From assembly GCA_022925895.1 (NCBI GenBank), contig JAKSYS010000391.1, positions 1-57,948 on the forward strand: 57,948 nt of DNA, read 5' to 3'. Made by a program: the position numbers and the translations under genes. This DNA comes from Fragilaria crotonensis (lineage: Eukaryota > Bacillariophyta > Fragilariophyceae > Fragilariales > Fragilariaceae). Below the pieces are notes generated by a model. That model was not told the DNA's origin. It was given only the letters and a program-made list of their open reading frames with translations, and did no database searches. Shown here piece after piece: positions 1 through 57,948 of the stretch; the first letter of the stretch is position 1; each line of letters opens with the position of its first letter.

Positions 1-1
1 C

Positions 2-128
2 TGTTGAAGTGAATGTCGTTCAAACGGTGAGCTACATAAATTATGGTTAGCTAGTGATTTGAGTGGCCCTGGACTCAGGCATGGTGACGCAGTCACAATG
101 ACCCTCCGGGTTACCTGGGAGAACAACA
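2..128 (-). repeat. 3' LTR of the copia element
   Basis: 127-bp copy of the repeat at 5333-5460, with TG...CA ends extended to TGTTG/CAACA. It is the 3' LTR because the coding direction is minus. It contains an 11-bp palindrome TGACGCAGTCA (91-101 region) that resembles a bZIP binding site and could act in U3; that role is inference. Confidence 0.9.
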
Positions 129-189
129 CACTCACCAGGGGCCAAGAAAGAATGACCGGAGGGTTGTGCAGAATTTGCACTCGCAAGTG

Positions 190-1949
190 GCGTAGGCGCG
201 ATATCGGCTAGGCAATCGAAATAATTGCGCGTCGGATTTGTGCGGAATGCAAGTACGCGGACCGGATGGCTTGATGATGAGACGGGATGATGTTTGGAGA
301 AGTAATCGGCGCGGTTCGTGTTGCCTTTACTCCAGTAAATTTGGAATTGGCCTTGGCGGACACGATCGCGGATCCAGTAGAATCGCATGTCGATGGCTTT
401 GGATCTTTCTGTTTGACCGTGTCGGTGGCGATGCCGCTGGCAGTGCTATTGTCGGTAGCCATGGGGTTGCTGGCTGTGGATGTCCTAACTCGTCGAGAGC
501 GATGCGAAGGGGACACGCCTTACCGTTGTGGAACAAGGCGCCAAGTTCGGCTTCCGCTGCGCTGGATAAGACTTCGCGCATGATGACACAACACGTGGAC
601 CGCCCCGTTGGGGGCCAGGGTAGGGACGGAGTTGATGTCGTGGTGGGACGATTGGTCAGGTAAAGTACCCAGCTGCGCGTGAGCGACCTTTGGCAACTGA
701 TAGGTAGGAGGCGTCGCTTTCGACGGCGAGGATCATGTCGCTCGCAGTGAAGAAACGGACGGAGGCATCGGGATGCGTGGCGCAGTAATTCAAGAGTTGC
801 GCCAACTTTTCCATGGTGTAGGTGGTGCTTTGCGAATGCTCGGTGGCGAGTTCGCCGATGGCAGTGAGGAGCGTTGAGTCAATGGCGCGTGCATAAAACA
901 AAGGGTACCCAGCACTTCGAGAATGCGGCGTTTGTCGTTGGCGTCGAGGGCAGCAGTGGTGTCGGGAGCCGCATACTGTGTTTTGGCGCCGTAGTTCGGA
1001 CGTTGCCATGGGTGCGGGAATGTTCAGGTTTGCGTGGTAGGGCGTGTTGGAAACGCTTAAGAGCGCGGTCGATGTAGCCAGGCATACTGATGTCGCACGT
1101 GCGCGCGGAATAATCCCAGTCAGTGTGAGGCCGCAATATCGGGCGCCGCTCCAGTCGCGACTCACTTGGTAGGTCGCTTCGAGGGTGGCAAGGAGGTGTT
1201 CGGCGTCCGCGATGTCGGTGTAGCGGATGCCAAAATCGTCAACAACTAAACTGAAGACGATGTCACGGGTGGTGTGGCGCCAGAGACCGGGGTCAGAGGT
1301 GCAGGTTCGTAGCCGTGGGGAGCGAGGAATTTGATGAGTTGATCATTTGCAAGCCGGCCTGCTTGGGGGAGGCCGTACATGCCGCGTCGGATTTCAACAT
1401 AAACGTGGCCATTGTGGATGAGGGGACGTAAATTGTACTGGTCGATGATGACGTCAGGAATCATATGGATGGGGATGCGCATGTACTCGTAGCGTTCCAT
1501 GGGTGTCCCGAGATAAAAATCTTTTAAGTCGGCGGTGAGGAACTTGGCATTTTTGGTGGAGAGGACACTGTTGATGAGCAGTTTGGCGGTAGTGAGGTCG
1601 GCGGTCTTGGTGCTGACATCGAATGGGTAGTCGACTTTGTCGCCGCCGCACGTCCAGCGAACGCGTCGCGGATTTTCTTTTTCGGGTCGGAAGGCAGACA
1701 CAACGCGCAAGTAGGTAGCTTTGCGTCCGCGAGGAATGGCGGATACTGGGATGAAGTGCATGGTGTTGGTGCCCTTGACGGCACCATAACCTTGGGCGAG
1801 GCGGCCGATTCGTCGGCGTTGATGCCCGCCAGAGGGCTCCGTCGCTGCATTGGCTGAGTTCGCGATATTCTGCGATCTGGCCGGTGTCCGGGTTGAAGGC
1901 ATTGCCATGCAAAGCGAAGTGGTGTGGCATGGTCTGATCACGCGTTTTG
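190..1949 (-). pseudogene. pol: copia pol, reverse transcriptase and RNase H part, frameshifted
   Basis: RT motifs follow in order: FLTADLKDFYLGTPMERYEY (catalytic Asp of motif A, near 1500), RRGMYGLPQAGRLAND (near 1360) and VFSLVVDDFGIRYTD (the DD box, near 1232-1262). The frame then changes into EATYQVSRDWSGARYCGLTL. RNase H remnants include AVESDASYLSVAKGRSRA (near 700) and the terminal MRFYWIRDRVRQGQFQIYW...NRADYFSKHHP (near 390-280). Frame breaks occur near 1250, 1000 and 650. The cytoplasmic role would be copying element RNA to DNA and degrading the RNA strand. Confidence 0.85.
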
Positions 1950-4074
1950 TGGGCGTCCGCGAGGATGTTGGCCAAAGCGATGGCGGCGACGTGTTGGAGT
2001 CGTTGTTTTCCTTGTGAACGAGTGCCGTGGATGGCGTGGGGCCGACGTTTGTTGGGGCACGGCAGGTGCAATGTTGCGGAGCTTTTGGGATGGACAGTTT
2101 GTGCGTTTTGAGCGCTTTGGTGGTGGGAGGTTACGGTGCGCGCGGCGACGACGTTTGCCGACGGTGCCAGTACTATTGTGAACGTAGTAGTCACAGGTGG
2201 CGTGGGTAGGGGGGCGAACGTGACACTTCTCGTGTCGAGAGTGGGGAGCTCCGCGGCGGCGGGGATGGCCGGAAGGTTGCCCACCCTCAGAGGTATGGCA
2301 GGGATAGGCGTTGATGTCGGGCCAGGATTGTTGGTTACCACCCTCAGAGGTGGGTCAGTGACGGCGACGTCCTCGAGAAGGTCGGGTTCGGTCACCGGCG
2401 ACGTTGGCGGTGCGTTTGTCAGCGTGCGGGTGGGTGCCGCGATGGACGTCAGGATGGACGTCAATTGCGTCAATGCGTCGTAATGACTGTCCGTCAAGGG
2501 AGCCAATGGCGACCCAGGCGTCGGGTTGCGCAGAGCATGTAAGATGTCGCGGATCCCGGCGAGGATGAGGTCGGTGGACGACGCGAGGGGCATTGGACAT
2601 TTTGTGGGAAACCATGCGAGCGTGTCGCAAACGCGAGTGGCACGGGTGTCCCACATCCATACCGTATAGCAGCGATACGAGTCCAGAGCTGGCCCGACGT
2701 ACCATCCGTCCTCACCGTGCGGGGACCATGTGGTACGTTCGTTGGGCTTGATGTGGACCAAGACGCGGATGCCGGGCGGGGCCAGCGGGGTGCGGTTAAA
2801 ATCAAACGCGCCGTGCATTTGGGCATGGGCGGAGAGTTTGGGATTGATGCGCGAGCCTCGGAGGAGATTGAGTGTAATTTCGGCCTGGGGTAGCAGTTTG
2901 TCCCAAAGGTGTAACGGGAAATTTTTGTCGACGCCACAGAGCCCAGCAATGAAGTGGTTTTTGAACGTGCGGATGGCGCGTTCGGCTGCATTTCGGCGAT
3001 GAAGGTTGGGGGGAACGAGTTGGTAGTCGACGTCTTCGGCACTCATGAACTGTTTTAAAGCAGTGGAGCATTCGTTATCCAGGCGTTGCAATTGCGGACG
3101 GAGTCCAGCTGCCACGAGGCGGGCATGGAGAACTTGGTAGCCAGCCAAGATGCATGGGCCGGTGCGACTGCGGAGCGGTGCAACAAGGATGCTGTTGCTG
3201 TCGTAGTCATACAAACAAGAATGTAGTTGTTGCCGCTGTTGGATGCGACAATAAATCTGCCCGTTTGGTCGGTGTGGATCTGTCCAGAACTAGGTTCGAA
3301 GACGGCTGCGAAACAGTTATGCGTGCGAATGTTAGATGGGTCGCTGGACGGAAGGCATCGTCGTCATCAGTCGGCAAGCTGGGCGTGATGGCGGTTTTGA
3401 CTTTGGTAGAATTTTTGTTTTGTCGGGTTTGATCCATGTGCCCTTTGACCATGGCCACGGAGTTGGGTGGATGTTTGGCTAGGGTCTGGGCCGTGAGACC
3501 CATGAAGTGCGGCATCCGTTAATTAACGCGCGTTTGAGCGTGGATAGCGCAGGCGAGAAAAGGGCAGCGTGGGCAAATGCAACAAGTTCGGCCGGCGTTG
3601 CGGAGTGCACTGCGGCGAAGCTGTTGTGAAGGGAAGGCGGAGCGTCGACGACGGGCGTGTTGTGCGGATCGAGGGGGCAACGAGATTTAAATGCCAGAGG
3701 CCGGTGGTGGGCGTTCGTGCGCCGGTGAGGATGAGTTCGTCGTCGAGATGGACGGTGACGATTTTGGCGTCAAACGTGACGATGCAACCTGCGTCGCATA
3801 ATTGCCCCATGGAAAGTAAGGACGCGGTTTGTAGTGCCGACAATGTGAACGCGGCGAGCTGCGAGAGGGAGGCGTGGAATGTCAAGCTCGGCTTCATGTG
3901 TTGAGTACATGATAGTGCCGTTGGGATTGGCAATACCAATGGGATTATTGGTGGGCCGTTTGTTGCGGACGTGGGCAGTGATAGTGCAGAAATGCGCGGT
4001 GCTCCTGCTATCTGCGATGGCACGCGTCGGGTGGAACGATGGTTGGGGGACCTACGGTAACAGTAGATAGACAA
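1950..4074 (-). pseudogene. pol: copia pol, protease-distal/gag-pre-integrase and integrase part, frameshifted
   Basis: The piece at 4074-3523 has a GAG-pre-integrase-like segment (LLSMGQLCDAGCIVTFDAK, then LTGARTPTTGLWHLNL). It is followed, after a frame change near 3515, by AKHPPNSVAMVKGHMDQTRQ. From 3214 the integrase core continues: RLDNECSTALKQF carries a catalytic Asp, and NAAERAIRTFKNHFIAG the catalytic Glu of the DDE triad. A long Pro/Thr-rich linker (about 2600-2000) leads to RT. Integrase would insert the cDNA; with several frame breaks this copy is probably not autonomous unless the breaks are assembly errors. Confidence 0.8.
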
Positions 4075-4106
4075 AATCAGAATCTGCGTTTAGAACGTTA
4101 GATAGA

Positions 4107-5300
4107 TTAGTTGTTTCCAGAGTCAAAGGTATGGTAGGCTCCCGCGCCGTCAGTTAGAGGGGAAGACGCAGGCAATTGACGAGGTCGTCCGGACGAGATG
4201 GTGTTGTTGCCACCCTTCATTTTGAAGGCGGTGGCATCGTCTTTGTGACCTTCGGCTTTACGATGGCAAGTGAGCGACGTGTGGTTGCGCTGGGGCTGAG
4301 CCCATGTGTCCAACAATAATACATTTTGCCGCCTTCAACTGTTACGTGGCGGGAGGCGGCATCGGTAGTGGCGGAAGGAGGCGGTATGGTGGCAGCGGCA
4401 GCTGTCTCAGTGGTCGTTGGAGTTACGATGGCAGCGGAGTGTGCTCCTGTGAAACCCGGCGTCGCCGGCAGTGAGGCGACGAATGCGTTCCTTGTTGCCG
4501 AGTTGGAACTCGTTTTGAACAGTGCGACCGTCCATTCGTCGACGGGGCGGAGTCGAAATTTTCGGTGGTCGTGGCGAGAAGGCCGGTCTTTCAATCATAG
4601 CCAAAGTGAGGGTAATGATCGTGATATCAGGGATGGGGACGCGTCCGAGAGTGGCAATTCGCTGAATATTGGAGATTTTGGCCCAAAGATCCTCGATAGG
4701 ATCGTCGAAGTTCCACGGCGGATAAGGCTGAACGGTTGCGTTCGAGTTCCTCGGGTGTCATGGTGCCGTATTCCGCCCGGAGGTGGTTGAGCATGGCTAA
4801 CGGCGTGACGTCCCCAACCAAAATCAGGATCCTCGAGTGCGCTGAGGAAGGAGGCATTGACGGCCGTTAAGAGCTGGGCTGTGAGTGCAGAACTGAGGCT
4901 GTTGTAAAGAGTTACGTCAGCGAGGGCATCAGTGTAGTTGCGTAGCGCGACGGCAATTGCAGCAGCAGTGCCTGCGGCCCGGGGGCGGTCCGGGATGGAC
5001 GGGGAATGATGAAGGGAACGCCAACGTGCAAGATACTCGGCAGGATTAAGGACAATGGCGAGATGGCCATGATTGCCGCCGCCGCGTGCCGACGGGACCG
5101 AACGCGTTAGTGAACAATTGGCGTTGAAGCAACTGTAGGGTCGTGTTCGTTGGTTTGCCCGGGATGGGCGTTAAGGTCTCGTATGGGAAATTGAATTTCG
5201 GAGACGAAGACATCCTGTAAACTTGTGGATTTTTCGACACGAGTTGTACGGATGATGGCGACAGTGAAGATGACTGTCGGTGGGGGAGCGGCGCTCGTTA
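4107..5300 (-). pseudogene. gag: copia gag, frameshifted
   Basis: Gag-like coding sequence lies in pieces in different frames. The N-terminal part (5240-5046) reads FPYETLTPIPGKPTNTTLQL, typical of diatom copia Gag. A middle piece (4857-4627) holds LNHLRAEYGTMTPEELERNR, the helical capsid region. The nucleocapsid piece spans a frameshift near 4300: the first half ends with YYCWTHG and the second continues NHTSLTCHRKAEGHKDDAT, together a C..H..C..H-type zinc knuckle. No start codon is clear. It would package element RNA in particles, but as written it cannot make one continuous protein. Confidence 0.75.
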
Positions 5301-5320
5301 TCGATGCCGAGGGGTGAACG

Positions 5321-5332
5321 TTTATGTAGCTC
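5321..5332 (-). promoter_or_regulatory. Putative self-complementary primer-binding site
   Basis: On the element's sense strand the 12 nt directly after the 5' LTR read GAGCTACATAAA. The same strand holds the complementary TTTATGTAGCTC inside the LTR (5371 down to 5360), 27 nt upstream of the LTR end. I see no match to the 3' end of initiator methionine tRNA. The arrangement is what a self-priming element of the Tf1 kind would show, where the 5' end of the mRNA folds onto the PBS. The function is inferred. Confidence 0.6.
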
Positions 5333-5460
5333 TGTTGAAGTGAATGTCGTTCAAACGGTGAGCTACATAAATTATGGTCAGCTAGTGATTTGAGTGGCCC
5401 TGGACTCAGGCATGGTGACGCAGTCACAATGACCCTCCGGGTTACCCGGGGAGAACAACA
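5333..5460 (-). repeat. 5' LTR of the copia element
   Basis: 128-bp LTR next to the start of gag on the minus strand. At 5360-5371 it holds GAGCTACATAAA (plus strand), the exact reverse complement of the 12 bases 5321-5332 that abut the LTR at the primer-binding position. Confidence 0.9.
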
Positions 5461-7932
5461 GGGGCCACGAACTTCTGTGTCTGGACTCAAAGGCTCACAA
5501 CCAACAACAAGAAGGAGAAGACCAAAGTCCGCAAAAAATATCGGAATTTAGCTGCGTAGACGTAGGAGAAGGAAGTTTGTCACACATACCTTCAATACCT
5601 TGTACAGCATAGTATTATTTCTGTCTCCGTTATTCACGAGTGCTCACGTGTACTCCGTACGTACGTACACAAGACGATTTTCTGTAACGCAAATTCCGAA
5701 GATTAGTGGTGCAGTCCAAGGTACTGTAGACCCGTGTAGCCATCACTCTAAAAAAGCTCTTCGGTAATTATCAATAGTGGCACACTATTGAAGGCACGTG
5801 GCATCATGTCGTTGGCATTGGGGGACAGGAATGCTAATCGTAAATTTCTGTTCCGCACCCACGTCACAGCTTATGTCACACGCCAGTCCTTCTTTAAACC
5901 AGTGTGTGCGTTGAGTTTCGACGGCACATGAACACTTATGCTTTTTTGACCAATCGAATTTCATGTGGAAGGAGTTATAAATTCCATTATACACGTCGTA
6001 CGTCATTGATATATATATTTTTACGCATGGTCCGTTCGAAAATGTGATCTTCACCGTATCGACTGTACCAAAACGAGAACCCCTTGGAACAGTTGCGATT
6101 TCGCGTCAACTTTTCTTTTCAACTTCGCCACGACCACAGCTCAGCAAAACCACTCCGCGTGCAGTGCCGGCGGACTCGTTTCGGGACGGCACAGACACGA
6201 AAATTCGTTTCTGCTTCATGTGTATCCTGGTCCTGGTTCTTCAGTTTCTTGCTCGCCATGCAGTCATTATTCTTGGTTCGGTAATTGCACCGGATGTCGG
6301 ATGTCCCAAAGAACCACACTATGCATATGTTGGTGATGTGTAAACATGTATTACGACAATAATATCGTCCTCGGGAGCTTTTCAACTCCAGAAGGGAACT
6401 TCACAGTACAATTCACACAGTACAATGTACAGTGCGAGTCCCCCTCCATGAGCCTACCGGTACTCTACTGGTAGACGGTACAGTACGGCATCAGAAGGGC
6501 AAAATGCCTTGATTATCTTAGACAACTGACTACTGTAGCAAGCAGTAGTACTGGAGTATCAGGTAATGCAGCATCAAAACTGAATTTCCACTTCAAGATT
6601 GGTGAGTGGTCCCTGCATTGAATGCTGGCTGCTAAGTCCATCACCTTTGCATTGCTGCCAGTTGATGCTGGTATCCTTGAGGTTTCACAATTGTGTCATC
6701 ATTACTACACACCACAAGCAACCAGAAACAAACACTAAGCCACTGAAGGTGCACAAATGAGATGCTATGTTGCTGCCAGATTGAGTTTGACTGGCAAACT
6801 GCACATCTGTTGCTATGAAAATTGACAGTTGCTCAAAGCAAAATCCTTTCAAATGGTAATCAACAACAAGTCAATTCAAGAAAATTATTGTTGCCAGAAG
6901 CTAATCTTATTACCTGGCGATGCAACCAATGAGTGATGCAACCTTTGAATAATAGTTGTGTGACACTTTCTATCAAGATTTTCTCAGTGTTTTCATCATC
7001 TTTGACAAAGCTGTAATGCCCAAAGTAGTGATGCAAACAACCAGCACACAAAGGATTCTTGCAAACCAATACATGCCATCATGTTTCCACCACTCAATGA
7101 TGATGCTTAAAATGACAGCAACAAGGCATCCAATACAAGCAGATTTCCTTGTCAAAATCACTGAGTTCCACACAAGGAAAACTGTTCTGCAAAGCTGGGA
7201 TCAATAGTGTGGCATCCGTGATGTTGTTGCTGTCATCCCAAGGCCTGAATTACCGGATCATGCATTGTTAGGGTTGGCACTGGTGGATAGATGTACTATG
7301 ACTACAGTCTACCGGTAGGTGCTAGACCCAAGAACTAGTACATGGAGAGAAGAAATTCGGTACTCATTGTCGATTTTTGTACCATCGTGCGTGTGACGAT
7401 GCAAGAGAATGCAAAGCCAATAAAAACGTGTCGCTCATCATTTCTTTTCCCGGACTCCACTCTGAAAAAGCCACTTGAAAATGAAGCCCCATGGTGAATC
7501 AGAAATGCAAAGTTAAAAAGATGTGGTTGACTTTTTGACTTCCAATGTGCCAGCATGACGAATAGAGCCGAACGCAAACCGTGAAATAGATTCATTTTTG
7601 AGTCGAACGGTTTGAAATCACGACTTTTTCGGTCGGAATGAGCAACGTTTTTGAATGAAAGCGCTCCTATCAGAGATTCTTCGGTTTTTATTTCAGATAT
7701 ACGATTACACTACTGGTGGTTCTGCACGTAGAGCGACAAAAAATGATAAAAGTTCGATATTTGTAATTTTGTAAAACCAAAGAAAAAAATAGCGCCACGT
7801 AGTCGGAGTGGATAACGCTTTCTGTATTTACTGTACCAGGTACAAGTACACCCACCGTGTCGGCATGCGTTTGATGCAGACTGTTACTTCACAGTGCCCC
7901 GGTGTTGTTGTTGCTATCATCCCTTGACGGCG
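5461..7932. other. Intergenic region with no supported gene
   Basis: No convincing coding sequence on either strand. 5640-5720 and 6410-6560 are rich in GTAC-centred palindromes. About 6600-7210 is almost free of CpG and rich in TG/CA, which looks like an old methylated repeat whose coding content is no longer readable. 7250-7930 is the AT-rich upstream flank of the VOC gene. Confidence 0.6.
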
Positions 7933-8505
7933 ATGATGATTATCGTGTCGCTACAACGAGGCCTATGCGTATTGATGATTCTAACGTTAATCACACGAAC
8001 GTTTTCCTTAATTACTCCAAATCGAATTCTCTCGAAAACAATAACGACAACAACATTAGCATTCAGGGTTGCATCCGAACTCAAAATGGTGGTGGTGGAC
8101 GGTTTTGATTCCACGCCACCCGTGTCGTCATTGTCCTCCACAAACACAAATTCGGAGGACGCTGCCGTTGTCGTCGATACGTCAACGTTGACACTTCTCG
8201 AACACATCAATCTCAATGTCCCAAATCACGACTACATTGTACCATTTTATGTCCACATTCTGGGTCTAGGCTTGGATCCCCGCAAGGCTGGCAATCTTTT
8301 GAACAACAAGGGCACGGTATGGACCAATTGTGGTGCGTCGCAATTTCATTTGCCCTACGGTGAAACACCACAAGTCATTCCTGGATCGATTGGATTACGA
8401 TATGCGACATTAGAACCCATGTTGCAGCGATTGAAAGATCATGACAACGATGCATCCAATGGTGATGTCGCACGGTGTTTTGCATCCTATGAATATCATG
8501 ACGAG

Positions 8506-8554
<49 letters not shown>

Positions 8555-9211
8555 CCCCTTTGAGGCGACGGTACATTCGATTGCAAGATTGGTATGGCAA
8601 TATTTTTTATTGTCGTGAAAGTCCTGACCTTGGTCGTCATGAGCGCATCCGACCACAACCATTGGTCTCCAAGACTGCAGAGAAGGATGTGGACACTCGG
8701 TGAAGAATTCGCCACCCAGTATGGAATGGAGGAATCCGAATGTCGGGGTATTGATTATGTGGAGTTCAATTGTCCCATTGGAACGGCAGATAAAATTGCA
8801 CTGTTTTACGATTCTGTATTCGATGCCACCACATCGATCGTGCAAGATAATGATAACAAGGTGGCTGTGATTGGTTTTGGAACGGTGGACGCAAGTGGGA
8901 AAGCCAAACAGTGTCTCCTGTTTCGCGAAACGAACGAATCTATTCCTCCCTATGATGGTCATCATATTGCACTGTATGTGGGTCAAAGTGGTTCTGATTT
9001 TGAACAAGCGTTCAAGAATTGCGAAACTGCTGGTATTGTGTGGGTCAATCCGAGATTCAGTGACAAGGCTTCCGACTTGCAGGGTGCCAAAGAGTGGCAT
9101 CAGTTTCGATTCAAAGACATTATTGATATGGACTCTGGTCAACCAATCTTTGAGCTGGAGCATGAAGTTCGGTCACTGACTCACAGTGCATGGCCTGGGT
9201 ATGAAGCATAA
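7933..9211 (+). CDS. Two-domain VOC (glyoxalase/bleomycin-resistance fold) protein, secreted or organellar, with a frame change or intron
   Basis: The first ATG that opens the frame is 7933 (MMIIVSLQRGLCVLMILTLI), giving a hydrophobic signal-peptide-like N-terminus followed by TRTFSLITP. This could be an endoplasmic reticulum/plastid targeting signal, but it is not a classic ASAF motif. The first VOC-like domain starts LLEHINLNVPNHDYIVPFY, has VWTNCGASQFHLPYGE and ends with the beta-hairpin LQDWYGNIFYCRE. The second, in another frame, starts GIDYVEFNCPIGTADKIALF and ends before WPGYEA. The frames join between 8611 and 8705. One phase-consistent intron is 8615-8705 (GTGAAA...GAAG); a single-base indel is the alternative. 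A poly-Ser tract from a TCA microsatellite lies in domain 1. The substrate is unknown. Confidence 0.7.
8506..8552 (+). repeat. (TCA)n microsatellite encoding poly-Ser
   Basis: About 15 uninterrupted TCA units inside the first VOC domain frame; they would be translated as a run of serines before PLRRRYIRLQ. Length variation would keep the frame. Confidence 0.95.
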
Positions 9212-9431
9212 AGTGAAATCGCTATTTTTCATATGCGTGTTTGCCTTGCAGTCAGTAGGAACCAGGCCGTCCCGTTGGTCATGAATGATTGGGCATCGTA
9301 ATTATTGTCTTTGGTGTCGTAGCCTGCATTCAGTGGTTTATATTTATTAGCGCAGTGGCAACTTGGTTTGAAATCTTACAAAGGACCTTTGGGTTGAACT
9401 CATTCTCCGTATATCATGGTAATCATGATGC

Positions 9432-10460
9432 TCATTCGGCTGACTTCTCAATTACAGGGTCACCAAAACCATCATCATTCTTCGTCACACTATGTGCCGC
9501 GTGTTGGTAATCGTGAAGATCATCATCATCATCACCATCGCCACCGTCGTCGCTGTCATCAACATAGTCGTCACTTTCATGGTCGCTATCTTGTTCCTCT
9601 TTGTTCCCATCTTCGACGCTGACTTCAGCCGTACGATGAGCTATCTTCGCATCCGCAGCAGCACTGTCTATACGAGGTGCAACGACTGGCAGTTTCTCAT
9701 CGACATCATCCTCCACGTCCTCGATGGCAGCTTCCTCTCGTCCTTCTACTACAGCCACTGCCAATAGAAATTCTTGGCACTCGGCAGTCTTTTGAAGAAT
9801 CACATCGCGTTGTCGTTCCAACTTGAAGACCCGTTTCTTCAAAGATTGCGTGTATTCTTTCAATTTTTCATAATCCTTCTCAACCCTTTGCAATGCCGCA
9901 ACATCTTGCTGCAATTTGGCCCTGCGACGTTCTCGTTCTTCCGGAGACAATTGTAATAAGCCAATTTCTTCATCACCACAGCCCGTTGCTGTTGTTGCTG
10001 CTGCTGTCGTTGTTGTGTTGCCATTGTCTTTAGCATTACTCGCGTCCACATCAACCGTGTCGTTATTATCATTTGGAAAATTGGGCGGTAATTCCAATTC
10101 TCGCGCTGTTTCGCGCAATAAAGTTTGATACCGTCGTAATCTCATTCCAACAAATTCTTCTCGTTCTACGGCTGTCTGTAACATGGAAACTGCCTCGTTG
10201 AGACTTGTTTCCATTTCTTGTAATTCCGCATCATGATCATGATGAAGATCATGATCATCATGTTCGTGTTGTTCATTATTAGTACTCGCACTGGCTGCTG
10301 TTGTTGCTGATGTTGTCAACGGACCAACCCCACTCGATGTCGCCTGTAGAATATCCTCTGTCAGTTTCGCTCGAACATCAGGTTTCATGCTGGCAACCTT
10401 ACTTTCGTATTCGGTACCACGACGACGACGATTGCGAATGGCAGCAAGTAGTGTCAACAT
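9432..10460 (-). CDS. Coiled-coil protein with acidic C-terminus, function unknown
   Basis: A single open frame of 342 codons starts at ATG (10460) and stops TGA (9432). The N-terminal 30 residues are basic (AAIRNRRRRGTEYESKV). A His/Asp-rich stretch encoded by CAT/GAT repeats follows (near residue 65). Two helical, heptad-rich segments (about residues 80-120 and 170-235; SPEERERRRAKLQQDVAAL, then YEKLKEYTQSLKKRVFKLER) predict coiled coils. They are linked by a Thr/Ala/Asn low-complexity region. The C-terminal third is strongly acidic (runs of D/E/S). I recognise no named family. The low-complexity parts come from trinucleotide repeats also visible in neighbouring genes. No intron is evident. 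Confidence 0.7.
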   Translation of the reverse strand: MLTLLAAIRNRRRRGTEYESKVASMKPDVRAKLTEDILQATSSGVGPLTTSATTAASASTNNEQHEHDDHDLHHDHDAELQEMETSLNEAVSMLQTAVEREEFVGMRLRRYQTLLRETARELELPPNFPNDNNDTVDVDASNAKDNGNTTTTAAATTATGCGDEEIGLLQLSPEERERRRAKLQQDVAALQRVEKDYEKLKEYTQSLKKRVFKLERQRDVILQKTAECQEFLLAVAVVEGREEAAIEDVEDDVDEKLPVVAPRIDSAAADAKIAHRTAEVSVEDGNKEEQDSDHESDDYVDDSDDGGDGDDDDDLHDYQHAAHSVTKNDDGFGDPVIEKSAE

Positions 10461-11273
10461 GGTTGGTCTTCAATGTGTGGGAAGATGGCAGTCGTACTAC
10501 GGTAGAAATACCAGGTAGCAGTAGCTGTTGTTGTTGTGGTAAGCAATTATTGGTGGAGATGCGTGAGTAGCGTGAGACGTTAGGATGTTGTCCCCTTTCG
10601 TGGAAAAGGTGTTATCTCTACGACATCAGAAGTCGAGAACAAACCCGTGAAACATGGTTCTTCTGGAAGCGCCAGGAAGCGTATTCAGCATTCAGCACGC
10701 ATTCAAAATATTGGCTGTCTTGTTCGAAGCTCCAACCAACCAAATTCACCCGGGTCCTGGCTTTTAAAAAAAAAAAAAAGGTCTCTATGTACACATTTAT
10801 ACATGAACAGATATAAGCATGTGAGCAGACTGGTCGACGTCAGGGCAGGTTGAAGTTATCCTGCGCATTTGGACAGCTGACCGTACAGGTTGTAATAGTG
10901 CGACCTACGGGTACTAGTACTTAATTCTCCTATGACAGATCCATAGTATGTTCGCAGTATACGAGTTAACCCCAAACTCTACATTTTGAGGAAGGGGAGT
11001 GATTGAGTATTTTCATTTTTCATGATCCCGAAGTTATTTGCCGTTATTCATATTTCATATGATATGGCTGGACGCAAGAAAAAAAGTGGTTTGGGTAGGC
11101 ATTGTAGCTCCGGTATGATACAATTTTAGTTATCAGTAGTTCCAGACTAAAACATCCCGCCAAAACCGAAAATCCTCCTCAAGGACAAAGATTCGCAGGC
11201 ATCAAGAAATCCTCGAGCAAGCTGAAACCAACATGATGAACTTGCTATCAAAATTGTATGCGCATCGGTGAGT
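10461..11273. other. Intergenic, no gene seen
   Basis: Holds a 14-15 base A run near 10768 and a GTACTAGTAC-type palindrome near 10909-10920. No coding pattern is supported. Confidence 0.5.
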
Positions 11274-13450
11274 CTATAACTGTCTGATGAGCTTTGTCAA
11301 GAATGCCACCGGACCGTGTGTTGTGCAATCGGATTGTGTCTGTTTGTCAACCTGTTGCGTTTCAAAAGCATGATATGCCATTAAAGACTGTCGCGCTTGT
11401 CGTGCCAATTTCCTTATTCTCACCTTTGTGATCACATCCTCCAACAGACAATGGTAAAGAGTCATCATGTTTCTGTAAGCAGCCGCCTTGGCACAGGCCC
11501 AAAGGTACTCGACACCTGCACCAGCAAGCTCTGCATGGCTGGCATTTGGGCATCAGCAGAACAACAACACCAATCTCTTTAGCAATATGCTGCATCATTC
11601 CCTCCGCGTTCAAAAATCAAAGCACATTCCCAATGTATGCCGCAAACTTGTACTGTCATCAGCAACTGTACCAAGGTCATCCTTGTTCTTTTTGCCGATA
11701 AGTGGTGCGTAGCATTTCAAATTGTTCCCGTCAATAAGGCCTCATTCCCAGAACACTACTTGCAATGAGCCTTTCCTTTGCCTTCCCAACCTTACTTGAT
11801 TTGTTCAAAGTTTTCGTTTTGGCAATTTGATTTTGTTTGCAAAGCACAACTAATTCCCTTTGTTCTTTCCTTTTGAATTGATTCCCCTTCCTTTCAGGCT
11901 GATCTGGTACCATCTTGTGAGTCATGAGACCATTCTGGATGCACAGGTTCCTCAGCTGCTGTAAGTATTTCTCTGCAGGCAAATCCTTGAAACAGTTCTC
12001 TCGAAAGTTGAAGAATGAGGTCCGTAGCTGCAAGCAAGCTTTACATCTGTGCGTGTCCCATGGTGCTTGTCATAGCAAGAGTCTTCTTTCTCCGCATCTG
12101 ACATCCAGGAAGGACTAATGTCCGATCCTGGGAGAAAGACAAGAGATTGAATGCCTCTGGGTTGAAGGATGTGAGGAAAGTGACCGAGAAAGCCTTGTTC
12201 TTGTTGAATTAGTGTGTCCCGCATCAACACAGCTTTCGGTCCGCCAAATGCCTTATTCATTCAGTGTTTATTCAGGCCATCAGGTCTTTGTCTTACATGA
12301 CCGGCACTGTGATCAAACAAGAAAACAAAATCAAACTCTGAATGCATGACCTTCATGACATCAACCGCGTCCTTGAATTGCAGAACCATATTGTTGTTTG
12401 TCCAGTACTCCTCTCGGTTTTCCCCATAATGAACGAAAACTAGAAATACTGGCAACATACTATCCAAAAGGTCAGCGGCTTCCTGTCACCATCGCCTTTC
12501 AGGTTCCCTTCAGCTAGAATCTTGGGGCTGATCTCTCGGATCAGTCCATGTTCTTGATGTATGAATGTTGAGATCATTGTACCGGTCCCCTCATCTTTCG
12601 GAAGCAGTGGTCGTTCTCCATTTGGACCGACCCACATTTTCATTAGAAACAAGAACTCCTTAAAAATAACCTCCTCTTGACCAACAAAGATTATAGCTCT
12701 CAAAAAGGAAGTAAACTGTGTTGCTTATCAAAAATATTGGCTGCATCGACACGGTATTCAACCATGTCAATACCGTCATCGCTCTGTTTTGTAGCCAAAG
12801 CCACTGTCTGCGGTAATGTTGTCATGCAATACTCCAAGAGCATTGGACTCTTCCAGTGTTACTTGTATCCATCAATGGGCACGTCCTTCATAGGCAAGGT
12901 ACTTTTCGTGAAAATAGGATGGTAGCTACACTATCGTTTCAGGTTGTTCGTGACCATCAATGATGTAGTGCTTTTCTTGCTTTTTGTAGCAGAGTCCACA
13001 AGCATGTAGCATCCATCTTGCCAATGTTGGTACCTTGACAGACCATACAATGGTAGAAAAGATGCTTTGTTAGTAGGAGGCTGTGGTACTACTTTGTCAG
13101 CAGTTACTCCTAGAACAAACCCGACGAGGCCTCTCGCTTCAACATCAACTTTGGTGTCAGTTCTTGATGCACATATTCAAGCACTACTCAAAGAAGATCT
13201 TTAAACTTCTTGAATGCAGCATCAGGGTTCTTGGCAAAAAAAGCAGGATACAAAGTCTACGGCTCTGGCATTTTGTAGTAGACGTAGCGATTCCGAGCAA
13301 ACTTTCTATGCCAAAGTCTCAGTGTTTCAAAATCACTCCAACATTGTTCATAGCTTCAATTGCATATTTGTGCTATCTGACGCGAGCAATAAGAAAGGCC
13401 GCAGGAGAGGCAGAGAGACTCACTGTCGGCTGAATACGTCTGAAGGAGCA
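11274..13450 (-). pseudogene. Decayed DDE-transposase-like gene
   Basis: Minus-strand pieces in order from 13450 to 11274 form a broken long protein. KMWVGPNGERPLLPKDEG and GTGTMISTFIHQEHGLI lie at 12703-12540. EYWTNNNMVLQFKDAVDV plus FDFVFLFDHSAGH lie at 12430-12310. FGGPKAVLMRDTLIQQEQGF lies just after (12245-12190), then WMSDAEKE, and further on MMQHIAKEIGV and RIRKLARQARQSLMAYHAF (11600-11280). The YWTN...FDxSxxH...GGxxxxMRD layout recalls eukaryotic DDE endonuclease-like transposases, where the Asp in FDHS would be catalytic. That assignment is from memory and not searched. Stops and frame changes are frequent and CpG is scarce, so it is an old relic. Confidence 0.55.
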
Positions 13451-14584
13451 TTTGGATCCCAGCACTGCACCTGCAAATTGGACCACTACAGTAGCGAATT
13501 AACCACCGTACTTTTTCTGTAACATCATCGTGTACGGTGGTAACTGATAGGGTTCGGGTTAACGGAACCTGTCGGCGCGCAGGTTGGCATAAGGTTCGGG
13601 TTAAGAACCAGGACCGTTACGGGGTACGCCCCCAGTAGGTAAGTGTCTGGTACGACACTGACTACTGCTTAATGTATCTGTATACGGTACAGCAATACAA
13701 TGCTGTCTACCACTACGGATAACGATACGTGTACTATCTGTCATCCTATTGCTACATAAATGTGCAAGAGACTGCTGACTAGTAGAAATATTGCTTTGGT
13801 CATAGTGGGCACTGTCTAATAGTTTATCGTTATGTACAGTAACAATAGACTCAGACGTGCACGGACTACAGTATGGCCGGGCAGAGGAAGTGATGTACAA
13901 GAAGTACTGATGTACTGATTGCGGTGTTGTGTGCTGTCATTATAGTGAGTACCGTCGTACTGACTACTGATATATGTACAGTATGGTGAGGTTGACAATT
14001 TGACGACCGGCGGTAAAAATTCGTCATGGTCAATTTCATTCATGTTGTGCAAATATATGCAGTATTCACAGAAAAGGTAAGTGGCACTAAAAATGAATTA
14101 TTTCGACAATTGTGAGAAGAGTGAGGAGCGACACGAGGTGAGAGGTCTGATAGATGGGGAGTGTTCCTTGGAACAATAAGGAACACTCCTCGTTTCGCGG
14201 AGACGTTGTTTCGTGTCGCGGCGTGGTCGTCGGTATACGAGGCGTTGAGCCTCATTTGAAAATGAGTGTTCAATCTGATGGGATGAGATGAACATGAACT
14301 GGAGCATGGATGTATTGTTTTACTGTGCACACAGGCGACAGTAATTAGGATCGGGATAGATGTAAAAATATGAAGGGCGATACTGGAAGTCTGTCAGTAA
14401 CTTTCTACGTGGCAAAGTTTACTACTGGATTAGGTGTTTTAACACGGAGTGGTTTTTTCAAAGTGGTTCTTCGGTGGTTTTTGGTCAGACTAAAAACCAT
14501 TTTGAAATCGAAAGTGGTTTTTGCCATCTCTGGAATCTGGGTGTCCCAATTTCGAGCCGATCGAGCTTTTTCGAATGAATCGAC
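13451..14584. other. Intergenic with hairpins, no gene seen
   Basis: Contains two GGTTCGGGTTAA...GAACC hairpin-like units (13551-13606), many GTAC palindromes (13640-13990) and a strong hairpin at 14124-14222. No convincing coding sequence. Confidence 0.5.
14124..14222. repeat. Imperfect hairpin with 12-bp perfect inner stem
   Basis: Inner arms GGAGTGTTCCTT (14158-14169) and AAGGAACACTCC (14178-14189) pair perfectly around an 8-nt loop. The outer arms contain GCGACACG and CGTGTCGC at matching distances. It could be a small foldback element or a structured RNA; nothing decides between these. Confidence 0.7.
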
Positions 14585-14587
14585 TTA

Positions 14588-15370
14588 GGCCGGTGCTTGC
14601 AGCGAACGAAACGTTTTCAGCAGAACGGACGTCCCGTACTGTTCTGTGAAAACGTGAAATATGGTCCTTACAGGCATACTCCCTAGAAATAACCACAAAA
14701 CCGCAGAATCGGAGAGCATTTTATATATACTATTTTGACATGTATAAGTGTAAGAGAAATCAGGCGTTGAATGTAGTTGCGTTAAAAATGTACTGAAGGT
14801 ATCATGTGGATCAGTCGTCTCGTTTGTCGCTTGTCACGTCGTTCGTCGAACAAATTTGTCGCCATGAGCAAATGGGCCAAAAAACCGCAAGAAGCACTCG
14901 ACAGACATGCCGCGCGGCTCGTGAAAGAAAGGCAGGCGCTTGTTTTGTTTGGATGCAACGATTCGCCGTCTCGGATCAAACGACGAGCTTCTCTATCGGA
15001 TGCGGTTATCGGTGACAATCAGATGAGTTCCGAAGACAAGAATAGCCGCCTGGCCGCGCACCGCAACTCGCATTGTACTCCATTGGCACAGCGTACTGTA
15101 GTACCACACCGTCCCATGCCTGGTCCCATTTAGTCCGAGTTCTAATTACGTAGTAGCACTTCATACACAAACTCGGTTGTTGCGTTTCGTGCGAACCCGG
15201 CTTTCACACAGAACGCCCGCGGCGTTCGGTGGTTTCGATCAAAAGTACCCGGATTTCCGAAACGCTCGCGCCATTCGGGGGCAGTTTTGGGGGCTGTAAG
15301 GACCATTTTTCCCCAGAATAGACGCGGCGTTCTGTTTTGCGGGACGTTTCGTTCGCTGCAAGCACCGGCC
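14588..15370. mobile_element. Foldback DNA element (MITE-like, Harbinger-like TSD)
   Basis: The left end GGCCGGTGCTTGCAGCGAAC (14588 on) recurs as its reverse complement ending at 15370. The similarity continues imperfectly for about 90 bp, down to ATGGTCCTTACAG (14662 region) against CTGTAAGGACCAT (15293 region). Immediately outside both ends is TTA (14585-14587 and 15371-15373), a 3-bp target duplication of the kind made by PIF/Harbinger transposases. The 783-bp interior holds a short open frame (14804-15133, plus) without a recognisable domain, so the element looks non-autonomous. Confidence 0.8.
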
Positions 15371-15373
15371 TTA

Positions 15374-16023
15374 TGAAATCAAAAGACTTCGCAAAACTAA
15401 CCTTGCACAATCTATGAATTACGTCGTATATGGAAAAATCGTTGACGTCTGGATAAAAACATTTTGTTTTTGTATATATCCTACTATATTATAAATTAAT
15501 TGTGTGCGTGTGTGCGTGCGTGCGTCCGTCTGTTACGGAGTATGACCACTCTGGGGTACTGGATCAAATGAATACTGTCTCATACTCGGAGTATGATATA
15601 TGTCATACATGCATACTGGAGTACTCCGTAAGCGATGTCGGTAAGATTTGCATATACGTAGTTGCGTCAGTGCGTGCGTCTGTTACGGAGTATGACCACT
15701 CTGGGGTACTGCACTACTTGCGTATAGTACTGAACTGTACAAACAGTACACACAACCGTGCACAACCCATACCGTACACGTATTCCAAAAGTCCGACCAA
15801 TTGGGAGGTACCCACTAGTAGTATATAGTGTAATCTACAATCCGGCACTACAAATAGAAGCTGCAGAAATTTCAAATCGAAGGGCTCGCACAGCGGACAT
15901 GCTGGCTCCTCTATATCATTTGTACTGTTTCATACTTTATGATAGTTAGCTTTTGTGCCAGCACAGCAACGTCGCACAGCTGCCTCAGAGTTCCCATATG
16001 CATTTTGTCAAGCTACGTATCAT
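15374..16023. repeat. Intergenic with a diverged 150-bp direct duplication
   Basis: The block GTCTGTTACGGAGTATGACCACTCTGGGGTACTG (in two parts) occurs at 15528-15561 and again at 15678-15711, 150 bp apart, each preceded by a TGCG-rich tract. GTAC and AGTACT palindromes are dense. This is the upstream flank of the DUF6824 gene; no other gene is seen. Confidence 0.7.
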
Positions 16024-17304
16024 ATGAATGATAGTACTCGACAAAGAATATCCGGCGAACGCATGACCGACATCCAGATCATTGCTGATGAGCGCTGTAT
16101 TCGCGCACAAGCAGAAACAACACTAACAAAAACCAATCCGCATTCTTGCCCTCAAATGGACTGTGAAAGCAGCCTCGATAGACCGCGCATAAGTGGACCG
16201 GATACGCAACAGATGGATGGGATCTCAGAGATCCGGCCGACAGACATCATCCTTGGACGAGGTCCGGCGTTCTACAACAACCCAGGCAATATGATGTTTC
16301 GCAAGCTGTTAAAGGAACACGCGGTCCATTACAGGTACGAAGCCAGACTTAGGGAGAAGACCGAAATGATTACCCTACTGGTTTCCCAGCTTCAGGCGAA
16401 GGGATGTCGATTTCTCCACATGTCTTCGACAGGGGTCTGGATTGAGGCCCCCTCGCGCACATTGATCCAAAAGGTGGGTCATGGCCTACGCGATGCTCGA
16501 CTCGCAGTTGCTAAATCTGGTGACACCGTCACTGTGATTCCGAAGAACTCCCGTCCCTCCGTTACAAAGGAAATCCCAAGAGACTCTGTCACGCCCGTCT
16601 CACATGGAGAAGCCGAAACTAGTCAGGAAATATCGGGCAACACGAACGTGATCACAACGGACACGATGACTCCTCACTGCCATGCAACTCCAAATATGCT
16701 ACAGAAAAGTTTCAATCTTTTGATGGGTTCCACATCCGTATCTACTGTTCAACACATGCAAGGTGGGAAGATGTCAAATTTGGTGCCGACCCCAGAGACG
16801 GGACAACAACTCGTCGACACATACAAGACTTCCTTCCCCACCGAGCTGTTGGGTTTCGCTTCTCAGCAATCTCCTCACGTCGGACAAGGAGCCTCACCAG
16901 AGAAAGCAGGATTATCCTTCTTTGACCGCGAGATTGAAGAAGTTTGTGTGCCAAGGGACGGTGCTGGCCATGCATACAGCATAACGGAGCCGTGGCTAGA
17001 TCATCCCTCCTCCTCCTTTGATTTTGTCATTGAAGGTAGCCTGGAAGTGGAGCACCATTCAGAACAAAGCGAGGGCTGGCAATGCAACATGGATGATCTC
17101 TTTGGACTCCTACGTGTCTTCCCAAGTGCTGCGGCTCCACACGACGCTCATGTTGAAGGTGATGTGGATGTAATCTTGAAAATGGATGCAGGACTTGGCC
17201 GCGACGAGTCTTCTGACGACTGCCTTGTTCAATCTCAGTCTCAGCCTGTGGGATGCGCTGTCCCCGATGGACAGAGCCTTTGCCGTTTGTTTCGTAACCT
17301 TTGA
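16024..17304 (+). CDS. DUF6824-domain protein
   Basis: An intronless open frame of 426 codons from the first ATG (16024) to TGA (17302-17304). Residues about 70-160 form a DUF6824-like domain common in diatoms: IRPTDIILGRGPAFYNNPGN, then MFRKLLKEHAVHYR, then a GCRFLHM...GVWIEAP hairpin and KVGHGLRDAR. The LGRG and NPGN motifs and the final VGHxLR are the family hallmarks. The rest is Ser/Thr-rich and apparently disordered, with an acidic C-terminus (SSSFDFVIEGSLEVEHH). The family is often proposed to be regulatory or DNA-binding in diatoms, but no function is established. An ATG 13 codons downstream (MTDIQ) is a possible alternative start. Confidence 0.85.
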   Translation: MNDSTRQRISGERMTDIQIIADERCIRAQAETTLTKTNPHSCPQMDCESSLDRPRISGPDTQQMDGISEIRPTDIILGRGPAFYNNPGNMMFRKLLKEHAVHYRYEARLREKTEMITLLVSQLQAKGCRFLHMSSTGVWIEAPSRTLIQKVGHGLRDARLAVAKSGDTVTVIPKNSRPSVTKEIPRDSVTPVSHGEAETSQEISGNTNVITTDTMTPHCHATPNMLQKSFNLLMGSTSVSTVQHMQGGKMSNLVPTPETGQQLVDTYKTSFPTELLGFASQQSPHVGQGASPEKAGLSFFDREIEEVCVPRDGAGHAYSITEPWLDHPSSSFDFVIEGSLEVEHHSEQSEGWQCNMDDLFGLLRVFPSAAAPHDAHVEGDVDVILKMDAGLGRDESSDDCLVQSQSQPVGCAVPDGQSLCRLFRNL

Positions 17305-17533
17305 TGACCTGAATAGAGAAATATTGAGAGATGAAAACTTATTGTATTCCTTCGTGCGCTCCTTTGTTTACTTTAAACATGTGGCCGTTATCAAATGGTC
17401 ACGAAATGCGAGCAATCCTAAACGCAAAATTCCCATTTTACAATATATGCAATTTCCATGTGTTCAGACCATGTGAATATTAACGTTGATGTTCGTGACA
17501 ATGCACAATATGTTTCAGAGTTTGCAGCCCCCA
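17305..17533. other. Short spacer between convergent genes
   Basis: AT-rich 3' flank of the DUF6824 gene and of the minus-strand gene that ends at 17534; no coding signal. Confidence 0.5.
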
Positions 17534-18361
17534 CTAGGGAGTTTCTGCGGAGCTTTTATACGAGGATTGGGTTCTCTGACTATGCGGCATTCTGAGTTTG
17601 TTAATATGTCTGTTGTGAGAGAATAAATACCCGGAATTCCTCGAGGGCGGCGGGCGTATGGGATCCGCAGGTCTGAGCCTCTCGAATGTCCCAGCGCCAC
17701 AAGCCAAGGAAGCCATTGACCTGGCTAAATAGTGTTTGTAATTGGAGAGACAGGTCCAAGATTTATGTCCCTCTGTAGGGTCAAAATGCATTCCTGAGAT
17801 GACGTACTCGGAATAGTTGCGAAAATGATCCGCGGATGGGAGCGCCAGCAGGTACTCAGGAGTGTAGTTCTCTGGAGTACTGTTGTAGGTTGGTTCAAGT
17901 TTGATGGTGCCGTATATGACGTGCTATGCATGGGGCAGACAAAGAGCAAGTTCGAGCATTCTTATTGGAACGCGTTTGAAGTCGTCTCAATGCAACATTC
18001 TAATCGGATTTACCAGGTGTGGTATTGGAACAAGAGATCGCATATCATATTACACGAGTTTATACCTCGGACTGGTCTAGGGATGAGGCGCATTACTTGC
18101 TGCCAGGTAGAGTGGTGGCATCAAGTCGTTCTCGGAGTGCTTGCAATTCAGCATGTCCCAGCTGTAACAGATCATGCACACTTTTGGTCTGCTTCTTGTG
18201 GGGAAACAGTGTGCGCAGAAACTGCAATTCGTTGAAGGAACAAGCATCCATGGTTTGCAAGTAGTAACGAACGGTAATGGTGAGGTTGATCCGATAGGGA
18301 TCATTCGGTGCAAACTGTAAAACTTCCTCCAGCAATTGTCGATTGATTGCCCGGAGCTGCT
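17534..18361 (-). CDS. Hypothetical spliced gene, 5' end unresolved
   Basis: Two minus-strand exons look coding. The upstream exon (18361-18097) begins after an excellent acceptor with branch-point-like CTAAC (TTTCACTCTAACTCTTACTAG) and reads EQLRAINRQLLEEVLQFAPN...NLTITVRYYLQTMDACSFNE. It ends at a GTAATG donor. A phase-consistent intron 17880-18096 (217 bp) joins it to the exon 17879-17534: PENYTPEYLLALPSADHF, then GMHFDPTEGHKSWTCLSNYK, ending SSAETP and TAG. I recognise no family. No start codon or first exon lies between 18361 and the NDUFA5 stop at 18487, so the true 5' exon may come from the NDUFA5 transcript, or the gene may be truncated. Confidence 0.5.
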
Positions 18362-18486
18362 CCTAGTAAGAGTTAGAGTGAAATGAAATGGAGAGGAAAG
18401 AAGAACAAAAGCAAATTAAATGTGAGAAAAAAGTTGGACGGAGAATTTTACTGGTTCCTTATACAATGCGGACAATTTTTCCGTTT

Positions 18487-19222
18487 CTATTCCTTGCGCT
18501 TCAACTCAATGGGTGTCTCCTCCCAGGTGACGCCGTCGGCATCTTTCGTAGGATCTGGATTGTCTTCCATCGGCACGGGCTCTTGTGGGATGCGCTCCCA
18601 CCAGCGAGCCTTCAGAATCATTTGCAGCACCTCCATTTCATCATCGGCTTGTTCTACCAGTTCTTCTACTTGTCCGCAATTGCACAATTCCTCCACCATT
18701 TCTGGATCGTCAGGGTGGTCCAAACATGCCTTGATGCGGTAGCGACACATTTTCTCAACGACAATACGGTACTGATAGGTTTCGGGCATGTCTGAGGCTG
18801 CCATAGTGTCCAATAAGAGTTGGTATTTGCTCACCATTTTGGGAACTGCGTCGTAATCCACGGCCAAACCAGTCTTGGGAGGAAGAGAGACAACAAGAAT
18901 GGCATCATCAGAAGAAGTACGCGAAGCTGCAAGATCGCGGTCGTCGTCAAGTACCGGTACTGGATCAGCAAACTTTCATTCGAGTACTGTGCGACAGTAA
19001 CCTGTACATTGGACATGTACTAGAAGTGTACTACAGTACTGGAGTACTCGCAAACGAATCCAACGAAGGGCAACTCACCAATCCAGTCGAAGTTTTGGCC
19101 TTGCCTTTTCCCAACACCCAATCTTGTGTGGAAAAGAACGCCACAGGAGGGCCTCGCAAGGCGGTACGTGCTCTGGGAGCCGCAACTTGACGAACTACGC
19201 GCAAGAGAGAGCGAGACAGCAT
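18487..19222 (-). CDS. NDUFA5: Mitochondrial complex I subunit NDUFA5/B13-like
   Basis: Two exons: 19222-19079 (48 codons) and 18873-18487; intron 18874-19078 (205 bp, GTGAGT...CCCAAG). The 176-aa product starts [20 protein letters not shown], an Arg-rich amphipathic mitochondrial presequence. The ATG at 19222 is the first sensible start. The splice joins KTSTGL to [14 protein letters not shown], matching the family start KTTTGLxGLxV. The family core [17 protein letters not shown] and the signature [20 protein letters not shown] are complete, followed by the usual WERIPQEP tail. This accessory subunit sits in the matrix arm of NADH:ubiquinone oxidoreductase. The intron is unusually rich in GTACT palindromes. 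It is divergent from the tautomerase-like gene, 476 bp away. Confidence 0.92.
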
Positions 19223-19698
19223 GGTGGTTGTTGTTGTGTCAACAAGGTCGTTCGTTGTTGTCACTGATGCTGTGTGTCTATTTGTGTGTCAGTGGTAAAA
19301 AAGTGACGAGGTGTTCGACGTATTCTTTGCCTGTGCCAGCTCGTGGCCCCTTCGGCAGAACCACCCCGCATCGTCGTACTTGTTCACAACGTATACTGTC
19401 ACGGGTCTTTTGACAACTCGACCAGTAACATGTACCCATACCTATGTACAGTACAGTCCGTAGCAAGCGAAGCACGACCTCGTATATACGGAACCCTATG
19501 TAATACGTCATGATGTTCTGGATGGGGATCTTTCGCGTTGTTGTGACGGTGGATTAGATAGGATCCGAGATGATCACCTCATGCGTTGTTGGATTTGCAC
19601 TGTGGGTGCGACCATATCCATTTCGATAGAATCACAAACCATTTGTCAGCTAATTACTCCAGCTCCAACGAGCGTCTTCACACTTTGTATTGACTAAC
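19223..19698. promoter_or_regulatory. Shared upstream region of divergent NDUFA5 and tautomerase-like genes
   Basis: 476 bp between two divergent starts. It contains GTAC palindromes (19425-19460), with no TATA box at a convincing distance on either side. A bidirectional promoter is inferred from layout only. Confidence 0.4.
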
Positions 19699-20114
19699 AT
19701 GCCTCTCGTCAAGATCTTTGCCAAGCACACGCTTCAAAAGCCAATTCCTTTGGCGGCATTACAATCCAAACTTTGCAGCATATGGGGGACCAAACCAGAT
19801 ACGACCAAGTTGATGCTGCAGAGGGTTGATGATTGGACGGATGAATCCTTCGCTGAAGATGTCTATGGTACGTTCAAAGGTTGCACAACTCGACTACACC
19901 TATATTCTGACACTGACATGATTGCAATTGCATCTGGTTGGTTGCAGTTGACATTCGTGCCAAGGGAACGGAGGAAAGAACACGAGAGTATGTATTGGAT
20001 GGTATGAAGCGAGTTCAGGAGGCGTTCCAGCAGGAGAATTTGATTGCCAATATCCGATTAGAAACCTACGAAGGGCCTCGATACTTCCATTTGCCTCCGA
20101 CCGTGTCAAAGTAG
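19699..20114 (+). CDS. Small tautomerase-superfamily-like protein
   Basis: Two exons, 19699-19867 and 19948-20114, with an 80-bp intron (GTACGT...TTGCAG). Phase and frame give a 111-aa protein starting MPLVKIFAKHTLQKPIPLAA. Pro follows the initiator Met, as in 4-oxalocrotonate tautomerase/MIF proteins where the N-terminal Pro is catalytic. Other features are LCSIWGTKPDTTKLMLQRVD in the middle and, after the splice, VDIRAKGTEERTREYVLDG and LETYEGPRYFHLPP. The length and the beta-alpha-beta layout suit a tautomerase-like fold. The family call is by resemblance and the substrate is unknown. Without splicing, the reading frame would end at 20007 with a low-quality tail, which supports the intron. 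Confidence 0.72.
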
Positions 20115-20603
20115 CCCACCTCAACTCCAATAAATGTGACGGCTGATTCTAATTTGCACATTAGTCTTAGAATAAGCATATGCTGGTGCAACACGTTAGC
20201 GAACTCGATGCTTCGACAAGCAAAGTCAGCCATCCTGGAGGTTTGGTCCACCAACATGTAGATTCCATAGTTTACTTCGGAACCATTGAAGTCGTCTCTC
20301 CACCAATGTTCACGACTATTGGCAGCTCGCATACGTGCATATACTGTTTCCTGAGAACCTTTGCGGAGTTATATCATAGAGTCTCAGCGTACCATGTAAT
20401 TTCGTGGGGGGATCATCTGAGGACAGTTCTGATACGGCTACATAGCACATGACGGTCGGCTGAAGCTAAACCCTGAAGCCACTTCAATACACTTACCTAC
20501 CTCTACAACCCACTAGTTTCATTGCTTCAAGTTAAGTACGGACGCTTAAATGTTATAAACCGCCAGTTAAGGGTTGCCAGTGGTCATTCAAACCAACGCA
20601 TCC
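20115..20603. other. Spacer with a possible minus-strand coding remnant
   Basis: On the minus strand 20360-20210 reads ETVYARMRAANSREHWWRDD, then NYGIYMLVDQTSRMADFACR, preceded by a TTCTCAG acceptor-like site. It looks coding but has no identifiable gene around it; it may be a fragment of a lost gene. The rest shows nothing. Confidence 0.3.
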
Positions 20604-23600
20604 TTATGTTACTAGTACCAAGACGGCTCCTTCTTCTTGGTCGTCAGCCCAAGGCATCCCTCCAGCCACATACGTGCCATCGGAAGACATGTCCACGTTG
20701 ATCGCACTGCTTTGGTCACTATCACGACCAGCGCTGGCAACACGAGTATATGCCACAATCCAGTCATTTGTCGTTGAGTCGAATCGAAACAATCTGACTT
20801 CATGTTCGGAGCCAGTCGCCAAAATCTGTCCATCTGATGAAAGACCAACTGTCGGAACAAAATACCCGGTTGTCGCAATATCTTGTACCTCGGCAACAAT
20901 GTCTTTGCCCAGTTGGATCCAGGTCTGGGTATTTTGGCGAAACTCAAACACCTGAACAAACAAAATTAAGTGTGTCTGATGACTGACATCATCATATTCA
21001 GTACGAAAATCACCAAACGCCACTATTGTTCCACTGGCAGAGAGCGACACACCGTGTTGAGGGTAATTGTCGTTCCCGACATTTACCCCGGAGATGTCCT
21101 GACCAAGCTGAGACCACCTCTGATTGGTGTCGTCGTATCTGTAAACTTGATAATAACGGGATGTTCGGGGGGAGGCCACTCCCCCCACAGCCAAAGTTCG
21201 TCCATCGCGCGCGAGAGCCAGAGGGCTTCCAAAATAGTCCGCGGTGGCCTTCCCGTATAAAACTTGACCTAGCTGATCCCAAACTTGAGTAGTGGGGTTC
21301 AAAGTGAAGACTCTGGCGTGTGACTGGGTAAGGAACGCTTCATTGAAAGCCACCTGACCACCTGCCACAGTGTTACCATCGTCAGATATGGCCACAACGC
21401 CACCAAAATAGTTGTTCGTACCAAGGCCGTAAATCACATCGCCAACAAGCCCCCACGCGTCACCCACGTCACTGTACTGTAGCACCTTGATACAGCCAAC
21501 AAAAGAGCCGGTTTCGCTGTGCATCGGCGCCCCAGCCGCCATGATCAACCCGTCACCAGACAGAGCAACTGATGCGCCCAGTTCTTCACCACCCCAGGAT
21601 GCATCAGCGGTGCCCCGGAACTCTTGCCCAAGACTCGACCATACGTTGCTTTGCGCATCGTATGAGAATGCTCGGACAAAGCCCGCCTGGCGGGGCTCAC
21701 CAAACTTGCCACTCCCCGACGCCATAACAATGCCATCAGCGGAAAGGGCGACCGAGAAACCGTAGCGTTCGCCAGCTAAACCATATATTAGGTGCACTTT
21801 CGGGTTGAACGGCTCGGTAGGGGGCTCCGTTGGTGGTGAGGTGGTGGGGCTACCGGTTGGAGCAACAGGAAGAGCGACGCAGCATTTGATTTCGTCATCG
21901 CCGGGACAAAGGTTGTCATGAATGACTAGAGATGGACCAACGCAAAGGGTCTTATCCATGCACTGACCGTGAACACCATTAACGGAACAACCGGGGAGGT
22001 CCATGCAACACTGGATATCATTATCGCCTGGACACATCCAAGGAGGACCTGGCCTGGAGACGAGCTGTTTCTTGCATCCCGACTTGTCGATACATGTACC
22101 TGTTATGCGTGATCTTGGATATCCTTCGGTCATGCTCTCGCAGACAGGAGGACTCACGCAACAGAATGCCGTAGCGCCACCACATTCGTGTCCTGGAGTT
22201 GCAAACCCTTTCAAAGGGGTTTTGTGCTTTGCCACACAATCCGATCTCGATTTGCATTCACCAATGAACGTTTCATCCGACACACATGCGTTGGGTGGAA
22301 AGGCATCTCCGTCGATGCAGCAGTGCAAGTTGTCGCAAGAGGGGTTGGAAAAAGGAACGCCACCTTTCGCAAGACAGGGCATGGAACCGAGACAGGTGCC
22401 TTTATGTCCATTCGCGGCCTTGCAAGGAGTTGGTTTAGCTGGTTTGACGGTTGGCTTCAAAGTCGGCGGGTTCGTTGGTGGTGGAGGAGAAGGTGGACAT
22501 GGACCCCTTTCCTTAACCCTTGCAGCACATTCCTCACATGGAAACACGGCCCATGCTGCCGTCGTAATGGTGGGAGGCCAGAATTCGGCTGGTACACCCG
22601 CGTAGAACTGCAGGGCACAACAGATGGCACCGCATTCAGGGTATGGCTGCCCTGAGCAATCTCTCCCAGGGTAAGGGTCGTCGGCTGGGATCTTATCCAA
22701 AGTTACTTTCCCAGGAGCCAGCCAAAATGTCCTGAATTTCTGGTGATCGCCCGCACCCGTCTTGATGATGCCTTTATCAATCATAGATTTAATAAGTTCA
22801 TTCGCCCAATCAAGTTCATATTCTGCAGAGAATAGATCACCGCGAGGTGGTGCAATATAAAAGGTCATGCGCCTGCGCTGGTTTTCACAGAAACGAAGAA
22901 CTTCGGAGTAGAACATGGCGCTTGTACACCACACAGAACCCAGTCCTGCCATATCTCTGAAATCTCGAGGCCCATACACAGCCAGTACCCCGAGTTCGTC
23001 GCACGTGAGACTAGGAAAGGGTGACTGATCAATGAAAGACTGTACCACAGTCCTGACGGCAGGAGAAGTGATGTCATCACATTTGACCGAGACGCTCAGA
23101 TTATACGCCAAATCACGCTCCGTTAGATTGAGAAAGTGGGTCGCCGGCCATGTCGCATGGAACACCCCACCTATGTCGGTGCAGGGCGGGAACTCACCCG
23201 CCGTGGCAAGGTATGCATCAAACAGTCTTTGACACGATTTATTGTAGGCTTTGTGCCTCCGATTTACGCAGTGATGTGTTCTGCAGAATGCGACGCATTG
23301 ATCATAGATTTGGCCATTTAAGGAACGGCAAATCTTGACGGTATGTCTCTTCGCATTCAGTCCTCTGCCAGGATTCGAGTTGTGACTGTGACGCAGAACG
23401 GCGTGATGTGCTGGTGTCTCGTTGGATGGCTCATTACTGCTCTGTGACCGCAAAGGGTACAAGCAACTATCAGGACGTGATTGCAAGTTCGAAGACAAAT
23501 GGATGGACTGTTGGTAACAATCTTACCGTGGCGGTTGCGGCCTCGATATTCACTAAAGGAAGAAGGAGACCCACTAATACAAGAGAAACAAGTTGACCGA

Positions 23601-23640
23601 CTGTAAACGCAGGCCTGCGTACACTTCGGGTTACTTTCAT
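20604..23640 (-). CDS. Large secreted protein: Cys-rich repeats plus seven-bladed FG-GAP/propeller-like repeats
   Basis: Two exons: 23640-23527 (38 codons) and 23441-20604; intron 23442-23526 (85 bp, GTAAGA...TCACAG, phase 0). The product is 983 aa. Exon 1 (MKVTRSVRRPAFTVGQLVSL...) encodes a signal peptide, so the protein enters the secretory path. Residues about 65-350 form a Cys-containing domain I do not recognise. A Pro/Thr/Lys linker (353-376) follows, then four Cys-rich repeats of 40-50 residues (378-559) ending in CC, two with the CPGDxxIxCC pattern. After a PT-rich spacer come seven repeats of the type YGFSVALSADGIVMASG (590-983), suggesting a seven-bladed propeller. This could be a cell-surface or frustule-associated adhesion protein; that role is inferred. 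It is divergent from MER3. Confidence 0.85.
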
Positions 23641-24388
23641 GATGCGATGTTTGTTAAATTGTGCTCTCGTTTTGTTTCGGTGCAGAGTTTATGAGGATTG
23701 ACGCTAGGCGGGGTCAGGGTAACACAGGGTTCGCTTTTTATGATTTTCTCTCTCGAATTGGTGCTCGGATTCAGGGTTCGCTTTTGACTCTCCCTTGCGT
23801 GAGGGTGCCATGATGTCACAAAACGAGATGGAAATCGTTAGTTAAGAAAAAAGCTGGAAGTCGGGTGTCCAGTCTCGAGTCTCGAATCAGGTTCAGAGTG
23901 TGCTTCGACAACTCAGAGTGCCCGTTAATTCGGAACGACAGACGCCGCACCCCACTTAATATCAACTCGAAGTTCCTAGTTGCAGGCAAATCCTGCACTC
24001 GAGCGCTCGTAGAACGATGACTTGGCATCTATAGGAACGCCAGCAAAGGAGTGAACCGAATGAGGGTTGAAAAATGACATGTCTTGTGCTTCTTGTTCGT
24101 TGCGATTTTTTGTAAAGGGATCAGAGATCGTATCCCTTGGGGCTCTGGTCATTTACTGCGGTTGAGCTTCCAAGAAATTTGTGTATTCTCTGTCGCAGCT
24201 CGGAGCCTCCATAAGGAGTGTATATAAAACATATCTATATGTGAAAGAACACATACGGTATATAAAATAATACTGTAGTGCCGCCAGACGTAGAACCGTT
24301 GGTGGCGTCCGCTTCAATCACGACTCACATTGCATTCACCTTCCATCCCTCACAGCTTCCCCAAGATCGTTATCTTCCTCCTTCCACC
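23641..24388. promoter_or_regulatory. Upstream region between divergent secreted-protein gene and MER3
   Basis: 748 bp. TATATAAA-like boxes lie at 24222-24231 and 24257-24266, about 125-165 bp before the MER3 ATG, so the start site would be within roughly 100 bp of it. 23650-23820 has repeats of CAGGGTTCGCTTTT (23727 and 23772 regions). No gene is seen. Confidence 0.4.
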
Positions 24389-27300
24389 ATGCCAATAACG
24401 GGTCGTTCATCGACCCGGGCAGATGACGCCATCCGTTCAAACAACCCCACACACCAGGATTTCGCTAAGGATGATGATTCATCGTCGTCCTCTTCGACGA
24501 GTAGTGATTCGACATCAGGATCAGGATCCTCGGATTCCCGTTCGTCGTGTTCATCTTCCAGCAGTGGAACTTCAGTGGAGTGTATTCTCGTCAGGAGGCC
24601 TCTCAACTCGCCAAATCATGTTCGCAAACCATGCAAGTTACAATCCAACCACATTGACTCGAGTCTACCTCGTGAAAGCGGAGGAAAGGCCAAGATTCTA
24701 CCTCCTGTGCCGCATTCTACCGCCACATCGGGACTAGCTGATAACTTAACCACCTTCGACGTTGACGACAATGACTTCACTTGGTTTGATAATACCAATG
24801 AGAATGAGAATGAACCATTTGTCGAGGATGGAGTCGACGTTCAATCTTTTGTTCCTGGAGCCGCTTCGAACAGAAGCGTCGCCCACAACGACGCCGGTGT
24901 CCGAGACGACGATCTCTCCCCGCCATCCAGTAAGGAAACTCCCATTGGTCCAGTGAGTCACTCTGAGAGAAAGGCGGAACTTGATTCGCTCTTCTATGCA
25001 CCGCCTCCGTATCACCACAAACAGCCACCTATAGTTCATCACCTTTCTCTGGGCAACCGACCAGCGCATGTGCGAAAGCACATTTCAGTGAGCCAACTCT
25101 TCGACGCTCCAGTTGCTGGATTCTGGAGAGGAAAATTTGACAAGTTCAATCATCTACAGTCAGAAGTATCGTCGCTTCTCGTCGACGCCAATGATACTGT
25201 GGTTGTCAGCGCGCCAACAAGTGCTGGAAAAACCGCAATTTTTGAAATGGCGATGGCGCGTCACATATCCTGCGACCTCGAAGTTCTCCGGGAATCGTTA
25301 GATTGGCGTCAGAAACAGCTGCCTAGTAGCCGTAAGATGGTCTATATCTCGCCTTCCAAGGCGCTCTGCGACGAGCGATACGACGACTGGAGTCGTCGAC
25401 TCTCAGATCTCAAACTTGGTATTCGAACAGCCATGATTACAGGTGATGCAGAGCCGGGCGAAGCGTTTCGTGACATTGCTAACTCACACCTCATTCTTAC
25501 AACACCAGAGAAGTGGGATAGTCTCACTAGACGTTGGAACGAAAATTTTGTACTCTTCGGATCGGTGAAGCTAGTCTTGGTCGACGAAATCCACCTTTTG
25601 GGTGATAGCAGTCGGGGTAGTTGTTTGGAGTCGGTTCTGTGTCGGATGAAAACAATATTCAGAGCCACACAGGCGTGCGGTATGACCCAGACTCAAATAA
25701 ATACTTCAAGGTGAGTGCCCTTTCGCGATGACCAAAGTGTAAGTGGAAAGCACCTCACTGATTTCCACTCCTGATTATGTTAGCTTTGTTCACACAACCC
25801 CATCTGCTCTGGCATCACACCTGCGCTTTGTTGCGGTGTCAGCGACGCTCCCCAACATCGGGGATATTGCCTCGTTCCTCAATGCGAATGAGGCATTTGC
25901 GTTCGATGATTCGTACCGTCCTGTTCCGCTCACGACACACGTTGCTGCATGTGGTGATGCTGGAAACAACAAATTCATGTTTAACAAAAGCATGAACCAC
26001 AGAGTGCCGGGAGTCATTCGTCAATTTTCGAAGGGGAAGTCAACCATCATATTCTGCCACACGAAGAAAGAAACCGAATTGCTGGCATCGGAGCTTGCTC
26101 AATTAGGGGACCTTGGACTCCCAGGAAATAACCCTCGACTTGCCGGCCAAGCAAGTGTCTCGGGGTTGCAGCGATGCCTACTTCGAGGAGTGGCCTATCA
26201 CAACGCCGGATTGGACACATCTGACCGAAAGCTTGTTGAAAGCTTTTCTTGAGGGCGACATCAAGTTCCTCTGCGCAACGTCTACACTTGCGGTGGGCGT
26301 CAACCTTCCTGCGCATCTGGTCATTATTAAGGGGACATCAGCCTGGAGGGGAGCTGACGCTGGATATTCGGAGGTTGAAAAGGAAAGCCTCTTGCAAATG
26401 ATCGGCCGCGCTGGTAGGGTGGGGTTCGATACATCCGGAACAGCGGTTATTATGACGGAGTCGAAGTATGAAGGAAAGTACAGGAGCCTCGGAGCTTCCT
26501 TAGAAAATGTTCAATCAAAGCTTCTGCCGAAACTGGTCCAAGTCCTGAACACTGAAATCTCGCAGAAGGTAATCACAACCTTTCAGCATGCGAAAGACTG
26601 GTTAGCAACGACATTCCTCTTCCAGAGAATCAAGGCAAATCCGAGTGATTATGGCATCCACGATGACCGAGGACTAGAGCATTGCCTAACTCAAATAGTT
26701 GGCGTTGAGCTCAAAAAGCTTGAAGATGTCGGATGCGTCGAAATCAGCAAGCACCAGAATGGTGATGTAACACCACTGTTTGCATGCCATGTCATGAGTC
26801 AACAACTTGTGGACTTTCAGACAATGAAGCGCATAATTGAGCTCCCATTTGCCTGCGACGCTGGACAGCTACTAGCTGCAATCTCGCTTTTCGAGGGCCT
26901 CCACAAGCCAGTTCGTCGGTCTGAAAAGAAGATCTTGAATGAAGTTCACAAGGCTGTCAAATACAAACTCGACGGCCCACCAAGCAAGGTACGGATACAG
27001 GAACCACATCAAAAAGCATTCATCTTGCTGCAAGCTGCCATCGGGCAACACTATTTCGATGACTTCACACTGAGACAGGAAATGTCTGCAAACGTTGAGC
27101 TCTCAACACGAATGCTGGCTGCCGCTGAAGACTATAGCGTATATGGAAGCAAGAACGGACACATTGCGTTACAAAGTCTCAAATTACGAAGATCGCTTGC
27201 TGTCAGCTTGTGGGGGTCTGGCGATGGAGTAATGAACCAGTTGCGAGGAGTAGGACAAGAAGCAACGGGAAGGCTGCGCTTCAACAACATCTCCACTTTC

Positions 27301-29061
27301 CATGATGTCCTTAACGCGCAGCAAGACGTGATAGAGAAAGCCGCCGGAAGAACCGCGCCTTTTGGATCAGAGCTACGAAAAGCTGTGTACGCAATCCTTC
27401 GCAATTCGTTGAAATTGACTGCCCAGGTTTCGGAGGATCAATGGGTGACCTGTCAACTCTCTAGGAATGACAAGATTCCAAATGATGCATTCAGTGACGG
27501 AGAGAACCAATCAGTCACCGTCAAGTACACACTCCTTGCGTTCACCGACCAACCAAATGGTTGCCTCTTCTTCCAGTCGAACGTCGACGAGCCAGGCGAA
27601 TTTCGTTTCAGATGCCCGGAAGCGTTTCGAGAGTTATCTGTTCACTTGGTGTCGTCGCTCGTCGGGTTGGACGAGGTGGTGACAATCGTCGGGAACGAGG
27701 AAGCGGCAAAGGGATTGTCTGAAAAGCGCAATCCGCAAGATAAAGGAACGCCCGAAGCAAAGACTACGCAGGATGTCATTGAGACCCGCCCTGAAGGGCA
27801 CACCCCAAATAGAAGCAAGAAACGAGTTCGAGATCCCAAGGGCTCGTTGCGAGATGGATTCAAACGACAACACGACTCAAACAAGAGCACTCCAAAACGA
27901 TCCCCATCTGTGGCCGTCACCCCATCGCCATTCGCAGCAGCAGTGCAAGGACGTCCGAGCTCATTCCAAGCACAAGCAGCTCACTCGTCAAAGAGGGACA
28001 AACCGTTAGGGATTGCAAGCCCAGGCTCCGCGAGCTCTCGACTCGCACAGCGTGAATCACCTCCATTTGGGCAAGATGACAGGGTTAGTCAAGTCTGCTT
28101 TCCCCGACGAGCCCCTCATCAATCATCTGCATACAGAAGCACAGCAAGAGGCGACACTGCCACTATATCAGATGGTCGGAACCTTGATCACCATAGATTG
28201 GCGGTGCGATCAGCAGTAATGAAGCCAGAAAGCTCCTCAAGCCCTCGGTGGGATTGGGCGAGACAGAAACGAGAGCAAGGCAGCAGGCAAACTAGTGCAT
28301 TCAGAACGAAGCATGAAAACCCGTTTGCGAAGTTTCAGTATGACCCTAACGACGCCGAGAACAATCTTGATGCCATCACGAATGACAACTCAGCGGCATA
28401 TGCCAACACTGGAAGTATTCTTCCACCTGACGTATTCATAAAGGGGCGGGCTAGTCATAATGTGTTTCACAAGGGTCCAACACGAATGCGCTCGAAAAGG
28501 GGGAGCGTTCGAACCAGAGGTTTTGGGACGGCTACTCAAGGCATTCCAAGCCATATGGTGCTGCGAATGAAGGGCGAAGAGCAAATGCGTCAGGCAGGTT
28601 TACAGTTTCCTCCGATGCATCAATCTCAATACCAATCCATCCCCGATTACAGTTTAGACCGACAGCAAAACGAGCTCCGCATTGATGACACCAATCCCTA
28701 CAAAGTCTCTCCCCACCCACCTTCTTCGAACTTCATGCCAGGCTTCTCTCAAAGTGTTCCTCCGCAGCAGGCCTGGGGCAATCTTCATCCTGCTTCTATG
28801 CAATACGGAGCTGCTTGTCCACTGAACTTCCCTCAGGATAGGATCCCGATGGTCTCTCATCCTATGTATGCCGTCATCGGTGATCAATGGATCCACTGCC
28901 AGGCACAACAAAACCATTTCCAAACAAATCAGATCACAACTGCACCATGGGAAGGCTCACAAGGCTTCGATCTTGTACAAGAGGAGCCCTATCCTCCTGC
29001 TTGCATGATACCATCAGCACCGGCACCAGAAGATTTATTCCTTGAAGATGCATTTTTCTAG
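24389..29061 (+). CDS. HFM1: Meiotic ATP-dependent DNA helicase MER3/HFM1, with one frameshift
   Basis: Exons 24389-25710 and 25784-29061; intron 25711-25783 (73 bp, GTGAGT...TTATGTTAG). ATG 24389 has a good context (CACCATGC). A Ser-rich N-terminus precedes the Ski2-like helicase core: Walker A APTSAGKT (275-282), TTPEKWD, Walker B DEIH (399-402), SATLPN (460-465), STLAVGVNLPAHLVIIKGT and QMIGRAGRVGFDTSG. A winged-helix/Sec63 region follows, then a long disordered tail. The MER3 subfamily acts in meiotic crossover formation by extending and stabilising recombination intermediates. A +1 frame break lies at the TTTT run 26244-26247 (near residue 594): one T too many. With one T fewer, length and frame agree with an intact protein of 1532 aa. 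The cause is either an assembly error or a null allele. Confidence 0.88.
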
Positions 29062-29096
29062 GTTCGAGCTGAACACTACCATTGCCAATTACACAT

Positions 29097-32000
29097 CTAC
29101 TTGAATAATTTGACGCTTCCGTCTCGAGAACAACTAAGAATGGCATTGATGGGAAGCTGAATCAATTTCAGATCCAGGATGGCATCCTGATGCCTGGTTT
29201 CTGGTCTCGTCAATCCTCTCTGCAGTCTGCGCGGTAATCTAGAACTCTCGATATCTTGCAAACGAAGCCCTGCAGTTTGTCGGCAGACAATAAGGCAGTT
29301 TCCCTGGAAATCCAATCGTTCGTAGGTCGGGCGATGATGGAAACCAATCAGCCCACTAACTGTGTAGCATTTTGATGGAGACCAGAAGTCCCAGTACCTT
29401 ATCTGGGCATCGCCTCCACCAGTGATGAGATAGTTCTGATCGTAGCCACCCATGCTGCCAACCATGGCATTCATCGAAGGCCCTGCACTCAGTAGATTCT
29501 CTTCACGTCGATGCAGCCCATTCGTACGGAGGCGCCTGTTGAAATGTTTGTCAGATACATCGATTTCCTGAAGTACAGTTGATTCAATTCTCGTGTTGAC
29601 TGATGCAATGCCTCCCTGGGGACACAGCATCCGAAAGGCTTGTCGACATTCGCCGTCCATTAGGTCGAACATTCCACATTCATTGCCTGACGCCACAAAG
29701 GCAAGTGGGCGTGGCCCAGCGTTAGACCTCGATCCCGGAATAGGAGCATACGATGTCGCGAGTCGGTTAGTTGGTTGACCCCCGGAATGGTGCCACAACT
29801 TCACCATCTTTTGGAAGCGGATGTCCCACAGTGCAAGATACCCTTTACTAGTTCCACTAACCATCCAGTTCCGATCGGTGCCGAGAGCCATACTCGTTAG
29901 ATAACCCATCTCTGCGTGATGTTTCAATTGCAATGGCTCTTTCTCGGCACGTAAATCCCAGGTATGAACAACTCCTCGTTGCGTAGCAAAGGCTAGGACG
30001 GACTCGGACAATGTGTTGAAGTGAGAGACAGCTAAAATCTCACCTTCCTGCGTAGAATCAATCATCCTCACTACAGAAGTGCCCGAGACTCGAGCAAGCT
30101 CGTGCTGTGCCCCCATACCCATTGTCGCGGTGGCAGATTGTTGGGACAGGCTCGGCGTGACAAGGTCAACCTTCCACACGTGAACTTGACCGTTGGAAGA
30201 AGCAGATGCCACTGAGTGACTGCCTTCGAGTATCGCAATGTCATTAACTCGAGCAGGGCGGGCTGAATCAGTTTCGCCATGTCCAGAATAGGTGCTAGAG
30301 CTCTCCATGATACCCGAAGAACTAGCAATCTTTCCAAGTTCCCACACTCGGCATGTGGAGTCGAAACTGCCAGAAACGAAGAATCGTTGGTCTTGCGAAA
30401 CAGCTAATCTGGAAACAGGGCCTGCATGACCGTCACAGGGCGAGCTTGATGCTATCAACGTCTCGATCTTTGGTCGCCAATCACCCATTCCCCTCGAAAG
30501 TTCTTCTTTGCTAGGGCCATTCTCAAGGCTTATACCAAGACGCGGAGACAATGTCGGGACTCCAAGAGCTTGGAGCTTTCCCACCAACGACGTTGTTGTG
30601 AGCAAGGACGGATCGACAGTGCATTCAGATCCCCACTCCCCGGCGACAGCAGCATCTACTTGCTTTGCCTTGTCCGATGTCATAAGGTTGGTAAGAGTCA
30701 CATCTGTCACGCCCAAGCTTTCCGAACTAGCATTGTCTCTGAGAGCTACCGGTGTCTCATCGGCACCTTGCATTATAGACAGTCCGTAAACTTGATTCAT
30801 AGTCGCGACCGACTGCAGTGAGCTGAACTCTGATGCGGATGCCTTATCTTTCGCAATGCTCCGAGCACTTGCGAACCACCCTGGGATAGCCGGATCTAAA
30901 GTCGCGGCAACTTCTTGCGTTGGGAACTTGACATTCTGAGACAGCTTGAGAGATCCTTCGATTGCGCCAGCAAGCTTCGAGCTCGATTCAACGCGTGCAG
31001 CTTTGCTACCTCTACTTCTGGAGAGCATAGTAAGGTACTCCTTCATCGTCTGCTCATCAGCACCTGATTGTGATTCATCTGTAGAAAGTTCTCCACGATT
31101 ATCCTTCGCCATCCTACCTGATACTCCCGAACGTGCTAAATCAGATAACTCCTCAGCAAGCCTTTCCTTGGTCCAGGGTAATCGCAAGCACTTCTCCAAT
31201 CCTTCCACCGTCTTATCGTCGGGATCAGCGTGTGAGCAAGAAAAAGAACGCAATGAAAACTACATCAGGCGAAGCTTACCGTCAAATGGCGGGTAGATGG
31301 TTCAAATCGAAGGTAGGACCGCAAGACTGGGACGAGGAACACTTCTACATCGGGGGAACCAAAAGCTTTGCAGCAAGCGTTGACGAACAAGATTGCGGCA
31401 TGGCGAACCTCCTTCGACGGGAAGAGCAGAAGAGGGCAGTATTTATCAAACAGTGGTGTTCGCCTGATGACCCGAACAATATTGTTGGAAAAAGCAATCA
31501 ATCAATTGCAAAGAATCACACATGAAATACTTACGTGCTGTTCCTATCCTTCAAGGCAGCGGAGCGAGTGCTCACCAAAATCGAGCGCGACAAAAGTCCC
31601 ATATCCACCAAGGTGGCAAGGCAAGCTAGGGCGCTACAAATCACAGGGTCTTCGCTGTCCACAAGAGCAGTCTCTAAACATGGCAACACAAAGTGTTCGG
31701 TCGCACCACGTCCGATCATATAACAAGCGGCTGGAATGTCATTGAAAAGGGCCGCTCGCAGCTGCCAATCTCGTCGATCATTAAGAAAGGCCAATATTTG
31801 GGGCAAGATGAATGCCATGACCCCGTCACGGCCAAAGAAGTTGCACATTCGGGCAAGATCTCTCAAGAGTGCGCGTTTCGGAGATGACGATTGCTCCGAC
31901 GTTGTAATGTGTACGACCCATCGCGACACAACCTCTTGCAAACCGGAAAGCTCCGACTCGTAGGTATTAGCAATGAGAGTGTTGTTGATCTTGGCCATGG

Positions 32001-33921
32001 CCGTATGGTTGATCAATTCCTCCTTGGCTTCCTCCTCCTCCCGGGTGGTCGGTCCATCCAACAACCTGACAGTGCCCTCACCAAAAACACCGGGATCTCG
32101 TTGTGGCTTGGACCCGCCACCGCCGCCCACAGCTTCGTACAATCGCACTGCGTGCGAAATATCGAGAAAGCGACGGGAGGTCTCGGCCAAGATGGGAACA
32201 CATTGCGAAAACGCCACTCGAACCACCACAGATGGATCTGTCAACAAATGAGTCACACGTTTGAAAATATATTGTGGGAACAATTTCGAGTCGGACGGAG
32301 GGAAGGAATGTACTTGACTGAGTGCTGTTGTCAACGTATGCAGTGCCATGGCTCGAACCAGTGGGTCTTGATCTTGTAGCAACACAATGGCAGAAGGGAT
32401 CATTCGTTGTAGGCGTGTCTCGTCTGAAGAATATCGCGAGAGTCGGTTGAGAAGTTGCAACGCCACTAGTTTGGAGGAAGGCCGATTGACATGTCGAATG
32501 TTTGAGAGAATGAGTTGGACGAATATAAGCAAGGACTCCGATGCTGGCGCCGTCGCATCGGTTTGAATCTTTGTGCTGGAGGTGGACGCCACGGGAGCGG
32601 TTTCTTTCGCTGTCGTGTTGTTGGGAATGGAATCATCCAAGTCTAAATTTGCAAGCCGTTTCAATAATTCCTCTGTCTCCTGCAGCAACTTTTCCGACTC
32701 TAGGGAAATCTGATCCTTTCCAGGTTGTTTGTTTTCCTTTTCTTCCAGTTCTGCCGAGAGCATCTCCAATCGGCACACAGTGGGACCCAAAATCCGAACA
32801 AAACACGCCATTCCCTCATCATCTGACACTCCGACAGTTGCCTTGAGTATATCGGAATAGACTGCAGCTGCAACTGCCATGCGTGCATCGGGAACGGCAT
32901 CCTTCATCCTCTCCAACAAGGGATCCAGCGTTTGGTCAAAGACAGCCGGCATGTGCAGTCGCTCCAAATACTCCCGCGGCGACAGCCGTTGGACTGCGTC
33001 ATAGCTCATCATGTGTCGACAGGCCGCTCGCAAGTTGGAGGATTCAATTTTAGATAACTTCTGTTGCAAAGAAGGTGGGATTGATTGTTGTTTGCGATAA
33101 TCCATCAAATCTCCCAGATCGAGAGCTCGTTCGCCATTGAGCCATGTTTCCAACAGTATGCATCCAGCTGAAAAGACGTCCATGGCATTGGTCAAGGCTA
33201 TCGCGGGGGAAGCACTCAAGTTTGTTGTTTTGGGAGAGTAGAATCGTTCTGGCGCGAGATAGCATCGTTTTTCGCGTTGTGAACTGTTGTCTTGCTGAGC
33301 CTCCTCTTGATAATAATACAAGTAGTCGGAAGGATCATCATCTGGCAATGCCGCCCGCGCCTTGTAGGATGCAATGTCAAGAATGACAACGTGATTCCAG
33401 GACGTGAGTCCAATGTTTTCCGCAGTTAAAAAGCCATGCCGAACCTGTCGATCGTGCATGGTTTGCAGCGCAGATAGGAACTGATGAATGATATACAATT
33501 TTTCAATATTCGTCAAGAAAGGTCTCGATTCCAATCGATCGGATAGTGTGGTGTATGTGTGATGTCGTACTAAGGCAACCGCACGTTGTTGTAATTGTGC
33601 TTGTTGCTGCTGTTGTGGTGGTTGGACTGCGTTACCCAATTTCCACAGAAAAAAAGGTGCCACATGGGAAACACCCTTGAGTGCTTCCTGAATCCGTTCC
33701 AATTCCAATTTTTGTTCTTGTAACAGCGCTTCATCAGCTACTGTTGTCCACATGACCTTGGCAACTGCCAAGGAAGTAGGGTCTTTTTTATGCGAAAGGC
33801 GAAATGTTCGCATCATTCGACCCGAGCCGGGATAGAGACGTTCTTCGACATGAAAGTCAGGTGAAAGAAGCGCAGCAGTATCTTCTCGAGTCGCGGAAAG
33901 CGTCGTATGACTGGCTCCCAT
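29097..33921 (-). CDS. VPS15: VPS15/PIK3R4-type regulatory pseudokinase subunit of the class III PI3-kinase
   Basis: Three exons: 33921-31535, 31463-31280 and 31211-29097. The introns of 71 and 68 bp (GTAAGT...ATCAG; GTAAGC...ATAAG) are in agreeing phases, giving 1561 aa. The start MGASHTTL (33921) gives Gly2 for N-myristoylation, as in VPS15. The order is kinase-like domain (residues about 20-300, ending near CYLAPERFY), HEAT repeats (about 450-860; the small middle exon carries FPSKEVRHAAILFVNACC) and C-terminal WD40 repeats (DGHAGPVSRLAVSQDQRFFV to the last SCSRDGSVKLFK). It works with VPS34 and Beclin/ATG6 homologues in autophagy and endosomal sorting. The catalytic loop reads HGFLTAEN instead of HGDxKxEN and the DFG position DIA, so catalysis is doubtful. 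The stop lies 35 bp from the MER3 stop. Confidence 0.94.
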
Positions 33922-34614
33922 GGTGTGTACTGATTGCTGAACGTCGACTGTCAATGATGTCAATGGTTGGTTCAATGGACAAGGAAGGGTGGAAGTGTTA
34001 GCTGGAGACTTTCATGCAGAGACTCTAACGGTAGACGAGCGCAACATAATCCGACCCCAATTTGGTGAACAGTGTACGTACAGGAGTACTTGTATGTACC
34101 ATGTACTGTGTACTGTAGAAGTTTGACTCTGCGCACTTCGAAGCACCCAAAGCATATGATATAGATCGACATGTGGGTACGCAGTACGACGTGTTTACTG
34201 ATACTCCGTACCGGTACCGGTAGTACAGTATGTGCAGCGCTCCTGGCTTTATAACACAAGTTCATACAACATATGATACAACATATAAACATACATGATA
34301 CATGATGTACAGCATTTATATTTTATATCGATGCAAAAGTACTGTATATATGATATATGCTATGAACTATGAACAGCACGCCGCACGCATGTGTCAATCA
34401 GTCATATCATACTGTCGTTCTCTATTCTCAACTACTCTAGTACTAGTACTGTAGTACCAGGTGAACGAAAAGCCAGATCTTGGTATGACATATAACCGCG
34501 ACCCATTTCAATCGGATCCACCAATCACCAATGAGCTCTGACCCATTTCTGCAGTGGGCACGATCGAACCTACCATGGCAGATATCTTGTTCGCCTCACA
34601 AATCGAGCCTGTGA
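33922..34614. other. Upstream region between divergent VPS15 and trypsin genes
   Basis: 693 bp, rich in GTAC/TACTAGTAC palindromes (34075-34220, 34435-34465) and AT-rich at 34280-34380. No gene is seen. Confidence 0.5.
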
Positions 34615-36228
34615 ATGCACGCCCATTGCAAAATGAGGTGCTGCGCGTTGATGAAGTGCACATATGTTGTTTGTCTTCTCCTTGCTACCTCGAAGGCTTC
34701 TGTAGACAACCAGCCCCTTCAGCTTCGTGAGGCTGGCGATCCCACTCCTGTGGAGGGCAAACGCGATTTGAAACAAGACCTTGTTGACCAAGAAGAACCT
34801 TACCGCCGATACGCTTCCAGTAATGCCGAGGCTGAGCCCCGCGAACTTAATTGGCACAAAAGAGGCCCCGCTCATCACCCGCATGGTGCTTCGATGAGCA
34901 GTCACACCCGTTCAAACCCCCATCCCAGGTCTGTCGGTCACTACAACCACCATGCGAAGAATGGTCCGGTGCCGTTCTCTCGAGCCCGCCCTAAACATGG
35001 TCGGGGCTCATACCCCCAGGTCAAGCAGCATGTGATGAAAGGTGGAGGGCTCCCTAAGTTTCGCGTAGAGATAAACCCCGAAAGATCCCACAATCATCGA
35101 CATCGAGCAAGGAATGGTATTCCTTTTATGCCTGAGAATCAACTCCACTCTCACGGGCGTTCGCGTGGCAACCACCACCCAAGCAATGGTCGTCAATCTC
35201 GACACGGCACCAACTCTGAAGCTCAGGGATCTCTTCAACATGTTGGCAGCACTGCTGCTTTTACAGGAGGAGATCAGAACGCAACGCAGGCGTTTGAGAG
35301 GAAGCCGTCGTTCGACAGTCGAATCGTTGGGGGCGTCGCAGCCGATGAAGGAGAGTACAAGTTCTTCGCAACTTTGAACATCACTTTACCCAATGGAGAA
35401 TGGACATCCTGTGGCGGGTCCCTGATCGCACCAGATGTGATCTTGACAGCGGGCCACTGCGGCGTAGGAAGCATTGTTAGCGCTCGTATCGGCAGCAACT
35501 TCTTGGAGAGTGGAGGAGAACTGCGTGGTGTAGCCTGCCGTTATGTTCATCCCGAGTATGATAAAAATGACTACTTCTCCAATGACTATATGCTCGTCAA
35601 ACTCGACAGCCCAGTCGACACGAGCGTGTATCCCATCATGCAACTGAACCAAGACCCTTCGCTTCCTAAGGTTGGTGTTAACCTTACTGTGATTGGATTT
35701 GGATACACCAGTGAAGGAGGCAATGTCAGTCAAACCTTGCAAAAGTTGGAGATCCCCATGCTCTCCTTCGAACTCTGCAACAAGCTGAATGGTGGCGTCA
35801 TTGAGGAGGACATTCAATTTTGCGCTGGTGACGTGGCGGGTGGCAAGGATGCTTGTCAGGGTGACTCCGGAGGTCCAATCTTTGAAATGCGTGGCTCCAC
35901 GCCAGTTCAGGTGGGAGTGGTTTCATTCGGAGATGGATGCGCGCAACCTAACAGTAGTGGTATTTATGCTCGTGTCACGGGTGCGTATGAATGGATTCAA
36001 GAGACGATGGCAAAATTTGATGCCGGAGTTATCGTGGGATGTGGTGGTGGTGGTGGTGGTGGTGGTGGTGGTGGTGGTGGTGGTGGTGGACTATCAGTCC
36101 AGGTATCAACAACAATTCTGTCAGTGTTGATCAGGACTCAAGCGGTGTGGGAGACGGCGGATTTTGGACGTACAGGGGTGTCACTGTTTTCTTATATTCC
36201 ATCTTGCTATATCTTCTTATATGAATAA
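34615..36228 (+). CDS. Secreted trypsin-like serine protease (S1) with Gly-rich C-terminal tract
   Basis: Open frame of 537 codons from ATG 34615; MRCCALMKC seven codons in is an alternative start, and either gives a signal peptide (TYVVCLLLATSKASV). Residues 30-235 are a His/Arg/Pro-rich propeptide. Activation would cut SR|IVGG at 236/237. The catalytic triad is His281 (TAGHC), Asp324 (NDYMLVKL) and Ser418 (GDSGGP), with Asp412 in the S1 pocket position, so cleavage after Lys/Arg is expected. A (GGT)n microsatellite then encodes about 17 glycines. After it this frame gives LSVQVSTTIL...YIFLYE. The next frame instead gives SVSVDQDSSGVGDGGFWTY followed by a hydrophobic end (VTVFLYSILLYLLI), which looks more like a membrane or GPI tail. 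A decayed duplicate lies at 38960-39830. Confidence 0.9.
   Translation: MHAHCKMRCCALMKCTYVVCLLLATSKASVDNQPLQLREAGDPTPVEGKRDLKQDLVDQEEPYRRYASSNAEAEPRELNWHKRGPAHHPHGASMSSHTRSNPHPRSVGHYNHHAKNGPVPFSRARPKHGRGSYPQVKQHVMKGGGLPKFRVEINPERSHNHRHRARNGIPFMPENQLHSHGRSRGNHHPSNGRQSRHGTNSEAQGSLQHVGSTAAFTGGDQNATQAFERKPSFDSRIVGGVAADEGEYKFFATLNITLPNGEWTSCGGSLIAPDVILTAGHCGVGSIVSARIGSNFLESGGELRGVACRYVHPEYDKNDYFSNDYMLVKLDSPVDTSVYPIMQLNQDPSLPKVGVNLTVIGFGYTSEGGNVSQTLQKLEIPMLSFELCNKLNGGVIEEDIQFCAGDVAGGKDACQGDSGGPIFEMRGSTPVQVGVVSFGDGCAQPNSSGIYARVTGAYEWIQETMAKFDAGVIVGCGGGGGGGGGGGGGGGGLSVQVSTTILSVLIRTQAVWETADFGRTGVSLFSYIPSCYIFLYE
36042..36089 (+). repeat. (GGT)n microsatellite in the protease gene
   Basis: About 16 GGT units encoding poly-Gly between the protease domain and the C-terminal tail. 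The sequence downstream is open in two frames. Confidence 0.95.
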
Positions 36229-37429
36229 TTAGTCTGCACAATTATCCCTATGAAATTTGTACTGCAGCATTCAATGGAAGCTCGTGTGAATGAGTTGTTC
36301 TTTTACTATTTGTGTCATATTTCTGGCAACAACAATGCTGCAGGAGAAGACATAGTGGAGGTTGGTATTGACTTAATCGAAGCCACAGCAGATACTCACT
36401 CTTTGAGAAAGGGGAGCATGCAGCAGTGAAGCTGTGTCACCAATGTACTGGGCAAAGGTCCTGAAGGATGGAGCAGCCTTTATGCTAATAATTGTAGACG
36501 TTTTCACCAAAGTTTTATGGAGAGAGAGCAAGGTGTAGAGGATGAATGCTGGGAGAATCCTTGATGATAGTCACTATTTTTGAGCAAGGTTGTACTGAAA
36601 ACATTGACACCCTTCACCAATGTCTTGTTCAAGATTGAATAATTCAAAGAAGTAGGATTTGATATGAGATTGGACGACGCTGCAAACTCACAGAGCACAC
36701 TTCAATCCTTCAAAGAATGTGTGTGCCAACTAGGTAAAGAGTGGAATCCACTTAAGATGTGATGGTGGCCTTGCTAGTGCATGCATGTCCAATATGAGCT
36801 TGGTGGAATCTGACTTCCCATCCTGACTGATATAGCATTGATTATTGATTCACATGGGAAGGCAACATTGACAGTGCTGCTCTGTGGACTGAATTTTACA
36901 AATGCAAACAATGCAGAACCATGGAGAGTTGGTACATATAGAGTAATAAGTTCATTTTGGAAAGAGACTAGGTACTGCAAGGCACTTATAATGGTGACTA
37001 AACAATTGGCAAACAACTAGTTCTCGAATTTAGCCGAAAATAAGATTTCAGAACTACCGAAAAAAGCAATGTTCGTTATCTTCGTGTTTACACGAAAAAA
37101 ATGACGCCTACTCTAGGTATGCATACTTGTACCGGAAGTTTAGCTGGTGGAATACCGTGGTACTGCGCACCGTATTAAGTCTATGACGTGTTGGAGAGAT
37201 CAGTAAATAGCTTCTCTCAAAGAAGCACCCATAAAAATCAGACACCAGCTCATCAGAGAAAGACAACGATGTGACAAGATGTCTCTGACTTCATGTGATG
37301 TCAACAGTCAACAGTCACTGTCACATGTGGCTCGCGAGACCAAGAGCTCCATCTTCCATTATTCACATCCTTTGGGTCTCCGTGATTTTGGCCTGTGCTT
37401 GTTAAACACGTCGTTACTTTCTCTTCTAC
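36229..37429. other. Intergenic, CpG-poor decayed sequence
   Basis: 36240-37020 is TG/CA-rich and almost without CpG, with scattered coding-like pieces on the plus strand (for example THSLRKGS near 36395, and GKATLTVLLCGLNFTNANNA near 36855) broken by stops. THSLRKG faintly recalls a tyrosine-recombinase HxxR box, too weak to name. 37020-37429 is the upstream flank of the DUF2256 gene. Confidence 0.4.
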
Positions 37430-38338
37430 ATGCGTTGTTGTGCATTCGTTCGGTGGACAGCTCCAGCACAATTGTTCATTTTGCTCCCATTGAGTTGTGG
37501 TCGGTCGTTTAGTGTCGTACCGCTTCAATTACTACAGCCGGTAGGACTGAGGACGCAGCGATTGTCATTTTATCACGCAACGTCACTCATGCCTCGTGGT
37601 GTGAAGAAGGAGCATTTGCCCAGCAAAGTGTGTGTCGTTTGTGAACGACCCTTCACGTGGAGAAAAAAGTGGGAACGATGTTGGGATGAAGTGACTACGT
37701 GTTCCAAGAGTTGCAATGCAAAGCGAAGGAGTGGAAATCGAGCCATCTTGGATGATGATGACGACGACGATGATGATGAGAAAGATCGCCCTCTGTCAAA
37801 TGACAAGAAGTCTTCAAAGAAGAAGAATGCCAATAAAGGTGCAATGGTGGAGAATGCTGAAGTCGTCCAAGGCTCAACAAGCACCAGTCGGTTTGAAGTT
37901 GGCGAATCCATCAATGAATGCTTGGATCAAGATGAGATTTTCGACATGAACGATGAGCTTGATGTGTTGACTCTAGAGGAACTCTTTGACGAAGCTAATT
38001 CGAATGCACACGAAGATGATGATGCCAATAACGTAAGTATCATGGATCAAGTAGCGCGAGAAAAGGCGGCAAGAAAGGCTGCAAAGAAGGTGAAAAAAGC
38101 AGAACGTCGAGCTCAACGAGAAGGGAATGGAGATCCCATGGCCGGTAGAAAGACATGTGATATGTGCTCCAAGTCGGTCAATCTCCTTGTTCGTTGTACC
38201 TATGACGAGTCGTTGCAATGGAAAATGGTGTGTGGGACATGTTGGAAGAATGCCAGTGGCGGCGTAGTGGACGGTGACACAAACCATCCATTTTACAGGT
38301 ATGGTGGATTATGGAAGAATAGACGGGCACATATGTGA
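37430..38338 (+). CDS. DUF2256 zinc-ribbon protein with N-terminal targeting sequence and second Cys motif
   Basis: Open frame of 302 codons from ATG 37430 to TGA. The N-terminus (MRCCAFVRWTAPAQLFILLP...SCGRSFSVVP) is signal-peptide-like and may lead to the plastid; the internal Met54 (MPRGVKKEHLPSK) matches the usual start of free-standing DUF2256 proteins. DUF2256 spans about 60-100: HLPSKVCVVCERPFTWRKKW and WDEVTTCSKSCNAKRR, with C68-x2-C71 and C91-x3-C95 as zinc ligands. An acidic stretch (a GAT repeat) and Lys-rich region follow, then a charged helix (VAREKAARKAAKKVKKAERR). A second CxxC pair set ends the protein (KTCDMCSKSVN...MVCGTCWKNA). The function is unknown; a nucleic-acid-binding role is plausible. 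Confidence 0.88.
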   Translation: MRCCAFVRWTAPAQLFILLPLSCGRSFSVVPLQLLQPVGLRTQRLSFYHATSLMPRGVKKEHLPSKVCVVCERPFTWRKKWERCWDEVTTCSKSCNAKRRSGNRAILDDDDDDDDDEKDRPLSNDKKSSKKKNANKGAMVENAEVVQGSTSTSRFEVGESINECLDQDEIFDMNDELDVLTLEELFDEANSNAHEDDDANNVSIMDQVAREKAARKAAKKVKKAERRAQREGNGDPMAGRKTCDMCSKSVNLLVRCTYDESLQWKMVCGTCWKNASGGVVDGDTNHPFYRYGGLWKNRRAHM

Positions 38339-38959
38339 TAAAGGGATGAAAGGTCTCCCCCCCTGTATTACTTTTCCACGCAGTTAAACTGGATATCCAC
38401 GTATCAATTATTACCCCTCTGGACTTTCGCATTTCCCTTTTGGTGTCCATGTGAATGAGATGCTAAGCGTAGTACGAGTGCATTGTTGTCGGAACCGAGC
38501 ACATACTCTGTTCCGCAGGACTATACATGCTTGGAGAGGGAACAGTACTCGGAGTTCGTAGTATTATCATGTCGCCGACAAATCCAGACGACGGAGATCA
38601 AGGTCATGTCGTCAGACTGAATATAGTCGGTAGTTGATATGCAAGAGTGAATATACTCCTAGAGTACATTCCTGCTGGAAGTGACTTCTTTATTCTTGAA
38701 ATTTTCTGGAGACCTTGATAACAATTTCTTGGACTGCGTCGACAACTGAAAATTCAGAAATCAAGACACAGGGCATTTTTAATTTCATGATTTGCCTTCA
38801 TATCCTTCATTCGGATGACAGGATGGGATCTTGCACGGCCAACTCTCGTCGAGCACAAATCTTGATTTGCGATTGCCGTCACGATCACAATACATGAAAC
38901 GAATGCACCCTCACGAGGGTTCTTAGGTTTGCCTACGGTAGTTCTTCATAGATACCGAG
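38339..38959. other. Intergenic, no gene seen
   Basis: 3' flank of the DUF2256 gene; no supported coding sequence, repeat or RNA gene. Confidence 0.5.
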
Positions 38960-39830
38960 CTGGTCGTCCTTTGAAAGACTGAGAAGCAACTCCAATCTCG
39001 CGCGGGCGTTCGAGCGTCAACCACAACCACCACTCAAACAATGGCCGTCAATCTCCACATGGCACCAGCTCTGAAGATAAGGGATCTCTTCAACATGTCG
39101 GCAACACTTCTTCATTTTTACAGGAGGTGATCAGAATGAACCATGGGCATTCGACGAGGGAGCGTTCGTTCCGACCGCCGCATCGTTTGGGGCTATGAAT
39201 AGCCGACGAAAGAGAGTACAAGTTCATCGCAACCATGAGCATCCTTAATCATGATGGAAACTGGAGCATGTGCGACGGGTCCCTGATCGCACCGGATATC
39301 GTGGTCTCGACAGCGGCCTGCGGTCATCCCATGTATGATGCAAATGACGAAAAGGTCTCCTAGGACTACCTGTTTTTCAAACTCGGTAGCCTAGAGTCGA
39401 TACGAGCGCGTATCCGATCACGCAATTTGAAACAAGACTCGCCGCTTCCAAAGGTCGATGTTAACCTTACTGAGATTGGATTTGGATACACCATTTTCCT
39501 AGGCGATCCTAGTCAAAAGTTGCTGAATTTGGAGGTTCCCATGAACTCCTTCGAACTCTGTGACCAACAATATGGTGGCATCGTTGAGGAGGACATTCAG
39601 TTCTGCGCTGGTTTCGTGGAGGGTGGAAAGGATTCTTGCCAGGGTGACTCCTGAGATCCTATCTTTGAAATGCGTGGCTCCACGCAGGTTCAGATGGGAG
39701 TGGTTTCATTGGGAACAGGCTGTTCGCTATGCATACAACTGAGACGAGCGGAGAAGTTTACTCTACCATCAGGCTACTCGTAGTGATTCGGGTGTGTACA
39801 TGCATAGGAATCGATTCAAGATTCGCAACG
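38960..39830 (+). pseudogene. Decayed duplicate of the trypsin-like gene
   Basis: Nucleotide similarity to 35125-36010 runs from GAGAAGCAACTCCA (near 38979) to GAATCGATTCAAGA (near 39808). The propeptide part lacks an open frame, the TAGHC block is altered to a sequence lacking the His context (near 39310), and a long internal stretch is deleted. The last recognisable part (39427-39654) reads NLTEIGFGYT, SFELCDQQYGGIVEEDIQFC and GGKDSCQGDS. It then hits TGA where the functional copy has GGP. It cannot encode an active protease. It marks a local duplication spanning the DUF2256 gene. Confidence 0.88.
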
Positions 39831-39865
39831 ACACCACATGTCACATGTCACATGTCGGATGGTTT

Positions 39866-40019
39866 CGATTAGAATGCAAGGAAATGACGTCAAGCCGAAC
39901 CAATCAGTACCGAGCCCTTCACGTACAACCTACGGTGATACAGTACTCCAGTAAGACAGTAGCATAGGGAGAGCATGCTGATTGGTACGGCTTGACGTCA
40001 TTTCCTTGCATTCTAATCG
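39866..40019. repeat. Inverted repeat with 42-bp arms
   Basis: Arms 39866-39907 and 39978-40019 are reverse complements with one mismatch, around a 70-bp spacer. Each arm contains the palindrome TGACGTCA. It looks like a small foldback element; no clear target duplication is visible. Confidence 0.88.
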
Positions 40020-40825
40020 GATCCGTGCTACTGTTGGTACTGTTGGTGGAATCGACGGTACGACTGTACGACGCGACAACGATGTCAAGCTCAACAGTAC
40101 GACTGTACCAAAAAACTGTATGCATAGCAAAACAAATTGTTCGTGCGGATCGCCGTCTAGCAATGTCTATCAAGAGGAGGATCTTGGTTGGACCATTGTT
40201 GGCAAAGGTTCAAAGGAGTACAAGACCAAGACTTGACATGAGGAGTTATGCCTTGAAGGCTGGAATTGCATGGAAGCCTTTTAGGCATATGTCTCTTGGG
40301 ATTTGGGGACTGGTTTGCTGTAGCTGGTTTGCTTTTGGCCTTGGAGTTGGTCTTGTTCCAACTCGGACTTAAGGAAAGCAATCTTGTCTTTGCCTTGTTT
40401 TGTTGGATGGGATGGGTGTTCAATCTTGGGAGCTTTTGGAGTCCAGGAACAAGATTGAATAGATCTAGAAAGTGTAATTCTAGATCTCACAATATTCGAA
40501 AACGGTATTTGGTAGTGTCTAGGAGAACTACTGGATTAAGCAAGAGTCTACGGTATTGTTGAATTGTTTAACAACCACACACCACCCATGGCAAAACTTG
40601 GCGCGAAATGTCAGGATGTCTGGTCGGCGCTCGGCGCAGTACATACAAGTACAAGTACAAATGTACAAATACAGCAGTCATAATACAGTAGGTTTTCCAA
40701 TAATGTGGTCCTGATTTCTGTGCTTTGAGCATCTTGGGTGTGTACGTTTCTTGCATACACTGAAATAGTCATTTTGTCAGGTGTCTGATCTACCTATAGT
40801 CGTGGCGCTCAAGACTAAGTGTGTG
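40020..40825. other. Intergenic flank of the DIRS-like element
   Basis: Contains a 10-bp-arm palindrome AGATCTAGAA...TTCTAGATCT (40461-40487) and ACAAGTACAAGTACAAATGTACA-type repeats in shorter blocks near 40645-40668. No gene is supported. Confidence 0.5.
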
Positions 40826-41869
40826 CGGGAAATCCCGCCTACAACAGGAGCTCCGACTTGCGACTGCTGCGAGGACATGTAGTAACGTAGTAGGTGTAGA
40901 TATATATCGAAGGGAAGTCGGCAAAAAGCGGCGCCCTTACTATGCTGCCGCGCTCGCTAACAACCTCGGGGGTGTCTCCGCCTTTACTCATGTATTGGCG
41001 GAGGTACCCGGTGCGGGCGGGCGGGTAAACTTAAACACTAGAGACTAGCCTCTTCAACGTGCTCGCTGCTCTGCTCAGAGCCGCGTTACACTCGTAGGCT
41101 TACTTGGGGTGATCTCGTCGAGCAACCCGAATAATGACTTCCTCTTTGTTCGGTGCGTTCAAGGCGTCGGTGGCGGTTCTTGGTGGTGCTGTGCATTCGT
41201 ACGCACGAGTGTGAAGTTCGTCTGGCAGTCACTCCGTCTGCGTTCCTGTCATCAGCGGGAAATCCCGCCTACAACAGGAGCTCCGACTTGCGACTGCTGC
41301 GAGGACATGTAGTAACGTAGTAGGTGTAAATATATATCGAAGGGAAGTTGGCAAAAAGCGGCGCCCTTACTATGCTGCCGCGCTCGCTAACAACCTCGAG
41401 GGTGTCTCCGCCTTTACTCATGTATTGGCGGAGGTACCCGGTGCGGGCGGGCGGGTAAACTTAAACACTAGAGACTAGCCTCTTCAACGTGCTCGCTGCT
41501 CTGCTCAGAGCCGCGTTACACTCGTAGGCTTACTTGGGGTGATCTCGTCGAGCAACCCGAATAATGACTTCCTCTTTGTTCGGTGCGTTCAAGGCGTCGG
41601 TGGCGGTTCTTGGTGGTGCTGTGCATTCGTACGCACGAGTGTGAAGTTCGTCTGGCAGTCACTCCGTCTGCGTTCCTGTCATCAGCGGGAAATCCCGCCT
41701 ACAACAGGAGCTCCGACTTGCAACTGCTGCGAGGACATGTAGTAACGTAGTAGGTGTAAATATATATCGAAGGGAAGTTGGCAAAAAGCGGCGCCCTTAC
41801 TATGCTGCCGCGCTCGCTAACAACCTCGGGGGTGTCTCCGCCTTTACTCATGTATTGGCGGAGGTACCC
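40826..41869. repeat. Tandem split-repeat array, 430-bp period, 2.4 copies
   Basis: Units start at 40826, 41256 and 41686 with the palindromic head CGGGAAATCCCG. The third unit contains module A only and continues directly into the recombinase coding end. Copies are nearly identical (a few substitutions such as G/A near 40900 against 41330), implying recent amplification. Confidence 0.95.
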
Positions 41870-43064
41870 CTTCGGCCAATGTGGCCAGCAGAGAAGATGG
41901 AAAGGGTGGGCCGCCGGGACCGGTGGGGAAGGGTGGGGGATTGAGGCGGTAGTCGCCGCCGCGAAGCATAATGGCGGCGACGCCCGCCATCACTGGCTGG
42001 GCTTGGACATGCAGGTAGCGGTACATTTCGTCCGATCGCCACCGACCGATAAGGCGGATGCGATCGGAGTCAATGCCGCCGCAGAGCATGGCCATGGCCC
42101 CGCCCGCGCGGGTAGAGCGGGCGGAAATATCGCATGCGGCGAAGTCGGTGAGCGCGGGAGGGAGTAGGCCAACAGCGCGACGGAGGATGGTGGTGACATC
42201 GGAGGGAAGGACGAATTGCCACCGCGCCTCCGGCGACTGGCGAAACGCGTTGATGGGCGTGTTCGGAGTGGCGCCGGAGAGACGAAGGCTGAGAAGGCGG
42301 CGGGTGAGAGCGGCGACGGGGCAGAGCGTGGGGTGGCCGCTCCGGCCGTGGCCCAGGGTTTCGCCTCGGACGCCGTTCTTCTGGTTTGTGAAGGTGACCG
42401 TGACGAACGTTGCCGCAAGCAAGTCATCGGGGGGACAGGACATGACGTCCAAACGACGTTGTCCAATCCACACGCCGATGTCCTGGAAACGGAACAGGTC
42501 ATCGGCGGCGGTGCGAGGGGTACCGCTGTATTCCCCCGGGCGCAACAAGAAATTAAAGGCGAGAATGAGACAGTCGCCGGCGGCAAAGAGGCGCGGCGAC
42601 ACGTGAAGGTTGGCCTCCGCGAGGTGATGCGCGCGTCGCAACACGAGCATCGGCAGAGGTTTGACCCGAGTGGGAGGGGGATCGGCCTTTTTCCACGAGC
42701 GGAGCACAGCCTGCTGGCGAAAGTCGAGCGCGCCGAAGGCGTTTAGGCGAGGGTCAACGGCCCCCACCCGGGTGAACGTCTGCGCCACGTGGCGGACGGC
42801 GTCCTCCACCGTTCGAGATCGAACGGCCCTTTCGCTGGGTGCGATGCGGCCGGTCCGGTATTGTTGGGCAAAGAGGAGCAGGATGGGGACAGGGTCCCCG
42901 GGAACATCTTGGAGATCGGGTCGGATGTTGGATCGGGTACAAAAACCCTCCCAGAGGCGCCAGGTTGCAGAGGCAGAATTCAGTGAAATCTCCCGCAAGT
43001 GTGGCGAATCCGCCATTGCCGGAGATTGACCCTTAACAATATAACAATCGACAAGAAGCGGCAT
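41844..43064 (-). CDS. Tyrosine recombinase of the DIRS-like element
   Basis: Open frame of 406 codons from ATG 43064. The N-terminal part (SLNSASATWRLWEGFC) is the core-binding region. The catalytic part has LLRPGEYSG (first Arg), ARSTRAGGAMAML at the HxxR box and IGRWRSDEMYRYLHVQ with the nucleophilic Tyr. The HxxR His position is Arg here. It would join circular element DNA to the chromosome. The stop lies inside repeat module A. The first ~28 codons overlap the 263-bp direct repeat, so the gene is intact despite the nearby insertion, but it is now 6.5 kb away from RT. Confidence 0.88.
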   Translation of the reverse strand: MPLLVDCYIVKGQSPAMADSPHLREISLNSASATWRLWEGFCTRSNIRPDLQDVPGDPVPILLLFAQQYRTGRIAPSERAVRSRTVEDAVRHVAQTFTRVGAVDPRLNAFGALDFRQQAVLRSWKKADPPPTRVKPLPMLVLRRAHHLAEANLHVSPRLFAAGDCLILAFNFLLRPGEYSGTPRTAADDLFRFQDIGVWIGQRRLDVMSCPPDDLLAATFVTVTFTNQKNGVRGETLGHGRSGHPTLCPVAALTRRLLSLRLSGATPNTPINAFRQSPEARWQFVLPSDVTTILRRAVGLLPPALTDFAACDISARSTRAGGAMAMLCGGIDSDRIRLIGRWRSDEMYRYLHVQAQPVMAGVAAIMLRGGDYRLNPPPFPTGPGGPPFPSSLLATLAEGVPPPIHE

Positions 43065-43242
43065 GCAACTTGATCAATTATAAAAAGAGTGAGCAGATCT
43101 AGAATCTAGTTCCAAAACCGGTCCCACCATATGGACCAACAGGTTATCCGTGCGTGCGCGTCAGCAGTCCTCCACGTCATCGTGGGACACGCGCCTTGTA
43201 TGCTTGTCCGAATATCCCGCACTCATGACAGGATTCATTCAG
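42980..43242. repeat. 263-bp direct repeat, left copy (flanks the 6.5-kb insert)
   Basis: Near-identical to 49734-49996 (one clear difference, T/C near 43001/49755). It carries the end of the RT-RNase H frame, the spacer and the start of the recombinase frame, including a TATAAAAA box near 43079. Confidence 0.97.
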
Positions 43243-46200
43243 TCCCCTCGCACTAGGCATCACAGACAACTAGTTCGACTCTTAAATCCGCCATGCAGAG
43301 GCCGGCCATCATCAGCTATTCTTGGTGGTTCCACGTGTCATCACATGTACGTCCACCCATCAGTTCAATCTGTGGTTCTGCACCATTGCATACATCCACA
43401 TGACGGTGGTTCCGCGCCTTGCGTACATCCACCTAGGGATAAGTGGTTCCATAATCATTATGTACTTCCACTTGCATCATGTCCGTTTTGGACACTTCAC
43501 ATGTCTGTGTTATGTCCCTTTGGACACTTCACCATGGCACACATGAGAGCACAACTCTCTTAGTCGCGGTCCCCGGAAGACACTTAGTCAGTTCATCTGC
43601 TCTAAGTTGTTGCCTCAGTCTTCCTCGGCAATCCACACAAAACCAACCGCTAACGTACTTCGCATTTGTCGATAATGTATGTCACCGCCTTCAGTCGTTT
43701 ACTTCACAACCAGGGTCACTGCAACCTTTGCAGCCACAAATTCAAATCTAATTCGTAAATCAGATCTTTGTTTGATTCAACCATGTATCACACCAACCTG
43801 CTTGGTTTGTGTTGACATGGCAAATCATCAAAATCAAGCACTCCTGACATCAGGTAGTTACGTCTGGTTACACAGCAGCATTGCTGATAACAGAGCAATA
43901 CTCCATCCAGTCATATAACCAGAAGCATGTCGCTTAGCTCCGCCTCGTCGAAGGCCACGCTCAACTGATTGTACCATTTCAGGTATTCAAAGACATGGAA
44001 AGCACGGTCATGATGTCCCCTCCTCAGTGCAGCGAGGAAACGCAACAACATTGCAACGTCCACAGAGATACCGATCCAACCAAATTCACAAGTCCAATGC
44101 AATACGCTGATTCAATCCTGGAACAGATCACACACTTGGCAATCCAACTCTGGGTGGTATCAATCTCATTACATAACCATCTCTCATTATGATCAACACT
44201 CTTGCGCTCAGATGTTCACCAATCTCCTCAAGTTCACGTTCAATTTCAGTTGCACCAAGGCCAAACATCACTACCATCTTTACTTAGTTCGTTTGCCTGT
44301 TCCATTGATCGATTTCTTGACTTTGGTTTTCACATAAGAATCAAGTTTGCTTTACACATCCGTTCCTCAAGGTAGGCTTTGCGGGAAGATAGTCCATCAC
44401 AACTTGTGACTCACTATGTGGGATGCAATGAGCACCATTCACACAGCGTAGGAAATACTTTCAGCACGTCCCCATTCAGCTTAACCCTTGGTCTCATCCA
44501 CATGTCAGGATCTTCATTACATATAAAGACTTCCCCACATACTGTGGCTGTGGTCCCAACTTCGGACAACATTCGACTTCAAACCAAATGGAACACGAAC
44601 AAGCAGTAGCACCCAACAACTAACTTTGCCGCACCCAGCTCATGCCTTGCAGCTGCGTATATCTCCTCCAGCATTGGAGCATCCAGTCATGTCCCTTGCA
44701 CATCAGTAGACAGGACATTCAAACTTATCTTCCACATTGAAGACTTCATTCAGTGTCGCCAACGTGGATGCAATCCTTTTTACAGCCACGCGACACAATC
44801 GATCTGGTGCCCTTTGGCAACCAGACTTGCCGTTCTTGTCAAGATCATCTCGACATCAAAGATCATATGACAACCAACATACTTGTGGAACTTCAGCATG
44901 ACACCATTGTCAATTAATTCGAACGCTGATCGGATGCACTTCATCTCCAGCTCGATTGCCTGTCCTCAAGATTGGTCCCCATTCATTGAACTTAAGGAGC
45001 ATGTGTCAAAGACCTTCTAGCACAATTCCAAACATGCAGCTCCATGCCCAATGTCTGGCCTTGACCATTAACAGAATCTGATCCTCCATGCGCAAGACCT
45101 TGTAACCACCAAGGAATTATAGACTCATTTCCACAACCCTGTTGGCAACATCGAACTCCGCAACTTAGACCAAACCTAACTCTTCAATTCCATCAATTTA
45201 TGGGACGACCGCAATCGTTGGCTCATCACAGCATTTGACTTTCAGTTCCCAACCTTGCATTGTATTGATAGGCGGCCTGGTCTCCCCTGACATAAGTATG
45301 CCCATCACTCTTTGACGGCTTATGCTCAGTCTGCCATTGGTCAACCATCACCCACAACAACACAGAGCAGCCTCATTCCTCCGTTAGACGTATAAATAGA
45401 AACCGCACCTGTCAATCCACCTGGGACACATAGTCACTCAGATAGCATACTAAGACATAGCACAATGATTACTTGTCAATTGCTTGACCAACATAGCCAC
45501 GCTTCACCCTATGGCATGTGCTTTCATAGCCTCTCAGCCTTGGGCAACAGCGCCTGTTGAATTCATTGTGATTGTTGGACTCTAGGGTGTGGCCATCAGT
45601 CTCCTCCTTGGAGTCATCCATGTCCCCAGCTTCCAAACAACTTCCGTCTTCACCATTGAAGAACTCAATAGGATCCTTCAGCATGGAGTCCTTTCAATAC
45701 GGGTCCATGTCCTCAGCTTTGAGGCATTCCCACCTTTGGAGCAAATATCTTTGTCCTCCAATCTATTGAGCAAAAGCTTGGCAATTGGGTTGGCAAGATC
45801 ATCTTCACACCCATTCAAAAAAACTTTCAAACAACATCTTCACCAGTTATAGTCACCGGGGTACAGAAGGAATGCCAAAACTTCAGCAACTCCATCCAAT
45901 CCACTGACCAAACAATTGAATCAGACATCCTGGATTAAATCCCACTTGGGTCCAGCTCGTCCCCATCAATGACTTCATTGGAGTTGTTGCGTTCCCGATA
46001 CCATCAGGTTTCTTGGCGCCATCACTTTGTTTTCTGCCCCTGCACCAAATTGTTTCAGTGCCATGGAGCATCAGTTCTCAAGATTCCAGCTTAAAGACTT
46101 TGCATGGTTTGGTTGAAGACTGTTGGGCACCATCAGCTGTTCAGGAGAACTGCCAACTGACTTTCAAGCTGCCCATGACCCATCTTCCAGCGCATTGTCA

Positions 46201-49200
46201 GCTGCAACTGCCCAAGGGATACCCGTTCATTAGGTAATGACATCAATGCAAACACAGGTTGAGATGGGCGCATCCTTGACCGCTCATAGGCGCCTGCGTA
46301 GCCAATGCCATGTCCCCAGACAGGTAACACATTCAGAATCAATCAGTTCCAACAGCCATGGAAACCAGTAAACAACCTGACCACATTTTGATGCACTTCC
46401 TTTTGCCCAATACGTCAGTCTGAGTTGCCACTTGCAACAATTTCTCAACAGCAGGCCAACTCCCCACTGTCCTGACGGAACACCTGGTGTTAGTATAGAT
46501 TGCTCCTTGCTCACCGATAGAACAAATAACTTTTGGCTCTTAACATCCGGCAACAAGTAGACAACTTTGCCTCTATGCCCAGACAAGCCATCTCCAGCGA
46601 CATCATTAACTGCAAAAATGCGCCCACAAAACGGTCCCCTAGAGAGCCATCCTCCTGACCGGTGTAATCACACATCAAACACAGCAATTCAACCGCAGAA
46701 ACCAACCTTGGTGCATTCCGCATATGATCAGTTGCCAACAACATTTCAGCAACACACATGCTGGAAATACAAATCTCCTCCTTTTTGGCAAATCAATCAA
46801 AGTAGGAATCACAGAACATCTGTGAGATCAATGCAACAAGAGCTAACAACTCACGCATAGTGACAAAGTGCCATTCAAGGATATGGAATACGCAACATTG
46901 CGGTTGGATAAGGTAATGCAAGAACTTGGCATCAAACTGGTCAGGTACATCCATGACTAGTGACATCATTTGCACAATTGAGTTGGGGGTCAGCAGAGTC
47001 ACATAACTCAGTCCCCATAGTACAGAGCCTCATGACATTGAGGATGTACTGTTTGTCCATTCTCAGGGTAAGTCCACATATTCGCAGCCGGGGCGATGGA
47101 ATTCTCCTGTATGGGATAATGTTCACCATGAAAGGTGCACAGTGTTCTGACATCCTTTGTCAGAGACAAACAGAGCATTGCTTCTTGCAACACGTTTGCC
47201 TGTGTGAGAGTCAAGTTCACTAAAAAAACAGTGATCAGTAGAACATGGCCCTGCCTGCAGATCATGCAGGTTCTTGTGGCTTCAAATGTGCCTTATAAGA
47301 ACAGTTCATACTCTGCCAATCAGTGGCAAAGCTTCTTCCAGCATTGGAAGTCACAGTTTTGGCGCTTAGTCCTCCTCAAAAGGTTCATCCTCCTGAGAAT
47401 CTGCAGTTGCAGCAGCATTGTTACTTGCATTGGACTTGCCTTTCACATCCTTCTTTTTTTTTCATCACAGGCCTGTTTGGCATGGGCCTTGCATAAGGCT
47501 TCAAAGTGTTGTATGCCTTGGTGGAGAATTTCCAGAGTTGCTCACAATCTCCCTTCTGGCTGCCTTCACCCTCACTTCAGTCTCCTATTCACATGCTTGG
47601 ACTACCATTCTTGTACGTGTCTGCCAGCCTTGGCAATCTCACAAGCAACAGCTAGAGCCTTGATTGCACACAGTAGCTCATTGAAGCCTGCAAGGGAACC
47701 AGTCACTTCTTCAACTATGCCATTTCTGGCTCCTCCAGGAAATGCAACACATTATGCTCCTGTTGGTACCATCCTGAATTCATTCTTGACTGACCAAAAG
47801 TGTATCATCCTTACCCCTGAACAAGACCTCAGTAACAATCATTGCATACTGGGCAGCAGTAGTCATTGCATACTTCTAAGTCCCTCTGGTAGCAGTTGCA
47901 AAGTAAGCCGCCCCCCAAGCCAAAGGCACTGGAGACCTGCACATCCATTGTACATTCCATTGGGGAACTAAGCAAATGGCCAACCAGGTTCCTCCACAAC
48001 AGAAATGAGCATCTGCCTAGCACATGCCTGTCAGACATGCAAGAACATCTTGGTAGTCCAACATGGGCGCAACAGCAAGGCCATCATCAACCAAACCAGT
48101 TGCCATGTCATTACAGATACTTCACTGTTGCCATGGGTGAACATGCTCATGTTCCTTTGGAGTCCCTGCAACAACACTCATTTGTTAATCAGGACAAGGG
48201 GTACACGGTTCCATCCACTTCAGCCAGCTCAGCATTGAGTGTAGCATTGGTGGTTCCTTTGTTCCATCCCATCTTCTTGGCCAAGCAAGTCATGAGAACA
48301 TCTCAGAATGCTGCACCAATCAGCACATGGGGACAAACAACCGGGGACAGGATGATTGTTGACATCAACATCAGCCACCTTGGGCCTCCACCCGGTAGAA
48401 ACCATGGTCCTATAGTCAAAATCGAGGAGAGACAGGCTAGTTAGTAGGTTGTATATGGTAGCTACCCAGCACCTCAAACAGTCCACACATTAGAACATTG
48501 AAGCCCAAGCAAGGAGTAAAACAAACAGGGAATGACCGGGGATACACCATGGTGAGGGGAGGAATTGTTGATAGTTACCAGGTGTGCGGGAAAAAATGCG
48601 GCATCCCGTGCAAATTGCGAGCTCCATGCCCAAAAATGCACTCTTGGCAAGGTACGTGGAACTCGGTATGTTTCTTACGCGGAAACGCACTACCATTCAT
48701 CAGTTTTGCCGTGAAACTCGGTATGTTTTGTACGCACAATCGCGTTACCAATCGTTCGTTCCATCCTTCCAAAATTTTATCCGTGAATGCCGAGGCCAAA
48801 CCGCCTAAGTAATACTTCAACCTCAACGTGCTCCTCGCTGGCACACGATCGTCATTCAATTTTCGACTTAGATGACACACAGACCAATCGTGGTTCGAGT
48901 ACGTCAGCGCGAAGAATCTCGTTTTCACACGACCGCTTACTTAAGGAATCTTCAGACCAATCGTGCGTATGGTCACACGTCGATCGTACATCATCCGCAC
49001 ATTTTGGTCACACTTAGGCGACTTCCGGATCAATTGTGAAATTGACCTGTCTGTGTGAGTGCGAACGTGTACATGTTGAAGTAACACGAACGTCCGGTAC
49101 ATACGTGGCGGATTCTGTGACATTCGTCACTCGTGTACCGCGCTAAGTAAAAAACAAACGAGCTCTCACAACGACCATCGTTGTGCTCGTACGGTTCTCA

Positions 49201-49733
49201 CGTTCATACGTGCACCCTTTGCACACACGTCAGTGGGCATTGTCCATACGTGTACGGCCATCGTACATATATCAAAATGAGCCAAAGAGCATAGTAAAAT
49301 AGCACACTTTGCTAATGTGTCCGGTATACACTAGTCCCGTAGGGACAATACCAAACCTGACCACCTAAGTAGGCTCAATAAAGCAATTGTACTTAGGGCA
49401 TCGCGTACCCATGACGCGCCACATCATGCATGACTAATTTTAGGAAACTTTTCCACGGAATTTTGCCTTGATGAAGTTGGTCCTTGTGCTTTCCTGTCAA
49501 CATTGACAAGCACATCCCCACCATGGGGATTCTGGCCTCCTGCGCTTCTGGTTTGAACCATAGCGCCTATGGTGACGTCACCATCATCGTCAATTGCCGC
49601 CGCGCGCCCAAGTTGTGTGACCAACACATCAATGGTCGCATTTGCACAGAATCAGCAATCATGCTCGGATTGATCAAGTCCTCGCATCACTCACCAATGC
49701 AGCTCATCTGCAAAGCATGTGGGTCTGATAAAC
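43243..49733. other. 6.49-kb foreign insert in the DIRS-like element
   Basis: 43243-43700 has repeats of a 35-45 bp motif (GGTTCC...TACRTCCACNT). About 43600-48500 is CpG-poor and TG/CA-rich. On the minus strand it shows coding-like pieces (for example LKVFLNGCEDDLANPIAKLL near 45800, and DPIEFFNGEDGSCLEAGDMD near 45670) separated by stops, so it is probably an old unidentified gene or transposon. 48490-49430 has normal CpG and a diverged repeat of GAACTCGGTATGTTTxxTACG (48660 and 48714). I found no terminal inverted repeats, LTRs or intact gene. Confidence 0.6.
43323..43530. repeat. Diverged minisatellite, ~35-48 bp units
   Basis: Successive units begin TGGTTCC or TGGTTCT and contain TACGTCCACCC, TACATCCACATG, TACATCCACCT and TACTTCCACTT (43345-43475). 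They are followed by two TTGGACACTTCAC units (43487 and 43522 regions). This lies just inside the left end of the insert. Confidence 0.7.
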
Positions 49734-49996
49734 TCAGTGAAATCTCCCGCAAGTGCGGCGAATCCGCCATTGCCGGAGATTGACCCTTAACAATATAACA
49801 ATCGACAAGAAGCGGCATGCAACTTGATCAATTATAAAAAGAGTGAGCAGATCTAGAATCTAGTTCCAAAACCGGTCCCACCATATGGACCAACAGGTTA
49901 TCCGTGCGTGCGCGTCAGCAGTCCTCCACGTCATCGTGGGACACGCGCCTTGTATGCTTGTCCGAATATCCCGCACTCATGACAGGATTCATTCAG
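49734..49996. repeat. 263-bp direct repeat, right copy
   Basis: Second copy of 42980-43242; its right end is continuous with the RT-RNase H coding frame of the DIRS-like element. Confidence 0.97.
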
Positions 49997-51932
49997 AATC
50001 GCACCGATGTGTAGATTGGCTGGCATGGAGCGCCGCCGTGACAGCGCGCCAATCACTGCCGAGAGCATCTCGGGATCCAGGGTCAGCAACGTCCACGAGG
50101 TGGCCTGGGGATAAGTGGAGTCAAAGTGAGAGAGCAGGGCTGCGTCAGAAAGATCCCACCGTCGGCTGGCGTCGTCAGCCATCACATTTACTTTGCCAGG
50201 TACATAATCGTGCTGCGGGACGTAGCGGTGGTAACGCTGGTGGAGAGCGCCGAGTCGCAGAAGGTACGCGCGAGGGGTGCAGGCCGTGGAGGAGCCTTTC
50301 GTGGCCCACACGAGCGAAGCTCGATTGTCGCCGCCTAGCCAGATAGGCCGTTCGGCGACCGTAGGAAGTGCTTGGACCAGTATCTGCTTGTGGGCCAGCG
50401 TGCCGGCGAGCTCCAGATCAGAGATTGAAAGCGTGCCCGTGCGGTTGTCGCTGGTTGCCAGGGAAGTCTGCACAGCGGAGGGGAACTCGCTGCGCCACAC
50501 AATGGGCTGTGCCGAGGAGGCGAACCAGACCCCGCCCATGCCCCGTTGGCAGGCGTCGCAGGCGCCGCAGGCGATGGGCTCCCCCACGGGAACGAGTTCC
50601 CGGAGACGAGTGGGCCGATTGCGAAGGGAATTTGCGATCAGGCGAAAGTCGGCGAGACTGTCGAAAACGCGACGGTTGAGGCGCACGCGGTGGCGGTCAC
50701 CACCTCGAAGGGCATCTTGTAGGGCAGAGAATAAACCGCGAGCACCAGGCAAGGCAGCCGCCATAGAGCGCAGTTCGCCAAGGAGCTGATGCCACTCCGT
50801 GATGGGGGCCCGTCGCCGCGTCGTTGGAAAGGCGTCAAGCAAGGTATACAGACGCGCAAGCCGGTGAGGGGGGAGGCTCAGAGTTGCAGCCTCCGTGTCG
50901 AGGTCCCATCCCAGAATTCTTTTCTGAGTCGACCAGTATGCATCACCTTGGCGCAACTTCTTAACTGAGACCGGGTCCTTGCGATTGGGGTCATCGGCCA
51001 CTGATAGGGGCCGGAGCACTTGATCGATCGCATGCAGGGCGCAGCGAAGGACACGTCGTTGGTGGCGCTTCGTCTGCGCAACCGGGATAAAGTCGTCGAC
51101 GTAGACGTCCCCGTAGGCAAGCGGAGAGGAGCGAGGCATTGTCAAGCCCATACGGGCCGGGCGCGGCGCCCACTCTCCTGTCGGGGGCGTCGTGTCGGGC
51201 GGCGGAGTCGCTGCAAGGGACTCTAAGTGGTGCGGCGGGGGGTTGTCGCGCCGCCAGGTGCCGCGTTCAGGAGATCGCATGATGTCTCCGTGCCGATGTG
51301 GAAGGAGGGCTTTCCACCCACCCTATGGGCAGGGCGAGTGGGAAGGCTACTAGAGGCTCGTGGCCGTCCGAAGGTAGGATGACGCCGAGCTTTGGTATGT
51401 CGCGACTTTGAATGCCGATGCGGTAAAACCCGTCTGCGATATCGATCTTGCCCAGCGAGACCGGCCCGTAATATGGATCCGCGTGGACCACTTTGGCCAG
51501 GACGCGTTGTAAGGTTTTTCCAAACTGCATTGCTTCTGGCGGAGCAAGCCGTGCCGTCTCGTCGTTGACACCCGAGTATGTGTAGTCCACGATCAAACGA
51601 GAACGTCGGTCCCGTTGAGGCACAACGCCGAGAGGAGACAGCCGTAGGTGTGCAAGCTGGAGCGCTGCCTGGAGCGGCAGAACCGTCCAGAAACCTTGCT
51701 TGCAAAAATCGAGCATTTCGAGGCAAACAAATTCCACCTCGTCCTTGGCCGAACGGTGGGACCCCCGTTCCGCCGCCCGTCGGATGCGGTCCTTGTCCCA
51801 GGGGCCCGTGTGTAGGGGTACTCCCGCGCCTCGTCGGCGCAAGTGCTCCATCAAGCGCGCCGCCTTGTGCGGTACCGAAGCCGCCGCCACCGAGATGTCC
51901 GCTAGACCACCGCGCTCACTCAAAACAAACAA
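49931..51932 (-). pseudogene. DIRS-like reverse transcriptase and RNase H, frameshifted
   Basis: The frame 51932-51267 carries RT motifs LGVVPQRDRRSRLIVDYTY, SLGKIDIADGFYRIGI (catalytic Asp) and ALPIGWVESPP. The frame then breaks: FHIGTETSCDLLNAAPGG is read in a second frame, and the sequence resumes in a third from 51280. There AYGDVYVDDFIPVAQTKRHQ holds the catalytic YVDD box. RNase H follows with CDACQRGMGGVWFASS, SISDLELAGTLA, WLGGDNRASLVWATKG and NVMADDASRRWDL. The C-terminus (ILNESCHECGIFGQAYK) lies in the right 263-bp repeat. The two frame changes within about 50 bp (51230-51330) make this copy inactive unless they are sequence errors. Confidence 0.85.
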
Positions 51933-52136
51933 ATCCCAAGAGCCAACATTATCTAATTTAGACGCCGCTTGCGTCGCGTACTAACGTAAAGTTTCTTCTG
52001 CGCGCGTGAGACAGGGGGCCTGTTCGACACGCACGCGCTTGGGCGCCCGCGAGACGTCGTCGTCGACGAGCCAAGGGGGTGCGTGGAGAAGCCAGGTTGC
52101 AGGGGCTGCAGCAGCCTCTGCTGCCTGGCCTCCCCA

Positions 52137-54311
52137 TCAGGTGGCGGCCACCGCTGCGGGAGCAGCGGTCAGATGAGCGCGCATATGAGCCAGGAGGCGA
52201 GCGCGCTTGCCCGCATTGGCAAAGGGGCGGTGGGTGCTGGAGCGCCCACAATTGGTGTAGCAGCCGCCCCGATGCCACCAGGAGACGCAGAACTCTTGAC
52301 CCCCGTCGTTGGGTGGTGGTGGATGCGCGCGCAGGAGCTCCCTCATCTGTGGGCGCAGTTGCAGAGCTTCGAGCTCGGTGTCGCGAGCGGGATTGAGCAC
52401 ATACGTCCCTTGCGTGGCGACTCCCCCTCCCGTACTGGTGCGCCCGCTTGCCGTGGACGCGAGGTTGGAAGCCACCGATGCGGTAGAGGCACGAGTAGAG
52501 CGCGTAGCGACGGAAACGGAGGCTGCCGGCGCCAGAGTCACCGCACTTGGCTCCACCGTCACCGAGGAAGGAAGGGGGAGCCAATCCGATGACATGTGGA
52601 AGGAGCCCCGCTGTAGACTCTGATGCAGGCCTTGGAAGCTTGGGAGAGCCACTGCGGTAGTGCCATTGCTCACCTGCAAAGTTTGCAAGTACTCGTAGAC
52701 ATTAATCTGAACGTGCCGGACCACGTGCGCAGGGTAAACCTCGTACCAAGGCGTCCCCCTCAACACCTGATGCTGCCCCAGGTAGAGAGGGAGGCGCTCG
52801 TTGAATGTGTTGGCGAGCGTCCACATGCACGCGACAAAGGGGTTCGAGGCACCTGGTCCCTGAAACAGGGTGTGGGCGAGGACCGCATAGCGCTGGAGTG
52901 TGTAGCTCACTTGGTTGAGGTCACGGGGAAGCTTGACCTTCTCCTTCTCCCGAATCTCGCGAATGTCGGCTAAGGATGCGTTAGCCGTTCCTTGATCCAG
53001 CTGGTTGGCCACCATCGCGTGGTCCATAGCGCGATAGTGGTCATCCGTTCCCGTGTACGTGACCAGAAAGGGCTGGCAGCCCGCCGTAAGATCGTCGGAG
53101 CCATGACCGGCGAAATTGAGACTCGCCACCATTTGCTTGAGTCCGGTGGTGTCGGCTGGACAGTACACATCGGGCGTGAGGCCTCGAGCGGCACACACCC
53201 GAGTCAACTCCTGCTGCAGGATCGACTGCTGTTCCCCCTTGCCACCGCGCGCGAGACGATTCCAAAGGGGGGCCAACTCCTCCACAGTTGCCACCTGGCA
53301 ATACCGCTGGAGAACCGTGTAAGTCTCACGGTAGGCTTCCATGACGCCTTTCGGTTCACGTCCGCGTCCGCTAGCGCCTCCGACATTCTCGGCCAGTTGC
53401 TGGACAGCGGCGATCATTGGGTCTAGAGAGTGGGTAGCCGTTGCCAAACGCGGGCCATGACGCCCAGGGAGGTCACTCAGAACCTTAGCCGCTACATAGT
53501 TGCTGACCGCAGCTGGCAAAAGAAGCAGTGGGAACGACTGAGCCACCGCTGGCATGCCCGCAAGATCGCCAGCCCCGCCGCGAGCGGTGCAGGCTACACG
53601 GAGCCATGCGAGTACATCCGCACACGCCTCCAACACTTCGTCCGCAGCAAACATTCCGTGCAATTCCTGATACGCCGTAGCCGGCGAGACACCGTCGCGA
53701 TGCACAAGTGTAGCCGCATACTTGGTAGGTAGGACTTGAGTCAACCGGCACCGAATCAACTCGGTCTCGGCAACTTCGGGAGCAAACGGGCCCAGGAAGA
53801 CACCCGGTGGCGCAGCATCCAAATGATCCATCATGACTGCCATAGTTGGGACTCTCACACCAGCACCACCCACGAGCGTGAAGATTGTGTTGTCAACTTC
53901 GACGACCGGAATCTGCGCTGCTCGCACGTCGCTCAGGAGGCCCATGCTGAGGTCAACAGCTCCACCGCCGTCGCCTCCGGGCAACTCAAAATAGCGCATC
54001 ATACGGTGTACTAGCACGCGGATTTCCACTAGAGCACCCATAGTCCGAGCAAGACACAAGAAGCACATGGGGCGGCGATCGCTAACGGCGAACGTCAGCT
54101 CGCGGAGACTCGCAGGGGTTGGGCGTTCGCCACCGCCAGCCACCTCTGTGAAGCGGTAGCTGGTCAGTAATCTGTCGACTGCTGGCTCGCCCGCTTGAAA
54201 CCCCGCCGCTGAGTAGAGTTCGCGGTAGTTACCGGGGTTCAGTGCCTCGGCGTCATGGGGTGGTGGTTGCTGCGCCATGACCGACAAGATTGTCGTGTCT
54301 TGTGCCTGCAA
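52137..54311 (-). CDS. Gag-like protein of the DIRS-like element
   Basis: Open frame of 724 codons from ATG 54311 (MQAQDTTILSVMAQQ; the second Met is a possible start). No long-range homology is recognised. The position upstream of RT and the C-terminal zinc-knuckle-like FCVSWWHRGGCYTNCGRSST with following H (C-x8-C-x3-C-x5-H) mark it as the structural, RNA-binding protein. A Thr/Ser/Ala-rich linker precedes the knuckle. The frame is fully open, unlike RT. The start codon lies 5 bp from a 46-bp piece of repeat module B. Confidence 0.75.
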   Translation of the reverse strand: MQAQDTTILSVMAQQPPPHDAEALNPGNYRELYSAAGFQAGEPAVDRLLTSYRFTEVAGGGERPTPASLRELTFAVSDRRPMCFLCLARTMGALVEIRVLVHRMMRYFELPGGDGGGAVDLSMGLLSDVRAAQIPVVEVDNTIFTLVGGAGVRVPTMAVMMDHLDAAPPGVFLGPFAPEVAETELIRCRLTQVLPTKYAATLVHRDGVSPATAYQELHGMFAADEVLEACADVLAWLRVACTARGGAGDLAGMPAVAQSFPLLLLPAAVSNYVAAKVLSDLPGRHGPRLATATHSLDPMIAAVQQLAENVGGASGRGREPKGVMEAYRETYTVLQRYCQVATVEELAPLWNRLARGGKGEQQSILQQELTRVCAARGLTPDVYCPADTTGLKQMVASLNFAGHGSDDLTAGCQPFLVTYTGTDDHYRAMDHAMVANQLDQGTANASLADIREIREKEKVKLPRDLNQVSYTLQRYAVLAHTLFQGPGASNPFVACMWTLANTFNERLPLYLGQHQVLRGTPWYEVYPAHVVRHVQINVYEYLQTLQVSNGTTAVALPSFQGLHQSLQRGSFHMSSDWLPLPSSVTVEPSAVTLAPAASVSVATRSTRASTASVASNLASTASGRTSTGGGVATQGTYVLNPARDTELEALQLRPQMRELLRAHPPPPNDGGQEFCVSWWHRGGCYTNCGRSSTHRPFANAGKRARLLAHMRAHLTAAPAAVAAT

Positions 54312-54316
54312 CGGGA

Positions 54317-54999
54317 GTAAACTTAAACACTAGAGACTAGCCTCTTCAACGTGCTCGCTGCTGGAATCTGCGCTGCTCGCACGTCGCTCAGGAGGCCCAT
54401 GCTGAGGTCAACAGCTCCACCGCCGTCGCCTCCGGGCAACTCAAAATAGCGCATCATACGGTGTAGCACGCGGATTTCCATTAGAGCACCCATAGTCCGA
54501 GCAAGACACAAGAAGCACATGGGGCGGCGATCGCTAACGGCGAACATCAGCTCGCGGAGACTCGCAGGGGTTGGGCGTTCGCCACCGCCAGCCACCTCTG
54601 TGAAGCGGTAGCTGGTCAGTAATCTGTCGACTGCTGGCTCGCCCGCTTGAAACCCCGCCGCCGAGTAGAGTTCGCGGTAGTTACCGGGGTTCAGTGCCTC
54701 GGCGTCATGGGGTGGTGGTTGCTGCGCCATGACCGACAAGATTGTCGTGTCTTGTGCCTGCAACGGGAGTAAACTTAAACACTAGAGACTAGCCTCTTCA
54801 ACGTGCTCGCTGCTCTGCTCAGAGCCGCGTTACACTCGTAGGCTTACTTGGGGTGATCTCGTCGAGCAACCCGAATAATGACTTCCTCTTTGTTCGGTGC
54901 GTTCAAGGCGTCGGGGGCGGTTCTTGGTGGTGCTGTGCATTCGTACGCACGAGTGTGAAGTTCGTCTGGCAGTCACTCCGTCTGCGTTCCTGTCATCAG
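54317..54999. repeat. Right end of the DIRS-like element: module B with internal duplication
   Basis: 54317-54362 is the first 46 bp of module B. 54363-54768 repeats the gag start region (copy of 53909-54316). 54769-54999 is full module B. This is a tandem duplication of about 452-454 bp. The element ends at 54999, before TGAGAGAGTGCGACG. Confidence 0.92.
54323..54763 (-). pseudogene. Duplicated, truncated gag start
   Basis: The first ~135 codons of gag are repeated (starting again MQAQDTTILSVMAQQ) with small changes, including a 3-bp deletion near 54463. They run into the 46-bp module-B piece and stop. It now lies between the terminal repeat and the full-length gag, so a transcript from module B would meet this truncated frame first. 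Confidence 0.88.
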
Positions 55000-55135
55000 T
55001 GAGAGAGTGCGACGCAGGATCTTTGTTGAGAATCCCAGATATCGTGAGCGCGGTATCACAGTACTTGCTCTGGTTATGGGGTGATAACTGCGGTTGTCAG
55101 GCCTTGACAAAATCTGTAAAGTAAAAGTTATGAGT
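55000..55135. other. Spacer between DIRS-like element and second copia element
   Basis: TGTTGAGAATCCCAGATATC (55024 on) could be the outer end of a copia LTR, but the partner LTR is outside the window so this cannot be tested. Confidence 0.3.
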
Positions 55136-56564
55136 TTAGGTTCTAACTAAACTCCTCTTCCAGGTTCCCTTCTCTGTCTCTCCAGAACCTTCTTCTGTCT
55201 TCTTCCTTCCTTGTGTCTCCTTCTTGTTCTTCCCAGTTCTTTTATAGTGGACTTCTGTCCAATCTCCTACATGTTTAATGTTTTCCTCCAACTTTCCATA
55301 GTTTTCGTCCTCCGATGGAATCTTGGTTTGTTGGACTCTTTGGAAATCCGTAGTTCGATTAATTTCGAATTCTTTATCCCAGTTCAGTCGTGCGTTCGAT
55401 TCCGAGTTCACGTCTGACTCGAATCTGACATTCCGTCCAAACGTCGAATCTCTTTCAGCTTCGCCAACGACAGTATTCACTGTCTCACCGGTACTGGACT
55501 TATCCAGTAGCCTACTATCCTCGACATCCTCCCTCCAACAATCCAGAGTTCCATCTCGTATGTTCTTCGCGTGTTTCGTATGTAATTTCTCAGGACAGTT
55601 CTTGTTCAATATGTCCGCTGCATTCTCTTCCGATCGAATAAACTGCGTTCAAATAACCGTTATCTTCCAGTTCACGGATAAAATGAGCACGTACATCGAT
55701 ATGCTTCGTTCTGGCTCCGACATGTTGATTCTTGACCAAATAAATCGCTCCAAGATTATCCTCGTACACTTTTCCCATATGACGTTTCTCATCCGGTCTT
55801 CGTATGCCTTCGTCGAGTAACATCATGATAAACTTGTTCTCGCATGCACCTCTCGCCAAACTGATATACTCCGCTTCGGTACTAGATAGTGTAACGACGT
55901 GTTGGGTCTTTGATTCCCAATGTACCAACGTTCCACCTAACGTATGCAGTCCCGAAGATATACTCTTGCGATTGTCCGTATTCTTGGCATAGTCGGAATC
56001 CACCATAGAAATAGGTCGTAGTTCCTTGGGTCTCCTGTACGTAAGCCCCTCGTATGGTCGTAACTTGATATGACCGACCATTCTGTCCAATGCCTTCCAG
56101 TGATCCTCACCTGGGTTCGATAGGTGCTGTGCCAGTTCTCGAGCTGCGTTGGCCAAATCCGGTGCCAGTTTCGTCGTTAAATACATGATCTTTCCAACCA
56201 TTGACCTGTAATCCGTCATATTAACCGTAGGTCCTTCGTTTTTACTTAGGTACTTGTTCGGGTATCCGGGCGTGTCGTATGTCTTGACTTCCTTGCCAGT
56301 AATCTTCTCGTAGGTTTCCACGATTTCATCTTCAAGTTTGTTCATCTTCGCAATGATAATGACATTTCCGTTTTCGTCCACGCTCCAATCGTACCATACT
56401 CCTAAGTGCTTCTTCAACTTTCCGAGATCAGATATATTGAATCGTTCCTTAAGCTTCGTCTTGAATTCCTCAATCGCCTTCTTCGATCCAACCAAAATTA
56501 CGTATCCGTGTACAACTGCCATGAGGGTCATACGCCCTTTCGTGTCTTTCAGTAGTACATGCAC
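55136..56564 (-). pseudogene. pol: copia-2 pol: RT thumb, RNase H and charged tail, frameshifted
   Basis: It begins out of frame with the preceding part (HVLLKDTKGRMTLMAVVHGY). The YVDD-box position reads VVHG, so the RT active-site Asp pair is missing. RNase H motifs follow: SMVDSDYAKNTDNRKSISSG, TLSSTEAEYISLARGACE, VYEDNLGAIYLVKNQ and RTKHIDVRAHFIREL. Near 55630 the frame changes (ECSGHIEQ against ENAADILNKNCPEKLHTKH). The second frame then continues 130 residues of Glu/Lys-rich tail after GTLDCWREDVEDS, ending at 55136. Inactive as written. Confidence 0.82.
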
Positions 56565-57948
56565 GGATCAACCAGACTTTGAATCATATTCATGTACTTC
56601 GTCAAGTACTTACGTAGTGTCTTCATAAAAGTCTTGGGACATCCACTCCTCCATACATCGGACGAGTCAACATAATACAATAACGCCTCAATTCGTCTTC
56701 CGTTATATATCCCAATTCAACAATACCTTCCGCCACTCTGCAAATACTGGCTTGTCGTCTTCAAGTTCCGCGTTTAAGAACGCTGCTTCGATGTCAATCA
56801 TCTCGATCGTCCAACCTTCGTCTTGCCTGTACAGTGCGATAGTAATTGCGAGTCTGACCGTAGTATCCGTTGCAACAGGTGAAAATGACTCTGTATAGTC
56901 CACACCAGGTACCATCACGTAGCCCTTCAGTACGATTCTGCTCTTGTACCGTAGTGTGCCGTCCTGTTCCTCCTTGATCTTGAAAATCCACTTAACAGGT
57001 ATCGGTTTTCGTCCGTTTAACTTGTCCCTTGGGAATTTCTTCCATGCGTCCCGTGATATGAAGTTATTAATTTCGGACTTAGCAGACGGTATCCACTCAT
57101 GCTTCTTTGGTCCAGTCACAGCTGCACGAAATGTCTTAGGTTCGCCTGGGTCCGACGTAAGCATGGTATTAAATACCAGATGCGCAATTCGAGTTCTGCT
57201 TCTTGTACGCGTCCCGGGCTCATCGTTTTCGATCACAACTGGACTCTCAATTCCAAGTTTTTTCAATTCTCTTTCCAATGGTGTTGTCCTCTGTTTTTGT
57301 TGTTCCTCGACCATTTCTTCGGCATTTTCGATGATTGTTTGTTCTGTATGCAACTCCACAATTTGCTCTTCAACGCTGTCGCCTTCTTTTCGCAATATGA
57401 TGACGTCTTCGTCGTCATCGGAGTCGGAATCGAAAAGAATTGAATTCGGAGGCACGTCCATTTTCGTTTCGTTCTCGTCGTGTACCTCGTCTTTTTTCGT
57501 TCTCTCTTGCTCAATCATCGACTCTATCCTCCCTGCTGAAGACATGGGAGTCTCAGCCGGTTGCAATGCAGTTATGGTTGCGATTTCCTCATCATACTCT
57601 GGAATGAGATGAATTTGGGGAGTCAATTCCTCTTCATCTGCCGCCAATTCAGCTTCCACCTCTTCCAGATCTTCACCTAGGACCATCTGACGGTCAAAGG
57701 CATCGTCCATTGTCAGTCTGATGTCATTTTCAGCCTGTCAAGTCAGCCCATGCATGAATATCTCTTGTTTCAACAATTTTTCCACTGTAGGGATTGTACA
57801 TCCTGTACACATCTCTTGCATGGTTCTCAGCATAGCCAACCATAATCATTTTGGTGGCTTTCTCCTTGAACTTCCCCTCATTGTCCCTCTGTTTGTAACA
57901 TAGCCAATTCGGCCATACTCCACTGTGCTACCGTATATCGTGCACGGG
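56565..57948 (-). pseudogene. pol: copia-2 pol: integrase C-terminal region and RT fingers/palm, frameshifted
   Basis: 57900-57740 reads KATKMIMVGYAENHARDVYR and YNPYSGKIVETRDIHAWADL, the post-integrase region, then a stop. From 57710 an acidic linker precedes RT: FRAAVTGPKKHEWIPSAKSE, PIPVKWIFKIKEEQDGTLRY, YTESFSPVATDTTVRL and MIDIEAAFLNAELEDD (catalytic Asp). The frame ends near 56703 (LNWDI), and another continues GYITEDELRRYCIMLTRPMY, so there is a frameshift there. Confidence 0.82.

Follow-up and report, generated by a model that had tools for sequence, protein, structure and literature searches.

Complementary LTR and primer binding site sequences point to self-priming in a likely copia-type retrotransposon of a diatom

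How does an LTR retrotransposon whose primer binding site (PBS) matches its own LTR start reverse transcription? The question is raised by an element on the minus strand at positions 2 to 5460 of the window (the whole stretch of 57,948 nucleotides that was analysed). A preliminary description had noted that the 12 nucleotides next to the 5' LTR can pair with a segment inside the same LTR and had proposed the element as a candidate for self-priming. The coordinates and the length of the match are right: positions 5321 to 5332 exactly complement positions 5360 to 5371 on the minus strand, leaving a loop of 27 nt. The self-priming reading is itself well supported by comparative sequence, through complementarity, position, conservation and co-change of the two segments, and we consider it highly probable that a divergent copia-type LTR retrotransposon of a diatom primes its own reverse transcription in the manner of Tf1.

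Anatomy and classification of the element

The features of the element are as follows.

2..128, minus strand: 3' LTR, recognized as a direct repeat and from copies elsewhere
129..139, minus strand: polypurine-type tract ahead of the 3' LTR; relatives carry CTGGTGAGGGTG at this place
656..1342, minus strand: reverse transcriptase (RT) continued in another frame, with VVDDFG, recognized by eye
1246..1941, minus strand: part of the RT with MYGLPQAG, used as the query for relatives; alone without a Pfam match
1454..3214, minus strand: open frame upstream of the RT, integrase-like by eye, with a subthreshold SH3_retrovirus match (E 0.0031)
5321..5332, minus strand: PBS, sense GAGCTACATAAA, adjoining the LTR; from complementarity and the LTR boundary
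5333..5359, minus strand: loop (U5) of 27 nt between the paired arms, putative template of minus strong-stop DNA
5333..5460, minus strand: 5' LTR of 128 bp, TGTTG...CAACA; from the direct repeat and copies elsewhere, with the boundary taken from target duplications of relatives
5360..5371, minus strand: candidate self-primer segment within the LTR, sense TTTATGTAGCTC, proposed RNA 5' end; exact complement of 5321 to 5332
5372..5376, minus strand: CATAA directly upstream of the primer segment, conserved when read in relatives, without a match in the PBS

In the sense direction the 5' LTR starts with TGTTGTTCTC and finishes with CTTCAACA, and GAGCTACATAAA stands directly next to it. The window copy is decayed, with broken reading frames, and the contig start coincides with the end of its 3' LTR; RT frames of more than 1,300 amino acids without stops are found in relatives. 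The hallmarks of LTR retrotransposons are present, namely, TG...CA LTRs (with TA instead as the LTR end in some copies), 5-bp target duplications and a polypurine tract. The LTR boundary was examined in eight related pairs of 5' and 3' LTRs, two of which (C676 and C108) were unusable. Within each of the six usable pairs the LTRs are 99 to 100% identical, indicating recent insertions, and all six are flanked by exact 5-bp target duplications flush with the LTR ends (AAGTG, CAGGA, CCTTG, CCGTG, TTCAT and TAGAG). The boundary thus falls between CAACA and GAGCT or at its equivalent, meaning that the PBS adjoins the LTR and lies outside it. The PBS-LTR match of the window copy accordingly begins at offset 0 from the LTR. 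A 12-nt complement at that offset has a chance expectation of 7.6e-6 for a 128-bp LTR (analytic, equal base frequencies), and an equal match occurred in none of 20,000 shuffled window LTRs. The upstream part of several LTRs (L029, L114 and L115) also holds TGACGTCA, a CRE-like palindrome, which may be linked to bZIP control.

The element had been labeled copia beforehand, and the evidence for this label is weak. All six RT fragments of relatives matched RVT_2, with a best E value of 2e-6 and every match under the curated cut-off, and the RT parts matched RVT_2 only. An integrase-like region precedes the RT, as judged by eye and from the one SH3_retrovirus match, itself below the cut-off, and the profile search of the window frames gave no match to an integrase core. 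Since the RVT_2 matches are consistent across relatives yet all below the cut-off, and the integrase-like region comes before the RT, the sequences suggest a likely copia-type element of a divergent lineage. The Tf1/sushi group of Ty3/gypsy was considered as an assignment and rejected, because the RT matches RVT_2 only and the integrase-like region lies before, not after, the RT. A PDB profile search returned a single match at E 0.3, which is meaningless.

The preliminary label of the host as a diatom is supported by the silicon transporter family, with 19 matches in the genome, 18 of them above the curated cut-off (best 4e-193), against one weak match, below the cut-off, in 14 control genomes; the host thus fits a diatom. 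Scanning viral contigs with the RT fragment gave three pattern matches and no confirmed relative, and megablast against plasmids gave no match.

Other features lie elsewhere in the window. Positions 55590 to 57710 (minus strand) carry pieces of another copia element, distinct from the first (RVT_2, 2.5e-21 and 7e-5), whose 5' end falls beyond the window. Frames at 41844 to 43064 and 49931 to 54311 (minus strand) resemble by eye, through motifs that we take to be typical, a tyrosine-recombinase (DIRS-like) retroelement; three frames scanned from this region were without a Pfam match at E 0.001. A DUF6824 domain (E 2.6e-16) is present in the protein encoded at positions 15955 to 17304 (plus strand).

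Conservation and co-change of the two arms

The genome searched comprises 62.1 Mb in 881 contigs. The exact 12-mer occurs at 96 places, compared to 12 for the reversed control word. With one mismatch allowed, the total (292) does not exceed that of the control (314), so the excess is limited to the exact word. Fifty-eight of the 96 exact copies are arranged as 29 hairpin pairs, whose loops measure 27 nt (3 pairs), 28 nt (4 pairs), 30 nt (17 pairs) or 33 nt (5 pairs), and the other 38 are single. Twenty-one of these single copies, some read and the remainder assigned by distance, lie 4.2 to 6.0 kb from a pair, as expected of 3' LTRs; the remaining 17 were read, and all stand in LTR or PBS context, some of them decayed. 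Across 16 distinct copies with LTR and PBS, mean identity per column is 99.5% and 99.0% in the two arms, figures biased upwards because the copies were chosen by near-matches to the arms (at most 2 and at most 3 mismatches), compared to 78% in the upstream LTR, 85% in the loop and 79% downstream of the PBS. Single copies with one altered arm exist in C624, C764 (two places) and C14, and the last PBS base is altered in C344 and C624; copies with one altered arm look like decay.

Do the two arms change together? The preliminary description had proposed comparing related copies for covariation, with a changed LTR segment beside an unchanged PBS counting against self-priming. Searching with the RT fragment at the protein level gave 63 genomic places, among them two divergent families with different words, and in both of them the PBS and the LTR segment differ jointly. 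The C709 family, with an RT 57% identical to that of the window element, carries TTATCAACTTC in the LTR and GAAGTTGATAA at the PBS, pairing over 11 nt around a loop of 45 nt. Its own 3' LTR and the C457 place both stop matching at precisely the base taken as its LTR end, which confirms that end, and C503 is a second 5' end with both words, 56 nt apart. The C709 11-mer is found at 39 genomic places, compared to 97 for its reversed control, a lack of enrichment that is as expected of a small family. The C50 family (RT 46 to 48% identical) has 5' ends in C50, C52, C175, C460 and C554; in the three of these five in which the arms were read, ACTAAGCTG in the LTR faces CAGCTTAGT at the PBS, with 9 nt plus a G-U pair and a 31-nt loop. 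The LTR ends of both families were set independently by their 3' LTRs, and their LTR arms were located through complementarity itself. The C709 arm nevertheless lies at the corresponding place, as CATAA-C-TTATCAACTTC beside CATAA-TTTATGTAGCTC. Each PBS matches its own LTR over 9 to 13 nt and LTRs from a different word class over no more than 6 nt. A changed LTR segment with an unchanged PBS was not found between families; within them it would correspond to the decayed single copies described above.

The covariation alignment has 20 rows (19 distinct) and 12 pairs, giving 228 cells, of which 94.7% are paired. Both sides have changed at 6 of the 12 pairs (12 cells) across families. None of 500 shuffles reached the observed paired share, the number of double-change pairs or cells, or the covariation score, and the number of pair types was reached by 1 of 500. 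Sliding the register by 1 to 3 columns drops pairing to 26 to 45%; at a slide of -3, four pairs (5 cells) are still double-changed, with 28% of the cells paired. Cells count sequences, and because copies share ancestry, the independent events number about two, each a replacement of the word. The hairpin of the window copy folds with a z score of -5.98, that of C709 with -2.52 (5 of 200 shuffles equally good) and that of C50 with -0.91 (37 of 200 equally good), and fold energy by itself is a weak test of the hairpin.

Could the complementarity have arisen by chance? The LTRs are AT-rich here, and the C709 and C50 matches are reached by 5 and 6 of 20,000 shuffles, respectively. However, the low expectation given above holds for the window LTR alone, two further families match with other words, and the covariation across families speaks against coincidence, making this explanation extremely improbable.

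Alternative primers and alternative roles of the hairpin

Another explanation is priming by a tRNA or, as in some copia elements, by an internal fragment of one, with the LTR match being incidental. A tRNA complementary to the PBS had been named beforehand as evidence that would overturn self-priming, and none was found among 63 tRNAs scored out of 2,258 candidates, a list that may be incomplete: neither the 96 places of the exact 12-mer nor the 39 places of the C709 11-mer overlap any of the 63.

Two distant relatives, C76 and C137 (RT 47% and 44% identical), bear on this explanation. They share AGTTATGGGTCTAATA, a word of 16 nt located about 3.6 kb before the RT (in L116 for C76 and at 60133 to 60148 in C137), and in C76 it comes after CTACAACA, which resembles an LTR end. 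An 11-nt complement of this word was not found nearby, the word was not found in the 63 listed tRNAs, and no inverted repeat of at least 7 nt was found in a 291-base C76 stretch, which includes only some 11 bases of the probable LTR. The shared word resembles what we take to be the anticodon loop of initiator tRNA, which would mean half-tRNA priming, and C76 and C137 are possibly primed in this way. Because their word has no 11-nt complement nearby, self-priming may be confined to part of this clade.

For the families with paired arms, priming by a tRNA is very unlikely. The resemblance in C76 and C137 and the possible gaps in the tRNA list lend it some support. Half-tRNA primers are also described for several plant copia lineages in the available text of PMC6317226. 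Against it, besides the lack of overlap with listed tRNAs, the unpaired 12-mers are traced to 3'-LTR distance (21) or to LTR or PBS context (17), and incidental matching leaves the co-change of the arms unexplained.

The hairpin might instead be a structural RNA signal, acting in packaging, in dimerization or, in the manner of the retroviral U5-IR, as an initiation stem, with priming done by another RNA. Covariation indicates that the pairing is maintained but is silent on its function, and Tf1 itself is described as requiring RNA structure beyond the primer duplex (a title cited in PMC7175516). Yet in all four LTR types compared, pairing starts precisely with the base that directly follows the LTR, as priming needs; such a hairpin would bury the entire PBS; and no PBS begins with the TGG expected of a tRNA 3' end. 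We therefore regard a purely structural role as unlikely, though less so than priming by a tRNA.

Proposed mechanism and relation to known systems

If the element primes itself, the transcript would begin with the first T of TTTATGTAGCTC (TTTATG), the RNA 5' end would fold back onto the PBS, and the element's RNase H would nick after base 12. The released 12-mer would prime minus-strand DNA through the loop (27 to 33 nt, or 45 nt in C709 and 31 nt in C50), and the very short strong-stop DNA would transfer to the 3' LTR portion of the RNA. The place of the RNA start is suggested by the sharp end of pairing: it goes no further than TTTATG although the adjoining upstream CATAA is conserved, and the next base in most PBSs is a C that is unable to pair, with one base more paired in C16. 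With the nick after base 12, the loop alone would serve as template, so that minus strong-stop DNA would be only about 27 to 45 nt, and poly(A) addition would have to fall within the last LTR bases or downstream of them. Should the primer be able to serve as template for the daughter PBS, that PBS would inherit any change made in the LTR arm, so that LTR and PBS would remain matched and give the matched changes seen across families.

This arrangement is like that of Tf1 and Tf2 of Schizosaccharomyces pombe and Tj1 of S. japonicus, in which the PBS directly after the LTR complements an LTR segment that has been proposed, or shown, to form the start of the RNA. In Tf1 the first 11 RNA bases are described as pairing with the PBS and being cut between bases 11 and 12 (PMC7175516), compared to 12 paired bases in the window element, and Tj1 is described as similar to Tf1 (PMC4600332). 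These yeast elements belong to gypsy (Tf1/sushi), whereas the diatom element combines an RT of the RVT_2-matching kind with an integrase-like region before it. Priming is shown for Tf1 and predicted for the diatom element, whose loop is short (27 to 33 nt).

The preliminary description knew of no self-priming copia element in a diatom. For copia as a whole this does not hold, as the available text of a survey in plants has 12% of its elements predicted to self-prime, among them the copia TAR lineage with Houba and Osr-1 (PMC6317226); for diatoms it stands, as no report was found in the one open-access library searched, with most subscription papers outside its scope. The criterion used for plant TAR, an LTR complement of at least 10 bp starting 0 to 5 bp after the LTR, takes in the window element (12 nt) and C709 (11 nt), while C50 (9 nt) falls below it. 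Host and lineage are different, and the LTR-PBS covariation seen in the diatom families was not found described for TAR in the available text of PMC6317226.

Among copia elements of diatoms (CoDi; PMC2806351 and PMC2774666), which are placed with GalEa in copia branch 1, no statement on priming was found in the available text of these two papers; the main text of the first lacks the word "tRNA", and its single "PBS" is the buffer (PMC2806351). In fungal GalEa copia elements an unusual hairpin site is described as replacing the PBS, and its authors found no LTR complement (PMC5445492), whereas the PBS of the diatom element has one. In the literature available here, Tf1 is the element for which self-priming is demonstrated; the other cases, mostly Tf1/sushi gypsy elements together with one plant copia lineage, are implicated or predicted. 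Against this background, we lean towards the view that Tf1-style self-priming arose independently in a diatom Ty1/copia lineage and was kept while the primer word was replaced at least two times.

The element adds to these a lineage in a stramenopile, with recent near-identical copies and compensatory LTR-PBS change across three words. If self-priming is true, these elements would be independent of host tRNA primers, and escape from tRNA dependence becomes testable in diatoms. Such elements could escape annotation filters that require a PBS resembling a tRNA, and the short loop would offer a test of the minimum strong-stop DNA sufficient for strand transfer.
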